A DNA stretch of 64,000 nt from positions 372,001-436,000 of the forward strand of contig MLPZ01000001.1 of the NCBI GenBank assembly GCA_001885315.1, written 5' to 3'. This stretch comes from Treponema sp. CETP13. GTDB taxonomy: Bacteria > Spirochaetota > Spirochaetia > Treponematales > Treponemataceae. Positions 1 to 64,000 of this stretch are shown here, one piece after another. The number at the start of each line of letters is the position of its first letter. The first letter of the stretch is position 1. The position numbers and the translations under genes were made by a program. The notes beneath the pieces were generated by a model. That model saw nothing but the letters and a program-made list of their open reading frames with translations. It did not search any database and was not told where the DNA came from.

Positions 1-248
1 TCATCTCTATTTATATAATAATACTGAGATGGTTTTGATTTTAATTTTTTTTGCCAAATTACGGTTCCTTGTTCTGTAAATGCATTAAGGAAATTCCCTT
101 CAGAAATTGTAACAAAGCCCCAAGAAGTGGCTTGAGGAGGGGCTAAAACAGTTCCTCCTAACACTGCTTCCCAACTTGGGTTTGCATAAAGATGTTGGAA
201 CGCAAAAGCTAGAAATATTAATAGCAAATATATGCTATTTTTTTTCAT
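1..248 (-). CDS. Secreted protein, N-terminal fragment (PQQ/propeller-like)
   Basis: Only the first 82 codons are in the window; the gene runs off the left edge. The ATG overlaps the TGA stop of rlmD as ATGA, so the two are probably translationally coupled. The product begins with a typical signal peptide (MKKN, a hydrophobic stretch to about residue 20, then a probable cleavage site after LYA), so it should be exported. The mature part has a segment of the form DxxG-xxxW-xxxL (FTEQGTVIWQKKL), which resembles the strand pattern of PQQ-like beta-propeller repeats found in many treponemal periplasmic proteins. The fold assignment is inference from one repeat; the function is unknown. Confidence 0.75.
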   Translation of the reverse strand, partial: MKKNSIYLLLIFLAFAFQHLYANPSWEAVLGGTVLAPPQATSWGFVTISEGNFLNAFTEQGTVIWQKKLKSKPSQYYYINRD

Positions 249-1402
249 TTTTTAAACCAAGCAAGGGCTTCGATATGACTTGTTTGAGGATAAAAATCCA
301 ACATAAAAAGGCGTTCTATCGTGTAGCCATTTTGGACTAATACTTTTGCATCTCTGGCTAATGTAACGGGATTACATGACATATATCTTATTGTTTTAAC
401 CGTACTTGTACTGAGCCAAGTAAGGACACTTTTTTCAATGCCACTTCTTGGGGGGTCTACAATTATGGCATCAAAATTTGATTGCTCTGGTTTAAGTGTT
501 TTTACCCATCTTTCTCCAGATAAAGGGAATGTATTTATTTCAATTCCATTGTTTATTAAATGTTGTAAATTTTTTTTTGCAAAAGCGAGAGCTTTTTTGT
601 TGTGTTCAACCAAGCTAACTTTTTTAAAATTCTTTCCTGCAAAGACCGATATAGTTCCTACCCCTGCATACATATCTAAGAGATGGTCGCCTGCAAGATC
701 TTCTGTTAAATAGGGTATTGTCTTTTGAAGTAAATCTAAGTTTGATTGAAAAAAACCTCGGACATCAAACAGTATATTGTGTGTCTGATCATCTCCTTCA
801 GCTTGTAAATTTATTGTACAAAGAGTATTTTCTGTTAAATCTGTGATTACTTTTGAGTCTCCTTGTATGCTCTTGTCAGCAAACACGTATGTCCGTCCGT
901 ATTTTATTTTCTTTTGATTGGTTTTGTTGCTTAAAAACTTTCTGATTTCAGGTACGGCTACTGGGCAATCTTTAAGTTTTACACTTTCATTTTTTGCTTT
1001 TTTTTGTAGTCCACCTTCTGTAAACTGAAATCGATTTCTGTATTCAGTTTCTTTTCCAGTAATAACTTCGATTTTTGGAAGGATTACGTTTAAATGATAA
1101 AAAGTTCGAGAGAGAAGATCCTCCATTATTTGTTTTCGCAATGTACTTTGATATTCGAAATCTGCAATTTGTAGATTGCATCCTCCACAAATGCCATATA
1201 AAGGGCAAAAAGGTTTTACTCTATGCTCTGAAGGTTTTATTATTTTAGTTACACAAGCTTTGTCATAATCTTTTTTTTGGCTAGTAATTTTAATTTCTAC
1301 GGTTTCACCAGGGAGTGCTCCTGAAACAAAAATGGTTTTTCCGTTTATTTTTCCGATACAATCTCCACCGGAAACGATTTTATCTGTTATAATAGTTGAC
1401 AT
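245..1402 (-). CDS. rlmD: 23S rRNA (uracil-C5)-methyltransferase, RlmD/RumA family
   Basis: A SAM-dependent enzyme that methylates C5 of a uridine in 23S rRNA. The N-terminal 55 residues read as a TRAM RNA-binding domain, which favours RlmD over RlmC. A [4Fe-4S] ligand set is visible as C66-x5-C72-x2-C75 plus C146, the spacing of E. coli RumA. The SAM-binding motif LLDMYAGVGT lies at 241-250, the DPPRSG motif at 316-321, and the catalytic nucleophile C343 sits in SCNP. Length (385 aa) is normal. A TATACT box lies six bases before the ATG with no clear Shine-Dalgarno, so the transcript may be leaderless or nearly so. The exact target uridine is inferred from the family; a dual-specificity RlmCD-type enzyme is possible. 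Confidence 0.9.
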   Translation of the reverse strand: MSTIITDKIVSGGDCIGKINGKTIFVSGALPGETVEIKITSQKKDYDKACVTKIIKPSEHRVKPFCPLYGICGGCNLQIADFEYQSTLRKQIMEDLLSRTFYHLNVILPKIEVITGKETEYRNRFQFTEGGLQKKAKNESVKLKDCPVAVPEIRKFLSNKTNQKKIKYGRTYVFADKSIQGDSKVITDLTENTLCTINLQAEGDDQTHNILFDVRGFFQSNLDLLQKTIPYLTEDLAGDHLLDMYAGVGTISVFAGKNFKKVSLVEHNKKALAFAKKNLQHLINNGIEINTFPLSGERWVKTLKPEQSNFDAIIVDPPRSGIEKSVLTWLSTSTVKTIRYMSCNPVTLARDAKVLVQNGYTIERLFMLDFYPQTSHIEALAWFKK

Positions 1403-1494
1403 ACTGTAAGTATATCAAAAAAAAAACAATAAGCCTACTAGAGATATATCATTTTATAAACATACGAGAGTGAACAAAAAGGAGTGTTTTATTT

Positions 1495-2421
1495 ATGAAC
1501 AAAGAAAATGTATTTGTAACAATGAATGATGGGGAAAAAATTGCATTACACACATGGATTCCTTCTGGAGAAGTAAAAACAATTATACAAATAAGTCATG
1601 GTATGCAAGAATATGCTTTGCGCTATGATAGATTTGCTGAATTTGTTGGGAAAAGTGGAATTGCTGTTTATGCACATGACCATCGAGGACATGGTGATAC
1701 AGCTAAAAATGATGAGGAACTCGGTATTCTTGCAAAAAAAGATGGATTTAATAGAGTTGTTGAAGATTTACATGCTATGATTCTTAAATGCAAAAAAGAT
1801 TTTCCAAATGCCAGAATGATCTTATTAGGTCATTCCTTTGGTTCTTTTGTTGCACAAGCATTTATAGAACGTTATGGAGAAGAACTTGATGGATGTATTC
1901 TTTCTGGTACAGCGGGACCAAATAATGCAATAAATAGGGGAGGAAAAGTAATAGCTAGCATTGTGTGTGCATTAAAAGGATATGCGTATAAATCTTCTTT
2001 TTTAGCAAATGCTTCTTTTGGAAAATATAATGATAAAATCGATATAAAGAAAACAGAATATGATTGGCTTTCTCGTGATGAGGATGAAGTGAAAAAATAT
2101 ATTGATTCAAAATATTGTGGTTTTCCAGCTTCAGCTTCTTTCTTTAGAGACATTACAGCAGGGCTTTTAGCTGTTCATAAGGCTAAAGCAATTGCCAATA
2201 TACCTAAAAAATTACCTATTTACTTTATTGCAGGAGAAGCAGATCCAGTTGGAGACTATACAAATACAGTAAAAAAATTAATTGAAGTGTATAAACAGAA
2301 TGGGATAGAGAATGTTCAGCATTCGTTTTATCCTGGCGCTCGGCATGAATTACTAAATGAAACAAACCGAATTGAAGTAATGAATGATATTTTACACTGG
2401 ATTGAGAGTTTTACATCTTGA
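1495..2421 (+). CDS. Alpha/beta hydrolase, monoacylglycerol lipase-like (Hydrolase_4)
   Basis: A cytosolic serine hydrolase of the monoacylglycerol lipase/lysophospholipase type. The nucleophile elbow GHSFG places the Ser at 114; the likely Asp is D250 in GEADP and the His is H284 in GARHE, giving a complete triad. The oxyanion-hole region HGMQEY (35-40) and the HDHRGHG motif (61-67) are typical of this subfamily. No signal peptide is present. A good Shine-Dalgarno (AAGGAG) precedes the ATG. It stands alone, divergent from rlmD and 30 bases ahead of pcnB. Substrate is unknown; a monoglyceride or lysolipid ester is the family expectation. Confidence 0.85.
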   Translation: MNKENVFVTMNDGEKIALHTWIPSGEVKTIIQISHGMQEYALRYDRFAEFVGKSGIAVYAHDHRGHGDTAKNDEELGILAKKDGFNRVVEDLHAMILKCKKDFPNARMILLGHSFGSFVAQAFIERYGEELDGCILSGTAGPNNAINRGGKVIASIVCALKGYAYKSSFLANASFGKYNDKIDIKKTEYDWLSRDEDEVKKYIDSKYCGFPASASFFRDITAGLLAVHKAKAIANIPKKLPIYFIAGEADPVGDYTNTVKKLIEVYKQNGIENVQHSFYPGARHELLNETNRIEVMNDILHWIESFTS

Positions 2422-2452
2422 CGGTAATGTGTGTTGCCTATAAACTAAAAGG

Positions 2453-3709
2453 GTGCTATTTAGATATACATCAGATTCCAACGGCAAGCCTGTTAGACAG
2501 GCTATTATTTATACAGAAAATGAACATTGCATAAAACAATCTCAAATTGATCCTGATGCATTACGTGTTATTAGGCAATTACGTAGTTATGGATATCAAG
2601 CTTATATAGTGGGGGGGGCAGTAAGAGATTTACTTGTCGGCAACTCTCCAAATGATTTTGATATAACAACAGATGCAACTCCTTCAAAAATAAAAAAAAT
2701 ATTCCGAAATTCACGTATTATTGGACGTCGTTTTCGTCTCGTTCACATCTTTTATGGGTTAAAAATTTTTGAAGTAAGCACCTTCCGTTCATTAGTAGAT
2801 GGTTCTGTTGGAAATACCTTTGGAACGTTAGACGAGGATGTTCAGCGACGTGATTTTACAATGAATGCTTTATATTATGATCCTCTTAATGGTCATATTA
2901 TTGACTATGTAGGTGGGGTTAAAGATATTAAGGCAAGAAAAATAGTTCCTGTTATTCCGCTAGAACGTATTTTTGTAGAAGATCCTGTTAGAATGCTTCG
3001 TGCAATAAAGTATACAAGCACGACAGGTTTTAAAATGCCCTCTAAACTAAAGAGGAAAATTACTACTTCTGCATCTTTACTGTCACCTGTTTCTCCATCG
3101 AGATTAACAGAAGAACTTCTTAAAATAATTACATCTGGGCATTCTTACGATATAGTAAAGCGATGTTTAGAAACGGAACTTTATATGTATTTGCAGCCGA
3201 CTGCAACATCTCTTATGTTTGAAAATCGAAAATTCGAAGAAAGCTATATGAAAAACTTAAGAGAGTTAGACGCTTTTTGTGTAATGCAACCTGATGCTAG
3301 GTTAGGACAAAAACTTGCATATATAATTTATGATTTTATAGCTGGAATGACTGATTGGGATAAAGAAATAGCATCTCATTCGACAACAGGAGAACTTTAT
3401 AAGAACACTTGGAAACAAGTTCGCAATTTTGTGTTACCTATGAATCCACAACGTACTGAGCTTGAGTATGCGATTCGAGCTTCTCTTAAGCGACTTGGTG
3501 TTTCAATAAAAATCCCAAAGAATGCTTTTAGAGGCCGTAATGAAAAACCCAAAAAAAAGACTGAAACCTCTACCAATTCGAAAAAACTGTCTAATTCTCA
3601 AAAAGTAGTTAATTCAATAAAAGGTAATAAGAATAAAAAAACTCCAAAGTTTGATAATGTATCTAACACGTCTGCAAAACAAAAAAACTGCAGTATGTCC
3701 TTAACGTAG
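2453..3709 (+). CDS. pcnB: Poly(A) polymerase / CCA-adding nucleotidyltransferase, PcnB type
   Basis: A class II nucleotidyltransferase acting on RNA 3' ends. The head domain has GGAVRD at 54-59 and the metal-binding D-F-D at 68-70, followed by the RRDFT motif near 132-136. The start is GTG: an in-frame stop lies twelve bases upstream and the first residues (LFRYTSDSNG) match the treponemal PcnB N-terminus as I remember it. The last 75 residues are a lysine- and asparagine-rich low-complexity tail, as in poly(A) polymerases, and probably bind RNA. Whether this protein adds poly(A), CCA or both cannot be decided here; I see no second family member in the window. Confidence 0.85.
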   Translation: MLFRYTSDSNGKPVRQAIIYTENEHCIKQSQIDPDALRVIRQLRSYGYQAYIVGGAVRDLLVGNSPNDFDITTDATPSKIKKIFRNSRIIGRRFRLVHIFYGLKIFEVSTFRSLVDGSVGNTFGTLDEDVQRRDFTMNALYYDPLNGHIIDYVGGVKDIKARKIVPVIPLERIFVEDPVRMLRAIKYTSTTGFKMPSKLKRKITTSASLLSPVSPSRLTEELLKIITSGHSYDIVKRCLETELYMYLQPTATSLMFENRKFEESYMKNLRELDAFCVMQPDARLGQKLAYIIYDFIAGMTDWDKEIASHSTTGELYKNTWKQVRNFVLPMNPQRTELEYAIRASLKRLGVSIKIPKNAFRGRNEKPKKKTETSTNSKKLSNSQKVVNSIKGNKNKKTPKFDNVSNTSAKQKNCSMSLT

Positions 3710-4573
3710 TTATTTAGTAATTTTGTCGATTATTATACTTACCTCTTCTATTAAGATGCCTGTATAGCGCTCAATATTATTTATTATATACTGTTGAAGA
3801 TTATGAATTTTTCCTGCTAATTGAGTCCCAAATGGCACATCGATTGTAATAATAAAACGGTATCCTTGCTTATCTGTCTTAATAACAAGTTTTTTAATTT
3901 TAATAGCTGCATCAAATTCACTAACACAATGCATTGTCATCTGTGTTAACGCAGCTTCAGAAATAGAAATCCTACCTTTTTTTGAGAATTCTGGACGTAC
4001 TACAGATTTTTCGAATACTTTTGTATTATTGTCTTGTTTAGATTTTTTAGTTTTATGTAAATGTACTTTGATTGAATTATAAAAAATTTGAGGATAATTG
4101 CGTTTTATTTCAAGAGAAGGAACAGGAATAACATGCTTACCCTCAATTTGGCGAGATCGAATTGCTGTATCAATTTCATCTTGTGTGGCAATATCTTCTA
4201 TATGTATAGTTTTCGAAGGAGTCGGGAGCTGTAATCTCATGGCAATCTTAGTGGTCATTTTTTCTGAAGTGCCAAGAATAAGTATTTTTCGTAATTTATA
4301 TTGACCAATTGCCTTAGCAGTTTCATCTCGATGTTGTTTATTATCAAAAACAGCAACTCTTACAGCTCCTAAAAATGTTTTTTCACGTTTAGCCGAGTGT
4401 CCTGCAATTATTTTATCATCTTGAATTAACAGTCCATCATCAATAATGGCATCGATAGAATATTTTTGAGCTAAAAGCTTAGCCCGAAAACTTTTACCTG
4501 TTCCCGATGGACCTACGAGAGCATAAACTGTAATGCCTTTTAAAAAACTAACTAAATCATTTATGATGTTCAT
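3710..4573 (-). CDS. P-loop ATPase fused to an Asp23/Gls24-like domain
   Basis: Two parts are visible. Residues 1-150 form a small P-loop domain with a Walker A motif GPSGTGKS at 21-28. A basic linker follows (170-190), and residues 191-287 resemble the Asp23/Gls24 (DUF322) fold, with the alternating strands and amphipathic helix of that family. Asp23 proteins are best known as membrane-associated stress proteins in Firmicutes; fused to an ATPase the role is unknown. The ATG lies six bases upstream of the coding end of the rluA-like gene on the same strand, so they form a two-gene unit. The Asp23 assignment is by pattern memory and is less certain than the Walker A. Confidence 0.7.
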   Translation of the reverse strand: MNIINDLVSFLKGITVYALVGPSGTGKSFRAKLLAQKYSIDAIIDDGLLIQDDKIIAGHSAKREKTFLGAVRVAVFDNKQHRDETAKAIGQYKLRKILILGTSEKMTTKIAMRLQLPTPSKTIHIEDIATQDEIDTAIRSRQIEGKHVIPVPSLEIKRNYPQIFYNSIKVHLHKTKKSKQDNNTKVFEKSVVRPEFSKKGRISISEAALTQMTMHCVSEFDAAIKIKKLVIKTDKQGYRFIITIDVPFGTQLAGKIHNLQQYIINNIERYTGILIEEVSIIIDKITK

Positions 4574-4579
4574 ATCTCG

Positions 4580-5638
4580 CTATAGTATAAACTTAAAAGA
4601 TAAACTTGCAAAGTAAGTTGTTATAATATTTTTGAAAAAAGTAGGAAGAGGTGCTATGATTTCGGTTGGCAATCCTAAATCGTTTTGGGGAGATTTTAGC
4701 CGAATAGCATGAAGCAAAAACTCTGGAATTTTCTCTTTGTTTTTTGAATCATGGATTCCAAATGATCTAAGTTTTATATCAGCATATATACCTGTTGAAT
4801 ATGCTGAATCTCCAGCGAGCGGAAATCCATGATACGCGCTCTGAGCTCTAATTTGATGCATTCGACCCGTTTCTATAATAAATTTGCAAAGTGTAATTGG
4901 AATTTTTTTACCTAAAGCTTCAATTACAGTGTTTTTAAGTGGTATTATGTTTGTTATAGCTTTTTTTGCAACAGGGGAAATCTTTTCTTGCGTCGCATCT
5001 ACTACTCTCACTATTCTAAAACCATTATTATTATGGTAGCTGTCATCGATAAAATCAATCCACTTATGATTTTGTGTTACTTTCCCACAAACTAATCCTA
5101 AATATTCTTTTGTAATTGTCTTATTTTGCATTGCTTGCGAAAACCACTGAGCTCCTTTTAAACTTTGGGAAAAAATAAGAGTTCCTGTTGTTCTTCGATC
5201 TAATCTATGTAAGGGGCCTGGTGTAAAAGTAAGTGAAAAATTTTTTGGATTGTATAGTTTAGTAATAATTCTGTTAAGAGAGATATCATTTTGAGAACTC
5301 CCTTGAACAGGAACATCATATGGTTTGTTTATTGCTAAAAAGTTATCATTTTTAAATAAAATGGTAGGAACAAGTAAGTTTTGAGATTGATTATCTTCAA
5401 GATTTTTTTTAGTAGGATTGGATTTTCCTTTTTGTATTAATAGAGATGCAATGTTAATGACATCCGAAGGCTGTAAAATATAATCTTGTTTTTGTTTTTT
5501 GTTATTTATACGAATAAATCCTGTGCGAATGTTTTTATAAATAAAAGAAATTTGTAAATCAGGTAAAAATTTTCGTACAATTCTATCTAATCGTCGGCCA
5601 CAATCATCTGGCCCTATGGGAAAGTTATTAAAATTCAT
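4580..5638 (-). CDS. RluA-family pseudouridine synthase (RluC/RluD type)
   Basis: Isomerises uridine to pseudouridine in structured RNA, most likely 23S rRNA. The N-terminal 60 residues read as an S4 RNA-binding domain. The catalytic motif HRLDRRTTG places the essential Asp at 147. A later motif with GRMHQIRAQ and HGFPLAGDSAY is typical of the RluA family. Length (352 aa) is normal for RluC or RluD. It is transcribed ahead of the P-loop/Asp23 gene. The RNA target cannot be chosen from sequence alone. Confidence 0.88.
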   Translation of the reverse strand: MNFNNFPIGPDDCGRRLDRIVRKFLPDLQISFIYKNIRTGFIRINNKKQKQDYILQPSDVINIASLLIQKGKSNPTKKNLEDNQSQNLLVPTILFKNDNFLAINKPYDVPVQGSSQNDISLNRIITKLYNPKNFSLTFTPGPLHRLDRRTTGTLIFSQSLKGAQWFSQAMQNKTITKEYLGLVCGKVTQNHKWIDFIDDSYHNNNGFRIVRVVDATQEKISPVAKKAITNIIPLKNTVIEALGKKIPITLCKFIIETGRMHQIRAQSAYHGFPLAGDSAYSTGIYADIKLRSFGIHDSKNKEKIPEFLLHAIRLKSPQNDLGLPTEIIAPLPTFFKNIITTYFASLSFKFIL

Positions 5639-5715
5639 ATTACTAGTAAGTATATTTATTATTTTACATTATGGCTACTAGACAAAATTAATTCTCTGGG
5701 TAAAATAGATGTATT

Positions 5716-6195
5716 ATGAAAAATGATTTTCTAATACAGTGTAGTAGATTTTGCTCAAATCCTGTTTTGCAAGCTAGCTTATTAAGTTGGTTAGCTGCAC
5801 AGTTTATTAAAACAATATTACATTTGTTTACGCACCAAATCCACAATGTAAAAGAGTTATTAGAGATGCTTTTTTGGCGTACTGGAGGAATGCCTTCAAG
5901 TCATTCTTCGTTGGTAACAACAATGACTACGTGTATTGGATTCAGATCTGGTGTTAGTTCTGATTTGTTTATTTTAGCGTGTTGTTTTATTCTTGTCGTC
6001 ATTCGAGATGCAGTAGGAGTTCGTCGATCTAGTGGGGATCAAGCTAGAGTGTTAAATGAAATCGGTACAAAATTAGAAAAATCAAAAATAATCGAGTTTA
6101 GTCCTGTTAAACAAATTAATGGTCATAGTCCTGGTGAAGTATGTACTGGTGTGATATTAGGGTTTCTTATTGGGCTATTTTTTTCTTGTAAATAG
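5716..6195 (+). CDS. DUF212 / divergent PAP2-family membrane protein
   Basis: A small integral membrane protein of the divergent PAP2 (DUF212) family, related to acid phosphatases and vanadium haloperoxidases. The signature GGMPSSHS is at 57-64 and a second RDAVGVRRSSG-type motif follows near 98-110; His at the end carries a further conserved HSPGEV sequence near 139-144. Four membrane segments are plausible in 159 residues. The substrate is unknown; lipid phosphate is a reasonable guess from the superfamily. It is six bases upstream of the next membrane-protein gene and heads the run into the Rnf-like operon. Shine-Dalgarno is weak. Confidence 0.8.
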   Translation: MKNDFLIQCSRFCSNPVLQASLLSWLAAQFIKTILHLFTHQIHNVKELLEMLFWRTGGMPSSHSSLVTTMTTCIGFRSGVSSDLFILACCFILVVIRDAVGVRRSSGDQARVLNEIGTKLEKSKIIEFSPVKQINGHSPGEVCTGVILGFLIGLFFSCK

Positions 6196-6201
6196 AGATT
6201 T

Positions 6202-7665
6202 ATGAAATTTTACCTAAAAATATTTTTTGCACTATTCTGTACTATCTTTTGTGTTGTTTTTTTATTCAGATTTAGAGTTATTCCATCTGGTGGTCTATGG
6301 AAATCATATAAAACTGTTTATGTAGATAAAACGTATCCTCAAGACTCTGTTCTTGATATTTTTTCCTCTTTACATATTAAAGGGGTTCTATCACAAAATC
6401 ATGTTCAATATCCTCAAAGATCTAAGTTTGTGCCTGTTACAGTACCTCTAGTTCTTAATGGGTTTACATATTCAGAATTACAAAATATGTATTTTTCAGA
6501 TAAAAGTGCTGAGTATGATTTGTACTATGTTCCAAACGAATATTCAAATAAAATAAAGCTTGTTTTAAATAAGATTCCTGTTGAATGTGGGAGCAACATT
6601 CAATCTCAATATATTCTTTTTCCGTTTTTTATAACGGGACTATTTTTTATAATCTTGTTTTTTTATTCAAAAAATAAAAAGTTTTTTTTATCTACTTGTT
6701 TACCTCTTGTTCTTTTCTGTTTTTCTGTTCCCTTTGTTTATATGTGCGCTATTTCAGTTGTGTGCATGTTTGGTTTTTTTTCTTTGCAAACTATATGGGA
6801 TAGGGAAAATTTTTCGCTCATGTTATCTCGACAAATACATATCTATGTACAATTAATTGCTTTTATATTTTTTGCGTTTTTTTCAGGGGCTTCTGTTTTT
6901 AAACTTGCTTGTATCACCTTTTTGTTAATATTGTCATTATTGTATCTTGTATACAAAGCTCAAAACCTTTCATATTCAACTTCTTTTTTTCAACCTCTAA
7001 AGATAAAAAAAGCAACACAAATAAACTGGGTATATTCTATAAATCCTATTTTGATAGTTTTATTTGTTATTGTAGTTTTTATAATTTTTCCTGGTTCACT
7101 TTTATTTAATAGTTTCGAAATCTCAAAAGTCTCAAAAGACCTATACATTCCAAGTCCTTCGCATTATACTAGCAAAGGTTTTACAATAGAAAATTATGAA
7201 AAGGCTGTGGAAAATTCTAAAAAGAATGTCGATATATTACCAAGTTTAGCAGACTATATTGGAGCAGCATGGTGTATTGAGACGTCCCCTTATTGTAGAC
7301 TTCCTAAAAATCCTGAAAAAGTATCAAGAGGTTTACCTCAATTAGGGGATTCTGTTAATATGCCAGGATATAAAGAAGATAAGGATACTGTAACAGAATA
7401 CTCTTTTTATAATAAAGTATATAATTCAACGTATATTTCTAATAAAATTCATGAAATAAAGAGAAACGCTTCTATGACAGATTATTCTGCTGGAGCAGAA
7501 AAGTTATTATATTCAGAAAATTCTTTTGTTTCTGGCGTTTGGATAAATATAAATATGCTTAATTTAAGTGTTAAATCATATATATTTGCAAGTATAAGTC
7601 TCATACTTGGATTTTGTTTATCATTTTATGTTAAGTATAAGAGAAAAAAATTAAGGATTATATAA
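6202..7665 (+). CDS. Unknown multi-spanning membrane protein upstream of rnfC
   Basis: I do not recognise the family. The 487-residue product has an N-terminal signal anchor, an extracytoplasmic domain of about 110 residues (30-140), five or six hydrophobic segments between 140 and 300, a second soluble domain (about 310-455) and a final membrane helix followed by a basic tail (KYKRKKLR). The soluble part has two cysteines close together (WCIETSPYC). The gene ends one base before rnfC and is clearly in the same transcript, so a role in assembly or function of the Rnf-like complex is a fair inference, not shown. Several poly-Phe/Ile helices make it strongly AT-rich. Confidence 0.75.
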   Translation: MKFYLKIFFALFCTIFCVVFLFRFRVIPSGGLWKSYKTVYVDKTYPQDSVLDIFSSLHIKGVLSQNHVQYPQRSKFVPVTVPLVLNGFTYSELQNMYFSDKSAEYDLYYVPNEYSNKIKLVLNKIPVECGSNIQSQYILFPFFITGLFFIILFFYSKNKKFFLSTCLPLVLFCFSVPFVYMCAISVVCMFGFFSLQTIWDRENFSLMLSRQIHIYVQLIAFIFFAFFSGASVFKLACITFLLILSLLYLVYKAQNLSYSTSFFQPLKIKKATQINWVYSINPILIVLFVIVVFIIFPGSLLFNSFEISKVSKDLYIPSPSHYTSKGFTIENYEKAVENSKKNVDILPSLADYIGAAWCIETSPYCRLPKNPEKVSRGLPQLGDSVNMPGYKEDKDTVTEYSFYNKVYNSTYISNKIHEIKRNASMTDYSAGAEKLLYSENSFVSGVWININMLNLSVKSYIFASISLILGFCLSFYVKYKRKKLRII

Positions 7666-7666
7666 A

Positions 7667-8956
7667 ATGGCTGTAAAAAAGCAATATTTTAATTTTACCA
7701 AATATACATTTTCTAAAAAGAAAATAGCATATATTCCTGAAACTCTTTTTGTTTCTTTGAATCAATATGGAGTAGAAGAATGTGTTCCTATTGTTAGACT
7801 TGGAGACATAGTCTATGAAGGTCAACCTATTGGTCGTTGTGCAGGGGATAATGCATTAGTACATTCTCCGGTTCCGGGGGTAGTGACAGGTTTTGATTAT
7901 TTATCCATGCCTAATGGAAAAAGGTCTTTAACTGCAATTATTAGAGTGAATGGTAATTTCACATATACGGGTAAAGCTGAGTCTGTTTCAGATTGGAAAC
8001 TCTTATCTGCTACAGAATTAATTACTTTATTTAAAAATAAAGGTATCATTAATACTTTTTTTTATAAACCAGAATCGCTAGCAAAGCAATGTATAGATAG
8101 TTCTATTATTGGCAAAACTTTGTATGTAAGTTTATTTGATAAACAATCAGATATTTATGTTGATGCTTTTTTAACAAAATTTTATTTAGAAAAGATAGTT
8201 GTTGGAGCTCAAATAGTGGCTAAAGCTATTAAAACTTCTAAAATAGTGTTTTTTTATAATGAATCAAGCTCAAAAAAACTTGATTCATGTATAAAGTCAT
8301 TAATTTCTAGTGATATAAAGGCAGAATGTGTTTTTATTCGGGATGGTCAAAATGTAAATATTGGGAAAGATACTTTTTCAGAAATTGTAAGTAAAAACTT
8401 TCCAGAACAAAAAGATCTCAAATCCCCAGCTTTTTGTATTGGGAGCTCTTCTCTTCGTGATGTGTACAATGGGGTAGTATTATCTAAGCCTGTTATTGAT
8501 CAAATGGTTCAGGTTGTTGGTAGTGGGCTATACAAATCTAATTTATTCCAAGCTCGCATAGGGACTCCAATAAAAAATTTAATATATGAATGTGGTGGAA
8601 CTCGTAAAATACCAGGTAAGATTATTGTTAATGGATTGGTTCAGGGTATTGATATTGCCGATATAAATACGCCTATTACTAAATTTGTAAAATCTATAAC
8701 AATACTTGAAAAAAAAGAATTACATAATGCTACTATATCAAGTTGTATACATTGTGGAAGATGTCATACAATTTGTCCTGTTGGCATTCATCCTGATAGT
8801 CTGTTTTTAGCATATACAAGTAAGGTTAGCGTTTCTAAAGAGATTCTTGCAACTAAAAATTGGTGTTCAGAATGTGGATTATGTAATACAGTATGTCCAG
8901 CTAGATTGCCGTTAAATCAGGTTATCTCTCTATTAAAGGAAGAAAATAATGACTAA
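7667..8956 (+). CDS. rnfC: RnfC-like electron transport complex subunit, divergent
   Basis: The peripheral subunit of an Rnf-type ferredoxin-linked membrane complex. The N-terminal barrel-sandwich region (about 30-75), an SLBB-like region (about 280-345) and two ferredoxin motifs near the C-terminus are present: C360-C363-C366-C370 and C400-C403-C406-C410, for two [4Fe-4S] clusters. What should lie between, the Complex1_51K-type NADH/FMN-binding segment with its GxGGAGFPT glycine-rich loop and NGAECEP motif, is not recognisable: the aligned part reads GIINTFFYKPESLAKQ. So NADH oxidation by this subunit is doubtful. It overlaps rnfD by eight bases. Length 429 is close to the compact members of the family. 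Confidence 0.85.
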   Translation: MAVKKQYFNFTKYTFSKKKIAYIPETLFVSLNQYGVEECVPIVRLGDIVYEGQPIGRCAGDNALVHSPVPGVVTGFDYLSMPNGKRSLTAIIRVNGNFTYTGKAESVSDWKLLSATELITLFKNKGIINTFFYKPESLAKQCIDSSIIGKTLYVSLFDKQSDIYVDAFLTKFYLEKIVVGAQIVAKAIKTSKIVFFYNESSSKKLDSCIKSLISSDIKAECVFIRDGQNVNIGKDTFSEIVSKNFPEQKDLKSPAFCIGSSSLRDVYNGVVLSKPVIDQMVQVVGSGLYKSNLFQARIGTPIKNLIYECGGTRKIPGKIIVNGLVQGIDIADINTPITKFVKSITILEKKELHNATISSCIHCGRCHTICPVGIHPDSLFLAYTSKVSVSKEILATKNWCSECGLCNTVCPARLPLNQVISLLKEENND

Positions 8957-10007
8957 GCAATATAAAAAATTAGATTTAGCTCCATATCATTTTTTAGTTC
9001 CCTCTGTTGGAGATATGCTTTTATTATCTATTGTATTAATAATACCCCAACTTATAATGCTCTTTGTTACTAAGAGCTTCTCTTCTATTGCTTTAGTTAT
9101 TATTGCTGTTCTTTCCTCTTTTATAGCAGATTTTTTAGATATTTTTTCTGCGAATAAAAAGTATACATTTTCGTGGGCTCCCATTTATCAAGGGTTAATT
9201 ATTGGTTTTTTTATTCCTTCAGGTTATCCTCCAGTTCTTGCTTTTTGTATTATTCTATTTATACTAATAATCGATAAATATGCCTTTGGTGGATTTGCAC
9301 AATCATGGGCGAATCCTGTTATGGTTACAATTATTGTCATGTTTTTTTTGGGGCCTCAATATTTTCCTCCTTTTATTCTTTCCCCTTCTTTTTTACAAGG
9401 CTCAAATGCTGGAAGTGAACTTTTTAATCAAGGAATCCTTAATTATGGAAGCTATGATGCTGGGGTTACTACATTCTTAAACGAAAAAATTCTTTCTCAT
9501 TTTGGAATCTCTATCCCATTGGGGTATGTGACACTTATTTGGGATACAGGTTCTGTAATCCCTGCATTTCGTTTTAATCTTTTAACCCTTTTTGCCTCTT
9601 TATTTTTGCTTACGTGCAAAACAATTGAAGGGTTAATTCCTTTTGTATTCTTATTTGTATATGCAAGTTTAGTTTCTTTATTTGGATTATTTCCTTATGG
9701 TAGAATGGTTGGTGGAGGAGATATACTTCTTGCACTTTTAACAAGTGGGACTCTATTTGCAACTTTTTTTCTTCTTGAGTGGCATGGTACTTATCCTCAA
9801 AGTGTGATAGGAAAGATTATTTATGCAATTTTGGCTGGAGTTATTGCCTTTATAATCATAGGATGTGGGGCTTCTCCTGTAGGAATTTTATTTACAATTC
9901 TTGTAATAAATGTTCTTACTCCTTTGATTCAAAATGTAGAGCGTTCTGTTTATTCCTTAAATATTAAGAAACGTATACAAAAACAAACGGTGGAGGAAAT
10001 AAAATAG
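8949..10007 (+). CDS. rnfD: RnfD-like membrane subunit
   Basis: An integral membrane subunit related to RnfD/NqrB, with about nine or ten hydrophobic segments in 352 residues. The sequence AFGGFAQSWANPVMV (about 112-126) corresponds to the conserved FGGLGxNPxNPA motif. The periplasmic loop with DAGVTTFLNE may be the counterpart of the loop that carries covalent FMN on Thr in other RnfD proteins; a Thr is present but the surrounding motif is weak. The late motif FFLLEWHGTYP replaces the usual FMATDPVT-type segment. The start overlaps rnfC and has a good Shine-Dalgarno (AAGGAA). Confidence 0.82.
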   Translation: MTKQYKKLDLAPYHFLVPSVGDMLLLSIVLIIPQLIMLFVTKSFSSIALVIIAVLSSFIADFLDIFSANKKYTFSWAPIYQGLIIGFFIPSGYPPVLAFCIILFILIIDKYAFGGFAQSWANPVMVTIIVMFFLGPQYFPPFILSPSFLQGSNAGSELFNQGILNYGSYDAGVTTFLNEKILSHFGISIPLGYVTLIWDTGSVIPAFRFNLLTLFASLFLLTCKTIEGLIPFVFLFVYASLVSLFGLFPYGRMVGGGDILLALLTSGTLFATFFLLEWHGTYPQSVIGKIIYAILAGVIAFIIIGCGASPVGILFTILVINVLTPLIQNVERSVYSLNIKKRIQKQTVEEIK

Positions 10008-10008
10008 A

Positions 10009-10464
10009 ATGAGTGATATAAAAGATTTACGTGAAGGTGGCATTGTTGCTGGTATATTAATTGTCATTTTTTTATTGCTTTTTTCTCTTTCATTTCCAGT
10101 GAGTGCAGAGAAAAAAGAAGGACTAGCTGTTGCTATTCAAAATGTTTTTGATTCTGAAAATGATGATAACTTAAAAGTCGGCGAATTTATTCCTATTAAT
10201 TCACCCTTACAAACTTCCTTGTCAGTTTATACTGTTTTAGGCCAACAGGAAGATATGTATGCATGTATTATACGAATAACTGGAATCTGTGGCCCAGTGC
10301 CTGTGGTCTTTATTTATTCTGCGTTGCAAGGAGCAAAATACTTTGGAATCGCAGGAGAATTTAATAAGGTTACAGATTATGATTTAGCTGGCATATCATA
10401 TACACAAATAAATTATTGGAGTAAAAAAATCCCTACAATAATTGAGGGGAGCTTAAATGAATAA
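10009..10464 (+). CDS. rnfG: RnfG-like subunit without flavin-attachment motif
   Basis: The position between rnfD and rnfE, one N-terminal membrane helix (about 13-33) and an extracytoplasmic domain identify it as RnfG-like. The segment GICGPVPVVFIYSA matches the GYGGPI..LVGID part of FMN_bind domains. It has only 151 residues against roughly 190-215 usual, and neither the ETPGLG motif nor the [DS]xITGAT[VI]TS motif with the flavin-linked Thr is present. So covalent FMN is unlikely unless attached elsewhere. Shine-Dalgarno GGAGG is good. The identity rests largely on context; confidence in the family is moderate. Confidence 0.68.
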   Translation: MSDIKDLREGGIVAGILIVIFLLLFSLSFPVSAEKKEGLAVAIQNVFDSENDDNLKVGEFIPINSPLQTSLSVYTVLGQQEDMYACIIRITGICGPVPVVFIYSALQGAKYFGIAGEFNKVTDYDLAGISYTQINYWSKKIPTIIEGSLNE

Positions 10465-11071
10465 AAAAAATGCATTACAATATATAATTCTAGCATCTTT
10501 TTATTGTATTCCATGTCCTGCAAGACTTGGATATGGACTAATATTATTATTAGTTTTTAATATTTTAGTATTAGTTTTAACTTGTACAAAATATTTATTA
10601 ATTAAAGCTAAGCTAGAAAAATATTCAAAAATATTACAAATTATTATAGCTGTGGCTATTACTGTTTTTTGTAACCAATTACTTTCCTTGTATTCACCAT
10701 TACATTCTCTTGTTTTAGGTAATATTTTATACATAATTCCTGTGTCTTCTATATTTGGTGGACTAATTATAAGGAAAAGAAAATTATTATTAGCAGCCGA
10801 GTTAAAACTTTCTATGAGTCGGGCAGGGGTTTTTACTTTGCTATCTCTTGTATATTTTTGTGTCCGTGAATATTTGGCTTATGGTACACTATCTTTCCCT
10901 TCTCATACAGGTTTTTATATATCAACCCTTCCTTCTTTTAATATAGGAGTAGGAATTTTCTGGGCAAGTGTTCCTGGAGCATTTGTATTATTTGCCATAT
11001 TTATTATTATCATGTCAATAATATATAGATACAAAGAAATAAAATGGAGATCAGAAAATAATAATGCTTGA
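10457..11071 (+). CDS. rnfE: RnfE-like membrane subunit, divergent
   Basis: A six-helix membrane protein of the RnfE/NqrD type, 204 residues. Retained features are a Cys-Pro near the first helix (C17-I-P-C20-P), corresponding to the LGLCP motif, and REYLAYGTL (about 136-144), corresponding to REILGxGTL. The second conserved half-site, NCIILGRAEAFA, is replaced by VSSIFGGLIIRKRK, so the second of the cysteines that hold the intramembrane [2Fe-2S] cluster is missing. It overlaps rnfG by eight bases and rnfA by eight, with a strong Shine-Dalgarno (GAGGGGAG). Confidence 0.75.
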   Translation: MNKKNALQYIILASFYCIPCPARLGYGLILLLVFNILVLVLTCTKYLLIKAKLEKYSKILQIIIAVAITVFCNQLLSLYSPLHSLVLGNILYIIPVSSIFGGLIIRKRKLLLAAELKLSMSRAGVFTLLSLVYFCVREYLAYGTLSFPSHTGFYISTLPSFNIGVGIFWASVPGAFVLFAIFIIIMSIIYRYKEIKWRSENNNA

Positions 11072-11621
11072 AACAATTTTTATTTATGTAATAGTCTCTT
11101 CTGTGACATTAGTATACGGAATAGGACTTAAAAAATTATATATATTTTCTATTAAACCTCATCATATACTTGCCTATTTTATAAAATCATTGCTGAGTAT
11201 TGCTGCAAGTATTTCTCTGACTTGGAGTATCACAAATTATTTGCTCGCTCCGTTTGACTTGTCGAAAATATATCCTTTTTTTGCTATTTTATTTACCATT
11301 TTCTTTTGTATGATTTTTCAAAGATTTATTTTTGCATCATTTAAAATTGATACTGCAGAGTTTACCCTTACTTTTTTGACAGTAATAGTTGCTGTTGGAG
11401 AAGCTGTAAGTTTTCCCAATGCAATGGTCATAGGATTGAGTTGTTGTATTTCTTTTTATTTGTTAATTCCAGTATTAGAAGCGATTAGAAATCAAATAGG
11501 ATTTTTAAAAAATCATTCTGTTTTTTCAACAGAAACATTAATTTTTATAAGTTTTGCTCTCATTATTTTTGCTTTCTTTTCATGGAATGTGTCGTGGTTA
11601 AATTTGGGAGTTTATAAATGA
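11064..11621 (+). CDS. rnfA: RnfA-like membrane subunit, divergent
   Basis: Six membrane segments in 185 residues and its place between rnfE and rnfB make it the RnfA/NqrE counterpart, which is the inverted-topology homologue of RnfE. Both conserved Cys motifs of RnfA are gone: the GICPFLGVS position reads TLVYGIGLK, and the TTNCAVLG position reads VAVGEAVSF. The cysteines that remain (one in FFCMIF, two in LSCC) are in other places. A membrane [2Fe-2S] cluster formed with RnfE as in canonical complexes therefore seems unlikely. The stop overlaps the start of rnfB as ATGA. Confidence 0.72.
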   Translation: MLETIFIYVIVSSVTLVYGIGLKKLYIFSIKPHHILAYFIKSLLSIAASISLTWSITNYLLAPFDLSKIYPFFAILFTIFFCMIFQRFIFASFKIDTAEFTLTFLTVIVAVGEAVSFPNAMVIGLSCCISFYLLIPVLEAIRNQIGFLKNHSVFSTETLIFISFALIIFAFFSWNVSWLNLGVYK

Positions 11622-12211
11622 TTTTATCAATTTTCTTATGTATATTGACTTGTGTTTTTTCTGTTGCTTTATATTATGTAGCTTTATATAAAAGCGTAGA
11701 TAATTCTTTAGAAATGCTTTGTTCTAAAGAGGAATATGAGTTAATTGATGAAGATTATATTCTTCCTTATAAAACTGATAATTCTCAGAAAGCTGCTATC
11801 ATGTGCAAAGATTATAAAGATCCGTCTCGTAAACGATTGGATTATACAGGCTATGCTGATTGTCGTTTGTTTAAGGCAACTTATGAAACTGAATATTTCT
11901 GTAAAAACACTTGTTCTGGATTTGGTGATTGTATAGATGTATGTCCTCAAAACGCTATATTTGTTGAAAATGGTATTGCAAAAGTTCTTCAATCTTGTAA
12001 TGGATGTGGATTATGTGTAGATGTATGTCCACAAAATCTAATTAAGCTTGTTCCTGCTGACAGTGAGGTTTGGATAGATTGTATTGCTCCTGATTGCTAT
12101 GAAGTAAATGAAAAAATATTGAGCGAAGATAAAATAGATGGAGTTTTTGACCCAATGAGAAAAAAAATTGAATATTCTAAAAAGAAACACTTTAAAATAT
12201 GGCAATCATAG
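11618..12211 (+). CDS. rnfB: RnfB-like ferredoxin subunit lacking the N-terminal Fe-S domain
   Basis: An N-terminal membrane anchor (1-24) followed by a cytoplasmic Fe-S domain. Two [4Fe-4S] ferredoxin motifs are intact: C95-x3-C99-x5-C105-x3-C109-P and C127-x2-C130-x2-C133-x3-C137-P. The AAIMC segment (59-63) and DYTGYADC (75-82) match the region of RnfB just before the ferredoxins. The preceding domain with the ANCGACGYPGC motif is absent; only about 30 unconserved residues separate the anchor from AAIMC. At 197 residues it is shorter than typical RnfB. It is translationally coupled to rnfA (ATGA) and ends 16 bases before the GH57-like gene. Confidence 0.83.
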   Translation: MILSIFLCILTCVFSVALYYVALYKSVDNSLEMLCSKEEYELIDEDYILPYKTDNSQKAAIMCKDYKDPSRKRLDYTGYADCRLFKATYETEYFCKNTCSGFGDCIDVCPQNAIFVENGIAKVLQSCNGCGLCVDVCPQNLIKLVPADSEVWIDCIAPDCYEVNEKILSEDKIDGVFDPMRKKIEYSKKKHFKIWQS

Positions 12212-12227
12212 GTTAACATAAAAAATA

Positions 12228-14195
12228 ATGAATAATATAACAATCTGTTTTGGTTTAACTTTTACTGTTAGGGGAATTCTTTCTTCAGAAATAGAAAAAA
12301 AATATCAAAATTATTACAAAAATATATTTTCCTATTTATATGCTCATACGACTCTTAATGTATGTATTTTTTTACCGGGCGTAATTTTAGAATGGTTTGA
12401 AAAAAAACACCCTGAAATTCTTGATGTTTTAACAGAACTTGTTAAAAGAAAACAAATTGAAATCCTTGGTGGTGGTTATTATGAACCTTTATTACCACTA
12501 CTACTCCCAAAAGATAGAGTTGGGCAAATAGAGGCTTTAACAACTAGGATTAGGAAAGCAATAGGGAAGAGACCTCGCGGAATAACTTTGGCAGAAAGTA
12601 TTTGGGATCCATCTCTTATTTCTAGTTGTAATTCCTGTGGTATAGAATATGCTTTTCTCGATAATAGGCTAATCCCTCGAAATTCATATCGATCTGTTGC
12701 ATCTTATTCACCTTTAATTGTAGAAGATTTAGGAAGAACTCTCACAGTTATACCTCTGCATCAAGATACTAAGCCGACTGTAAAACAATCTTCTGAATTT
12801 TTTTTTGAGCATCTTAAAAATGCTCAGAATTCTGGAAATTCTTTTGTATATGCATGTTTTTTTAGCCCTGAGGAATTCGATGAATTAATTCAAACGGCTT
12901 GGTTGGATGAATTTTTAGAATTAACAGCTAAAAATACGAATATTAACCTTTCTATTCCAAGCATTTACTTAAAAGAATGCCAAATAGTAAATAAGACATT
13001 TATTCCTGCAGGTTGTATGTCTGATGCTGCTATGTGGACGTTAGAACCTTTTGTTCCTCATGCCAAAGTTTTTTCAGAGGCATTACGTCCAACAGTTCGT
13101 GATTTTTTAACTCTTTATCCAGAAGCACAAAAATTATATTCCAGAATGATGAATATAAGTTCAATGATTTCTCAATGTAAGGGTGATAAAGCACGGCGAA
13201 AAACTGCTCGTGAATATTTATGGATTGCACAAAACTATGCCGTATATATGTTTACAGGTAAAGGTGGAATTACAGATCAGAAACTTAGACAGTATTCATA
13301 TAGTAATTTATTGCGTGCAGAACAGCTTGTTCGAGACGCTTCCAATTTTGTAGATAATACAACGTGTTTTGATTTTGATTTTGATGGAATTTTAGAATAT
13401 GTAAATCGATTTACTACCTACAATGCTTTTATTTCACGTCATGGTGGTATGATTACCGAACTTGATATAATGCATAATTATGCTAATTATTGTGATGTAA
13501 TGCCGCGAATACGAAAATATGATGGTGTTACAGATTTATATGCTAAAAATATGTTTGTGGATCATTTTATTCCTGCTGAAAAGGATGAGGAGTTAGAATT
13601 TAACACACATCTTTTATCTAAGCTGAATCAACAGTTGTATAATCAAAAACAGTTTGAAAGATCTAGACATGAACTCGTTTTAGAAACTGTAGTTGAAATA
13701 GGAGATTTAAAACAAAATCTCTCTGTGACAAAAAAATATACACTGAATGAGAACGGCATATTAGTTCAGTATATTTTGAGAAATGAAAGTGAGGAAAATC
13801 TTACTGGTTTTTTTGGGGTCGAAAATAATTTTTCTGTTCCTTATAAATCTAGCGCAAACATTCAATTAGAAGTTCTTCTAGAAGGTAAAAAAGAAATACC
13901 TTCTAGTGATACGTATTATATAAAACAATCAGACATAGGGCTTTTACAGCTTACAGATACAGACGCAAAAAATAGTTTTGTGCTTGAACCGAATGAAAGA
14001 GCTGGGATTTGTATACAACCTTTATATTCAGCTCGACCTGACGAATCTGGTTCTGTAGAGCCTCGTTACGAAGCTAATACCTGTACTTTTTTTTGGAAAA
14101 TTAGTCTAGAGCCTGGTATGGAAATTGAAAAAACACTCAACATGGCAATAAATACTGCAAAAAAAAAGTCAGTTGCAAAAAGAAAACGAAAATAG
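12228..14195 (+). CDS. GH57-like protein (4-alpha-glucanotransferase fold), probable altered active site
   Basis: Residues 1-300 follow the (beta/alpha)7 barrel of GH57 4-alpha-glucanotransferases and the remainder follows the DUF1925/DUF1926 C-terminal beta domains. GGGYYEPLLP (81-90) and the RPRGITLAESIWDP segment are clear; the Glu of LAES is residue 123, the same number as the nucleophile of the Thermococcus litoralis enzyme. The HxHQP motif at the N-terminus reads ICFGLTF, the acid/base motif DDGEKFG reads FFSPEEF, and the substrate-binding NDAYWHG segment reads NYAVYMF. It is therefore probably inactive as a glucanotransferase or has another activity. It follows rnfB by 16 bases and precedes metG by 13. 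Confidence 0.78.
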   Translation: MNNITICFGLTFTVRGILSSEIEKKYQNYYKNIFSYLYAHTTLNVCIFLPGVILEWFEKKHPEILDVLTELVKRKQIEILGGGYYEPLLPLLLPKDRVGQIEALTTRIRKAIGKRPRGITLAESIWDPSLISSCNSCGIEYAFLDNRLIPRNSYRSVASYSPLIVEDLGRTLTVIPLHQDTKPTVKQSSEFFFEHLKNAQNSGNSFVYACFFSPEEFDELIQTAWLDEFLELTAKNTNINLSIPSIYLKECQIVNKTFIPAGCMSDAAMWTLEPFVPHAKVFSEALRPTVRDFLTLYPEAQKLYSRMMNISSMISQCKGDKARRKTAREYLWIAQNYAVYMFTGKGGITDQKLRQYSYSNLLRAEQLVRDASNFVDNTTCFDFDFDGILEYVNRFTTYNAFISRHGGMITELDIMHNYANYCDVMPRIRKYDGVTDLYAKNMFVDHFIPAEKDEELEFNTHLLSKLNQQLYNQKQFERSRHELVLETVVEIGDLKQNLSVTKKYTLNENGILVQYILRNESEENLTGFFGVENNFSVPYKSSANIQLEVLLEGKKEIPSSDTYYIKQSDIGLLQLTDTDAKNSFVLEPNERAGICIQPLYSARPDESGSVEPRYEANTCTFFWKISLEPGMEIEKTLNMAINTAKKKSVAKRKRK

Positions 14196-14208
14196 TAGTA
14201 TATCAACT

Positions 14209-16518
14209 ATGAAAAGAAGATTAGTAACCTCCGCATTACCTTATGTAAATAATGTTCCTCATCTTGGAAACTGTATCCAAGTTTTATCAGCAGACGTTTT
14301 TTCTCGTTTTTGTCGTAGTCGTGGCTATGATACACTTTATGTTTGTGGTACCGACGAATATGGTACTGCTACTGAAACTAAAGCTTTAGAAGTAGGTAAG
14401 TCACCACGTGAACTTTGTGATTATTATCATGCTATCCATAAAGAAATATATGATTGGTTTGGTATAAATTTTGATAATTTTGGGCGTACTTCAAATCCAC
14501 AGCAAACTGAGATTGTTCAGCAGATGTTTAAAGATGTATATGCCCGTGGTTTTATAAAAGAAAACACTATTGAGCAACTTTATTGTCCAAAATGTGAACG
14601 TTTTTTAGCAGATCGATATGTTCGAGGAACTTGTCCAAAATGTGGTTATGAAGATGCTGGCGGTGATCAGTGTGAAAACTGTGGTGCTTTATTAGATCCG
14701 ACAGAATTAGTAGAACCACATTGTAAGACATGTGGGTCTACTCCTACATTAAAATCAACAAAGCATTTGTACATTGATCTTCCAAGAATTCAAAAAGAAT
14801 ATGCACCTTGGATGGAAAAAGCAAGTGTCGAAGGTCGTTGGGCTAAAAATGCTTTACAGATGACTCAAGCTTGGATAAGAGATGGATTACATGAGAGGGC
14901 TATTACTCGAGATTTAAAATGGGGTATTCCCGTTCCTTTAGAAGGATTTGAAAATAAAGTTTTTTATGTGTGGTTTGACGCTCCTATTGGATATATTTCT
15001 ATAACAAAAGAACTTGATGATAAATTAAAAGCACAAGGCGCTTCTACTCAAATCGATTGGAAATCTTGGTGGCTACCAACAGAAAGTGAAGATCCTTCAG
15101 CTAAAAAAGATGTAGATTTATTCCAATTTATTGGTAAAGATAATATTCCATTTCATACTGTCATATTCCCAAGTACTTTAATTGGTTCAGGCAGAGATTG
15201 GACAAAATTATACCATATGAGTAGTACTGAATACTTAAATTACGAAAATGGTAAATTTAGTAAATCAAAGGGTGTCGGTGTTTTTGGAACAGATGCAAAA
15301 GAATCCGGTATTCCTGCAGATGCTTGGCGATTTTATATTTTTTATAATCGTCCAGAAAAATCTGACACTCAATTTACTTGGAAAGATTTTCAAGATAAAT
15401 TGAATTCTGAACTTATAGGAAATTTAGGAAATCTTGTAAATAGAACTACCACTTTTATTAGTAAATTTTATGATGGAATTATTCCTCAAGGATCTCGTGA
15501 CGAAAAATTATGGTCTCAGGTAGAAACTCTTGAAAAGAAAATGACAGATCTTTTGGAATGGGCAAAACTTAAAGATTCTTTTCACGAAATTTTTAAAATT
15601 TCATCTATAGCAAATAAGTATTTTCAAGATGGAGAGCCGTGGAAAACTCGAAACGAAAATCCAAAAGCAGCTGCTAACCTTTTATGGAATTTAAGTTATG
15701 TCATTAAAGATTTAATGATTATGGCTCATCCTTTTCTGCCTCATTATTCAGAAGAAGTTTTAGGATTTTTTGGTAAAAAAGGTTGTACGGGTAAAATAGG
15801 GCAGCCTCAACCAGAAGGTTTTTTAAATTGGTCTGATTTAGGCAAAACGGAAGGACTGTCTAAAATTGAAGGAGCTCATATTATCTTTACTCCTTTAGAT
15901 GATGAAAAAACTGATGAGTATCGTCAGCGATATGCTGGTAGCCAAGAAGAACGTCAAGAAGCAGAAAAAAAGGGTAAACCTAATAAAAAAAAGAAACATA
16001 CTCAAGAAAAATTATCATCTGTAGAACTTTTTAATAAGAATATTTCATTACGAGTTGCAAAGGTTCTTTCTGTTGAACGTCATCCTGATGCTGATAAACT
16101 GTATGTTGAAAAAGTAGATGATGGAAGTGGTGAAGAAAGGATTATTTGTTCAGGGCTTGTTCCTTATTTAAAGGAAGAGGATATCTTAGGAAAAAACATT
16201 GTTATCGCATATAATCTTAAGGGCCGGAAGATGCGTGGAGTTGAAAGCCGTGGTATGCTTTTGGCTGCGGACTATAAGAATGACGATGGTTCTGATGCGG
16301 TTGAAATCTTGGAATGCCCTTGGGCAGCTCCTGGTGATGAACTTACACTAGAAGGTTCTGATGTTTCATATGAAAAACCAGAAAGCATTAATGCTGACAA
16401 ATTTTTTGCAGTGCCAATTAAAGCAGTTAATGGAGTAGTCAAAATTGAAGATAAAGCTCTTGTAGTTGCTGGAAAACCAGTATGTACAACAAAAGCTTTA
16501 AACTCTGAAATTAGTTAA
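14209..16518 (+). CDS. metG: Methionyl-tRNA synthetase
   Basis: Charges tRNA-Met with methionine. I take the ATG at 14209 rather than the in-frame TTG at 14173, which overlaps the GH57-like gene; the sequence then begins MKRRLVTSALPYVNN as in treponemal MetG. The class I HIGH-type motif reads HLGN, a four-Cys zinc knuckle pair (C-x2-C repeats) spans about 125-175, and the KMSKS-type motif reads KFSKSKG. After the anticodon-binding domain a lysine-rich linker leads to a C-terminal EMAP/CsaA-type tRNA-binding domain (LRVAKVLSVERHPDADKL). Length 769 aa fits MetG with this appended domain. Confidence 0.95.
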   Translation: MKRRLVTSALPYVNNVPHLGNCIQVLSADVFSRFCRSRGYDTLYVCGTDEYGTATETKALEVGKSPRELCDYYHAIHKEIYDWFGINFDNFGRTSNPQQTEIVQQMFKDVYARGFIKENTIEQLYCPKCERFLADRYVRGTCPKCGYEDAGGDQCENCGALLDPTELVEPHCKTCGSTPTLKSTKHLYIDLPRIQKEYAPWMEKASVEGRWAKNALQMTQAWIRDGLHERAITRDLKWGIPVPLEGFENKVFYVWFDAPIGYISITKELDDKLKAQGASTQIDWKSWWLPTESEDPSAKKDVDLFQFIGKDNIPFHTVIFPSTLIGSGRDWTKLYHMSSTEYLNYENGKFSKSKGVGVFGTDAKESGIPADAWRFYIFYNRPEKSDTQFTWKDFQDKLNSELIGNLGNLVNRTTTFISKFYDGIIPQGSRDEKLWSQVETLEKKMTDLLEWAKLKDSFHEIFKISSIANKYFQDGEPWKTRNENPKAAANLLWNLSYVIKDLMIMAHPFLPHYSEEVLGFFGKKGCTGKIGQPQPEGFLNWSDLGKTEGLSKIEGAHIIFTPLDDEKTDEYRQRYAGSQEERQEAEKKGKPNKKKKHTQEKLSSVELFNKNISLRVAKVLSVERHPDADKLYVEKVDDGSGEERIICSGLVPYLKEEDILGKNIVIAYNLKGRKMRGVESRGMLLAADYKNDDGSDAVEILECPWAAPGDELTLEGSDVSYEKPESINADKFFAVPIKAVNGVVKIEDKALVVAGKPVCTTKALNSEIS

Positions 16519-16541
16519 AAAATGATTTCTTAAGTCATTTT
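16519..16541 (+). terminator. Weak stem-loop directly after metG
   Basis: AAAATGA (16519-16525) can pair with TCATTTT (16535-16541) around a nine-base loop, starting right at the metG stop codon. The stem is AT-rich and the following T-tract is broken (AATTTAT), so termination would be partial at most. Confidence 0.3.
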
Positions 16542-16552
16542 AATTTATAAAA

Positions 16553-16591
16553 AGGAAGGAGACGGGCTTTTGTCCGTCTTATTTAATTATG
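16553..16591 (+). promoter_or_regulatory. Hairpin between Shine-Dalgarno and start codon of the femX-like gene
   Basis: A strong Shine-Dalgarno (AGGAAGG, 16553-16559) lies 29 bases before the ATG at 16589, too far for normal initiation. The bases between contain a perfect stem: AGACGG (16560-16565) pairs with CCGTCT (16574-16579), extended inward by a G-U and a C-G pair to close a TTTT loop (16568-16571). When folded, nine unpaired bases remain between Shine-Dalgarno and ATG, the optimal spacing. The stem could also be a degenerate terminator of metG, but no continuous T-run follows. Confidence 0.6.
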
Positions 16592-17773
16592 TTTACATTT
16601 AAGATTGTTAAGAATGATACCTTAGCTGATAATTTAGATTTTTCTATTCCTACACATTTTCAGCAACGTACTCTATGGGGTAATTTTAAAATGCTTCATG
16701 GTTGGGATGTTCTACGATTTAATGTTGAAGCAATTTCTGAAGATACGACTTTTTCTAGTGTCGGTGGAGCGAGTCCTTTAAGATTTACTCTCTCTGTTTT
16801 TGTTCGTACATTTAAAAATGTTTTTTCTCTTGCATATATCCCGATGGGCCCTGATTGTATCAATGAAAATTTAAAAAAAGCAATGGAAAGTGTTTATTCA
16901 GAGGAAGATATTAAAAAAGTACATTTACAAATAGCTTTTGAACTTGCAGGACAGATAAAACCGTATCTACCTAAAAATACTATTTGTTTAAGAATGGATC
17001 CTCCTATAAATTTTATTTCTCCTGAAAGCCGTAATGAATTTATTAAAACTCTGATTACTAATAAAAATTTTGTAAAAAAAGTTTCAACTGATATACAGCC
17101 TCCTGATACTGCTGTGTTGGATATAACACAAGATGAAAGCGATTTATTAAAAAATATGAAATCAAAGTGGCGCTATAATATTAAGTTAGCGATTCGTAAA
17201 GGTGTCATAATAAAACGATATGGCTCAGAAAAGATAGATATTTTTTATAATTTATTTAAGCTTACTGCAGAAAGAGATGGCATAGCTACTCATGCTAAAA
17301 GTTACTACAAAAGCTTACTATCTTTAAGTGAAAGTCAATCACAAAATGATTTAGAAAAAACCAAAGTTATTTTATATATTGCTCACGCGCCTTCAGAAGA
17401 TCCCAAAAACCTTGGAGACCCTTTGGCAGGTATTATTGTATTACAAGTCAAAGGTAGTGAAGCTATATACTTGTATGGTGCAAGCTCAAATAAAAAACGT
17501 AATTTAATGCCCGCTTATGTTCTGCAGTGGACTGCTATTCAAGATGCCAAGGCTTTTGGCTGTAAAAGTTATGATTTTTATGGCATTCCTCCAACAGACG
17601 ATGAAAACCATCCTATGCACGGGCTGTGGCGGTTTAAGACAGGGTTTGGGGGTACTAATATACATCGCTTAGGAAGTGTAGATGTTCCTATGTCATGGAT
17701 GTATGTTCCTTACATAAAACTCGAGAAATTACGTGCATGGTATTACAAAGATTTTAAAAAGAAACGACGTTAA
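16589..17773 (+). CDS. FemAB/FemX-like aminoacyltransferase
   Basis: A member of the FemABX family, double-GNAT proteins that attach amino acids to the peptide of lipid II or peptidoglycan using aminoacyl-tRNA. The motif KSKWRYNIKLAIRKG (about 190-204) is the family's conserved acceptor-domain sequence, and the C-terminal half has the YLYGASSNKKRN and GCKSYDFYGIPP segments typical of the second GNAT domain. A cell-wall cross-bridge role is likely from the family; the amino acid added is unknown. Spirochaete peptidoglycan chemistry differs from that of Gram-positives, so the substrate is open. Translation probably depends on the upstream hairpin. Confidence 0.8.
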   Translation: MFTFKIVKNDTLADNLDFSIPTHFQQRTLWGNFKMLHGWDVLRFNVEAISEDTTFSSVGGASPLRFTLSVFVRTFKNVFSLAYIPMGPDCINENLKKAMESVYSEEDIKKVHLQIAFELAGQIKPYLPKNTICLRMDPPINFISPESRNEFIKTLITNKNFVKKVSTDIQPPDTAVLDITQDESDLLKNMKSKWRYNIKLAIRKGVIIKRYGSEKIDIFYNLFKLTAERDGIATHAKSYYKSLLSLSESQSQNDLEKTKVILYIAHAPSEDPKNLGDPLAGIIVLQVKGSEAIYLYGASSNKKRNLMPAYVLQWTAIQDAKAFGCKSYDFYGIPPTDDENHPMHGLWRFKTGFGGTNIHRLGSVDVPMSWMYVPYIKLEKLRAWYYKDFKKKRR

Positions 17774-17785
17774 ATTTACCTTAAA

Positions 17786-18577
17786 TTATAATTTTAACTC
17801 TGTAGAAATTGCTGTTTTTAAGCCTTTCGAAGTTGTTTCTTGTAAGAATTTATTGGCGTCTTTTTCAAATCCTTTAACTGGGCTAGTACAGTCAGTTAAA
17901 AGAGTAAATTTCTTTGCCGGTAAGTAAACAAGTAAGTCATTTATTGTATTTGCTAGGCAATGAGATAAAGCCTCTCCAACAACAATAATGTTATCTGCTT
18001 TTCTTAAAGAATCTATTAATTTAAAATTAATTTTGGTTGATTCATCCCAAGGAATTGGTACTTCAGCTTGTACGGCACTGTAATGTTCTGTGAGTGGATT
18101 ATCAGATTTAAAAGTATACAAAATATTTTTACAGATATTTGATAATTCCCATTCATGAGCAGCCATAATTATATCTTTTTGAACACACGCACCCCATGTA
18201 GCTGTTAAGCAGTGCATAGGCCATATTGTAAGTTGATAACGTCCCTTTGCCTCTAATTCTTGGGCATATTGTTCAACCGAAGATGTTAATTCTTTGTCTA
18301 CTGGACGATATGTTCCGTTTTGAATATCTTTTGCATTTATTACTGTAAACGGCTTAGGGGAATTCCCCTCAGTGTCTTTCCAAAAGATAGGGTGAGCAAT
18401 GTGATAACTCGGATGAGAATCAAGGGTAATATGAATATTAGAAATTTTATTAGAATTCCTATTTATAAAATTTACAATATTTTTACAATCCTCTACAGCT
18501 CCTTCGATATAAAGGGAGCCATTAGGGTCACAAAAGTCATTTTGAGGATCAATTATCAAAATTTCAGTACGTTTCAT
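17786..18577 (-). CDS. pncA: Nicotinamidase (isochorismatase fold)
   Basis: Hydrolyses nicotinamide to nicotinate for NAD salvage. The catalytic triad is visible as D10 (IIDPQNDF), K157 (FKSDNP) and C207 (ALSHCLAN). Metal ligands are D53 and H55 in TLDSHP, with H62 close by, and H122 lies in the WPMHC motif. Length 263 aa is somewhat above E. coli PncA because of an insertion before WPMHC. It is convergent with the femX-like gene and divergent from rnz. A good promoter (TTGACA, 16 bases, TATCAT) ends only six bases before the ATG, so the mRNA may start at the AUG. Confidence 0.88.
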   Translation of the reverse strand: MKRTEILIIDPQNDFCDPNGSLYIEGAVEDCKNIVNFINRNSNKISNIHITLDSHPSYHIAHPIFWKDTEGNSPKPFTVINAKDIQNGTYRPVDKELTSSVEQYAQELEAKGRYQLTIWPMHCLTATWGACVQKDIIMAAHEWELSNICKNILYTFKSDNPLTEHYSAVQAEVPIPWDESTKINFKLIDSLRKADNIIVVGEALSHCLANTINDLLVYLPAKKFTLLTDCTSPVKGFEKDANKFLQETTSKGLKTAISTELKL

Positions 18578-18583
18578 ATCTCT

Positions 18584-18611
18584 ATGATAATTAATTATTA
18601 ATATCTGTCAA
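18584..18611 (-). promoter_or_regulatory. Sigma-70 promoter of pncA
   Basis: On the minus strand TTGACA (18611-18606) and TATCAT (18589-18584) are separated by 16 bases. The ATG of pncA follows the -10 box by six bases (AGAGAT), so a start about seven bases downstream of the box falls on the A of ATG. Confidence 0.55.
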
Positions 18612-18688
18612 GATTATTTTTAAAAATAGAACTGTTTTATAATTTTATGGATGTTGAGATAAGTTATATTTTACTGTATAGTTCTTTT

Positions 18689-19615
18689 ATGAATTTAGAA
18701 GCTTTTGTTCTTGGATGTGGTGGTATGATGCCACTTCCGTATCGACATTTAACATCTGTACTTCTTCGTCGAGAAGGAGAGTTATTTCTTTTTGATGGTG
18801 GAGAAGGTACCCAAGTCTCTCTTCGTAGATTAAACCTTAAATGGAAAAAAATTAATGCTATTTTTGTGAGCCATACACATGCTGATCATATTACAGGTAT
18901 TCCTGGTCTTATGATGCTTTCGAGCCAAGTTGATAGAAATGAACCTCTTTATATTTATGGACCTCCTAAAATTGCTGAATATATTGAAACAAGTAGAAAT
19001 GTTCTTGACATGTATATTAATTATCCTGTTATTGTAAAAGAAATAACAGCTCCTTGCGTTTGTTATGAAGGAGATGGTTTTTATGTTCGGGCTTTTCCTT
19101 TAAAACATACAAAAACGTGTGTAGGATACACCTTGGAAGAAATTGATCGGCCAGGAGAGTTTGATCCTGTAAAGGCAGAGCAGTTAAATGTTCCTTGTGG
19201 TCCATTATGGTCAAAGTTACAGCATGGTCAAACAGTAAAATCTATAGATGGAAACGACGTTCAGCCTAATCAAGTTATGGGGAAACTTCGTCCAGGTAGA
19301 AAATTTAGTTATGTGACTGATACAATGTATATAGATTCAATTGCGAAAGAGGTTCGTGGGTCCGATTTATTAATTTGTGAAGGCATGTTTGCAGAAGAAT
19401 TTAAAGATCAAGCTCGTGAGAAAAAACACATGACAACTAAACAAGCTGCAAAAATAGCAAAAGACGCAAATGTAGATAAAATGGGTCTCATTCATTATAG
19501 CCCAAGATATACTGATCGTGAACTAAAACCATTACTTGACGAAGCTCGTGAGATTTTTCCAAATACTGTTCTTACCCGTGATAGAATGGTCTTTGAGATT
19601 CCGTATAAAGATTAA
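18689..19615 (+). CDS. rnz: Ribonuclease Z
   Basis: A metallo-beta-lactamase-fold endonuclease that cuts precursor tRNA at its 3' end. The zinc motif SHTHADH occupies 61-67. The GCGGMMP N-terminus, FDGGEGTQ (35-42), HTKTCVGYTLEE and the late KHMTTKQAAKIAKDA segment are typical of RNase Z. I choose the ATG at 18689 (sequence MNLEAFVLGCGG), which removes 14 residues with no family resemblance from a possible start at 18647; neither start has a clear Shine-Dalgarno. None of the three complete tRNA genes here encodes CCA in its 3' end, consistent with a need for RNase Z followed by CCA addition. Confidence 0.9.
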   Translation: MNLEAFVLGCGGMMPLPYRHLTSVLLRREGELFLFDGGEGTQVSLRRLNLKWKKINAIFVSHTHADHITGIPGLMMLSSQVDRNEPLYIYGPPKIAEYIETSRNVLDMYINYPVIVKEITAPCVCYEGDGFYVRAFPLKHTKTCVGYTLEEIDRPGEFDPVKAEQLNVPCGPLWSKLQHGQTVKSIDGNDVQPNQVMGKLRPGRKFSYVTDTMYIDSIAKEVRGSDLLICEGMFAEEFKDQAREKKHMTTKQAAKIAKDANVDKMGLIHYSPRYTDRELKPLLDEAREIFPNTVLTRDRMVFEIPYKD

Positions 19616-19655
19616 ATTTTACGTTGTATGTTTTTTATAGGAGAAAGGTAATTAA

Positions 19656-20450
19656 TTGATAGAATTAAAATCTTTTACTAAATGTTATAAAAACTTTGCA
19701 GCAGTTAAAAATGTATCATTTATTGCTCCTGATAATTGTGTAACAGCTCTTGTTGGTCTAAATGGTGCAGGTAAAACAACTATTCTTAAAGCTATATCTG
19801 CTATGCATTATGCAGATATAGGTTCTGTTTTAGTGAATGGAATTGAGGTTTCTGAGTCTCCTATAAAAGTTAAAAGGATGTGTAGTTTTGTAACAGAGCA
19901 ACCACATCTTTATGATAATTATACTGTTAGTGAACTTTTAGAAACTGAAATTAAATTAGATGATACAATACCTTTATCTGCAATAAGGGCTAAAAAAAGC
20001 ATAGAAAATCGGGTTTTTAAAATTTTAAAAAAATTTTCACTTACCACTGTTTCAGGGAAAAAAACAAAAGAACTTAGTAAAGGTTTTAAACAGCGATTGT
20101 CCTTTGCCTGTGCCTTTTGTAGTGATCCATCTGTTTTTTTATTAGATGAACCTATGTCAGGATTAGATCCGCAACAGATTATTGAAATGCGAAAACTAAT
20201 AAAGGATCTTAGCAAAAATAAAACAGTTCTTTTTTCGACTCATAATATGCATGAAGTAGAAGAAATATGTTCATTGGCAATTATTTTAAAAGAAGGTGAA
20301 GTTGTAAAGATTGGAGCTCCCTCCAAAATTTGTTTAGAAACGAAATCAAAGACATTTGAAGAAGCTTTTATGAAACTTACAGTTGAGTCACACAATGAAA
20401 TTATAAAAAAAGGCCCTCACAAATCTGTAAGGAGTCCTTATGAATCATAA
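19656..20450 (+). CDS. ABC transporter ATP-binding protein, GldA-like
   Basis: The ATPase of an ABC-2 type exporter. Walker A is GLNGAGKT (34-41), the signature is LSKGFKQR, and Walker B is FLLDEPMSGLD, followed by the H-loop STHNMHEVE. The start is TTG with a Shine-Dalgarno (GGAGAAAGG) upstream; the sequence then begins MIELKSFTKCYKNF. It overlaps the next gene, a permease fused to a GldG-like domain, by eleven bases. The closest known arrangement is GldA-GldF-GldG, first described in Bacteroidetes gliding and present in many spirochaetes. Cargo unknown. Confidence 0.9.
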   Translation: MIELKSFTKCYKNFAAVKNVSFIAPDNCVTALVGLNGAGKTTILKAISAMHYADIGSVLVNGIEVSESPIKVKRMCSFVTEQPHLYDNYTVSELLETEIKLDDTIPLSAIRAKKSIENRVFKILKKFSLTTVSGKKTKELSKGFKQRLSFACAFCSDPSVFLLDEPMSGLDPQQIIEMRKLIKDLSKNKTVLFSTHNMHEVEEICSLAIILKEGEVVKIGAPSKICLETKSKTFEEAFMKLTVESHNEIIKKGPHKSVRSPYES

Positions 20451-22749
20451 GTTACATAGATTTTGGTATCTTGTAAAACATGAATTATTTAATTATGCCA
20501 TAAGTCCTACAACTTACATAGCTGGTATTATATATTTTTTAGCGCTAGCAAGTAATTTTTATTTTGCACGTAGTTTCTTTTTACTTGGAAGTGGATCGAC
20601 AGATGTGCGATACTTTTTCTTATTTATTCCTTACATAAGTATTGTTTTTATTCCTGTTTTAACCATGAATTTTGGTGGATCTGGTGAAGAGTTCATAAAA
20701 CAAATTCCTCATAGTAATTTTTCTATTATCTGTGCGCGATGGCTTTCTGCTAGTATTATTTTTTTTATATGGACCTTATTTAGTCTTTTTATTCCTCTAT
20801 CGGTAATCTTTTTTGGTGATATTTCTTTAGCACGTCTTTTTTGTGGTTTTTTGTGTATTATGTTTTTTTCTTTTGCTTCAATTGCATTTGGACAATTTGT
20901 TGCACATTTGACAAAAAATAATGTTACAACTTTTATTGTAACAGCGATTTCTCTAGCTGTTATAAATTCTATCCATTTATTGCCATTAAAAATACATGTT
21001 CCTAATTTTTTGCTTAAAATTTTTAATTTTTGTTCTTTCGCTTGGCACTTTGATGCCGCTTCTAAAGGGATTATAGATACTCGGGATTATTTCTTTTATG
21101 GAATTGTTACAGTTTTTCTGTTGATACAAGTTTTATGGATTGACGAAAAACGAGCACATAGTTCTCATTCTGTTTCTGCTAGAAAAGTACATTACAAACA
21201 TTTTATTGTAAGCGTAAGTCTTTTCCTTTCTGTTTTTTTAATTAACTCTCAGCTATTTTATAAAAGGATTGATGTAACTTCTCAGAAGCAATTTTCGTTA
21301 GCTCCTTTGACAAAAGAGTTAATACAAAGTTTAGATGAAAAACTTACTATTACTTATTATGTTTCAAATAATTTACGCAATCTGTATCCACAAGTTAGAG
21401 ATGTACAAGATTTACTTGGAGAATGTGCTTCTTTTTCAGATTCTGTGAGTGTAGAAGTAATAACACCAGAAAATGAAGATTTACAACAACAATTAAAAGA
21501 TGTTGGTTTAATAAGTCAAAAAATACAAACGACAGATAAAAATGAAACATCGGTGTCAGAAGTTTTTTCTGGTGTTGTTTTTGAATATGGTACTAAAAAA
21601 CAAATAATTCCTTTTGTTCTTTCTACTACAACCTTTGAGTATGAAATAGATAGTGCTTTACAATATTTTGTAAGTGGAATAGGGCGTTCTGTGTATATAT
21701 TTTGTGGAGGTAAAGATTCTTTGCAAGAAGGATATCCTTATGTTCAGTCTTGGCTTTCTGAATCTGGTTTTACAAGTCTTGAATTAACTGCTGAACTTCT
21801 AACTGATACACAAAAAATTGATTTACGATCTCCTCTTCTTATATTAGGAAATTCTGAAATAACAAAAGATGTCGCTGCTAGTATAGAGCGTTTTGTTATG
21901 GCCGGAGGAAAAGTTTTTTTTGCAGTCTCGACTATACTTGCTGATAGAACAACGTGGAATGTTTCACCGATCGTTGCTAATCCGTTAATTGAAATGTTAG
22001 ATTATTGGGGTTTTAGTATAAAAACTGCACTAGTAGAAGATCAATCTAATTTTAGAATTACAATGGAAGCTCAAGATTCAAATGCAACACAATATATTGA
22101 TTATCCATTTTGGATTATTTCGCAACAAGCGAATGTTTCTGATTCTTCACCAATAACAAATTATTTTGGAGGTTTAGAATTATATTGGCCGTCACCGATG
22201 GAATTGTTTTCAACAGAGATTTTAGATATTGAACCTATTGTGAAAAGTTCGACTAAATCTAGAATACAAATTCCAAGCATTCAAAATGATAAAGATGTTA
22301 ATTTTGAAACAGACCCGTTTGCGCAAAGTAGTGGTAATTCTACAAATTTAGATGATGGTTCTTTTGTTCAAAGTACGTTAGTTGCAGCTGCAAAAGGAAG
22401 TGTTAAAGGTTGGATTGCGACAAATCAGAGTAAAGATACTCGCATCATAGTTTGCTCTAATCAATACTTTCCATCAGATATGATTGAATATACTAATAGC
22501 GGTTATAATTTAGATTTTTTAACAAATTGTCTTTTGTGGCTTAGTGGAGAAGACGAATTGTTACGCGTAAAAGCCAAGGGAAATGTAAATACAAGTTTAT
22601 ATAAGATTACGGATATAGATAAAATGTCTCAGGCAGAAACCATTTTAATAGTTTGTTTATTTATCTATATATTGTTTGTCGTAGGAGGCATTGCATTAAG
22701 TGTCTTTATTATGCGCAGAAACAAAAAGAGGTTTTATTGTGAAAAATGA
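20440..22749 (+). CDS. ABC-2 permease fused to GldG-like substrate-interaction domain
   Basis: Residues 1-235 are an ABC-2 type permease with six membrane segments (GldF-like). Residues 240-260 are a further membrane helix, followed by a large extracytoplasmic domain of the GldG/ABC_transp_aux family (about 265-730) and a last membrane helix with a basic tail (MRRNKKR). In many species these are two proteins, gldF and gldG; here they are one 769-residue chain. The C-terminus overlaps the start of the DUF4340 gene. The extracytoplasmic part contains the segment FVMAGGKVFFAVS that is characteristic of GldG. Cargo unknown; lipid or lipoprotein handling are possibilities only. Confidence 0.85.
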   Translation: MNHKLHRFWYLVKHELFNYAISPTTYIAGIIYFLALASNFYFARSFFLLGSGSTDVRYFFLFIPYISIVFIPVLTMNFGGSGEEFIKQIPHSNFSIICARWLSASIIFFIWTLFSLFIPLSVIFFGDISLARLFCGFLCIMFFSFASIAFGQFVAHLTKNNVTTFIVTAISLAVINSIHLLPLKIHVPNFLLKIFNFCSFAWHFDAASKGIIDTRDYFFYGIVTVFLLIQVLWIDEKRAHSSHSVSARKVHYKHFIVSVSLFLSVFLINSQLFYKRIDVTSQKQFSLAPLTKELIQSLDEKLTITYYVSNNLRNLYPQVRDVQDLLGECASFSDSVSVEVITPENEDLQQQLKDVGLISQKIQTTDKNETSVSEVFSGVVFEYGTKKQIIPFVLSTTTFEYEIDSALQYFVSGIGRSVYIFCGGKDSLQEGYPYVQSWLSESGFTSLELTAELLTDTQKIDLRSPLLILGNSEITKDVAASIERFVMAGGKVFFAVSTILADRTTWNVSPIVANPLIEMLDYWGFSIKTALVEDQSNFRITMEAQDSNATQYIDYPFWIISQQANVSDSSPITNYFGGLELYWPSPMELFSTEILDIEPIVKSSTKSRIQIPSIQNDKDVNFETDPFAQSSGNSTNLDDGSFVQSTLVAAAKGSVKGWIATNQSKDTRIIVCSNQYFPSDMIEYTNSGYNLDFLTNCLLWLSGEDELLRVKAKGNVNTSLYKITDIDKMSQAETILIVCLFIYILFVVGGIALSVFIMRRNKKRFYCEK

Positions 22750-23707
22750 TGGGGGTAAATCTGGTTTGAAACAAACAACTCGTTTTTTTTTAATTTTCAC
22801 ATGTATTCTTGTTATTCCTATCTTTTATAAGATTTTTTTTATGTCTGAAAATAAAAATATCGAAACAAAAACAACTGTATTAATTTCTCAAAATAATGTT
22901 GGCTTTGTAAATGAAATATATTTACAAGTAGCGAGTGGGGAATCATTAACAGTAAAAAAAATGTTTATTAATGAGAAATCAACATGGGTAGGCCTTAAAA
23001 ACGGAAATATTTTCCCAATAGATGCTTCAAAAATAGCACAGTTTTTACAATATGCGACACAAGAGAGAACTGTAAAGACTGTTGCAAGTGAAAAATTTGA
23101 TTATTCAAATTATAATTTAGATTCTAAAAATGCTTTCCAAATTACTTTGTCCGGAATAGACGATTCTAAAAACATACGAACATTTTTACACCTGTATTTT
23201 GGATCTCTTGATATAACAGGTCGTAACGTTAATTTTAGAATAAGCACTACAGATGCAGTTTTTAGAATGGTAAACGACTTTTATAGTTTTTGCTCTGTTA
23301 ACCCCTCAGATTGGATTGATGGTAAATTTTTACCATTTATAAACGAAGAAAGTTCTAAGAATACTCAAGTAAAAAGTCTGTTATATACGGCCAATAAAGG
23401 GGATTCTGTATATGTAAGTGATGGTAAGACACTTCAAGATATATCTGATATTCTCTTTTCTATGCAGTCGTCAGTTATTTATAGTGAAGCCGGGTTGCAA
23501 AATGCACGTTTACGGTTTACTGTTTTAGTACAGTTTGAAGATAACCGTAAGTCTACTTTTTCTGTTTTTGAACAAGTTTCTAATACAAAATCGCAAGATT
23601 CAGTATATTATGTAAAAACAGAAGCAAAAGCACCCTATACTTATGTTCTAAAAATAAGTGAGTGGAGTATGCAACGAATAGAGGATCTTTTTAATAATGC
23701 CAAGTAA
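22739..23707 (+). CDS. DUF4340-like protein of the Gld-type exporter operon
   Basis: A single N-terminal membrane helix (about 14-34) followed by a soluble extracytoplasmic domain in two similar halves, the layout of DUF4340 proteins that regularly accompany GldG-type exporters. I choose the GTG at 22739, preceded by AAAGAGG at eight bases, instead of an ATG at 22700 that would overlap the permease by 50 bases. The gene overlaps the permease end by eleven bases. A role as an accessory subunit of the exporter is inferred from the context. No catalytic motif is visible. Confidence 0.78.
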   Translation: MKNDGGKSGLKQTTRFFLIFTCILVIPIFYKIFFMSENKNIETKTTVLISQNNVGFVNEIYLQVASGESLTVKKMFINEKSTWVGLKNGNIFPIDASKIAQFLQYATQERTVKTVASEKFDYSNYNLDSKNAFQITLSGIDDSKNIRTFLHLYFGSLDITGRNVNFRISTTDAVFRMVNDFYSFCSVNPSDWIDGKFLPFINEESSKNTQVKSLLYTANKGDSVYVSDGKTLQDISDILFSMQSSVIYSEAGLQNARLRFTVLVQFEDNRKSTFSVFEQVSNTKSQDSVYYVKTEAKAPYTYVLKISEWSMQRIEDLFNNAK

Positions 23708-24062
23708 ATATAAAAAACACATTCGAAATCTAAAACATATAAAAATGCCCACTTTTTTTAGGATTACAAATAGAATAATTGGGTTTATGTTTTCTTTTTC
23801 TCTTATTTTGTTTTTATTTTATCTTGCGGGAAACTATCAAGGGTTTTTAGCAAAAAATCAGATAATTATACTTACAGTATTATCATACGTATCTGTTTCA
23901 CTTGTTTTCTTTTGTATTTGTGGAATTGTTGAAATCTTTATATTTTCGTATAAAGAGAAGAATTCTACACTTATGAAATTTATTTTACTTTATATTTTAG
24001 TTTCATTAATCGGAGTTATAAATGCTTCGATTGGCTCAATTATAACATTTATTTCACATTGA
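23697..24062 (+). CDS. Small membrane protein, last gene of the exporter operon
   Basis: A 121-residue protein that I do not recognise. A basic N-terminus (KYKKHIRNLKHIK) is followed by three hydrophobic segments (about 28-48, 56-80 and 92-118). It overlaps the DUF4340 gene by eleven bases and has a Shine-Dalgarno (GAGGAT) inside that gene. Its stop overlaps the region of aroH start. Most likely an accessory component of the exporter, judged only by position. Confidence 0.6.
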   Translation: MPSKYKKHIRNLKHIKMPTFFRITNRIIGFMFSFSLILFLFYLAGNYQGFLAKNQIIILTVLSYVSVSLVFFCICGIVEIFIFSYKEKNSTLMKFILLYILVSLIGVINASIGSIITFISH

Positions 24063-24085
24063 CATTTTTTTTCTCAAGGCATACT

Positions 24086-24463
24086 ATGAGCAATATGCAA
24101 AAAAAAATATGTGCAATTAGAGGTGCAATAGACACGAAAAATACGGAACAAGCTATACGAAATTCTGTAAAAGAACTTATAACTTTTTTGTATAACGAAA
24201 ACAACCTTGTAGAAGAAGATATTGTTTCGATCCAATTTACCGTCACAAAAGATTTAACAGAATTAAATCCTGCTGCAGCACTAAGATCTTTGGGTTTTGC
24301 TGACAATGTCCCTCTTTTCTGTTCTCAGGAGCCTGATGTAAAAAATGGATTACCGAATATGATTCGTGTTATGATAACTGTATATCTTGATGCTATTCCT
24401 AAGCATTGTTATTTAGGATTAGCAAAAACGCTTCGTCCAGAATTTGCAATTAAGATGAAATAG
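24086..24463 (+). CDS. aroH: Chorismate mutase, AroH type
   Basis: Converts chorismate to prephenate for Phe and Tyr synthesis. The family hallmarks of the monofunctional AroH (Bacillus-type, trimeric) enzyme are present: CAIRGAID near the N-terminus with the conserved Arg, FTVTKDLTELNPAAALR in the middle, and VPLFCSQEPDV with IRVMITV at the end. I choose the ATG at 24086 (MSNMQKKICAIRGA), preceded by CAAGG at seven bases; an ATG at 24095 is also possible. Length 125 aa is right. No other aromatic pathway gene is adjacent. Confidence 0.88.
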   Translation: MSNMQKKICAIRGAIDTKNTEQAIRNSVKELITFLYNENNLVEEDIVSIQFTVTKDLTELNPAAALRSLGFADNVPLFCSQEPDVKNGLPNMIRVMITVYLDAIPKHCYLGLAKTLRPEFAIKMK

Positions 24464-24471
24464 GATAGCTT

Positions 24472-26076
24472 ATGATTCTATCAAAAAACGATGTTATACA
24501 AAATAAAAAAATTTGGCAAATAAGTCGTGAATATGCTGGAATTGCAGAAGCTGGTGGTGTTAAAAATGTTTGTTGTTCTCTAGCAGAGGGATTAATAAAA
24601 AAAGGTTTTGAAGTTACCCATTTTATACCGCTTTATGGTTGTACAAATCTAATAAATATACAAGATTTTGATATTTTTTCTGAACTTGAATATTGTTTTA
24701 AATTTAAAAATAAAAAATACAGAGTTAATTATGCCCATGGATATAACAATGGGGTTCGAATTATTTTTATTATAAATAGTCAGTTTACACAAAAAAATGG
24801 AGTGTATACTTATACAATTCTTGATGAAACACTAAATAACCATCACAAAAAAGGGAATGGGCATGAGGATTCTGTTCTATTGGATTTAATGTTTCAAATG
24901 GCAGTTCTTTATTATAGCCTAAAGACGAATGATAAATCTGATATAATACATTGTCAGGATGCTGCAACCTCTTTTATTCCTTTTTTTGCACGGAAGATAG
25001 ATATATTTAAAAATCATTTTAGCGATGTTAATTTTGTAGTAACTATTCATAATGCAGGGAATGGGTATCATCATTCGATTACATTAGAAACTGCTAAAGA
25101 AATAACACATCTTGAAACAAAAGATTTAAAAGGCGGAATACTCAAAGATAAAGTCGAGCCATATTTACTCTCAGAGCCCTATGCAACCTTATCTACGGTT
25201 TCTCCGTGGTATGCAGATGAAATAATGGATTCTCAGAATGAAACAACAGGAGGGCTTTCTAAAGAGTTTGCGAAGAGAAAAACTCATATAATAGGAATTA
25301 CAAATGGGATTGATTATGAAAAATATAATCCCACGGAGACACATAAATCTTTGTTAGATTTTACTTATAACCCAGAAAAAGATGATTTAGAAGGGAAGTT
25401 AAAAATCCGAGAAAAATTTATTAAATATTATAGTGTAAAACATGAAACTATTAGAAGTATAATAAAAAATTCTGATTTTATAGAGCAGTATGGTTTTTTA
25501 GAATACGATGCTGATGCAGTTTATTTTGCGTTTCAGGGAAGAATGGTTGAACAAAAAGGAATTGACGTTATTGAAGGAGCTGCTAAAATAGTATTAGAAA
25601 AATTTAGTAAGTGTCGATTTATTATAACAGGTCAAGGCTCTTCTGCATTAGAAAATAAATGTATTAAACTTGCAAGTCATTATCCTGGAAAGTTTTTATA
25701 CTTAAAAGGTTATGAGCGGTCTATAGCTCGTCAATGTATAGCTGTAGCTGATTTTATACTTTTACCAAGCTATTTTGAGCCTTGTTGCTTAGAAGATTTT
25801 ATTGCACAGATTTATGGAACTATACCTATTGCTCATGCCGCTGGTGGACTCTGTAAAATAATTGATGGTAAAACAGGTTTTTTGTATAAGGATAATGTAC
25901 CAGAAAAGCTTGCAACTATAATAATGACTCTTTTTAAAAATAAAAAAAAGGATTCACAAAAGTTTTTAAACATTTCCCGTTATGCTGCGATGTACATACA
26001 TAAAATGTATTCTTGGGACAAAGTAATAGAAAGCTGTTATATACCTCTTTATTTTGACTTAGAAAAAAAAGGATAA
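24472..26076 (+). CDS. GT5 glycogen-synthase-like glycosyltransferase, variant
   Basis: A GT-B fold glycosyltransferase of family GT5. The C-terminal nucleotide-sugar domain has FQGRMVEQKG and the acid motif LPSYFEPCCLEDF with YGTIPIAHAAGGL, so the catalytic half is intact. The N-terminal acceptor/donor loop that is KTGGL in ADP-glucose glycogen synthases reads EAGGV at 26-30, with Glu in place of the essential Lys. A canonical GlgA is encoded at 46210. The two proteins together suggest different donors or acceptors. It lies nine bases after aroH and a short AT-rich stretch separates it from tRNA-Thr. Confidence 0.8.
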   Translation: MILSKNDVIQNKKIWQISREYAGIAEAGGVKNVCCSLAEGLIKKGFEVTHFIPLYGCTNLINIQDFDIFSELEYCFKFKNKKYRVNYAHGYNNGVRIIFIINSQFTQKNGVYTYTILDETLNNHHKKGNGHEDSVLLDLMFQMAVLYYSLKTNDKSDIIHCQDAATSFIPFFARKIDIFKNHFSDVNFVVTIHNAGNGYHHSITLETAKEITHLETKDLKGGILKDKVEPYLLSEPYATLSTVSPWYADEIMDSQNETTGGLSKEFAKRKTHIIGITNGIDYEKYNPTETHKSLLDFTYNPEKDDLEGKLKIREKFIKYYSVKHETIRSIIKNSDFIEQYGFLEYDADAVYFAFQGRMVEQKGIDVIEGAAKIVLEKFSKCRFIITGQGSSALENKCIKLASHYPGKFLYLKGYERSIARQCIAVADFILLPSYFEPCCLEDFIAQIYGTIPIAHAAGGLCKIIDGKTGFLYKDNVPEKLATIIMTLFKNKKKDSQKFLNISRYAAMYIHKMYSWDKVIESCYIPLYFDLEKKG

Positions 26077-26102
26077 TTTTTCATTTTTTTCTAAAAAGAC
26101 TA

Positions 26103-26131
26103 TTGACCAAAATAAGTGAAAAGTATATATT
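26103..26131 (+). promoter_or_regulatory. Promoter of the tRNA-Thr/tRNA-Tyr unit
   Basis: TTGACC (26103-26108) and TATATT (26126-26131) are spaced by 17 bases; the tRNA begins 16 bases after the -10 box. The ten bases CTATTGACCA (26100-26109) are identical to those at the tRNA-Gly promoter. Confidence 0.65.
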
Positions 26132-26147
26132 ATTAATCGTTCGTTAT

Positions 26148-26221
26148 GCCAACTTAGCTCAGTTGGCCAGAGCACGTGATTTGTAATCTCGGGGTCTAGG
26201 GTTCGAATCCCTAAGTTGGCT
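26148..26221 (+). tRNA. tRNA-Thr (anticodon TGT)
   Basis: The 74-base cloverleaf has acceptor GCCAACT/AGTTGGC, D stem GCTC/GAGC, anticodon loop TTTGTAA with anticodon TGT and T arm TAGGG-TTCGAAT-CCCTA. The anticodon stem CGTGA/TCTCG contains a U-U mismatch in its middle pair. CCA is not encoded. Decodes ACA and related Thr codons. Confidence 0.93.
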
Positions 26222-26244
26222 TTAACACATAATGAACAAAAATC

Positions 26245-26326
26245 GGGGAGTTTCCTGAGTGGTCAAAGGGGACAGACTGTAAATCTGCTGGCTCCGCCTT
26301 CGTAGGTTCGAATCCTACACTCCCCA
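26245..26326 (+). tRNA. tRNA-Tyr (anticodon GTA)
   Basis: An 82-base class II tRNA with acceptor GGGGAGT/ACTCCCC, discriminator A, anticodon loop CTGTAAA (anticodon GTA), a long variable arm (CTGGCTCCGCCTTCG) and T arm GTAGG-TTCGAAT-CCTAC. CCA is not encoded. It is 23 bases after tRNA-Thr and probably cotranscribed. Confidence 0.95.
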
Positions 26327-26328
26327 CT

Positions 26329-26361
26329 AAAAGGTACTGAACATGTTCAGTACCTTTTTTT
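26329..26361 (+). terminator. Rho-independent terminator after tRNA-Tyr
   Basis: A perfect 30-base palindrome spans 26329-26358, centred on CATG and followed by further T residues (T7 at 26355-26361). It ends the tRNA unit and could act in both directions. Confidence 0.9.
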
Positions 26362-26439
26362 ATTATATTTCAATTGTTATGTGTCTTTGTTTTTACATTC
26401 TAATAGATAAACGAATATGTATTTTTATAGGAGTTCTAT

Positions 26440-26886
26440 ATGCAACAACCATTTTATAAGGATGGGCTAAAATTTACGTGTGAAAAATGTTCTCATTGTT
26501 GTTGTGATGATCCTGGTTTTGTATATCTTTCAAATGAAGATTTGACAAATCTTTGTGAATGCTTTAGTTTATCAAAAAAAGAATTTATAAAGAAATATTG
26601 TAGATGGGTTCCTTATTATGATAATACTATTGTTCTTTGTTTAAAGGAAAAACCCGGTTATGATTGTATTTTATGGGATAAAGGTTGTTTGGCTTATAAA
26701 GCTAGACCTTTACAATGCAAAACGTATCCTTTTTGGTCTTTTTTATTAAAGGATAAAAAAACTTGGGATGCCGAAAAAAAAGAATGCCCTGGTATAAATC
26801 ATGGGGAGTTACATACTGAAGAAGAAATTAAAAAAAATATCACCCTATATGATTCAATAGAACCATTGCGTTATAATTTTACATGA
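26440..26886 (+). CDS. YkgJ-family cysteine-cluster protein
   Basis: A 148-residue soluble protein of the YkgJ family (zinc- or iron-chelating domain, probable Fe-S binding). Eleven cysteines are present, including CEKCSHCCC near 14-22, DC and GC pairs around 88-95, and LQCKTYPFW, the usual family end motif. Start ATG with AGGAG upstream. No function has been firmly assigned to the family. It precedes the MBL-fold gene by 20 bases and is probably in its operon. Confidence 0.82.
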   Translation: MQQPFYKDGLKFTCEKCSHCCCDDPGFVYLSNEDLTNLCECFSLSKKEFIKKYCRWVPYYDNTIVLCLKEKPGYDCILWDKGCLAYKARPLQCKTYPFWSFLLKDKKTWDAEKKECPGINHGELHTEEEIKKNITLYDSIEPLRYNFT

Positions 26887-26906
26887 GACCGATTGCGAGG
26901 TAGTAA

Positions 26907-27851
26907 ATGAAAATTAAATTCTGGGGCGTTAGAGGTTCTATTCCAACTCCCCTTTCTCCAGAACAAGTTCAATCAAAACTGAATGCTGTAATTCAAAAGG
27001 TGTCTGTTGCTGATTTGAAAAATAATGAAACAAGACAAAAATTTATTACATCGCTTTCTGAGAAAGTATATGGCACTGTTGGGGGAAATACTCCGTGTGT
27101 TGAAATTACTACTAAAAATAAAGAAACTATCATAATAGATTGCGGATCAGGGTTGCGTGTTTGTGGAAAAAAAATATCTTCAAGTAATAATAAAACATAT
27201 CACATTTTTTTATCACATTTCCACTGGGATCATATACAAGGGTTGCCTTTTTTTGATCCGGCTTTCAATCCTTCGGTTACATTAAAATTTTATTCTTCAT
27301 TTCCGAACATAAAAGAAGTGTTGAATTCTCAAATGAAGAAGCCTTTTTTCCCTGTGCAGATGGATACTTCGTTTACCAAAAATATTGAATATTGTACCTT
27401 TGCCGAAGATAAAAAATGCTTATTGGTTGATGGTTTTTCCGTAATGAGCAAGCGTATGTGTCATCCGGGAGGTTCTTTTTCATATTCTTTTAATGAAAAT
27501 GGACATAAATTTATTTATGCTAGTGACGTAGAATTAAAACCTGACGATTTTAAGAAAACAGAAGAAAATATAGCTTTTTTTGATCATGCAGATGTGTTGC
27601 TTTTTGATGCTCAGTATACTTTAGATGAAGCAATAGAAAAAGAAAATTGGGGGCATTCCTCCTTTTGTTATGCAATAGATTTTGCTATAATTTGGAACAT
27701 TTCAAAATTATATTTATTTCATCATGATCCTGTATATGATGATCAAAAATTATATAAGATTCTTGAATTATCACGATGGTATGCAGACTATGCTTCTAAT
27801 AATAAATTAGAAGTAAATTTAGCAATTGAAAACAGGGAAATAGAACTATAA
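26907..27851 (+). CDS. MBL-fold metallohydrolase (PhnP/Lactamase_B_2 type)
   Basis: A metallo-beta-lactamase-fold hydrolase. The N-terminal WGVRGSIPTP and GGNTPCVEI segments and the zinc motif SHFHWDHIQG are characteristic of the branch annotated as MBL-fold or cAMP phosphodiesterase-like. Further ligands are H in MCHPGGSF and D in YASDVE. The substrate is unknown; cyclic nucleotides or phosphodiesters are possible from related proteins. The stop codon overlaps the start of the next small gene (TAATG). Confidence 0.82.
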   Translation: MKIKFWGVRGSIPTPLSPEQVQSKLNAVIQKVSVADLKNNETRQKFITSLSEKVYGTVGGNTPCVEITTKNKETIIIDCGSGLRVCGKKISSSNNKTYHIFLSHFHWDHIQGLPFFDPAFNPSVTLKFYSSFPNIKEVLNSQMKKPFFPVQMDTSFTKNIEYCTFAEDKKCLLVDGFSVMSKRMCHPGGSFSYSFNENGHKFIYASDVELKPDDFKKTEENIAFFDHADVLLFDAQYTLDEAIEKENWGHSSFCYAIDFAIIWNISKLYLFHHDPVYDDQKLYKILELSRWYADYASNNKLEVNLAIENREIEL

Positions 27852-28036
27852 TGAAAGACGAGCATTTTAATTATACTTTTACAGATGAAGAATTAAAAAA
27901 TATAGTATTGTTTTTTAGAAAAAATGATTCTATAGTACCTAGTGAGTTAGGAAATTTTAAGGAATCTGTAGAAAGTTATATTTATAATTCAATGAGTATA
28001 GATGAGGCGGAAGTTTTTTTTAATGAAAATTCGTAA
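27851..28036 (+). CDS. Small conserved-looking protein upstream of mltG
   Basis: A 61-residue acidic, mostly helical product that I do not recognise. Its ATG overlaps the stop of the MBL gene, and its last codons contain the Shine-Dalgarno (GAGGCGG) of mltG, so translation of the two is likely coupled. It has no Cys or membrane segment. The tight packing between two real genes is the main support for it being expressed. Confidence 0.6.
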   Translation: MKDEHFNYTFTDEELKNIVLFFRKNDSIVPSELGNFKESVESYIYNSMSIDEAEVFFNENS

Positions 28037-29075
28037 TATATTACTAACTATTATTAGTAGCATTTTTTTATGCATCGTAATTGGTTTTTTATTTTTTATG
28101 TTATCACTAACTTCTATAACGTCTTCTGATAGTGATAAAAACCCAGAGAAAATATATAAGATTACTGTGCCATCAGGTGAAACTATTCGTGCTGTTACAA
28201 GAGAATTAGAAGAAAATAAAATAATTCGTAATGGTTTTGTGATGTATGTATATGCTAGATTTAACAATTTTGTTTTAAAAGCTGGGACTTATCATTTAAA
28301 AAATTCTATGAGCGTGCAAGATATCCTTTCTATTTTGGAATCTGGAGTTCAAGAGTATATTAGGGTAAGTATTCCTGAAGGATTAACTATTACTAAAATA
28401 GCGGAAATTTTTGAGGAAAATAAAATTACAACAGCACAAGATTTTTATGATGCAGCTTATGATAGAGAGCTTGTTTCTTCGTATAACATTCCAGCAGAAA
28501 ACTTTGAAGGTTTCTTATTTCCAGATACCTATTTTTTAACTGAAAATATGGATGCAGAAACTGTTGTAAAACTTATGGTAGATACTTTTTTTGAAAAAAT
28601 TTCTTCTAATAAAGATTTTGTAAATAAGACAAATTCGGAATTATTTGATATTGTAACTCTTGCTTCTATAGTACAAAGAGAATATCGAGTTGCAGATGAA
28701 GCTCCTCTAATAGCGAGTGTATTTGAAAATCGTCTAAGAAGAAATATTGGTTTATATTCGTGTGCAACAGTTGAATATATTATAACTGAAATTTTAGGGC
28801 AACCACATCCAAAAGTTATTACAACCGTAGGATCTGATGCAGATACAAAAATTGATAATCCCTATAATACTTATTTATGGGCAGGTTTACCGCCAGGGCC
28901 TATTTCAAATCCAGGAATGATTGCTTTATCTGCAGCAGTAAATCCGCCAGTTACAGATTATTATTATTTTAGATTAGTAGATGAAGAAGAAGGCAGACAT
29001 GTGTTTACAAGTGATTTTAATGCACATAAAGAAATCGGGAAAGAATTGTATACCAAACCAATAGGTGGTAAATAA
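28023..29075 (+). CDS. mltG: Endolytic murein transglycosylase MltG (YceG-like)
   Basis: A membrane-anchored lytic transglycosylase that cleaves nascent glycan strands and so sets their length. One N-terminal helix (about 6-28) anchors it in the inner membrane; a LysM-like segment (TVPSGETIRAVTREL) and the YceG catalytic domain follow. The motif ASIVQREY carries the catalytic Glu, and NPYNTYLWAGLPPGPISNPG is the family signature. I choose the ATG at 28023, which follows GAGGCGG, rather than one seven codons earlier. It overlaps the upstream small gene and is three bases from dnaG, as in other treponemes. Confidence 0.92.
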   Translation: MKIRNILLTIISSIFLCIVIGFLFFMLSLTSITSSDSDKNPEKIYKITVPSGETIRAVTRELEENKIIRNGFVMYVYARFNNFVLKAGTYHLKNSMSVQDILSILESGVQEYIRVSIPEGLTITKIAEIFEENKITTAQDFYDAAYDRELVSSYNIPAENFEGFLFPDTYFLTENMDAETVVKLMVDTFFEKISSNKDFVNKTNSELFDIVTLASIVQREYRVADEAPLIASVFENRLRRNIGLYSCATVEYIITEILGQPHPKVITTVGSDADTKIDNPYNTYLWAGLPPGPISNPGMIALSAAVNPPVTDYYYFRLVDEEEGRHVFTSDFNAHKEIGKELYTKPIGGK

Positions 29076-29078
29076 TAG

Positions 29079-30872
29079 ATGCCTAAAATCTCTGCCACAA
29101 CAATTAATGAAATCAATCAAAAAACAGATATTGTTCAATTAATAGGAGAATATACTCGTTTAGAACGAAAAGGTGGTGATGATTGGTGGGGATGTTGTCC
29201 GTTCCATAATGAAAAAACGCCTTCTTTTCATGTAGTACCAGATAGAAAAATGTATCATTGTTTTGGTTGTGGTGTCGGTGGTGGTGTAATTAAATTTTAT
29301 ATGGAAATGGAAAAATGCTCTTTCATAGATGCTGCTAAAGCTCTTGCAAAAAAAGCTGGAATCGAAATCATATATGATGGCAATTATAACGAAGTATCAG
29401 AAGCATATGATGATACAAAAGATAAATACATTGAATTATATACCAAGATAGCAGGAACCTATCACTATTTTTTAACGTCTACCGAAATGGGTAAACCTGT
29501 GTTAGAATATTTAAAAAAAAGAGGAGTATCAGAAGCCATTATTGAACGCTTTAAGCTTGGTTATTCGCCAAAAGATCGAAGCTGGCTTAAAAAGTTTTTA
29601 CTAAAAAAAAATTATTCCTCAGAATTTCTTGAAGGAAGTGGTTTATTCTCGAAAAAATATCATGATATATCTTTTTTTTCACATCGTTTGATGTTCCCTA
29701 TTTTTAATAGAAAAGGTGAAGTTGTTGCTTTTGGGGGACGTATTCTTGAAGGTGAAGGACCAAAATACTTAAATTCATCTGAGATGATTCAATATAAAAA
29801 ACGTCAAAATTTATATGCCTTTAATTTTGCAAAAAAAACTATTCGTCAATGTCGCGAAGTCATTATGTGTGAAGGATATATGGATGTTTTAGCTTATCAT
29901 GTTGCTGGTATAGAAAAAGCAGTAGCTCCTTTAGGAACGGCTTTAACAGAAGAACAAGTAAAACTGTTACGTCCATTTGTTGATACTGTCTTGCTTTCGT
30001 TTGATAGTGATGAAGCAGGACAAAATGCAACAGAAAAAGCAATCTATCTTTGTCGGAAACAAAATCTTTCTGTAAAAGTTATTCAATTAAAGGGTGGAAA
30101 AGATCCTGCGGATGTTTTACTTGATCAGGGACCTGATATATTGACGAAATATACAAAAAATGCTATTATTGATAATGATTACTTGTTGTCTAAATTAGCT
30201 TGCAAATATCCAGTGGATTCACCGGAAGGGAAAATCAAAGCAACACTTGATTTTTTCCAATATATTGATGTGCTTAATTCTGATATACAAAAGGAATCAT
30301 GTTTTGAACTATTGTGTCAAAAATTTAATCTAAAAAGGGAAGCTGTGCTTGCAGATTATCACAACCGTGATGCTGCATCAAAAAGAATAATTCAAACAAG
30401 TAAAGATTTGCAACAAAGTAATGAGGTACGGGTTTTAAAACCAAATGCTGAAACAAGGGCTGTACTCGCTGTAATTGCAAATTTAGATTCTTATCAACTT
30501 ATGAGAAATTCTTTAGTGGCTGACGATTTTGATGATATGTTTGCACGTGAGATGTTCATTGTTCTTGAAGAATGTTATCGTGAAGATGCAGTCAGTTATG
30601 AAAATATTTTAGCTCGTTGTAGACCTGAAATTCAACAGATGGTGGCAGCAGCTGTGACTTCTGGGGAATTTTCCTGTAATTCGCAGCAAGCAATAACGGA
30701 TAGTATACATTTGGTAAAACTTAACAGCCTTTTACGAAAAAGGGAACGTATTATGAATACAATACGCCAGATAAATCCAGTGTCGCTAGAAGACCAACAA
30801 AAACTCGAAACATTAGTTAATGATAAAATGAATATTGACTTTGAATTGAAAATGATAAAGGATATCAATTAA
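29079..30872 (+). CDS. dnaG: DNA primase
   Basis: Synthesises RNA primers for replication. The CHC2 zinc finger is C40-x2-H43-x17-C61-x2-C64, exact for the family. The core domain has EGYMDVLA and [10 protein letters not shown], the acidic TOPRIM motifs. A C-terminal helicase-binding domain follows, here shorter and less conserved. Length 597 aa is normal. It overlaps rpoD by one base (TAATG), giving the mltG-dnaG-rpoD transcription unit that couples replication and transcription factors in many bacteria. Confidence 0.96.
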
Positions 30873-32728
30873 TGACAGAACAGGAACTGGATCCTGCTGT
30901 AGCAAAGCTATTAAAGCTTGCAAAGGCAAAGCAGTTAATAACGTGGGAAGATATTAACGATTTTCTACCACCTGAAATTGTAAATTCCAAAAAAATGGAA
31001 GATGTAATGATATTGCTTGAGAAAAATAAGGTTAAAATTGTTGAAAATGAACCTGAACTAGAAGAGCAAGCTGATGATGAACCTGAAAATGATTCTGATG
31101 AGGAAGATATCGTAGCAACAAGTATAGAAGATAATTCTGTTGAAAAAAAAATAGAATTAGGGAAAACAGAGACAGAAGTTATACCTGTTATAAAAGTGAC
31201 TGGTAAAACTGTTGAAAGAAAACGACTTGTTTATAATGAAAAGGAATCAAGTGGCGATGATCCTATTCGTTTATATTTGCGTGAAATTGGTAAAGAGCAT
31301 TTATTAACAGCAGAACAAGAAGTTATCTTATCAAAAAAAATGGAAAATGGGGAAAATATCATAAAGAGTGTCATTAAAAATTCTGGAATGATGATTCCTG
31401 AATTTTACCATATCTTGGATAAAATTGACACTAAAATTGATCCTCATGAAGGTGGCAAACCACGTAAAGAAGTAAATGAAGAGATGGCCGAAAAGCGCCG
31501 TCTCCGTAGCTCCTATGGTGATAAGTTACGTCCATTAAAAGAAGACATGAAAAACTATGTGCAACTAAAAAAACAACTTTATGATGCGGATCCAACTCAG
31601 AACATTTTTGATGATGAAAAGTTAGTTAAAATGAGAAAAAAAGTTTTACCGCTTCTTCAAGTTATTGATATTCAGTCTGAGGAAATAGAAAACTTTTCTG
31701 ATCGTTTTATTAACGCTACAAATAAAATTCACGACTATAGACATAGACAAGAAAGAAAAGCTAAAGAAATCAGATTACAGGATTTTAGTGATCTTCGTAG
31801 CCTTGGTAGAAAATTAGCTTTAAAATCAGAACGAGCAAAACTTGAAGAAGAGTTAGGTATGCCGGCTGATGAAATTCGTGATATTTATACACAAATTCAA
31901 AAGATTGATCGTAAATTGCGTTATTTAGAATATGAATTTGAAAATGATGTAGAAGAAATTTTAGAAATGGCTAAAGAAATCATTCGTGGACGTCAGATGA
32001 TGGAATCTGCGAAAAACCGTTTGATTAATGCAAATCTTAGGTTGGTTGTTTCTATTGCTAAAAAATATACAAATCGAGGATTGCAACTTTTTGATTTAAT
32101 TCAAGAAGGAAATATTGGTCTTATAAAAGCTGTTGAGAAATTTGAATATCGTAAAGGATATAAATTTTCTACCTATGCTACATGGTGGATACGGCAAGCA
32201 ATTACGCGCAGTATTTCTGATCAAGCTCGAACAATTCGTGTTCCTGTTCATATGATAGAGCAAATAAATAAAGTTGTTAGAGAGCAAAGACAACTCATGC
32301 AAAAGCTTGGTCGAGAACCTACAGATGATGAAATTGCAGAGCAACTTGGTTGGCCTGTTTCTCGTGTTAAACAAGTTAAGAATGTTGCAAGAGAACCTAT
32401 TTCGCTTGAAACTCCTATTGGAGAAGAAGAAGATTCTTTACTTGGAGATTTTATAGAGGACAAAGAAGTTGAAAATCCTGCAAGTAAAACTGCTTACACA
32501 TTATTACAAGAACATTTGCAAGAGGTTCTTTCAACATTACCACCTCGAGAACAAGAAGTTCTGAAAATGCGATTTGGTCTTGATGACGGATATTCACTTA
32601 CACTTGAAGAAGTTGGTCTCTATTTTAATGTTACCCGTGAGCGTATTAGACAAATAGAAGCAAAAGCCCTTCGACGTCTTCGCCATCCTAGACGATCAAG
32701 TGGATTGCGTGATTATATAGACATTTAA
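30872..32728 (+). CDS. rpoD: RNA polymerase primary sigma factor (sigma-70)
   Basis: The housekeeping sigma factor. The N-terminal 100 residues are an acidic region 1.1-like part. Region 1.2 ([11 protein letters not shown]) follows near 131, a non-conserved region spans about 170-350, then regions 2.1-2.4 ([13 protein letters not shown] to [10 protein letters not shown]) and 3, and region 4.2 with [17 protein letters not shown] ends near residue 605. Length 618 aa fits a group 1 sigma factor. The promoters listed in this window (TTGACA/TATAAT-type) are its expected targets. Confidence 0.97.
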
Positions 32729-32792
32729 TAGATTATCGTATATAAATAGAAGTCCATATAACGACATAGATTATGAGGAGTACCGAGATATT

Positions 32793-33575
32793 ATGATGAC
32801 AGAAGTTTTTGAGAAACTTAAAACATTGCAAGATATTCTTGCAAAAAAGTATAGTCTGGAAGCAAGAATTAATGATGCTCCCAAAGATTTATCAACACAA
32901 GAAGAATTACTTGCACGTTTAAAACGAGAATTTATAGAAACGAATGCGAGTTATGAAGAACTCCGCGTAAAAGTATTAAAAATGAAAACTGATCTCGCCG
33001 AAGCTGTCTCAAATAGAGAACGTGGTGAAAAAGGGATGGATTCAGTTACTACTCATAGAGAATATGAAGCTCTCGATAAAGAAATACGAGAAGCAACAGA
33101 TAAAGAACAGCAATATAGAAAAGAGCTTCAAAAAGAAGAAAGTAACCTTTCTGCTTTGGATGAAAAGCTTCAAAGTGATGAACAATTGATTAAAAGTCAA
33201 GAAGCTGAATTAAATTCTGGAAAAGATGCGCTTGAAAAAGATATTGAAGCCATGAAAAAAGAATTACATGATTTAGAATTAGAAGAAAAAACAATTGTTC
33301 CAGGACTAGATCCTGAAATCTTATTTAAGTTTGAGCGCATAATTAAAAGTAAAAAAACAGGTATTGTAGCGGTAAAAGGAAATGTATGTAATGGTTGTCA
33401 CATGATTCTTCCTGCTCAATTTGCTAATATAGTACATGATGGTGAGGAAATAGTATTTTGTCCTTACTGTAGTCGTATTTTATATTATGCTGATAAAGAT
33501 GAACAAGAGGATGAATATTTTCATCATGAAGACGCAGGAAGTCTTGCTGATTTTGCTGAAGATTTAGAAGAGTAA
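32793..33575 (+). CDS. Coiled-coil protein with C-terminal C4 zinc ribbon
   Basis: A long helical coiled coil (about 10-170) followed by a zinc ribbon with two CxxC pairs: CNGC and CPYC near residues 203-231. This is the C4-type zf-RING_7 family widespread in bacteria, often called nucleic-acid-binding by annotation but without a settled function. A strong Shine-Dalgarno (GAGGAG) precedes two adjacent ATG codons; either could be used. An acidic C-terminal tail follows the ribbon. Its place after rpoD and before rnpB is the same as in T. pallidum as I recall it. Confidence 0.85.
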   Translation: MMTEVFEKLKTLQDILAKKYSLEARINDAPKDLSTQEELLARLKREFIETNASYEELRVKVLKMKTDLAEAVSNRERGEKGMDSVTTHREYEALDKEIREATDKEQQYRKELQKEESNLSALDEKLQSDEQLIKSQEAELNSGKDALEKDIEAMKKELHDLELEEKTIVPGLDPEILFKFERIIKSKKTGIVAVKGNVCNGCHMILPAQFANIVHDGEEIVFCPYCSRILYYADKDEQEDEYFHHEDAGSLADFAEDLEE

Positions 33576-33580
33576 TTTTA

Positions 33581-33961
33581 CAGAAGAGATATAACCGCGT
33601 GTTGTATTGTCATGATACAGTATGAGGAAAGTCCGGGCTCCTTCGGAAAAAATGCCGGCTAACGGCCGGGCGGTAATTTTTTACTGACAGACAGCGCAAC
33701 AGAAAATATACCACCACTTTTTGTGGTAAGGGTGAAAAGGTGAGGTAAGAGCTCACCGTACAATTGGTAACAATTGTAGCTTGGCAAGCCTCATTTGGAG
33801 CAAAATTAAGCAGTAACTGAAACTCCGATTGTGACTTCTTTGAAGTCACCCGGTTACGGGTGAATTGCTAAAAAAACAGGGTAATCTGTTTTTTAGATAG
33901 ATGGTTATATGTTTTTCTTTACGGAAAAACAAGGACAGAACCCGGCTTATTGTCTCTTCTG
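33581..33961 (+). ncRNA. rnpB: RNase P RNA, bacterial class A
   Basis: The catalytic RNA that matures tRNA 5' ends. The conserved 5' core GAGGAAAGTCCGGGCTCC (33622-33639) and the 3' core ACAGAACCCGGCTTAT (33935-33950) are both present, with the GGTAA-type and AAGGTGAGGTAAGAGC segments between. The closing P1 helix is nine perfect base pairs: 33581-33589 with 33953-33961. Eight T residues follow directly, so the gene ends there. Ends are inferred from P1. Confidence 0.95.
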
Positions 33962-33982
33962 TTTTTTTTATAGAAAACGATT

Positions 33983-34921
33983 ATGAAAAAAGAATATGTA
34001 GCAAAAAGAAAAAGAAATATTCCACGTATTTTACTTATACTCTTTTTAGGTATAGTTTGTGTATTAACCTTTTTTTTTGCCGCAGTTACTTTATACAACA
34101 AAACAATAAAAGAACCAGGTATTGTCCAACTTAAAAAACTTTGGGAACAACAAGATTATCAACAGGTTTATGATCTTTCTCAAATTATTTTAGAATCGGA
34201 TCCTTTTAAAACTTTTGCATTAACATACCAAGGTTATGCAACCTTTTATCTTGCTATTTCTCAAACGGATTCCATTAAAGCTCAAAATTTAATAGAAGTT
34301 TCTATCAACTCACTCAGAATTGCTCGTTACAGAGCTAATCGTAATGTTGTTCCTCAAATCAATTATATGCTTGGTAAAGCCTATTATCACAAAAACAGTA
34401 TATGTGCTTATTCTTATTACGCTGATCTTGTTGTTAAATATTTAAATCTTGCTCTACAACAAGGATATACTAGTAATGATATATATGAATATTTAGGGCT
34501 TTCGTATGCTGCACTAAATATGACTTCAGAGAGTATATCTGCTTTTACAGAAGCTTTACAATATAATGATTCAGATGTTTTACTCATGGCAATAGCAGAA
34601 CAATATCATTTGAATGGGCAAAATGCTTCTGCAAAACAATATTTATACCGCATTAAAAAGACTAGTACAGATGACTCACTTGTGTTAAAATGTTCAAATC
34701 TACTTGGACTTATTTATATCAATGAAGATAAGTTAGAAGAAGCTACGGATGAGTTTAATTCTATGTTAGAAATAAATCCTAATTATGCAGATGCACATTA
34801 TGGATTAGGTTTAGTTTATGAAAAACAAGGTGACATGGTAAAAGCTAGATCTGAGTGGCGATTGACATTATTTTCAGCAATTAATCATGCTGGAGCATTA
34901 GAAAAAATGGGTAAACAATAA
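33983..34921 (+). CDS. TPR-repeat protein with N-terminal membrane anchor
   Basis: A basic N-terminus and one membrane helix (about 12-36) are followed by tetratricopeptide-like helical repeats; the clearest are near 165-200 and the last two repeats around 230-300 (ATDEFNSMLEINPNYADAHYGLG). A scaffold for protein interaction on the periplasmic or membrane face is the family expectation. It lies between rnpB and mreB; in treponemes a TPR gene occupies the same place, so a link to the elongation complex is plausible but not shown. 312 residues. Confidence 0.8.
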   Translation: MKKEYVAKRKRNIPRILLILFLGIVCVLTFFFAAVTLYNKTIKEPGIVQLKKLWEQQDYQQVYDLSQIILESDPFKTFALTYQGYATFYLAISQTDSIKAQNLIEVSINSLRIARYRANRNVVPQINYMLGKAYYHKNSICAYSYYADLVVKYLNLALQQGYTSNDIYEYLGLSYAALNMTSESISAFTEALQYNDSDVLLMAIAEQYHLNGQNASAKQYLYRIKKTSTDDSLVLKCSNLLGLIYINEDKLEEATDEFNSMLEINPNYADAHYGLGLVYEKQGDMVKARSEWRLTLFSAINHAGALEKMGKQ

Positions 34922-34963
34922 GTATATACAAATACTAAATAATAAAATATTTGGGAGATTCAA

Positions 34964-36001
34964 TTGGGTATTTTCGATAGATTTTCAACTGATATAGGTG
35001 TCGACCTTGGAACATGTAATACATTAGTATATGTAAGTGGTAAAGGTATTGTTATTAATGAGCCTTCTGTTGTTGCAGTAGAAAAAGGAACAAACAGAGT
35101 TGTTGCAGTAGGGGCAGAAGCTAAAAGAATGCTTTGGAAAACACCTGGAGATATTGTTGCTATCCGTCCTTTACGAGTTGGTGTTATTGCAGATATGGAT
35201 AGTACCGAAAAAATGATACGGTATTTTGTTTCTAAGATTTTACCTCGTCATCAATTATTTCATTCAATGCGTATGAAGGTTGGTATTCCAAGTTGTATTA
35301 CAGAAGTTGAAAGACGCGCTGTACAGGAAGCTGCATTAAAAGCTGGGGCACGAGAAGTTTATGTTATAGAAGAATCTCTTGCAGGAGCAATAGGAGCAGA
35401 AATTCCAATCCATGAACCTGCTGGACATATGATATGTGATATAGGTGGTGGAACATCAGAAATCTCAGTTATTTCTATGGGAGGTATGGTTGTAACAAAT
35501 GCTATTCGTCTTGGTGGAGATGAATTTGATGATGCAATCATAAAACATGTACGTTCTGTTCATAACTTAATTATTGGACAACAAACAGCAGAACGTCTTA
35601 AAATTGAAATTGGGAATGCTTCACCTGAAAAAACTATCGAAAAAATGGAAATAAAGGGAACTGATGCGATTACAGGTCTTCCACGAAGACTAGAGATTGA
35701 TTCTGTTGAAGTTCGAGAAGCATTAAAAGAACCTATTACACAAATTATTGAAGAAATAAAAAGTACTCTTGGTCAAACACCTCCAGAACTTGCTGCTGAT
35801 ATTGTAGAACGAGGTATTGTTATGACTGGTGGTGGGTCTCTTTTAAAGGGGCTACCTAAATTAATTTCAAAAGAAACAGGGGTTCCTGTTTTTCTTGTTG
35901 AAAACCCTCTTGAATGTGTAGCCATAGGAGCAGGTAAATCCTTTGAACTTTTTAGAGACATTTCAACAGACCGTAGTATATACGATAGCTTAAATTCATA
36001 A
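34964..36001 (+). CDS. mreB: Rod shape-determining actin homologue MreB
   Basis: Forms membrane-bound filaments that organise cell-wall elongation. The nucleotide-binding motifs [13 protein letters not shown] (about 13-25), [10 protein letters not shown] and the adenosine-motif [12 protein letters not shown] are intact. The start is TTG, supported by GGGAGA six bases upstream; the product then begins [12 protein letters not shown]. Length 345 aa is standard. It is followed at two bases by mreC, opening the mreBCD-pbp2-rodA operon. Confidence 0.97.
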
Positions 36002-36003
36002 TT

Positions 36004-36867
36004 ATGGTTCAAAAAAGTTCGAAATACTCATTTAAATCTCAACTCATTGTTTTTGTGATTCTAATTATTGGGTCTGGTACATTACTTTCTTTTTCTACCG
36101 GTGGATTTATACTAAATTTTAGAACAGCAGGATTCACGTTAATTACCTCTTTACAGAAAGGAGTTCATTTTGTAAGCAGTTCTCTTGGAAGTGCTGTAAC
36201 AGCTGTCCGTGACTTGCGAAATTTGCAGAACGATTATGATAAATTAACTGAAGAACTGAAACAGTATGAATTTATGTTACGTAATGATGTTCAGTTGCGT
36301 CAAGAAAATGAAAAATTGCGTGAATTACTTAATTTTACAGAAAATTATGAATATAAAAACATTCCAGCTCAAATAATTGGAAGAGATATTTCAGGTACTT
36401 ATACCGGATTTACTATAGATAAAGGAAGTACTTCAGGAATTAAAAAAAATATGCCAGTTATTGCTCTTCAAAATGGAAATGTAGGTCTTATTGGTAAAAT
36501 AATAACGGTTGGGCATTTTTCAAGTATGATTTTACCTATTTATGATATAGAATGTAATGTTTCATCACGTATTAAAAGTACATCTGATATAGGCATTTGT
36601 TCAGGGAATGGGAATCAAGAAATTCCTTTACGACTTAAATATATTCGAAAGCGTGTCATTGATGATCTTCATTATGGAGATCTTATTGTCACATCAGGCG
36701 AAAATGGAAATTACATAAAAGATATTTGTATTGGAAGTATTTCTGCTATACGCACTTTAGATTATGATACGAATTTAGAAATTGATGTTACCCCGCTTAT
36801 TGATTTTGCTCGTTTAGATAGAGTAATTGTGATTGATCAAACAAGTAATCAGGAGGAAATTGAGTAA
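36004..36867 (+). CDS. mreC: Rod shape-determining protein MreC
   Basis: A bitopic periplasmic protein that connects MreB and MreD with the elongation PBP. One N-terminal membrane helix (about 14-36), a coiled coil (about 60-100) and the MreC beta-barrel domains with PAQIIGRDISGTYTGFTIDKG (about 118 onward) are present. Its length of 287 aa is normal. The stop overlaps the ATG of mreD by one base. Confidence 0.94.
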   Translation: MVQKSSKYSFKSQLIVFVILIIGSGTLLSFSTGGFILNFRTAGFTLITSLQKGVHFVSSSLGSAVTAVRDLRNLQNDYDKLTEELKQYEFMLRNDVQLRQENEKLRELLNFTENYEYKNIPAQIIGRDISGTYTGFTIDKGSTSGIKKNMPVIALQNGNVGLIGKIITVGHFSSMILPIYDIECNVSSRIKSTSDIGICSGNGNQEIPLRLKYIRKRVIDDLHYGDLIVTSGENGNYIKDICIGSISAIRTLDYDTNLEIDVTPLIDFARLDRVIVIDQTSNQEEIE

Positions 36868-37373
36868 TGAAAACTTTTTTTTCATCTGCTGCAACGCTTC
36901 TTGCTTTGCTTTTAGTAGAGACTGCTATTTTATCTAATTGGTATATTTTACCTGTGGTTCCAGATTTATTACTCATAACTGTTATTTACATATCTTATTC
37001 AAATGGCTCTATGATGGGACAAACAACAGGTTTCTTTTCAGGTTTAATTTTAGATTTTGTTAGTGCCTCTCCGTTAGGATTACATGCTTTGATGAGAACT
37101 ATAATTGGGTTTTTATCTGGGTTTTTACACCAGCGAATAGTATTGAATGGAATTTTGTTTCCTATGGTTGTAGGTTTTTTTGGTACTGTTCTTAAAGCAA
37201 TTTTGTTAACTATAATTTCTTTTTTTTACCAAGATGGAATTCAAACTTATTTTTCATCGGGCAGTGCATTTATAAATGAATGCGTTATTAATGCGGTTTT
37301 AACTCCTGTAATGTTCAAATTTTTATCAAATTTTAAAATCCTTCAAGAATCAAATGAAATAGGATTGATTTAA
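36867..37373 (+). CDS. mreD: Rod shape-determining protein MreD
   Basis: A five- or six-helix inner-membrane protein of 168 residues between mreC and the PBP gene. Sequence conservation of MreD is low; the motif FFSGLILDFVSASPLGLHAL in the middle matches the family's GLxxDxxxxxxLG pattern. It works in the elongasome with MreC, RodA and PBP2. It ends directly before the start of the PBP gene. Confidence 0.9.
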   Translation: MKTFFSSAATLLALLLVETAILSNWYILPVVPDLLLITVIYISYSNGSMMGQTTGFFSGLILDFVSASPLGLHALMRTIIGFLSGFLHQRIVLNGILFPMVVGFFGTVLKAILLTIISFFYQDGIQTYFSSGSAFINECVINAVLTPVMFKFLSNFKILQESNEIGLI

Positions 37374-39275
37374 ATGGCTGGTGTAATTCATTCTTCAGAT
37401 TTAAAAAATAAATCAGGGAGTTCTCTGTCCAAAAACAAGAGTATTTTTGTCTTTTTAATTTTAATATTTTTGGTTTTTATCATATACGTTGCAAAACTTT
37501 TTTCAATGCAGGTTATTGAAGGGTCTCAATATCGTACTCAATCTAAAAACTTAGCTCAACAACAATCTATAATACCGGCTCAAAGAGGCGAAATTTTTAA
37601 TAGTGATAGTGATATGGCAATTGTAGTAAATACAGATTCTTTCGCTGTAGATGTTACTCCTGGTGAAATACCTGATGAACATTATGATAGTATTACTGCT
37701 CGTTTAGCTATTTATCTTCACATTAATAAAAAGGTAATAGATGATAAAATACCTATATATTCTAGATCTTCATATAAAGCTTTTGAAATAAAATCCAATG
37801 TCTCGTTTGATGAAATTTCTAATATAGCAGAAAATATAACTGATTTACCTGGAGTCTCTTGGAGATCAAAACCCATTAGAAATTATCTTTTAACAGGTTC
37901 TATGTCTCATGTTGTAGGGTATGTAGGAGCTATAACAAAAGACGAATTAAAAGTGCTTTATAATCAAGGGTACGATTCTACGAGTATTATTGGAAAAACT
38001 GGTATTGAGAAAGAATACGATAAACAATTGCAAGGAACTCCTGGCGTAGAATCGCGTATTGTTGATGTACGAGGGCGTTTTATGTCAGATAAACCGGTCG
38101 TAGATCCTCCTGTCTCTGGTAATGATATTGTATTAACAATAGATACTTCTATTCAAAAACTTGCAGAAGAAGCTCTTGGTGATAGAGTTGGTTCCGCTAT
38201 TGTATTAAAACCAAGTACAGGGGAAATTCTTGCAATGGTTTCTTACCCGTATTTTAATCCTAATCTTTTTAATGAAGAAAATTCTTCTAGTAAATTTCAA
38301 GCTTTATTAAATGATCCTAAAAAGCCTTTATTAAATAGAACTATAAATGCTACGTATCCACCAGCATCAACTTTTAAAGTAATAATGGCTACTGCACTCT
38401 TACAAGAAAAAACGTTTGATAAAGATTCCAAAGTTGAATGTAAAGGATCAATTGATTATGGAGGGCGTGTATTTCATTGTTGGACACCTTTCCCTGGTCA
38501 TGGCTTTATGGATTTAAAAAATGGGCTTGCACAATCGTGTAATATTTATTTTTGGACAATTGGTCGTGATTATCTTGGTGTTGATTTAATATCTAAATAT
38601 GCCAAAATGTTTGGATATGGGGGGTCTTTAGGCATTGATCTTCCTTCATCAAAGACGGGCTTTATACCTACTGCAGAGTGGAAAGAACGTCGCTATCATG
38701 AAAAATGGCTTGGTGGAGATACAATGTCCATGTCAATTGGTCAAGGATATACAAATGTTACTCCCTTACATGTTGCCGATATGATGGCTATGGTTGTTAA
38801 TAGTGGAACTATTTATAAACCCCATTTACTAAAACAAATTAGAAATGGTGTTACAAATGAAATTATAAAAAAAACAGAACCTGAAGTTTTATATCGAGCG
38901 GATAGTATAGATTCTGATGTATGGAAAACTGTTCAAGAAGATCTTCGATATACAGTTACAGATGGATCTGCATGGTATCCACTACAGAATGATGTAGTAA
39001 AATTTGCAGGGAAAACAGGAACAGCCGAGGTTACTGGATATAAAGATAGTTGGCATTCTTGGTTTGTTGCTTATGGACCGTATGATGCTCCTGTTGAAGA
39101 TCAACTTGTAGTGTGCGTAATGGTTGAAGCTCAAAATCCGTGGGAATGGTGGGCTCCATATGCTTCAAATATTATATTTCAAGGCATTTTTGCAAATGAA
39201 AATTGTGATGAAGCTATTGATTCGTTACGTAAAACAGGTGTTTGGTTTCAAAAACCTGTAGGACGAGAGGAGTAA
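37374..39275 (+). CDS. mrdA: Penicillin-binding protein 2 (elongation transpeptidase)
   Basis: The class B PBP of cell-wall elongation, anchored by one helix (about 23-45). The active Ser is S332 in STFK, the second motif is SCN in AQSCNIYFW, and the third is KTGT in FAGKTGTAEV, so the transpeptidase is complete. The dimerisation domain precedes it. It is cotranscribed with its partner glycosyltransferase rodA. Target of beta-lactams by family. Confidence 0.95.
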   Translation: MAGVIHSSDLKNKSGSSLSKNKSIFVFLILIFLVFIIYVAKLFSMQVIEGSQYRTQSKNLAQQQSIIPAQRGEIFNSDSDMAIVVNTDSFAVDVTPGEIPDEHYDSITARLAIYLHINKKVIDDKIPIYSRSSYKAFEIKSNVSFDEISNIAENITDLPGVSWRSKPIRNYLLTGSMSHVVGYVGAITKDELKVLYNQGYDSTSIIGKTGIEKEYDKQLQGTPGVESRIVDVRGRFMSDKPVVDPPVSGNDIVLTIDTSIQKLAEEALGDRVGSAIVLKPSTGEILAMVSYPYFNPNLFNEENSSSKFQALLNDPKKPLLNRTINATYPPASTFKVIMATALLQEKTFDKDSKVECKGSIDYGGRVFHCWTPFPGHGFMDLKNGLAQSCNIYFWTIGRDYLGVDLISKYAKMFGYGGSLGIDLPSSKTGFIPTAEWKERRYHEKWLGGDTMSMSIGQGYTNVTPLHVADMMAMVVNSGTIYKPHLLKQIRNGVTNEIIKKTEPEVLYRADSIDSDVWKTVQEDLRYTVTDGSAWYPLQNDVVKFAGKTGTAEVTGYKDSWHSWFVAYGPYDAPVEDQLVVCVMVEAQNPWEWWAPYASNIIFQGIFANENCDEAIDSLRKTGVWFQKPVGREE

Positions 39276-39277
39276 TT

Positions 39278-40585
39278 ATGAAACTACATATTTTAGAAAA
39301 ATTTGATTATTTACTTGTCTTTTGCGTTTCAATTCTGATAATTTTCGGTATTTTTTGTATTTATTCTTCAGGCGTAAATTTTCAAGGAGAAGTGGTATCT
39401 TCTGAATATATAAAACAAATAACGTTTGGTGTATCAGGATTTATAATTATGATTATCGTTACTTTCCTTGATTTTAGAAGAGTGAAAAGATTTGCGTTGT
39501 ATTTATATATAGCTTATTTAATAATTCTTGGATATACATTTTTTTTTGGACGATATGTAAATGGAGCTCGAAGTTGGTTAGGTATTGGCAATTTTGGAGT
39601 TCAGCCATCAGAATTTGGTAAAATTATTTTTATTTTATTTTTGGCTATGTTTCTTGAACGTTCAGAAAAATATAGACCATTCAAAAGATTTCTAATATCA
39701 TTTGGTATTTTATGTTTACCAGCTGGGTTGGTTTTATTACAACCAGATATGGGAACTGCTAGTGTATATATACCAATATTTTTAGCAATGGTTTTTGTAG
39801 CCGGTGTTGCTGTTAAATATATAATTTATTTAATTGGTACAGGTATAATTACAATTCTCTTTACTATTATTCCTATTTGGCAAGAAAAAATATTTCAAAA
39901 AAGTCTACCTATAGTCACTATATTTGTTAATTCAAAAATAAGGATTATATTATTAACTGCATTATTGGTAGTAACTATTATTGGTGCTCTTGGATATTAT
40001 ATTTATAAAAATAAATATTATTATTGGATTACATATATTTTTAGTATGATTACTTTAAGTTATTTTCTTTCTTTTTTAGCAGGAAAAGTTTTACAAGATT
40101 ATCAAATAATGCGATTGATTGTATTCATTAATCCTCAAATAGATCCTCTTGGTTCGGGATGGAATATTATTCAATCTAAAATTGCTATTGGTTCTGGTAG
40201 TTTTTTAGGACAAGGTTATTTACTGGGGACACAGAGCCATTATCGTTTTTTACCACAGCAAAGTACTGATTTTATTTTTGGTATACTGGCTGAAGAATTT
40301 GGCTTTGTAGGCGGGCTTACAGTCTTTATTTTATATTTTTTAATTATGATAAGAATACTGTTTATAATGAAAAATACTAAAAATACTTTTGGTTATTATA
40401 TTGCTGCCGGGATACTTGCAATGTTTTTTTTCCATTTTGTTGTTAATATAGGAATGGTAATGGGTATTATGCCTATTACTGGTATTCCATTATTATTTTT
40501 GTCTTATGGAGGGTCATCACTTTGGACAGCTATGATTGCAATTGGATTACTAATGAGTATTAGTTCTCGTCAATTTGAGCATTAA
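39278..40585 (+). CDS. rodA: Peptidoglycan polymerase RodA (SEDS family)
   Basis: A ten-helix SEDS glycosyltransferase that polymerises lipid II with PBP2. Motifs include GARSWLGIGNFGVQPSEFGK with the conserved WLG and QPSE, LLQPDMGTA, and the late HFVVNIGMVMGIMPITGIPLLFLSYGGSS. I choose the ATG at 39278 (MKLHILEKFD), preceded by GAGGAG, rather than an ATG twelve codons earlier inside mrdA. Length 435 aa. A bidirectional terminator follows. Confidence 0.96.
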   Translation: MKLHILEKFDYLLVFCVSILIIFGIFCIYSSGVNFQGEVVSSEYIKQITFGVSGFIIMIIVTFLDFRRVKRFALYLYIAYLIILGYTFFFGRYVNGARSWLGIGNFGVQPSEFGKIIFILFLAMFLERSEKYRPFKRFLISFGILCLPAGLVLLQPDMGTASVYIPIFLAMVFVAGVAVKYIIYLIGTGIITILFTIIPIWQEKIFQKSLPIVTIFVNSKIRIILLTALLVVTIIGALGYYIYKNKYYYWITYIFSMITLSYFLSFLAGKVLQDYQIMRLIVFINPQIDPLGSGWNIIQSKIAIGSGSFLGQGYLLGTQSHYRFLPQQSTDFIFGILAEEFGFVGGLTVFILYFLIMIRILFIMKNTKNTFGYYIAAGILAMFFFHFVVNIGMVMGIMPITGIPLLFLSYGGSSLWTAMIAIGLLMSISSRQFEH

Positions 40586-40611
40586 CCAGAGTGTAATTTA
40601 TTATGTAAAAA

Positions 40612-40650
40612 AAAGGCCGTTAGTATTTAATACTAACGGCCTTTAATTTT
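40612..40650. terminator. Bidirectional terminator between rodA and the carboxyltransferase gene
   Basis: A 33-base near-perfect palindrome (AAAGGCCGTTAGTATT and its complement around a single T, 40612-40644) is flanked by A residues on the left and TTTAATTTTA on the right. It can stop both converging transcripts. Confidence 0.9.
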
Positions 40651-40655
40651 ATGGA

Positions 40656-42155
40656 TTATAAAGGAATATTTCCATGTTTCTTATTTGGTGCTATGTTTTT
40701 ATTTTTATTTTCTAAAAACTCAAAACAACGAACTATTTTTTCTCGTGTTTCTACTCGTTCTATAATTTCAGAAACATAACCTCGCTCAGCGGCTATGCGT
40801 GGTGTCATTATATTATCTCTATATTCCTGTTCTTTTTGAGCTTTTAGAGAAGCGTCTTTTTCTTTAGCATACAATATACCGACGGCCCCTTCGGCTCCCA
40901 TAACAGCAATTTCTGAACCTGGCCATGCAAATACAAAGTCAGCACCTAAATGTTTAGAACACATTGCAATATATGCTCCACCGTAGGCTTTACGAATAAT
41001 CACAGTTACTTTTGGTACTGTGGCTTCTGAATAAGCATAAATAACTTTCGCACCATGACGAATTATACCTTTTTGCTCTTCATCAGGGCCAGGGATAAAA
41101 CCAGGAACATCGACAAGATTTAAAAGTGGTATATTATAAGCATCACAATAGCGAATAAAACGAGCTGCTTTGTCAGATGCATCACAATTTAATACGCCTC
41201 CTAATCCACAAGGATTATTTGCAACAATGCCAACGCTTTTGCCTTCAATCTTAGCAAATCCAGTAACAATATTAGGAGCAAATTCTTTGCTAACTTCAAA
41301 AAAGGTATCATCATCTATGACACAATCTATAATATCTCGAATATCATACCCCTGTGTTTTTCGCTCAGGAAGTACATCAGCAATTTTTTTTGCTTTTTTC
41401 TTGGCATCAAATTTAAACTTTAAATCTTCTGCATGATTTTTAATCTTTGTTTTACTGTCATCTCCAAAATAATGAGGAATATAATCTAGAAGTTTACGTA
41501 CTTTTTTATAACAATCTTCCTCGTTTGGAGATCTAAATTGCGCAACTCCACTTTTTTGTGCATGTATAGCAGCTCCACCAAGATCATCAGCAGAAATGTC
41601 CATAAACATAACACTTTTAACAACTTTTGGCCCTGTTATAAACATGTATGATACTTTATCAATAGTAAAAATAAAATCAGTTATTCCAGGAGAATATACG
41701 GCTCCACCAGCACAAGGACCAGCAATAATAGATATTTGAGGAACAGAACCAGATGCTCTTACATTTTGATAAAACAAATCACCATATCCAGAAAGTGCAT
41801 CAACTCCTTCTTGAATACGAGCTCCACCAGAATCATTAATACCTATAATTGGGCAGCGTGCTTCTATAGCTTTTTCCATAAGTTCAGCAATTTTGCGGCC
41901 ATGTTGTAATCCTAGAGATCCTCCTTGAACCGTAAAATCTTGGGCATAAATGGCAACTTTAGCCCCGTTTATTTTACCAAAGCCAGTTATAACACCATCA
42001 TAAGGGATGTCTTTTTTTTCCATTCCAAAATTTGTACAATTATGTCGTACTGCAGAATAGATTTCTGTAAATGTATCCTTATCGCACAATGCTTTTATTC
42101 GCTCTATTGCGTGAAGTTTACCTTTGGCATGTTGTTTTTCGATATTGTAGTTCAA
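40656..42155 (-). CDS. Biotin-dependent acyl-CoA carboxylase, carboxyltransferase (PccB-like)
   Basis: The carboxyltransferase beta subunit that exchanges carboxyl between biotin and an acyl-CoA such as propionyl-, methylmalonyl- or glutaconyl-CoA. Two crotonase-fold domains are visible, with GGSLGLQHGRKI and GINDSGGARIQEGV in the first, and GVLNCDASDKAARFIRYCD and VDVPGFIPGPDEEQ in the second. The start is TTG at 42155 (MNYNIEKQHAKGKL), eight bases after GGAGG; an ATG five codons earlier contains that Shine-Dalgarno. No biotin carboxylase, biotin carrier or decarboxylase membrane subunit is adjacent, so substrate and direction are open. Confidence 0.88.
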   Translation of the reverse strand: MNYNIEKQHAKGKLHAIERIKALCDKDTFTEIYSAVRHNCTNFGMEKKDIPYDGVITGFGKINGAKVAIYAQDFTVQGGSLGLQHGRKIAELMEKAIEARCPIIGINDSGGARIQEGVDALSGYGDLFYQNVRASGSVPQISIIAGPCAGGAVYSPGITDFIFTIDKVSYMFITGPKVVKSVMFMDISADDLGGAAIHAQKSGVAQFRSPNEEDCYKKVRKLLDYIPHYFGDDSKTKIKNHAEDLKFKFDAKKKAKKIADVLPERKTQGYDIRDIIDCVIDDDTFFEVSKEFAPNIVTGFAKIEGKSVGIVANNPCGLGGVLNCDASDKAARFIRYCDAYNIPLLNLVDVPGFIPGPDEEQKGIIRHGAKVIYAYSEATVPKVTVIIRKAYGGAYIAMCSKHLGADFVFAWPGSEIAVMGAEGAVGILYAKEKDASLKAQKEQEYRDNIMTPRIAAERGYVSEIIERVETREKIVRCFEFLENKNKNIAPNKKHGNIPL

Positions 42156-42250
42156 TATATAATCCTCCATAAATATTAGACAAATAATTATAGTAAAAAG
42201 TTTCATTCATAGCTTACGAATATTACTATATGACATATTGTGTAAAAATG

Positions 42251-44824
42251 TCAATACAAGAAGATTAATTCATTTTTAAAAAGTTGAGTATGGACAGTTA
42301 TTTGTAAATTAGTTCCATTCCATGTAAGCAAACCTTTTTTATCATTTATATTTCTTATCCCTGCTTGTTTTGAAAAAATAATGTTTGATTTTGCTAAACT
42401 ATAAAATTTAACATTTGTTTTAAAATTTGTTTTTGAAGTATTATGTAGAAATTTAGATACATCATTTAAAAAGGAAGGCATGTAAACATATACAGCGTTA
42501 TCTATATTATTTTCATCAAAGTAAAGTAAAAATCCATTAGCATATGGTAACTCTTTAATTTGCGTAAGAAAACATGTTTTACCCGCAGAAACAGAATATC
42601 CACGTAGTTTATTAGGAATATTTAATAATTGGAAATATGAAATATAATCATCTTTATAAGATGAATCAATTTTTGCATGTGTTTCTGTATATAACTTCTC
42701 TTCTAGTTTTTGATAATAATTAATGCGATTTTTTATTAAATTTATGACAGGAGGGTATGTTGCAGATAAATTTTCAGCTAAAACTTGGTACTTTGATGCA
42801 TTTGTAGAAATAAGTTCAGAACCAAAAGTCGACATAGTTTTAAATTTAGGAAAATTGAGTTTATTTAATAGTGTAACTGACATTAGTAAGTCTGTTACAT
42901 TATATCCCCATCGTGAAAGTGAAGTTGTGTAATCAGCTTTTTTTATCGATTTAAGATGATTATTAAGTTCAGTTAAATATTCTTTGTTATTTTTAATTTT
43001 CTGTTCGATTTCAGGAATATCAATTCCAGTATACTCTTTACATGGATCAAGGCTTAGTTTATTTGATTTATATTTGTTTAATGGATATGTGTAAAAAGTA
43101 AAAAAAGTTTTATATAGTTGAGGACTAAAAGCATAGTCTTTCAATTTGCTTTTAGCGAGCTCCAAATTTTTATCTTTGTTAGAAGAAAGAAAAATCGAGT
43201 AATTGTTATCTTTTTTTGTCGTAAAATAAAAATAATTATTTGTAACTTCAGCAGAAAAAGAAAATAAAACATTGTTTTTTTCTCCAAATATATTTTCTAA
43301 TATTTTTTGAAAATCTTTGTCATTAGAAACCAATTCTGACTTATCAAAGTTAGATGTTATAAAATAATATTTAGGTGTTCCATCCAATCCTGGATTGTAT
43401 CGTACGTTATATGTCCACATTTCAATTGGATATAATAAAAAAGTCTTTATTTCTGACCCATTAGAAATATGCAGAGAACATTGTCCTTCACTGGTCATTG
43501 TAAAATCTGAAATATAACAATTAAGATCTTCTATTTTATTATCATAAGCATCATAAATATATCCAGAGTAAGAAATTTCTTGGGAAACTCCTTTATATTG
43601 TTGTATTTTTTCTTTTTGTTTATCAGTTAATTTATTTTTAGGCAAAGCCAGTGGCAATAAATCCTTTTTACTAATAGAAAGAGGGGCTTCTTTAAAACTC
43701 CATTCTGTATCTGAAATATTTTTACAATAGAAACCTGTTTTCCCGTCAGCTGAAATGCCTGCAACACGCAGTGAACGTGCAAAATTTCCTTGCCCATTTT
43801 GTCGTATAGATATAAATTTTGTTAAGCGAGCCATTCCTTTTAAAGGGATAGCGGGCTCTTTCTTCCAATCTTCATTTGGCAATGCCCAACTAGTAAAATT
43901 TGAAATATATTCTTTCCCAGTATATGGTTGATTTTCTTTTTTATACGTGTATTTAAAAAACATAGGATCGCAGCCCATGGTGTCAAAATCAATAAGACGT
44001 GTATACATTTTACCAGTTTTATCTATAAGAAATAGAGTTGATCCACTAGTAGCAAGATTTTCTGCTATATAGCTTCCTTTTTCTGGTCCTAAAATTGAAT
44101 TACTAAAATCAACTGGCATTCCTGAATCGGTAAAATAAATTTTTTGCCCATCATTACTAAGAAAATACAAGGTGGCAAGTCCCATGGTTCCATAATGATG
44201 TTGATTGCCATATCTATCCTCATACCATAAAATATTTGAGCGACGAACACTAATTCCCCATGCCCGATTATCACAAACTAGATCGTTTAATATTACTTGT
44301 TCTTGAACAGGCCAACCGAAAGTAATATCCCACTCAAGAAGTCTTTCCCTAGGAAGTTTTTTTAAATAAATTCGATACATTCTATTATAATTATCAAGAG
44401 CCATTAAAGAATCATCATCGCAGCTTATTTCTGTAATATACTCGGGAGTTTCAAACCATTTTGGGCTTATTTTTTTACTTGTAGAAAAAGGTAAGCCCGT
44501 ATTTAAAAACAAAGACCAATTAGGATTTTCCGAGGTTTTAACACAAATACGACCAGCTCGTAGGATAAATTGATATTCAGAAGTGAAAGTTTGTGAAAGA
44601 GTATTGATGTATAGTTCTTTCGGCATAGTTCCATTTACATTGTTTTTTTCAGAAAGAAATATTTCTTGTGTCTTAGATTCATTATATAAATTTGGACTTA
44701 CAATCTTAGAAGGAGCCGTTAAACAAGATAGAAACAAAATAGGAAAAAATATAAAGAATAAGTTTATAAAGAGACGGTGTATATGTTTATAACAATAATC
44801 AATTTTTTTAAATATTGTTAACAT
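42251..44824 (-). CDS. Large predicted lipoprotein of unknown function
   Basis: I do not recognise the family. From the ATG at 44824 the product has 857 residues and begins with a long basic, hydrophobic leader ending in a lipobox FLSC, with C34 as the probable lipidated residue. Residues about 60-420 have short repeated strands with aromatic residues and loops like DDDSLMALDNYNRMYRIY and DKTGKMYTRL, suggesting a beta-propeller. The C-terminal half is rich in Lys, Asn, Phe and Tyr. Start has no clear Shine-Dalgarno. It stands alone between the carboxyltransferase and the divergent aminotransferase gene. Confidence 0.7.
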   Translation of the reverse strand: MLTIFKKIDYCYKHIHRLFINLFFIFFPILFLSCLTAPSKIVSPNLYNESKTQEIFLSEKNNVNGTMPKELYINTLSQTFTSEYQFILRAGRICVKTSENPNWSLFLNTGLPFSTSKKISPKWFETPEYITEISCDDDSLMALDNYNRMYRIYLKKLPRERLLEWDITFGWPVQEQVILNDLVCDNRAWGISVRRSNILWYEDRYGNQHHYGTMGLATLYFLSNDGQKIYFTDSGMPVDFSNSILGPEKGSYIAENLATSGSTLFLIDKTGKMYTRLIDFDTMGCDPMFFKYTYKKENQPYTGKEYISNFTSWALPNEDWKKEPAIPLKGMARLTKFISIRQNGQGNFARSLRVAGISADGKTGFYCKNISDTEWSFKEAPLSISKKDLLPLALPKNKLTDKQKEKIQQYKGVSQEISYSGYIYDAYDNKIEDLNCYISDFTMTSEGQCSLHISNGSEIKTFLLYPIEMWTYNVRYNPGLDGTPKYYFITSNFDKSELVSNDKDFQKILENIFGEKNNVLFSFSAEVTNNYFYFTTKKDNNYSIFLSSNKDKNLELAKSKLKDYAFSPQLYKTFFTFYTYPLNKYKSNKLSLDPCKEYTGIDIPEIEQKIKNNKEYLTELNNHLKSIKKADYTTSLSRWGYNVTDLLMSVTLLNKLNFPKFKTMSTFGSELISTNASKYQVLAENLSATYPPVINLIKNRINYYQKLEEKLYTETHAKIDSSYKDDYISYFQLLNIPNKLRGYSVSAGKTCFLTQIKELPYANGFLLYFDENNIDNAVYVYMPSFLNDVSKFLHNTSKTNFKTNVKFYSLAKSNIIFSKQAGIRNINDKKGLLTWNGTNLQITVHTQLFKNELIFLY

Positions 44825-44889
44825 AGTAAAAAATATAATAACAGAATATGGATGGGTCAATAAAAAAATAAAGCTTTTTTATTACTCTT

Positions 44890-44917
44890 TTGCAGTGATA
44901 AGATTATGTGATATACT
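44890..44917 (+). promoter_or_regulatory. Promoter of the aminotransferase gene
   Basis: TTGCAG (44890-44895) and TATACT (44912-44917) are 16 bases apart. The ATG follows at 44952 with GAGG upstream, giving a leader of about 28 bases. Confidence 0.55.
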
Positions 44918-44951
44918 TATATAGTTAATTAATATAAATGAGGTTAAAAGT

Positions 44952-46184
44952 ATGGCTGTAGCAAATGATATTTATAAAAAAATGACAGGGCCTGGGGCAA
45001 GTGTTATCCGAAAAATGTTTGAAGAGGGCGCACAATTAAAAAAAGTTTATGGAGAAGATAAAGTTTTTGATTTTAGTATAGGGAACCCTGATTTAGAACC
45101 TGTTCAAGCTGTTGAACAAGCAGTTTTAGAAGTTGCAAATGATAGAACAAAAGGTCGACATGGCTATATGCCAAATGCTGGATATACTGAAGTACGCCAA
45201 GCAATGGCAGAAAAAACAAATTTTGAACAAAATCTTTCTGGAAAACCAGGAACTGGGCTAGGGGAAGCTTTAACAGCAAAACACATTGTGATGGCTTGTG
45301 GTGCTGCGGGAGCTTTAAATTCTGTTTTTAAAGCAATTCTTAATACTGGTGATGAAGTTTTAGTCCCAGTACCTTATTTTGTTGAATATGGACATTATGT
45401 AAGTAATCACGGTGGAAAGTTACGTACTTTAACTGCAACAGAAGATTTATCAATTGATATTACTGCAGTAAAAAAGTCTTTAAATGAAAGAACAGCTGCT
45501 ATTATTATTAATTCCCCTAATAATCCTAGTGGGAAAATTTATACAAAAGAAAACATGAGTGATCTTGTAAAGGTTCTTAATGAACACGGTAAAACAACAG
45601 GGCGCTATCCGTATATTATTCTTGATGAACCATATCGTGCAATTTGTTATAACGGTAAAAACCCAGTTTCAATGTTCCCTCTATATAGTGAATCAATAGT
45701 AGTAACTTCTTTTGCAAAAAACCTTAGTTTACCAGGAGAACGTCTTGGATATATTGCAGTTAATCCTGCTTGCAAAGATGTTGATGTTTTAGTAAATGCA
45801 TGTATTTTTTCAACACGTATATTAGGATATGTAAATGCACCGGCAATGTTCCAAAAAGTAGCTGCAAAATGTTGGAATTGCGATGTAGATTATAGCTCTT
45901 ATATAAATAGAATGAAAGAAATTACAAGAGCAGTTTCTAGTGCTGGAATTGAATTTATTGAGCCAGAAGGAACATTTTATCTATTTTGTAAAGTTCCTTC
46001 TAACAAAAAAGGAGACAAAGATGATTTTGCATTTTGTAATCATCTAAAAAAATATAACATCTTAGTAGCTCCAGGAACAGGATTTGGATGCCCTGGTTAT
46101 TTTAGGATTGCATATTGTGTATCTGAAAAAACGATTCGTAATAGTGCAGGGGCATTTAAAAAAGCAGTTGAAGATTGGATATAG
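44952..46184 (+). CDS. PLP-dependent aminotransferase, class I/II
   Basis: An aspartate aminotransferase-fold enzyme. FSIGNPDLEP (about 38-47), INSPNNPSGKIY (about 183-194), ILDEPYRAICY and the PLP-lysine motif SFAKNLSLPGERLGY are all in order. The Arg that binds the substrate carboxylate is in GYFRIAYCVS near the end. Substrate amino acid cannot be set; aspartate or an aromatic amino acid is usual. Length 410 aa. It is followed at 25 bases by glgA and may be cotranscribed with it. Confidence 0.88.
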   Translation: MAVANDIYKKMTGPGASVIRKMFEEGAQLKKVYGEDKVFDFSIGNPDLEPVQAVEQAVLEVANDRTKGRHGYMPNAGYTEVRQAMAEKTNFEQNLSGKPGTGLGEALTAKHIVMACGAAGALNSVFKAILNTGDEVLVPVPYFVEYGHYVSNHGGKLRTLTATEDLSIDITAVKKSLNERTAAIIINSPNNPSGKIYTKENMSDLVKVLNEHGKTTGRYPYIILDEPYRAICYNGKNPVSMFPLYSESIVVTSFAKNLSLPGERLGYIAVNPACKDVDVLVNACIFSTRILGYVNAPAMFQKVAAKCWNCDVDYSSYINRMKEITRAVSSAGIEFIEPEGTFYLFCKVPSNKKGDKDDFAFCNHLKKYNILVAPGTGFGCPGYFRIAYCVSEKTIRNSAGAFKKAVEDWI

Positions 46185-46209
46185 TGATAAGTGTAGATAG
46201 GAGTGTTAT

Positions 46210-47700
46210 ATGAAAATATTAATGATCACATCAGAAGCTTTCCCTTTTGTTAAAACAGGAGGGCTTGCAGATGCAGTTTCGGCTCTAGCAATAGCTTTAC
46301 ACAAATGTGGACATGATGTCAGAATTGTTTTACCTCGTTATTATACTATACGAAGAGATAGTTTAGAACTCTTAAATGCTCCTCTGAAAATTAATATAGG
46401 CAACAAAGTTTATTCAACATCAATTTATAAAACTACAATGCCTGGAACTACTAATAGAACAGATAAAATAGGATTACCTGTATATTTTATAGATTATGAG
46501 CCTGCCTTTGGACGTGATGGTGTATATGGCAGTAAAACAGAATCTGATTTTAGAGATAATCCTTTTAGATTTTCTATACTTTGCAATGGTGTTTTTGAAC
46601 TATGCAAAAAAATAAATTGGTATCCAGATATAATGCATGCTCATGATTGGGCTAGTGCTTTAGTTCCTGTGTTATTGAAGTTTTATAAACGAAAAGAGCA
46701 GTTTTCTCAAGTATCAAGTGTTTTAACTATTCATAATTTGGGGTACCAAGGTGTTTATTCAAAAGAAAATTACCCTATTACTGGTATGAAATGGACCGAG
46801 TTTTATAAAGCTGGGTTCGAAGATTGGGATAATATTAATTTTCTAAAAGCAGGATTAGTGTCTGCAGATGTTCTTACAACAGTTTCTCCAACTTATGCAC
46901 AAGAGATTCAAACAGCAGCATATGGTTTTAGAATGGATCCCATTATACGTAATAGAAAAAGTGATGTATATGGAATTTTGAATGGGGTTAATATAGACGT
47001 TTGGAATCCTATGAATGATAATAAAATAACTGCTAATTACTCTGTAAAAACAATGGATAAAAAGGCTGAAAACAAAGCAGAACTACAAAAACGAATGGGC
47101 TTAAAAATAGATTCAACAATTCCTGTCGTTGGAATCATAACCCGACTTACAGATCAAAAAGGGGTTTCAGAATTATTTGGGCCAACATATGGATGTGTGT
47201 ATAATATGTGTGTTGATTTTAAAATGCAATTCATTGTACTCGGTTCTGGAGAAAAATGGTGTGAAGACGAATTGCGAAATTTAAATTCCAAACTTCCTAA
47301 TATGGGAGTATATATCGGATATGATGATGAGTTGAGCCACCTTATAGAAGCCGGAAGTGATTTTTATCTTATGCCTTCAAAATATGAACCGTGTGGATTA
47401 AATCAAATGTATTCTTTAATGTATGGAACACTTCCAATAGTTCGTCGGACAGGAGGTTTAGCTGATACAGTTGAACAATATAATGAAAAGACTGGCGAAG
47501 GAACAGGCTTTATGCTTAATGATTTAACACCCCGAAGTATTTATGATACTGTTGGATGGGCAATGTATGCTTGGTATAATAAACCAGAACATATTAAAAA
47601 AATGAAGATTGCTGGCATGAAAAAAAACTTCTCTTGGGAAATGTCCGCTAAAAAGTATGAAGATGTATATAAAATTGCACAAAATAAAGTAAAAGAATAA
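46210..47700 (+). CDS. glgA: Glycogen synthase, ADP-glucose type (GT5)
   Basis: Elongates alpha-1,4-glucan from ADP-glucose. The donor-binding KTGGL motif starts at K15, exactly as in E. coli GlgA. HAHDW, TIHNLGYQG, ITRLTDQKG and PSKYEPCGLNQMYSLMYGTLP are all canonical. Length 496 aa is slightly above E. coli GlgA. Start ATG with AGGAG upstream. No glgC, glgB or glgP is nearby in this window. Contrast with the variant GT5 protein encoded at 24472. Confidence 0.95.
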   Translation: MKILMITSEAFPFVKTGGLADAVSALAIALHKCGHDVRIVLPRYYTIRRDSLELLNAPLKINIGNKVYSTSIYKTTMPGTTNRTDKIGLPVYFIDYEPAFGRDGVYGSKTESDFRDNPFRFSILCNGVFELCKKINWYPDIMHAHDWASALVPVLLKFYKRKEQFSQVSSVLTIHNLGYQGVYSKENYPITGMKWTEFYKAGFEDWDNINFLKAGLVSADVLTTVSPTYAQEIQTAAYGFRMDPIIRNRKSDVYGILNGVNIDVWNPMNDNKITANYSVKTMDKKAENKAELQKRMGLKIDSTIPVVGIITRLTDQKGVSELFGPTYGCVYNMCVDFKMQFIVLGSGEKWCEDELRNLNSKLPNMGVYIGYDDELSHLIEAGSDFYLMPSKYEPCGLNQMYSLMYGTLPIVRRTGGLADTVEQYNEKTGEGTGFMLNDLTPRSIYDTVGWAMYAWYNKPEHIKKMKIAGMKKNFSWEMSAKKYEDVYKIAQNKVKE

Positions 47701-47740
47701 GTTGAAATAAAAGAAACTAATCAGAAGGAGACTTTTTATA

Positions 47741-48259
47741 ATGTTCCTAAAGTATATTGTTAGAATCTTAAAATCACTAAATTCCAATGCACATCCTGGA
47801 GAAATAGCTCATGCATGTGCTTTGGGTGTATTACTAGGGTTTATGCCTAAAAACAATGCTTTATGGTGGTTAATTTTTATTTTTACCTTATTTATGCGAA
47901 TAAATAAGGGATCTTATTTTATTTTTATTATTATAGGGTCTCTTTTTGCACCTCTTTTAGATAGTTTTTTTGATGCTTTTGGATATTTAATTCTTACGAT
48001 TCCAACCTTTGAAAGTGTATTTTCTGCTTGGCTAGAAATTCCATTTATAAGCTTTACAAAATTTAATAATACTGTTGTCATGGGGAGCTTTTTAACCGGA
48101 GTTATAGTATATATCCCAATGTATATGATTATTCGCATATTTATAAAGATATGGCGTAAGTATATTGCCTCTAAGTTTAGTAATAGCAGAATAGTATTAG
48201 CTTTTTATAAAATTCCTTTTATAAAAAAAATTGCTACTATAGTTGCGGAGGTACAATAA
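47741..48259 (+). CDS. TIGR03546 family membrane protein (DUF2062-like)
   Basis: A 172-residue protein with about four membrane segments. The motif HPGEIAHACALGVLLGFMPKNNALWW (about 18-43) resembles the DUF2062/TIGR03546 family, which is found in outer-membrane bacteria next to TIGR03545. The start has a strong Shine-Dalgarno (AAGGAG). The ORF ends two bases before the ATG of the next gene. Function unknown; it probably works with its neighbour. Confidence 0.78.
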   Translation: MFLKYIVRILKSLNSNAHPGEIAHACALGVLLGFMPKNNALWWLIFIFTLFMRINKGSYFIFIIIGSLFAPLLDSFFDAFGYLILTIPTFESVFSAWLEIPFISFTKFNNTVVMGSFLTGVIVYIPMYMIIRIFIKIWRKYIASKFSNSRIVLAFYKIPFIKKIATIVAEVQ

Positions 48260-48260
48260 A

Positions 48261-50390
48261 ATGGCTAAAAAAATATCACAACCTAAATTAATAAGCTCAA
48301 AAAAAATTCCTAAATTATACAGAAAAAAATATACATCTAAAAAATTAGAAAAAAAAATATATAAAAAACTTTATATAGATAAAGATAGAGAATTTGTTGA
48401 GTCTTTTTTTAAAAAAAATGAGAGTGGTTTTTATACAGGTTTCTTTCCTGAAAAAATGATAAAAACAGATGTTTTGCGTTTAAAAAAACTTGCAAAACAA
48501 ATAAAAAAACAAAAAGGACGAATTAAAATACTCCCATTAATTGCTGTTTTAGTTACTATTGCAATTGTTATGATTACAGTACTATTGGGTAAAAATATTT
48601 TTGTTAAGACAATATTGCAAAAAAACTTAGAATCTGTTTTTGAAGCAAAAACAACTATAGAGCAAGTAAATGTTGAGCTCTTTAATTCACGTATTTCTCT
48701 AGAAAATCTTAGCATTGCAAACAAAGACTTTCCTATGAAAAATCTTTTTGAGGTTGGTAAAATTGAACTAGATTTTAATTTAGCTCAACTTCTACGGGGT
48801 AGGTTTGTCTCTGAGAACATAGAAGCTACAGGTATGCAATTTGGAACAAATCGTAAAATATCAGGAGCTTTATCATCAATAAAAAACACCTCAAATTCTG
48901 AAATTTCAAATGAAAAAAATGAAGTTGCAATTTCTAATCAGAAAGACAGTGATTCAGTAAAAATGCAAATTTCAGATTTTTTTGATAATTATGATCCTAA
49001 AACTATTATAGAAGAATCAACGAATGAGCTACAAACACCCAACGTTGCTAAAAAAAGTGAACAACAAATAAAAGAAATAGTCTCAAAATGGCAAGAAGAA
49101 TCAAATACGATACAAACAAAAGTAACTGTATTTAATACTTCTGCAAACAAATTAATTAAAAAGGATTACTCATCTATAAAAGATCCTTTAAAAATAAAAA
49201 GTGCACTAATAGATATTAATGATTCATTACGACAAGCAAAAGATCTTAAAAATGAAATAGATACAATTACAAAAGATATTAGTACTGACAGAGATACAGT
49301 GAACACTATGGAGAAAACATTGCAAAGTGTTATTAATAATGATAAGGATATTATTAATGATAAAATTAATACAATAAAATCTCTTTCTGTAAAAGATAGT
49401 GAAATTTATGTTGTAAATAATGTTCTAGAATCCGTAGGTCTGGGAACATTAATAAAATATTTACCATACATAAATAAGGCTATCAATATTGCAAAAACTC
49501 TGAAAAAAGCGAAAGAAGAAAATTCAATAAAAAAAGCAACAAAAGATGAATCTCGTTTATCTGGGCGTGATATATATTATAAACGAAATAGTTTTCCGAC
49601 TTTTTTAATAGAAAAAATACAGTGCTCGGGACCAGAATTTTCAGCGAAAATAACAGATATTTCAAACGATGCAAATTTATGGGGAAAACCAATTTTTGGT
49701 GACGCAGATTTTACACATGCAGGGATATCTCATAAAATTTTAGTTACTGTTGATGCAAGAACAACAACTGATGCCTCTTTAATCAATGTTATGTATACAG
49801 GATCTGGTTATAAAATTTCTATTGGACCAGAAGATATACCATATACTGCTGTAGGAATACCTTCAATAAACGGTACCAATACAGTATCAATTAACGCCAA
49901 TGCAGATACAGATGGTAGTTTTAATGGATCTGGTTTATTAAAAGTAGCAGATTTAAACATATCAACAGACACTTTTGATCCAGAATGGGGATATTTAATC
50001 TATAAGAATGCATTGCAAAATATCAATACAATGAATGTTACTGCAAATTTTGCTTTCAAACCTGATAGTGGTTTAACACTAAACATAAAAAATGATGCGG
50101 ATTCGCAAATACAAAAAATAGTTATAAATGATATTAATTCGGTTATAGATGAAGTAAAAATAACAGCTAAAAATCAAGCTCTTGAAGAACTAAAAAAATA
50201 TACGAACAGTTTTGATAATCAATTGAAAGATTTTAATAATCTAGATTTACTATTAAGACAAATTAATATAGATTCAACCATTACAAGCTTAAACGATAAA
50301 AAAGATGGACTGACAAAACAAACAACAGAAAAAGCACAAGAAGTAATAGAAGATAAAACTAAAGATCTTATAAAAGGATTTAAGTTTTAA
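48261..50390 (+). CDS. TIGR03545 family protein, AsmA-like
   Basis: A 709-residue protein with a very basic cytoplasmic N-terminus (1-90), one membrane helix (about 92-115) and a large extracytoplasmic part. Residues 120-195 resemble AsmA-type domains (VEQVNVELFNSRISLENLSIAN, then a second unit ending in ENIEATGMQF). Coiled-coil segments occupy about 270-390, and beta-rich sequence follows to the end. Start ATG at 48261 after GGAGG. AsmA-like proteins move lipids between membranes in other bacteria; that role here is only a hypothesis from the fold. Confidence 0.75.
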   Translation: MAKKISQPKLISSKKIPKLYRKKYTSKKLEKKIYKKLYIDKDREFVESFFKKNESGFYTGFFPEKMIKTDVLRLKKLAKQIKKQKGRIKILPLIAVLVTIAIVMITVLLGKNIFVKTILQKNLESVFEAKTTIEQVNVELFNSRISLENLSIANKDFPMKNLFEVGKIELDFNLAQLLRGRFVSENIEATGMQFGTNRKISGALSSIKNTSNSEISNEKNEVAISNQKDSDSVKMQISDFFDNYDPKTIIEESTNELQTPNVAKKSEQQIKEIVSKWQEESNTIQTKVTVFNTSANKLIKKDYSSIKDPLKIKSALIDINDSLRQAKDLKNEIDTITKDISTDRDTVNTMEKTLQSVINNDKDIINDKINTIKSLSVKDSEIYVVNNVLESVGLGTLIKYLPYINKAINIAKTLKKAKEENSIKKATKDESRLSGRDIYYKRNSFPTFLIEKIQCSGPEFSAKITDISNDANLWGKPIFGDADFTHAGISHKILVTVDARTTTDASLINVMYTGSGYKISIGPEDIPYTAVGIPSINGTNTVSINANADTDGSFNGSGLLKVADLNISTDTFDPEWGYLIYKNALQNINTMNVTANFAFKPDSGLTLNIKNDADSQIQKIVINDINSVIDEVKITAKNQALEELKKYTNSFDNQLKDFNNLDLLLRQINIDSTITSLNDKKDGLTKQTTEKAQEVIEDKTKDLIKGFKF

Positions 50391-50573
50391 TTAAAAGAAA
50401 TAAAAATACATAAGAATAATTTGATTTGATATCTAGATTAAAGATTGTATATCTAGGTATCTTTATATATTTTATACTAGTTTCACTTAATATTAACTTA
50501 TTATAATGTATATTCTGTCTACCAAACTGTATGTGAATGGTATTTTTGAGAATCCCCTATTGATGTTTTTAGT
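50391..50573. other. Intergenic stretch with an AT-rich stem-loop
   Basis: The 183 bases between two convergent genes hold an 11-pair stem, 50428-50438 with 50451-50461 (one G-U pair, 12-base loop), followed by TTTATATATTTTA. It may be a weak terminator for the TIGR03545 gene. I see no other feature in this stretch. Confidence 0.45.
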
Positions 50574-51122
50574 TTAAAGAAATACGGATAATTCCTTATA
50601 CCAAATCTGTTGTAATTTTTTTAATGAATATCGTGCATTTGCTGGGCTTGTTGAGGGTAATTGTATGGGGTTTATTTTTGTGATTGGCTCTAAATATTTT
50701 GAATATAATTTTGTTGCCAATCCTCCATTTGTAAACACAGCTTTTATATTAGCTGTTTCAAAAATATTTTTAATATTAACTGGTGTTACATTTTTAATGC
50801 TGCTGTCACTAGAACCTGTAATTGTACACGAATAAATAACGTCCCAAAGAGCAATGTTATTTTCTAATAAAAGGTTTGTTTTTTCTTCTATACTCGAAGT
50901 TTGATTAAGTTTTTGTTCTTTAATTTGATTGTTACTTTTAAAACAAATATATGAGATAACATTCCAGAAACGGTTTTGCGGATGCCCGTAATAAAAATTA
51001 TTTTCACGTGATTTTCTCGAAGGAAAACTTCCTAAGATTAGTATTTTTGATTTTTCATTATAGATAGGATTCAGCGTATGCGTTACAAAAGTATTTTGAT
51101 TTGAATTATTTTTTTTGAGCAT
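50574..51122 (-). CDS. Hypoxanthine-DNA glycosylase, UDG superfamily
   Basis: Removes hypoxanthine (deaminated adenine) from DNA; family 6 of the UDG superfamily (TIGR04274). Motif 1 is GSFPSRKSRENNFYYGHPQNRFW (about 32-54) with the Asn that replaces the usual catalytic Asp, and motif 2 is LPSTSPANA near the C-terminus. Length 182 aa is normal. It is the last gene of a minus-strand operon with mfd, seven bases after the HD gene, which fits a DNA-repair role. Confidence 0.85.
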   Translation of the reverse strand: MLKKNNSNQNTFVTHTLNPIYNEKSKILILGSFPSRKSRENNFYYGHPQNRFWNVISYICFKSNNQIKEQKLNQTSSIEEKTNLLLENNIALWDVIYSCTITGSSDSSIKNVTPVNIKNIFETANIKAVFTNGGLATKLYSKYLEPITKINPIQLPSTSPANARYSLKKLQQIWYKELSVFL

Positions 51123-51129
51123 TATGTTT

Positions 51130-51624
51130 CTATTTGAAGAACATTAAATCGAATATTTTACACCCTGTTTTTGTTTTAAAAATTTTATTTCGAACAGAGT
51201 CAATTTCTTTTTTACCCGAACCACGTTCATAAAGATTAACTAAAAAATCTGCTTCAACTAATATTTGATATTCAATACTATTTATATTTGAATATGTATG
51301 ATGATGGCCAACTAAATAGCAAACTTTATTAATAAAATTCTCATCAGTATAACCTACAGATTCAAGCATTTTTTTCGCCTCTGACGGTCCTAATTCTTCT
51401 TGCAATTTGCCATTACTTTTACCATATTTTTCTTCTGCAATACGGATTCCGATATCATGAACATAGGTCGTTGCCTCTAATATTTCTAGCGTTTCATGAT
51501 CAAGATTTTCTCCTAACCCAATTAATCGACCATAGCTATGTACTTTTGTAAAATGTTGAATTCTTTCTGCACTGCCTGTATCAAATTGTATCATTGCAAA
51601 AAATAATGTGTCAAGTCTATTCAT
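51130..51624 (-). CDS. HD-domain phosphohydrolase
   Basis: A 164-residue protein of the HD superfamily of metal-dependent phosphohydrolases. The first His is in RIQHFTKVHSYGR (about 20-32), the HD doublet is in TTYVHDIGIR (H55-D56), and GHHHTY supplies further His. This fits the small HD family without extra domains. Substrate unknown; nucleotides are common. Start ATG with AGGAGA. Middle of the mfd operon. Confidence 0.82.
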   Translation of the reverse strand: MNRLDTLFFAMIQFDTGSAERIQHFTKVHSYGRLIGLGENLDHETLEILEATTYVHDIGIRIAEEKYGKSNGKLQEELGPSEAKKMLESVGYTDENFINKVCYLVGHHHTYSNINSIEYQILVEADFLVNLYERGSGKKEIDSVRNKIFKTKTGCKIFDLMFFK

Positions 51625-51654
51625 ATTAGATTTCTCCTAATGGTGTCTACTAAA

Positions 51655-52278
51655 TTATAATTGTTTTTTTATTATACTATCCCAGTCTTTTTTAGCTTGT
51701 TCTAAACCGGTCCAAACAAAACCGTTAATCCCTATTTCATTAGCTGCATCAATATTTTCTTGTAAATCATCAAAAAAAACACACTCTTCTGGCTTTGAAT
51801 GTAAACCATTTAAACAATTATAATATATTTCTTTCTCTGGTTTTATAAGTTTAACTCTACAAGAAAAACAAGCATAATCTGCTTTAGTAAAAAGAGGGAT
51901 ACTTTTTTCATACAAATCTAAAAATTCATATGGCATATTAGATAAGATTCCTAGTTTATAACCTTGTTTTTTAATATCTAAAGCCCATTTTGTTACATCT
52001 TTATGAAAATCTTTCCAACTTTCAAGATCGAGAAGAGCAATTTTTTTCATAAGTTCTGTGTCTTGTGCAACTTCAGTGTATCCATCATCAATTAAAAGTT
52101 GCTTGTACATTTCTGCTCCATTTATTGTTCCTCGGTCAAACTCAAAACGAAAACGATCGTAAACAGATTGAAATACTGCAGCAGGAACTCCTGTCATTTT
52201 TTGCATTTGAGCACTGCAGTCTCCAGTATTTGTGAGTGAAATTACGTTTCCGTAATCAAAAATTATTGTAGTTATCAT
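51655..52278 (-). CDS. HAD-superfamily hydrolase
   Basis: A 207-residue phosphatase-like protein of the HAD family, subfamily IA. Motif I is IIFDYGN with the nucleophile D8; it has Gly where many members have Asp, as in YihX-like phosphatases. Motif II is ILSNMP, motif III includes KPEKEIYYNCL, and motif IV is VFFDDLQENID. The start has GAGGAA upstream. It is eleven bases after mfd. Substrate unknown. Confidence 0.85.
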   Translation of the reverse strand: MITTIIFDYGNVISLTNTGDCSAQMQKMTGVPAAVFQSVYDRFRFEFDRGTINGAEMYKQLLIDDGYTEVAQDTELMKKIALLDLESWKDFHKDVTKWALDIKKQGYKLGILSNMPYEFLDLYEKSIPLFTKADYACFSCRVKLIKPEKEIYYNCLNGLHSKPEECVFFDDLQENIDAANEIGINGFVWTGLEQAKKDWDSIIKKQL

Positions 52279-52288
52279 AAATTCCTCT

Positions 52289-55200
52289 TTACAGCATTTC
52301 TAGTTTTTCTTTTATATATATTGCTTTATCTTGATTTCCAAGCTTATCTGTTTTTAATATAAGAACATTAGGGGCATTGGTATCCAATGTTATTTTTCCA
52401 CCATTTTCTTTTATTAATCGAATTACTTTATCAACTGAAATATCAGAAACTTTAGCAAATTCAACACGTACTACACCTTTATGTTCTTTTAAACTTGCTA
52501 TGTTTAATCTTCTGCAAACAATTCTTAATTCTGCAATTGCTAGTAGACTTGCAACATCACCAGGGATAGGCCCAAATCTATCTTCTAATTCTGAATACAA
52601 TTGTTCAAGTTCAGATTCATGATTGACAGAAGCTACTTTTTTGTATATCTCCATTTTAGTCTGTAAATTTGAAATGTATGAGTCAGGAATAAAACCTGAA
52701 TATTCTAATTCTAATAGAACTTCAGTTTGTTCTTCATAATTTTTGTCACTAAGACGTTCTACTGCAGCTTCTAAAAGTTGTAAATAGAGATCAAACCCAA
52801 CAGAATACACCTCGCCACTTTGATCTTTACCTAATAGATTTCCGGCACCTCTAATTTCCATATCTTTCATAGCGATTTTAAAACCACTGCCAAGCTCAGT
52901 AAAATCGCTGATTACTTGTAATCGTTTCATAGCTATTTCAGAAAGAGATCTACTATCTGGATATAGCAAGAAGGCTCTGGCTTTTCTATCACTACGGCCA
53001 ACTCGTCCTCTCAATTGATACAATTGTGATATCCCGTACATGTCTGCACGATCAATGATAATGGTGTTAACATTTGGTATATCGATTCCATTTTCAATGA
53101 TTGTGGTAGCAACTAGAACATGGAATCCTCCCATTTTAAACCTTCTAAATATATCATCTAATTGGTTAGCTGTCATTTGGCCATGTGCAATATCAACCAT
53201 CATTTCAGGGACTAATTTTTCGAGTTTTAATCGCGTTTCGTCCAAGGATTCAACCCGATTATGTAAATAAAAGACTTGCCCTCCTCGTTCGACTTCTCGT
53301 CTAATTGCGGCTGCAACACGATCTTCATTCCATGCGTCTATAACTGTTTCAATCGCTTGCCTGTTTTGTGGAGGTGTTGTTAAAAGACTCATATCTCGTA
53401 TTTTTAATAAACTCATATGAAGGGTTCGTGGAATTGGAGTTGCACTCATTGCTAAACAATCTATGTTTGTTTTCATTGTTTTAAGTTTTTCTTTATCCTT
53501 AACACCAAACCGTTGTTCTTCATCAATTATCATCAAGCCTAAATTCTTAAACTTTACATCTTTTTGAATAATTCGATGAGTTCCTATAAGGATGTCAATA
53601 TCATTAGTTTCGACACGTTCTAAAATCTTTTTTTGTTCTGCTTTTGAGACAAAACGAGATAGCTGTGCTATTTTAACAGGGAAATCTTTAAATCGTTCTA
53701 AGCAACTTTCATAATGCTGTTCTGCTAAAATAGTAGTAGGAGCTAAAAAAGCAACTTGTTTTCCACCTGCAACTGCTTTAAAAGCAGCTCTCATAGCCAT
53801 TTCTGTTTTCCCATAGCCAACATCACCACAAACCAACCTGTCCATCGGAATAGGTTTTTCCATATCTGCTTTAATTTCTGCAGCCACAGTTAATTGATCT
53901 TCTGTTTCAGTATAAGGAAATGCAGCATCAAAAGCTGTAATCATCTCATTGTCTTTTGGGAAAGGGAATCCTCGAGCAGCACGTCTTTTTGAGTATAAAT
54001 CTATGAGTTTTTCAGCTATATCTTCAACTGCTTTTTTTACTTTTGTTTTGCGATTTTCCCAACTTTTAGAGCCAAGTTTATCTAATCTTGGGGCTGATCC
54101 CTCATTCCCTATATAGCGCTGCACTAAATTTACTTGTTCTACAGGTATAAATACTGTTTCTTCATCTGCATATTCTAGGTTAATGTAGTCTCGCTCATTA
54201 CCCATTGCTTTTACACGTTTTATACCTTTAAACTTACCTATCCCATAATTGATATGAACTACATAGTCTCCGGGATTTAATTCTACAAAGGTGTCTATAA
54301 CTTTACTTTTAGCATGCTTTATTGATTTTGGTGGACGTTTTCGACGGCCAAAAATTTCGTTTTCTTGTATAACTAAAAGTTTAATTTCTGGAATTCCAAA
54401 CCCAGCCGATATTTCTAACGGAATGATATTTTTTGCTGGAACATAATCTTTAAGCAATTCTGTTATTCTTAGAGCTTGATTTTCAGAACCTGCAAATATG
54501 TATACTTTCCATCCTTGATTACTAACATTTTCAAGGGTTTCTTTTAATAAAGAAATATTACCAAAAAAACTTCTAGCTGAATCTGTTTCTAAATGAAGGC
54601 GTTCTTTTTCTACAATATCCGAACCATGAATAGTTCGAATTAAAATACGTTTGTTGTGTTGCTCTGACAATTGTTCAAATGAAAGCATTTGATATTGTGG
54701 AGCTGGCACCCAGGTTTCTTGTATTGTTTTACGATACATTCCTAAACACTCACGATTAAAACTTTCTTGTGAGTTTTTAAGACGATCAAAGTCAAAAAAT
54801 ATAACTGTATCACTATTATCAAGATAGTCAAATATAGAATATTTTTTATCAAATAGCATCGAATAAAAAAGCTCTTCCCCTTCACTTTCGTGGTTTACTG
54901 AAAGCTCAGTTAACAGGTGCTCACATTTTTCTGCAGCTCCTTGCTGATTCTGTTCTGAAACTGCAGTAGTTTTTAAAGTGTTTTCTAATTTTTGAACAAG
55001 AGTATCTGTCCATATTATTTCTTTCATTGGATAGATAACAATTTGTTTTAATTTTTCTAATGATTTTTGATTTTCAAAATCAAATGTTTTTATTTGTTCT
55101 ACAGTGTCAAAATCAAATACAATTCGATGTGGAAATTCTTCTCCAGGCATAAAAAAATCAAGGACTTCACCTCTTAAGGTAAACTCCCCATGAACTGTGA

Positions 55201-55732
55201 CTCGAGGAACCCTTGTATAACCTTGCTCAGTAAGTCGTTCTGCAAGTTTTATAGAATCTATTTCTTGTCCCTTTTTGACAGAAAAGAGAAGATTCTTTAT
55301 ATATGAAGGTTTTGGAACAGGGATAAGCGAGGCTCTTTGTGTGATTATAAAAATGCGGGGAGCCTTTTCTTTTATTGCTAATTTTGCTAATGCAGAAGCT
55401 CTTTCTCCAAAAATTAAAGACCCTTTTGTAACGGGTCTATAAGGAATCATTCCCCACCACGGTAATCTCCAAATTTGTACTTTATCCGAAGTTGGAATAG
55501 AACTAATTGCAGTACGAATATTTAATTCAAGAGAATCGGCTTCTTGTTCATTTGGAACAATTAAAACAATATCGCCTGTTGCTGTATTTAGATACTCTGA
55601 AAGAAAATAACCATCGAGAGCGCCTTGTAAGCCCTCTATTTCTGCAGGAAAATTCTCTTCATGAGGAGCTAAAGAGAGAATGACCGATTGCATGTCATTC
55701 CAAGTATGTATAATATTATGTAAGGTATTCAT
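52289..55732 (-). CDS. mfd: Transcription-repair coupling factor
   Basis: An SF2 translocase that removes stalled RNA polymerase and recruits UvrA. The N-terminal UvrB-homology domain is about 1-350 with GAVRGEV-like spacing (TLRGEVLDFF), the RNA polymerase-interacting domain has NPGDYVVHINYGIGKFKGI (about 500-520), Walker A is GDVGYGKTE, the DEEQ box is IIDEEQRFG, and SATPIPRT is motif III. The TRCF C-terminal domain closes it. I choose the ATG at 55732, giving 1147 aa, the usual length; 32 extra codons upstream have no family support. Its start is 38 bases from that of a divergent gene. Confidence 0.96.
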   Translation of the reverse strand: MNTLHNIIHTWNDMQSVILSLAPHEENFPAEIEGLQGALDGYFLSEYLNTATGDIVLIVPNEQEADSLELNIRTAISSIPTSDKVQIWRLPWWGMIPYRPVTKGSLIFGERASALAKLAIKEKAPRIFIITQRASLIPVPKPSYIKNLLFSVKKGQEIDSIKLAERLTEQGYTRVPRVTVHGEFTLRGEVLDFFMPGEEFPHRIVFDFDTVEQIKTFDFENQKSLEKLKQIVIYPMKEIIWTDTLVQKLENTLKTTAVSEQNQQGAAEKCEHLLTELSVNHESEGEELFYSMLFDKKYSIFDYLDNSDTVIFFDFDRLKNSQESFNRECLGMYRKTIQETWVPAPQYQMLSFEQLSEQHNKRILIRTIHGSDIVEKERLHLETDSARSFFGNISLLKETLENVSNQGWKVYIFAGSENQALRITELLKDYVPAKNIIPLEISAGFGIPEIKLLVIQENEIFGRRKRPPKSIKHAKSKVIDTFVELNPGDYVVHINYGIGKFKGIKRVKAMGNERDYINLEYADEETVFIPVEQVNLVQRYIGNEGSAPRLDKLGSKSWENRKTKVKKAVEDIAEKLIDLYSKRRAARGFPFPKDNEMITAFDAAFPYTETEDQLTVAAEIKADMEKPIPMDRLVCGDVGYGKTEMAMRAAFKAVAGGKQVAFLAPTTILAEQHYESCLERFKDFPVKIAQLSRFVSKAEQKKILERVETNDIDILIGTHRIIQKDVKFKNLGLMIIDEEQRFGVKDKEKLKTMKTNIDCLAMSATPIPRTLHMSLLKIRDMSLLTTPPQNRQAIETVIDAWNEDRVAAAIRREVERGGQVFYLHNRVESLDETRLKLEKLVPEMMVDIAHGQMTANQLDDIFRRFKMGGFHVLVATTIIENGIDIPNVNTIIIDRADMYGISQLYQLRGRVGRSDRKARAFLLYPDSRSLSEIAMKRLQVISDFTELGSGFKIAMKDMEIRGAGNLLGKDQSGEVYSVGFDLYLQLLEAAVERLSDKNYEEQTEVLLELEYSGFIPDSYISNLQTKMEIYKKVASVNHESELEQLYSELEDRFGPIPGDVASLLAIAELRIVCRRLNIASLKEHKGVVRVEFAKVSDISVDKVIRLIKENGGKITLDTNAPNVLILKTDKLGNQDKAIYIKEKLEML

Positions 55733-55769
55733 TAAAAAGTCCGATAATGTTAATATTGGAGAACCGGTT

Positions 55770-56729
55770 GTGAAACGATTACTAATATTTATTATATCAA
55801 TTTTAACTATTTTTGCCCAGTCTATCATTGCTGAAGATTTTTCGACAGCAGATGTTACTGTAAAATTTTATAACAAAACTCTTTATTATCCTGAATTGGT
55901 AAAAGATAATCCTATTTGGGTTCATATCACTATTGCTAATAGAGGAACTAATACTCTGAGATTTAAATTAGCAGATGATAGAAATTTCAGTCTTGATTTT
56001 AATGTCTTTACTCCTCAGAATAAAAAACTAACTCAGACAGATAGTATTGTTAGAAAACGAACTACAAATCAGACTGTTTATTTTCGAGAAATAGCTTTAG
56101 AACCTGGTGAAGAGTATTCATTTATTGAAAACCTAAAAGAATATATAGTAATAAATAATCCAGCTATGTATTATTTTGAAGTCAATTTCTATCCTGAATT
56201 ATATAAGTCAAAGATGACTAAAATTGTATCAAATCGTTTAAGCTTAGAAATAAAACCTTCTACAGATGTTGTGGGTTCTACAAAGTTAGCAATTGAATCT
56301 GATACAGGTTCAATATTACAGCCAGAAAATTTGTCACCAGATAATGTTGTTTATCAAACTATTGTGGCTCGACAAAAAAGTCTATGGGATCAGTTCTTTT
56401 TGTATATTGATATAGAAGAAATGTATTTACGAGATCCTATACGAGCCCGTAAATATAGAAATGAATCGGCACTTTCACGAACACAACTTTTGCAAAATTA
56501 CAAATTAGATTTATCACAATCTATGTTAGACAATGATATAATTGCATTACCCTCAAAATTTGAAATTGAAAAAACTGTATATACAAAATTAGAAGGCACT
56601 GTAACTGTTTTAGAGTGGTTTAATTATACAAATTTTACCGAAAAAAAACGGTATACGTATTATTTAAAACAAAGAGATGGTATTTGGAAAATATATGATT
56701 ATACAGTGGATAATTTAGGTACAGAATAA
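55770..56729 (+). CDS. Periplasmic protein of unknown function
   Basis: The product has a clear signal peptide (KRLLIFIISILTIFAQSIIAE, cleavage probable after IIA) and no membrane segment later. The GTG start at 55770 has GGAGAA six bases upstream and gives 319 aa; starts further upstream would overlap mfd. The first half resembles an immunoglobulin-like beta domain (about 25-145, WVHITIANRGTNTLRF). I do not recognise the family. It is followed at one base by the pseudo-receiver gene, so the two are likely one unit. Confidence 0.75.
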   Translation: MKRLLIFIISILTIFAQSIIAEDFSTADVTVKFYNKTLYYPELVKDNPIWVHITIANRGTNTLRFKLADDRNFSLDFNVFTPQNKKLTQTDSIVRKRTTNQTVYFREIALEPGEEYSFIENLKEYIVINNPAMYYFEVNFYPELYKSKMTKIVSNRLSLEIKPSTDVVGSTKLAIESDTGSILQPENLSPDNVVYQTIVARQKSLWDQFFLYIDIEEMYLRDPIRARKYRNESALSRTQLLQNYKLDLSQSMLDNDIIALPSKFEIEKTVYTKLEGTVTVLEWFNYTNFTEKKRYTYYLKQRDGIWKIYDYTVDNLGTE

Positions 56730-56730
56730 A

Positions 56731-57450
56731 ATGAAAGCACTTATAGTGAGCGAAAAAAATACTTTGGTTACTCAATATCATGACGTTTTTAAGGAGAACG
56801 GTTATGAAATTATAACCTACAATTGGGTACTAAAAGCTTTAGATAATTTAGAAGAAATAGATCCTGATATTATACTTATAAATATTTCAGATTATCCAAG
56901 ACAATGGAAAGTTCTTGTTCAATACATTCATACTGTTTTTGGCGATAAAAGTCCTACAGTTTTTATTGCAAGTGATCAAACTATTTCTGAGAAAATAAAA
57001 AAAGAAGCTGATGTTTTAGGTTGTAAAGAATTTTCTAAAAAAGAAATCAACGTACAGTCGACTATTCAAGATGATAATAATGTTGAAACATCTAAACTTA
57101 TTCTCAATACTGATATTATTGAGCAAAAAGAAACAAATATTACAGAAGCAAAAATAGAACAAAACGATATCAAACAAGAAAAATCTAGCATTTTACAAGA
57201 GCCGTTAAATGAGATTAAATTTCAACATCCGAAAACAAAGGAATTAATATCTGGGAAAATTAAAAATTATAATGATCCTATGTTTTTATTTATCCCTGAT
57301 TTTAAAAGTACTTTAAAATTGCTACGTTTTGGAATGAGAATTAATAATGCACATTTTTGCTTTGATGAGAAAACATTAGATATAAATATACAAGTTCAAG
57401 GAATAAATGAAGATTCAATAGAAATGTGTATTTTAAGCGAAAATAAATAA
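56731..57450 (+). CDS. Pseudo-receiver protein with C-terminal PilZ-like domain
   Basis: The N-terminal 110 residues have the alternating fold of a response-regulator receiver domain (MKALIVSEKN at the start, PDIILINISDYP near 45-56, VFIAS near 75-79). The phospho-acceptor Asp is Asn at 51 and the first acidic pair is reduced to one Glu, so phosphorylation is unlikely. A linker rich in Gln and Glu (110-160) leads to about 75 residues with a PilZ-like pattern (KTKELISGKIKNYNDPMFLF). The RxxxR c-di-GMP motif is not visible. A signalling or adaptor role is inferred. Confidence 0.6.
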   Translation: MKALIVSEKNTLVTQYHDVFKENGYEIITYNWVLKALDNLEEIDPDIILINISDYPRQWKVLVQYIHTVFGDKSPTVFIASDQTISEKIKKEADVLGCKEFSKKEINVQSTIQDDNNVETSKLILNTDIIEQKETNITEAKIEQNDIKQEKSSILQEPLNEIKFQHPKTKELISGKIKNYNDPMFLFIPDFKSTLKLLRFGMRINNAHFCFDEKTLDINIQVQGINEDSIEMCILSENK

Positions 57451-57465
57451 AGAATTTTTAGGTAT

Positions 57466-57549
57466 TGCCCGGAACAAGACTTGAACTTGCATGGGCTTTC
57501 GCCCACTAGCACCTGAAGCTAGCGTGTCTACCAATTCCACCATTCGGGC
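57466..57549 (-). tRNA. tRNA-Leu (anticodon CAG)
   Basis: An 84-base class II tRNA with anticodon loop CTTCAGG (anticodon CAG), a long variable arm (TGGGCGAAAGCCCA) and T arm GCAAG-TTCAAGT-CTTGT. The acceptor stem GCCCGAA/TCCGGGC contains an A-C mismatch at pair 6-67. The discriminator is A and CCA is not encoded. Decodes CUG. Confidence 0.92.
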
Positions 57550-57555
57550 TAACTT

Positions 57556-57580
57556 CTCCATTCTAACAAAATGGAGTTTT
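57556..57580 (+). terminator. Possible terminator of the plus-strand pseudo-receiver gene
   Basis: CTCCATT (57556-57562) pairs with AATGGAG (57570-57576), and TTTT follows. It lies over the tRNA-Leu promoter on the other strand. Reading-through transcripts of the upstream plus-strand gene could end here after crossing tRNA-Leu in antisense. Confidence 0.4.
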
Positions 57581-57588
57581 ACAGTCAA
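57560..57588 (-). promoter_or_regulatory. Promoter of tRNA-Leu
   Basis: On the minus strand TTGACT (57588-57583) and TAGAAT (57565-57560) are 17 bases apart, and the tRNA starts ten bases after the -10 box. Confidence 0.65.
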
Positions 57589-57621
57589 GATACTACCTTT
57601 TTTTTAATGTAAGGAACAGTT

Positions 57622-57966
57622 ATGCCAAATAATAATAAAAAAACTAGATTTTTTTGTGAATATTGTAATCACGAAGTAGATAATGATGCTATGTTTTGTC
57701 CTTATTGTGGCCGTTTTTTTTCATCTGTAAAATGCCCAAAGTGTGGTTATACTGGAAGCCATGTTGAATTTATTAATGGCTGTTCTAAGTGTGGATATGC
57801 TATGGAGGATGTGCAAAAAAAAAGACAGAAAGCTCCAAAAAATAAAAAAAACTCTAAAAAGCTAGGTAAAACTCAAAAACACGACGATTCTCTTCCGTTT
57901 TGGGTTTATATTATAGCCCTAATTTTACTTTTAATTTTGCTTTTTATAACTAAGACTTATTTATAG
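57622..57966 (+). CDS. Zinc-ribbon protein with one C-terminal membrane helix
   Basis: A 114-residue protein with two zinc-ribbon motifs: CEYC...CPYC (about 12-30) and CPKC...CSKC (about 40-58). A lysine-rich linker (66-90) leads to a membrane helix (about 92-112). Double zinc-ribbon, tail-anchored proteins of this type are common and uncharacterised. Start ATG with AAGGA upstream. It converges with alr. Confidence 0.75.
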   Translation: MPNNNKKTRFFCEYCNHEVDNDAMFCPYCGRFFSSVKCPKCGYTGSHVEFINGCSKCGYAMEDVQKKRQKAPKNKKNSKKLGKTQKHDDSLPFWVYIIALILLLILLFITKTYL

Positions 57967-57968
57967 AA

Positions 57969-59108
57969 TTAGTCAACATAAATACGAGGGACTCGAGGCA
58001 TAATACCTGTAAGTATTTCGTAAGGAATTGTATTAGCTAATCTAGCTTGATCATTTAAAGTCTGGCCTTCTTTTTTATCAGAAAATATTATTACTGTATC
58101 TCCGATATTTATAGTGTCCTTTGTACCAATATTAATCATGCATTGATCCATGCAAATCCTACCAACAATTGGATATTGTTTACCATTGATTAATACTTTT
58201 AGCCCTGGTGATAAACATCTTTTTAGTCCATCACCATATCCAATTGGAATGGTAGCAATGCGCGTTTTTGCATCGGAAATCCATTTTCTGCCATAGGAAA
58301 TACTTTCTCCAGCTGAAATTGTCTTTATGCTTGTTATTTTTGATTGTAATTCCATAATAGGATATAATTCGAATCCAGGATGATAATGTTTTACTTTTTT
58401 TTCAATTTTTTCATCCGGGAAATAGCCATAAGCAATGAGTCCTGGACGAATCATATCAAATTGAGCTTCTGAATATTGGAGAGTTCCTCCGGTTGCAGAA
58501 CAATGACAAATTCCAGGGTTTATTCCTTCTTCCTTTATTGAGTTTATTGCAAATGTAAAAAGTTTAATTTGTTTTTTTGTAAACTCAATATCATCAGGGT
58601 TTAGTGAATCTGAAACAGCAAAATGAGTACAACAACCATTTAATATTACATGACTTTGTGAAAAAATATATTTAGCTAAGCCAGCAGCTTCTTCTGGTTG
58701 ACATCCAATGCGCCCCATTCCAGTGTCAATTTTAAGATGCACTTTTACTGGTATATTTTGTTTTATAGCTTCTTCATTAAGGGCTGTTATAAAATCCTTA
58801 GTAAATACAAAAGGTTGCACATTTAGTTTGATAACTTCTGGAATTTCTTCTTCTAGAGGTAAACTTAACAGTAATATTGGAGCTTTGATATTTGCTGCTC
58901 TTAATTCAGCGGCTTCAGAAAGTTTTGCAACGGCAAGAACATCAACATCGTTTTTGATTAATAATTTTGATATTTCTACTGCACCATGTCCATAAGCATT
59001 TGCTTTTACAGGAATACAAATTTTAGTATGGCTGTGAATTAATGTTTTAATGTTTTTAATATTTCGTTCTAAGTTTTTTTTGTGTATAATTGCTTTAGTT
59101 GAGTTCAT
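57969..59108 (-). CDS. alr: Alanine racemase
   Basis: Makes D-alanine for peptidoglycan. The PLP lysine is K35 in PVKANAYGHG. The second catalytic residue, Tyr, is in SYGRKW near 268 and GYGDGLKR follows. GTGMGRIGCQ-type sequence (IDTGMGRIG) lies near 130-140. Length 379 aa is normal. It is divergent from the lipoprotein gene. Confidence 0.95.
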   Translation of the reverse strand: MNSTKAIIHKKNLERNIKNIKTLIHSHTKICIPVKANAYGHGAVEISKLLIKNDVDVLAVAKLSEAAELRAANIKAPILLLSLPLEEEIPEVIKLNVQPFVFTKDFITALNEEAIKQNIPVKVHLKIDTGMGRIGCQPEEAAGLAKYIFSQSHVILNGCCTHFAVSDSLNPDDIEFTKKQIKLFTFAINSIKEEGINPGICHCSATGGTLQYSEAQFDMIRPGLIAYGYFPDEKIEKKVKHYHPGFELYPIMELQSKITSIKTISAGESISYGRKWISDAKTRIATIPIGYGDGLKRCLSPGLKVLINGKQYPIVGRICMDQCMINIGTKDTINIGDTVIIFSDKKEGQTLNDQARLANTIPYEILTGIMPRVPRIYVD

Positions 59109-59158
59109 TATTTCGTAATTATAAAATATATAAAATCTAATGGCAATACTTATTACTA

Positions 59159-59187
59159 TTGATTTTAGACAAAAAATGACTTATACT
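59159..59187 (+). promoter_or_regulatory. Promoter of the lipoprotein gene before thrC
   Basis: TTGATT (59159-59164) and TATACT (59182-59187) are 17 bases apart. The ATG follows at 59223 with GGAG upstream. The transcript probably includes thrC. Confidence 0.6.
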
Positions 59188-59222
59188 TTAAAAATCATTT
59201 TTTTAATGGAGTCAATAAAATT

Positions 59223-60275
59223 ATGTATAGAAAGGTGAACTATAAGTTAAATTTTTTTTTGTTAATTTATGCTATGATTTTTAGTTTTTTTTCTTGTGTA
59301 TCTTCAAATGAGTCATTACCTGATTCTGAAGTTACTACAAATCCTTCTAATGAAATAACAGTCACAACAGAAGATACAAAAAATTTAGATGGGAAAAAAT
59401 TGACTGTGGTAAATAGTGAACAACCTATCGAAAGTAATCAACAAACTATTTCTCCGTTAGAAAAGTATAAAAATAAAACAAAAAATATCCTTATATCACC
59501 ACTCTCTTCTCCTTCAGAAATTATGAAAGGTAAAACATTTGACTCTTTATTTACGTTTGGGCTTACAGATTCTAATAATATGCCTTTAGAGAACCTTTCT
59601 GTTACTATTTCCTATCCATCTTTTTCAGCAAATGGAATTGTTTCTTTTGCAACAGAAGAATTAATGACAGATTCTCGTGGAACAGTTTCTTTTAAAGCTC
59701 CTTTAATTGAGTTTGCTTGTGATGATTTTGTTTCATGTTATATAACTCCAGAATTGATGGATGATGAAGTAGCAAACTATATACAAAAAACTGCAACAAA
59801 AATACCTTTTAAGGTTCATACCGATAAAATTTGGAATGTTTTTTCAGTTTCTATTTTAGATTATACAGAAGCAGGAACTCCAATTACTTCTAACAGTTTA
59901 ACTTCTTCTGCTATTTTACAAGAAATGTATACAAAACATCTTTCTGTTGGAAATTCAGATTGGGTTTCTGAAATCGATTCTGATGATAATATTTTGCTTT
60001 ATAAACATGCAAAAAGTTTATTTGGAAATACAATTGGTTATTTAATACATGGAAAACTCACATATTTAGAGGGTGTTACTACAAATGAAAATGGTAATAA
60101 AACAGTAAAATTAAATGTTTCGTATGGGGTGATGGATATGAAAACAGGAGAAGATGTTTTAACTGATTCATTTGATGTGACTGGGGAGGATTCAAGCGAA
60201 TGGAAGCTTTTTGATTCTATTCGTCATAATATAATAGCGCCTAAAATTGTAAATGCAATTTATTATGGACTATAG
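59223..60275 (+). CDS. Predicted lipoprotein of unknown function
   Basis: The product begins with a basic region and a hydrophobic stretch ending in FFSC, so C25 is the likely lipidated residue. Residues 25-90 are a low-complexity Ser/Thr/Asn/Glu linker. A beta-rich domain follows (about 95-200, SPSEIMKGKTFDSLFTFGL), then a C-terminal domain with alternating strands and helices (about 205-350). I do not recognise either. It lies 29 bases before thrC in the same direction. Confidence 0.72.
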   Translation: MYRKVNYKLNFFLLIYAMIFSFFSCVSSNESLPDSEVTTNPSNEITVTTEDTKNLDGKKLTVVNSEQPIESNQQTISPLEKYKNKTKNILISPLSSPSEIMKGKTFDSLFTFGLTDSNNMPLENLSVTISYPSFSANGIVSFATEELMTDSRGTVSFKAPLIEFACDDFVSCYITPELMDDEVANYIQKTATKIPFKVHTDKIWNVFSVSILDYTEAGTPITSNSLTSSAILQEMYTKHLSVGNSDWVSEIDSDDNILLYKHAKSLFGNTIGYLIHGKLTYLEGVTTNENGNKTVKLNVSYGVMDMKTGEDVLTDSFDVTGEDSSEWKLFDSIRHNIIAPKIVNAIYYGL

Positions 60276-60304
60276 TTTTTTTATTAATAAAAATGGAGTA
60301 AATT

Positions 60305-61717
60305 ATGAAATATACAGATACAAGAGATAAAAATGTTTCTATTAGTTTAAAAGAGGCTGTTCTAGGAGGAATGAACAAAAAAACTGGTGGATTATATATA
60401 CCAGTTACGTTTCCTTCTTTACCTACGAGTATTCTTGAGCGAAATTTAACTCCATCTTTTCGAGATATTGCTTATGAGAGTGCAAAACTGTATTGTGAGG
60501 GAGAAATTGATGATTCCTCTCTTCAACAAATAATTGCAGACTGTTATCCTTTCCCTGCTAAGGTTGTTCCCATTGATCCTACAACATATGTTTTGGAACT
60601 TTTTCACGGTCCTACATGTGCTTTTAAGGATTTTGGAGCTCGATTCATGGCACGTATCATGTCCTATTTTAATAAAGATGAAACAGAAAATCTTCATATT
60701 TTAGTAGCAACATCTGGTGATACTGGAAGTGCTGTTGGAAGTGCTTTTTCTGGGGTTCCTGGTATTGATGTAACTATTTTATATCCTACAGGTAAAATAA
60801 GCCCTTTACAAGAAAAACAACTGTCAACGTTTACTGGTAATGTAAGAGCTTTATCCGTTAAAGGAACTTTCGATGATTGTCAAAAAATGGTAAAAACTGC
60901 TTTTACAGATAAAGATTTACGATCCAAATTTAGATTATCTTCAGCCAATTCAATAAATATTGCACGACTTTTACCTCAAAGCTTTTATTATACGTATTCT
61001 TCTCTTGTTGTAAAAAATCGTTGTTGGGCAGACAATAAAATAGAAGATCCTTCAATCATTATGGTTGTACCGTCTGGAAACTTCGGAAACATTACTTCTG
61101 GGTTAATAGCAAAAGAAATGGGAGCTCCTATTAAAGGATTTATAGCTGCGACAAATGCAAATAAAACAGTTCCCGATTGGTTAGCATCTGGGGAATATAA
61201 ACCTCGCCCATCTATTTCAACTTATTCTAATGCCATGGATGTTGGAGATCCAAGTAATTATGAACGTATTAAATCTTTTTATACTTTAGATAGTATACGT
61301 AAGCTTTTTGCTTCTTACTGGACAGATGATGAAGGAACTCTGCAAGCTATTAGAAATTGTCATAGACGGACTGGGTATATTATAGATCCTCATGGTGCGA
61401 TAGGTTGGCAAGCTTGGGATGATATGCGTAATGGTGAAATGCAAAATCTAATAAATGGTATACCTGGAGATCCTTCTAAACCCGGATTAACTCCTAGTCT
61501 TACATCTTGGGCAAATGATGTCCCAGAGGGTAAGACAGTAGGGATACTTTTAGAAACAGCTCATCCAGCCAAATTTGGAGCTATTGTTAAAAATGCAATT
61601 GGTAGAGAGCCTACAATACCAGAAAGACTTGGAAAGGTCCTATCTTTGCCTGACAATTCAATTCCAATTACTAATGATTATAATTTATTTAAAGAATGGT
61701 TAATGGAAAACTTATAA
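60305..61717 (+). CDS. threonine synthase thrC: Threonine synthase
   Basis: Converts O-phosphohomoserine to threonine with PLP. The cofactor lysine is K108 in HGPTCAFKDFG. ATSGDTGSAVGSAF is the phosphate-binding loop, and SANSINIARLLPQSFYY and PSGNFGNITSGLIAKEMG are typical of the longer, E. coli-type threonine synthase. Length 470 aa fits. Start ATG with GGAG upstream. Confidence 0.95.
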   Translation: MKYTDTRDKNVSISLKEAVLGGMNKKTGGLYIPVTFPSLPTSILERNLTPSFRDIAYESAKLYCEGEIDDSSLQQIIADCYPFPAKVVPIDPTTYVLELFHGPTCAFKDFGARFMARIMSYFNKDETENLHILVATSGDTGSAVGSAFSGVPGIDVTILYPTGKISPLQEKQLSTFTGNVRALSVKGTFDDCQKMVKTAFTDKDLRSKFRLSSANSINIARLLPQSFYYTYSSLVVKNRCWADNKIEDPSIIMVVPSGNFGNITSGLIAKEMGAPIKGFIAATNANKTVPDWLASGEYKPRPSISTYSNAMDVGDPSNYERIKSFYTLDSIRKLFASYWTDDEGTLQAIRNCHRRTGYIIDPHGAIGWQAWDDMRNGEMQNLINGIPGDPSKPGLTPSLTSWANDVPEGKTVGILLETAHPAKFGAIVKNAIGREPTIPERLGKVLSLPDNSIPITNDYNLFKEWLMENL

Positions 61718-61753
61718 ATTTAAAAAAAATTATAAAAAATAGCTTTTAAGCTA

Positions 61754-61782
61754 TTGACCAGTTTTTCAGTTTTTGCTATTAT
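61754..61782 (+). promoter_or_regulatory. Promoter of tRNA-Gly
   Basis: TTGACC (61754-61759) and TATTAT (61777-61782) are 17 bases apart. The tRNA begins 54 bases after the -10 box. The box is part of CTATTGACCA, shared with the tRNA-Thr promoter. Confidence 0.65.
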
Positions 61783-61836
61783 ATAAGAGTAATTACGAAA
61801 TGTAATTAAAACAAAAAAACATTTTGTTTTTCAATT

Positions 61837-61909
<73 letters not shown>

Positions 61910-61916
61910 AAACTTG

Positions 61917-61962
61917 CCTTTTTTATTTCTTTGTGGTATAAGAAATTAAAAAGGTTTTTTTT
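61917..61962 (+). terminator. Rho-independent terminator of tRNA-Gly
   Basis: CCTTTTTTATTTCTT (61917-61931) pairs with AAGAAATTAAAAAGG (61940-61954) with one mismatch, around an eight-base loop, and eight T residues follow. Confidence 0.85.
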
Positions 61963-62102
61963 GTTTAAATATACTGATGTAGCCAAATTTTTACTGTAAT
62001 AATGATAATTAATTAAATCTAACGCAACTTCATCGGTTTTGACTTTAACAATTTACTCCTGTTTAAGTCAAAACTAATCGTCTTTTACAAATATGAACTC
62101 TA
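61963..62102. other. Intergenic region with an inverted repeat
   Basis: This stretch between the tRNA-Gly terminator and the accessory gene contains a 14-base inverted repeat, 62036-62049 against 62061-62074, with one mismatch and an eleven-base centre. No T-run follows on either strand, so it is not an ordinary terminator. No gene is visible here. Confidence 0.6.
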
Positions 62103-63845
62103 TTACCAATAATTGAGAAAAACTTCATAAGTACTTCCCATACTTCCTGCAAAACTATTAAATGATTGAATCCCTGCTGTATCAAATGTCTGTTTATTTA
62201 ACAAGATATTATTGCCATCTCTTAGATTAAGCTCGCCTAATCCACTCGTTATTCCTGCTCCTGCCATACTGCTTGCCACACTGCCCCAGGTACTTGCACT
62301 GCTCATACTATCACTAAATGAGTTTGTGTCAAAAAAGCCTGACTGTCCTATGCGGCTTAAGTCCATGCAGTTTATAGCACTGCTACCGACAGTATTCGCG
62401 GCAGCACTTGCTCCTGCTATCCCCATATTTGCGGCTATTTTTCCAGCTCCTGATAACGTTGACACTGCTCCTGTAAGTGCACTAGAACTGGCTGCGCCCC
62501 CTACTCCTGCAGTTAGGGCAGTTGTTAATGCTTTTTTACCAAGTACATTACCTACTTCTTCTGCTGTCTTATATCCTCCAGTTAAGTCTAGTCCTGCAAA
62601 CAATGCATCATCTGCTAATCCACCTACTGCTAATGCTATTGTCGTTCCTATTCCTGGGGCTGCTATTGTTCCAACTACCGTTAATGCTACCGTAACTGCT
62701 ATATCTGTTACCCCTCGTATTGTCGGTGGTTCTATAAGACTGCCATCATCATCCCACATCTTTTTATCATATACCGGCTTTGCTAATTCTGTATACCCTT
62801 GATTGTTCAGCATGCTGTTCCATTGAAAGTCCAACATGATCGATCCCATTTCTCCTCGCCCATAGCTTTTTACATTTTTGCTTCGGCTCGCACTTAAATC
62901 AAGTGATTCTCCACTCTTAAATATCGGGGCATATCCTATATGCTCTCCTAACTCTCCATCTCTAACACTTACATATTTATTCGTTAATTCTGTATACTTT
63001 TCTTTTTCTGCCTCTGTAAGTTTATCATAGTCTTTATCTTGGAGTGCTTGCAGTTTCTCTAAATCTGCCGTATCTGTATCACTTTGTGCATATTCTGTTA
63101 GTTTTGTAGCAGCTGATAAATCTCGTGGTATATTCTGACTCTTTGTACTTCCATCTTCCTCTGTTTCCCCAAAGATTCGCTCTCCCCATTCTGAAAGCTT
63201 ATTTATTGCTTGTTTTACTGCTAGTAATATCTGTCTTGAACTCAACCCTTCTGTTGTCGTGTTTTCTATACTGTTTTCTGGATCGTTTGTTTCAAAATCT
63301 TCATACATATGCACCGTTTGTCTCTTTCGTATTGCCCCACTTATCGTTGCATCTATTACTGCATTTCTATATATGCTTCCACCATCTGCACTGTACCCAC
63401 TGTTCCGTACCATCTCTATTTCCCAATCTCTCATTCCCTCGTTCTCTGCATTTAATCGCTCTATATATTGAGCTTGTGTTTCTTCGAGTACTTGTTGGGC
63501 TTGTTCTGCTGCTAGTTTTGCTGCTGCTACTTCTAAATCATTTTCTATTCCCATCATTACAGCACTTACTGTTGCAAGTTGTTTTACCGTATCTGCATTT
63601 AAGGTATAATTTTGTTCTACTGCTAATCGTGAATTTGCTCCTCTATCCTGAATACTTCCTGCATAATTCATTATTGCACTTAAACCGCTTTCTCCTACTA
63701 ACTCTTCTACATACCCACTGACATCCATTGTTTCTGCTTCCATTTGCTCAACGTTTAAGGTCTTTTCTAACGCCTCTGCTATCGTTGTTTCGACATCTGC
63801 TCCTGATTGTTCTAGTACCCCATAATAAGTATTCAGATAATTCAT
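62103..63845 (-). CDS. Accessory protein of unknown function, unlike neighbours in composition
   Basis: A 580-residue product. Residues 1-230 are helical, acidic and rich in Gln, Glu and Ala. A short Lys/Glu helical segment follows (about 255-300), and residues 390-505 are a Gly/Ala/Ser/Thr-rich hydrophobic stretch with several repeated GAG, GGA and SS pairs, ending in a Ser/Asn-rich tail. It resembles parts of the very long spirochaete proteins annotated TIGR04388 and some polymorphic toxins; this is from memory. G+C is clearly higher than around it. There is no signal peptide and no visible Shine-Dalgarno before the ATG, and an in-frame TAA lies one codon upstream. It could be a fragment of a longer gene. 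Confidence 0.6.
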   Translation of the reverse strand: MNYLNTYYGVLEQSGADVETTIAEALEKTLNVEQMEAETMDVSGYVEELVGESGLSAIMNYAGSIQDRGANSRLAVEQNYTLNADTVKQLATVSAVMMGIENDLEVAAAKLAAEQAQQVLEETQAQYIERLNAENEGMRDWEIEMVRNSGYSADGGSIYRNAVIDATISGAIRKRQTVHMYEDFETNDPENSIENTTTEGLSSRQILLAVKQAINKLSEWGERIFGETEEDGSTKSQNIPRDLSAATKLTEYAQSDTDTADLEKLQALQDKDYDKLTEAEKEKYTELTNKYVSVRDGELGEHIGYAPIFKSGESLDLSASRSKNVKSYGRGEMGSIMLDFQWNSMLNNQGYTELAKPVYDKKMWDDDGSLIEPPTIRGVTDIAVTVALTVVGTIAAPGIGTTIALAVGGLADDALFAGLDLTGGYKTAEEVGNVLGKKALTTALTAGVGGAASSSALTGAVSTLSGAGKIAANMGIAGASAAANTVGSSAINCMDLSRIGQSGFFDTNSFSDSMSSASTWGSVASSMAGAGITSGLGELNLRDGNNILLNKQTFDTAGIQSFNSFAGSMGSTYEVFLNYW

Positions 63846-64000
63846 AATTTATATATTATGTTTATTTGGAGGCTACTTCATATTACATGAATAGTTGTTT
63901 TAATAATCACGACCAAATAGACAAATTCCATTTGTCATAAATTCTTAAATATGCAGTATAAGTATATTTACTATAATATAACGTCTTTTAGCAAAAATCA
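63846..64000. other. AT-rich region upstream of the accessory gene
   Basis: No gene is visible. A perfect seven-base dyad GACAAAT-TCC-ATTTGTC (63920-63936) lies 75 bases before the accessory gene, and a TATACT sequence occurs further upstream on the minus strand without a matching -35 box. Base composition falls sharply at the start codon of the gene. Confidence 0.4.

Follow-up and report, generated by a model that had tools for sequence, protein, structure and literature searches.

A predicted GH57-family pseudoenzyme linked to rnf operons across Spirochaetia, and a treponeme Rnf stripped of most redox ligands

The window, a stretch of 64,000 nucleotides from Treponema sp. CETP13 (contig MLPZ01000001.1, positions 372,001 to 436,000), holds the rnfCDGEAB gene set in that order, with the gene for a GH57-like protein, GH57L, in last place. 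The features of the locus are as follows.

7667..8956, + strand: divergent RnfC; two [4Fe-4S] Cys motifs kept, FMN/NAD motif lost (TIGR01945)
8949..10007, + strand: divergent RnfD; flavinylation motif lost (PF03116, 2.9e-35)
10009..10464, + strand: RnfG-position protein of 151 aa; no flavinylation motif (fold match)
10457..11071, + strand: divergent RnfE; both membrane [2Fe-2S] Cys absent (HHalign, 99.4%)
11064..11621, + strand: divergent RnfA; both membrane [2Fe-2S] Cys absent (HHalign, 99.05%)
11618..12211, + strand: short RnfB of 197 aa; eight central Cys kept, N- and C-terminal cluster motifs lost (motif comparison)
12228..14195, + strand: GH57L, a GH57-like pseudoenzyme, 4-alpha-glucanotransferase-like, 655 aa (Pfam, PDB match, AlphaFold2, lost motifs, omega)

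The window RnfC scores 159.9 bits against TIGR01945 (cut-off 245.95) and RnfD 71.8 bits against TIGR01946 (cut-off 207.05), and searches of Pfam and NCBIfam gave no Rnf model for the window RnfG, RnfE or RnfA. Across the treponeme operons, profiles built from canonical sequences only find RnfC and RnfD in 73 of 73 cases each and RnfB in 50 of 50, but merely 28 of 73 RnfA and 9 of 73 RnfE. RnfA and RnfE are described as mutually related (PMC12174285). When the treponeme sets are aligned to the canonical ones with HHalign, RnfA pairs with RnfA at 99.05% and RnfE with RnfE at 99.4%, while RnfE pairs with canonical RnfA at 57% and the remaining cross pairings give 0.04-0.30%; a misassignment of RnfA and RnfE was rejected on these like-to-like values. 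Homology can be regarded as safe for RnfC and RnfD from the profile searches, and for RnfA and RnfE from the profile comparison. The RnfG-position protein has no match of any kind in Pfam or NCBIfam, and its assignment, a weak one, follows from gene position and the rank of fold matches: in Foldseek, each of the five top-ranked PDB matches of its AlphaFold2 model is an RNF G subunit (E 0.01 and probability 0.99 for the best), the VIA Z is weak at 5.5, and the HHalign value for the set against canonical RnfG is weak too (4.6%).

The GH57L reading frame is intact, with an ATG start and no internal stops. Its three Pfam domains each lie above the cut-off (Glyco_hydro_57, 3.1e-25; AmyA-A_glucT_m, 7.2e-9; AmyA-gluTrfs_C, 7.3e-17), and its sole PDB relative by sequence is the 4-alpha-glucanotransferase of Thermococcus litoralis, TLGT (1k1w, E 8e-38). 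A structure prediction and comparison with this enzyme, as the original prediction had proposed, returned a TLGT-like fold. In particular, the AlphaFold2 model, which was based on an alignment of 41 sequences (row L178 having been removed for an internal stop), has a mean pLDDT of 90.1 and a pTM of 0.90; 1k1x is its top Foldseek match (6.6e-45), and VIA-align places 594 residues on 1k1x at 3.0 A with a Z of 35.3. By Pfam and the predicted model, the barrel, the middle domain and the C-terminal domain are all present, the last with its mutarotase-like beta-sandwich, so that GH57L shares all three domains and the overall fold with TLGT (1k1w/1k1x/1k1y). No signal peptide is apparent by eye, and the protein is taken as cytoplasmic. 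(The next gene, metG, is listed at 14173-16518, its TTG start overlapping the stop of GH57L; it more likely begins at an internal ATG (MKRRLVTSALPYVN).)

GH57L differs from TLGT at the sites of catalysis. The original prediction had described a protein with its nucleophile Glu123 in place but without the general acid Asp, the N-terminal His-Gln-Pro or the substrate-binding NDAYWHG, and alignment to TLGT bears out each of these points. TLGT E123 aligns with E123 of the window protein; TLGT D213 and D214 align with F212 and S213 in the stretch FFSPEEF, which puts a Ser in the acid/base column of Asp214, and TLGT E216 aligns with E215. TLGT D354, W357 and H358 correspond to A338, M341 and F342. 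The N-terminus reads ITICFGLTFTV, and an HNHQP-like sequence is absent from the protein.

Protein searches recovered GH57L orthologues in 113 of 118 Treponemataceae genomes, including all 87 that are at least 90% complete; the five genomes without a match (G007, G016, G025, G068 and G079) are 59-80% complete. The Treponemataceae alignment has 84 rows (83 plus the window; L024 and L029, from the same genomes as L051 and L055, were omitted, and the 294-aa fragment L111 and the partial L012 were counted), and the addition of 35 rows from other families gives a Spirochaetia set of 119. Neither DDGEK nor HxHQP occurs in any of the 119 aligned rows; YWHG is found in 0/84 Treponemataceae rows and in 3/35 from the other families, and the acid/base column holds D or E in 26 of the 119. 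Even the nucleophile is not conserved among orthologues: position 123 in the Treponemataceae is A in 23 rows, E in 10, S in 10, G in 8, N in 7, C in 6 and Y in 5, with others in the rest, and Glu is present in 19 rows of the whole Spirochaetia set. Because degeneration recurs in 84 of 84 Treponemataceae rows, the motif loss is not a matter of chance. Throughout the sample the acid/base motif is gone, and on this alignment the nucleophile loss is accordingly read as later or repeated. The Glu123 of the window protein, as judged from this column, is a relic; that it marks retained catalysis was considered and rejected, since just 10 of the 84 treponeme rows keep it. All motifs are intact in five of five homologues from outside the Spirochaetia (L256-L260), and in a quick tree a single branch with an SH-aLRT of 100 parts 50 Spirochaetia rows from six intact rows, so that one change is needed and the motif loss is read as having a single origin. 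Only two rows of 119 (L223 and L226) combine Glu123 with an Asp in the aligned acid/base column, and at this edge of the family there may be an active relative; L223 has in addition retained YWHG, together with an rnf operon of canonical type, and so may lie near the ancestral state.

Selection on the gene has been purifying, with omega between 0.032 and 0.144 in 13 of 14 pairs of close orthologues (undefined in the remaining pair). A pseudogene was rejected on this evidence and on the distribution among the good genomes. By sequence, then, GH57L is a conserved pseudoenzyme under purifying selection, and the pseudoenzyme interpretation in the original prediction is strongly supported by the motif loss across the family together with this constraint.

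The best clue to the function of GH57L is its linkage to rnf. In the window, 16 bases separate the end of rnfB (12211) from the start of GH57L (12228), as had been noted before; the accompanying remark that rnfB is a strange partner for a glucan enzyme does not survive comparison, because this arrangement is the rule. Genes for Rnf adjoin GH57L in 75 of 79 Treponemataceae loci and in 32 of 35 loci from other Spirochaetia families, and the same synteny led to rejection of the idea of a misplaced gene. In the Treponemataceae the exceptions are L055, where the contig ends, and three loci with no rnf nearby (L101, L103 and L108); elsewhere they are L222, L235 and L239. The gap from the last rnf stop to GH57L has a median of 53 bp (quartiles 6 and 100, maximum 496, n=72) and exceeds 150 bp in eight of the 72 loci; the gene just before GH57L is that for RnfB in 49 of these and for RnfA in 23. 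Where GH57L is unlinked, a divergent RnfC lies elsewhere in the genome in G042, G063, G075, G123 and G248, and G236 (locus L222) has no RnfC above 100 bits beyond the canonical one. The fetched stretches around the five intact homologues contain no rnf operon, with one RnfC-profile match a few kb from the homologue in L257.

The operon itself had been taken as an ordinary one, and this view has to be revised, because this copy has diverged and is missing most of its redox ligands. It shares with the RnfABCDGE complex (7zc6, 9eri, 8rb9) the gene order C-D-G-E-A-B, which holds at most of the other loci as well, and the Fe-S domain of RnfC, but it differs in having a seventh gene and in lacking the membrane [2Fe-2S] Cys, the FMN-linked Thr motifs and the FMN/NAD motif of RnfC. 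In the structure paper on the Clostridium tetanomorphum complex, the four RnfA/RnfE Cys are described as invariant and the FMN attachment sites as Thr153 and Thr164 (PMC9588780), and conservation in Rnf/Nqr is reported for all four membrane Cys and for the two FMN-linked Thr (PMC9588780, PMC12174285). None of the four membrane Cys is present in the window. When 73 GH57L-linked treponeme operons were compared with 20 canonical spirochaete loci, the RnfC motif GxGGxxFP was found in 0/73 versus 20/20 and the RnfD flavinylation motif in 2/73 versus 18/19; the first and second Cys are kept in 6 and 0 of 73 RnfA and in 12 and 1 of 73 RnfE, versus 18/18 for each in the canonical set. The RnfG flavinylation motif remains in one linked treponeme locus (L096), versus 15/19 canonical ones, and RnfB, present in 50 of the 73 operons, is missing in 23. 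The cytoplasmic [4Fe-4S] sites have fared differently: all eight Cys of RnfC are kept in 104 of 104 operons, and the central Cys of RnfB are nearly always kept where that subunit is present.

The same genome encodes, on another contig, a canonical RnfC (466 bits), in an operon (L269) that shows every expected motif and is not followed by GH57L. By this comparison the window operon is a divergent second copy, Rnf2. A strong canonical RnfC is present in 41 of the 48 Treponemataceae genomes of the phylum sample and absent from seven. In families f10, f12 and f14 (e.g. L223, L241, L245 and L249) the linked operon retains the membrane Cys and usually the other motifs, which argues that GH57L sits behind canonical and stripped operons alike and that the ligand loss is no artefact of the method; the linked operons of L227 and L237 look intermediate. 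(The canonical RnfG of the genome under study, at 8169-9779 on the - strand of L269, has 536 aa and two SGAT flavinylation motifs, as if its FMN-binding domains had been repeated; RnfG is similarly long in L270, L273, L284 and L285.)

In one species the stripped operon appears to stand alone. In the single-contig genome G019 (1,139,633 bases), one protein aligns at 926 bits over the full 415 residues of 1o75, the 47-kDa antigen of T. pallidum, and on the strength of this match G019 is taken as that species. GH57L is present (L110), the sole RnfC is the divergent one, the linked operon has no RnfA or RnfE Cys, no RnfD motif and no FMN/NAD motif in RnfC, and an RnfB match is absent from the whole genome. 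The RnfC of this operon is extended: its open frame runs to 539 aa and carries a long insert at the place of the lost FMN/NAD motif. Among the 31 genomes of family f6, which to judge by genome form are probably Borreliaceae, GH57L is absent. At the three loci examined there, a fused RnfC-RnfD protein of ~775 aa (PF03116, 1e-8) without CxxC adjoins a Cys-poor RnfA-like protein. In L294 the fusion (6018-8336) and the RnfA-like gene (8333-8893) lie beside a release-factor gene, and a 490-aa membrane protein of unknown family is encoded upstream of the fusion.

Taken together, the homology and fold of GH57L, its motif loss, its synteny, the purifying selection on it and the ligand loss in the linked operon, all of which are observed, lead us to favour, with moderate confidence, a cytoplasmic GH57L without catalytic role that serves an Rnf-type complex as a subunit or assembly factor; in treponemes this complex, Rnf2, would have been repurposed. 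GH57L would be derived from a GH57 4-alpha-glucanotransferase but catalytically dead, and in an organism ancestral to the Spirochaetia its gene would have come to stand last in an rnf operon, the product presumably docking on the cytoplasmic RnfB/RnfC module. In the simplest story, the GH57 gene joined a working operon, as the families with a canonical linked operon, where GH57L would sit on a working Rnf, suggest; this operon then underwent duplication, or persisted alongside a second one, and the redox sites disappeared from the copy linked to GH57L. Having lost the residues that would bind the membrane [2Fe-2S] cluster and the flavins of RnfD, RnfG and RnfC, and kept the cytoplasmic [4Fe-4S] sites, Rnf2 has probably ceased to move electrons across the membrane in the manner of Rnf, and it may instead serve as a membrane-anchored Fe-S relay, a sensor or an ion-conducting scaffold. 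Several findings count against a subunit: G236 has GH57L with no adjacent rnf and a canonical RnfC only, L223 and L226 keep Glu123 and the acid/base Asp, the gap is wide, up to 496 bp, at eight of 72 loci, and the probable Borreliaceae keep a remnant of Rnf without any GH57L.

A broader reading, for which we consider the chances even, is that the treponeme complex is a 'pseudo-Rnf', a scaffold without a transmembrane electron path and with a dead GH57 protein as seventh subunit, rather than a redox-driven ion pump; the probable Borreliaceae, with their fusion and their Cys-poor RnfA-like protein, would be further along the same path. If so, the chemiosmotic role proposed for Rnf in T. pallidum needs revision, since the stripped form is the only one there. 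A conserved membrane complex that keeps its scaffold after cofactor loss, which can be seen as the counterpart of a pseudoenzyme at the level of a whole complex, would matter more than the dead GH57 protein itself.

The original prediction had also suggested that the protein binds glucan or another polymer. In its fuller form, with the dead barrel binding maltodextrin or another polymer and reporting carbon state to the Rnf complex, this is unlikely: the fold and the C-terminal beta-sandwich are kept and a CSR2-like GGGYY stretch and W126 are conserved in the family, but hardly any row, or none, retains HNHQP, NDAYWHG or DDGEK, the residues conserved instead do not belong to known glucan-site motifs, and T. 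pallidum keeps GH57L in a genome of 1.14 Mb. Binding of this kind thus finds no support.

That Rnf2 is still a redox pump which uses other ligands and is stabilised by GH57L seems to us quite improbable. To explain the supply of ATP in T. pallidum, an RNF pump of noncanonical, flavin-dependent type has been put forward, in passages that name no rnf genes (PMC7512555), and the complete set of Fe-S Cys in RnfC and the central Cys of RnfB, where present, speak for this reading; yet the membrane Cys and FMN-linked Thr that are conserved in Rnf/Nqr (PMC9588780, PMC12174285) are almost all absent, and nearly a third of the treponeme operons (23/73) have no RnfB. Because the only rnf operon of T. pallidum was found without the ligands needed by the pump described in these passages (PMC7512555), that model is directly testable.

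The suggestion that GH57L is an enzyme of new activity, using other residues, must be rated as very doubtful. New invariants are seen throughout the family (D320-K321, D382, K502, N519 and W623, and likewise E365; Q100, G118, W126 and F443 are invariant too), a G-D-K-x-R-K motif precedes the site of the lost NDAYWHG, and two rows, L223 and L226, keep both catalytic letters; against this, most of the invariants lie outside the barrel motifs, there is no new invariant acidic pair at the old catalytic motifs, and with the substrate motifs gone the residues conserved instead differ from known glucan-site motifs, so that this suggestion too is left without support. The low conservation (mean column identity 39%) might suggest a relic in decay that travels with the operon, but this reading is close to refuted by the presence of GH57L in all 87 good Treponemataceae genomes and by omega values of 0.03-0.14.

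For a non-catalytic GH57L within an Rnf-type complex there is a possible parallel in the chloroplast NDH complex, a mutarotase-like subunit of which (9grx_2, 7wff_b) matches the C-terminal sandwich of GH57L in VIA-align. This subunit, which we take to be the non-catalytic PnsB2/NDF2, is a sugar-enzyme fold within an electron-transport complex, as is proposed here for GH57L, but it comes from another enzyme family and another complex. Published GH57 '4AGT-like' proteins, which are bacterial and have one or both catalytic residues replaced (PMC6037648), are similar to GH57L in bacterial host, in length (623 in the table) and in substituted catalytic residues, and GH57L, being bacterial, nearest to 4AGT among GH57 proteins and altered at a catalytic residue, falls within their definition. 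Treponema goes unmentioned in the main text of that paper, and no link to rnf was seen in the parts consulted (PMC6037648). Among open-licence PMC papers, none was found that ties GH57 pseudoenzymes to rnf or describes a stripped treponeme Rnf. Dead GH57 proteins were thus already known, with no function assigned in the parts of the literature consulted, and the fixed place of GH57L behind the rnf genes now gives it a testable role.

The only other GH57 protein of the same genome is encoded on contig C17 (L002, 661-2241, - strand), after a gene for a 220-aa protein. It reads GFWLPFMGYVPG at a position where the GH57 branching-type sequence is presumably GFWLPEC, and it may also be a dead GH57 protein.
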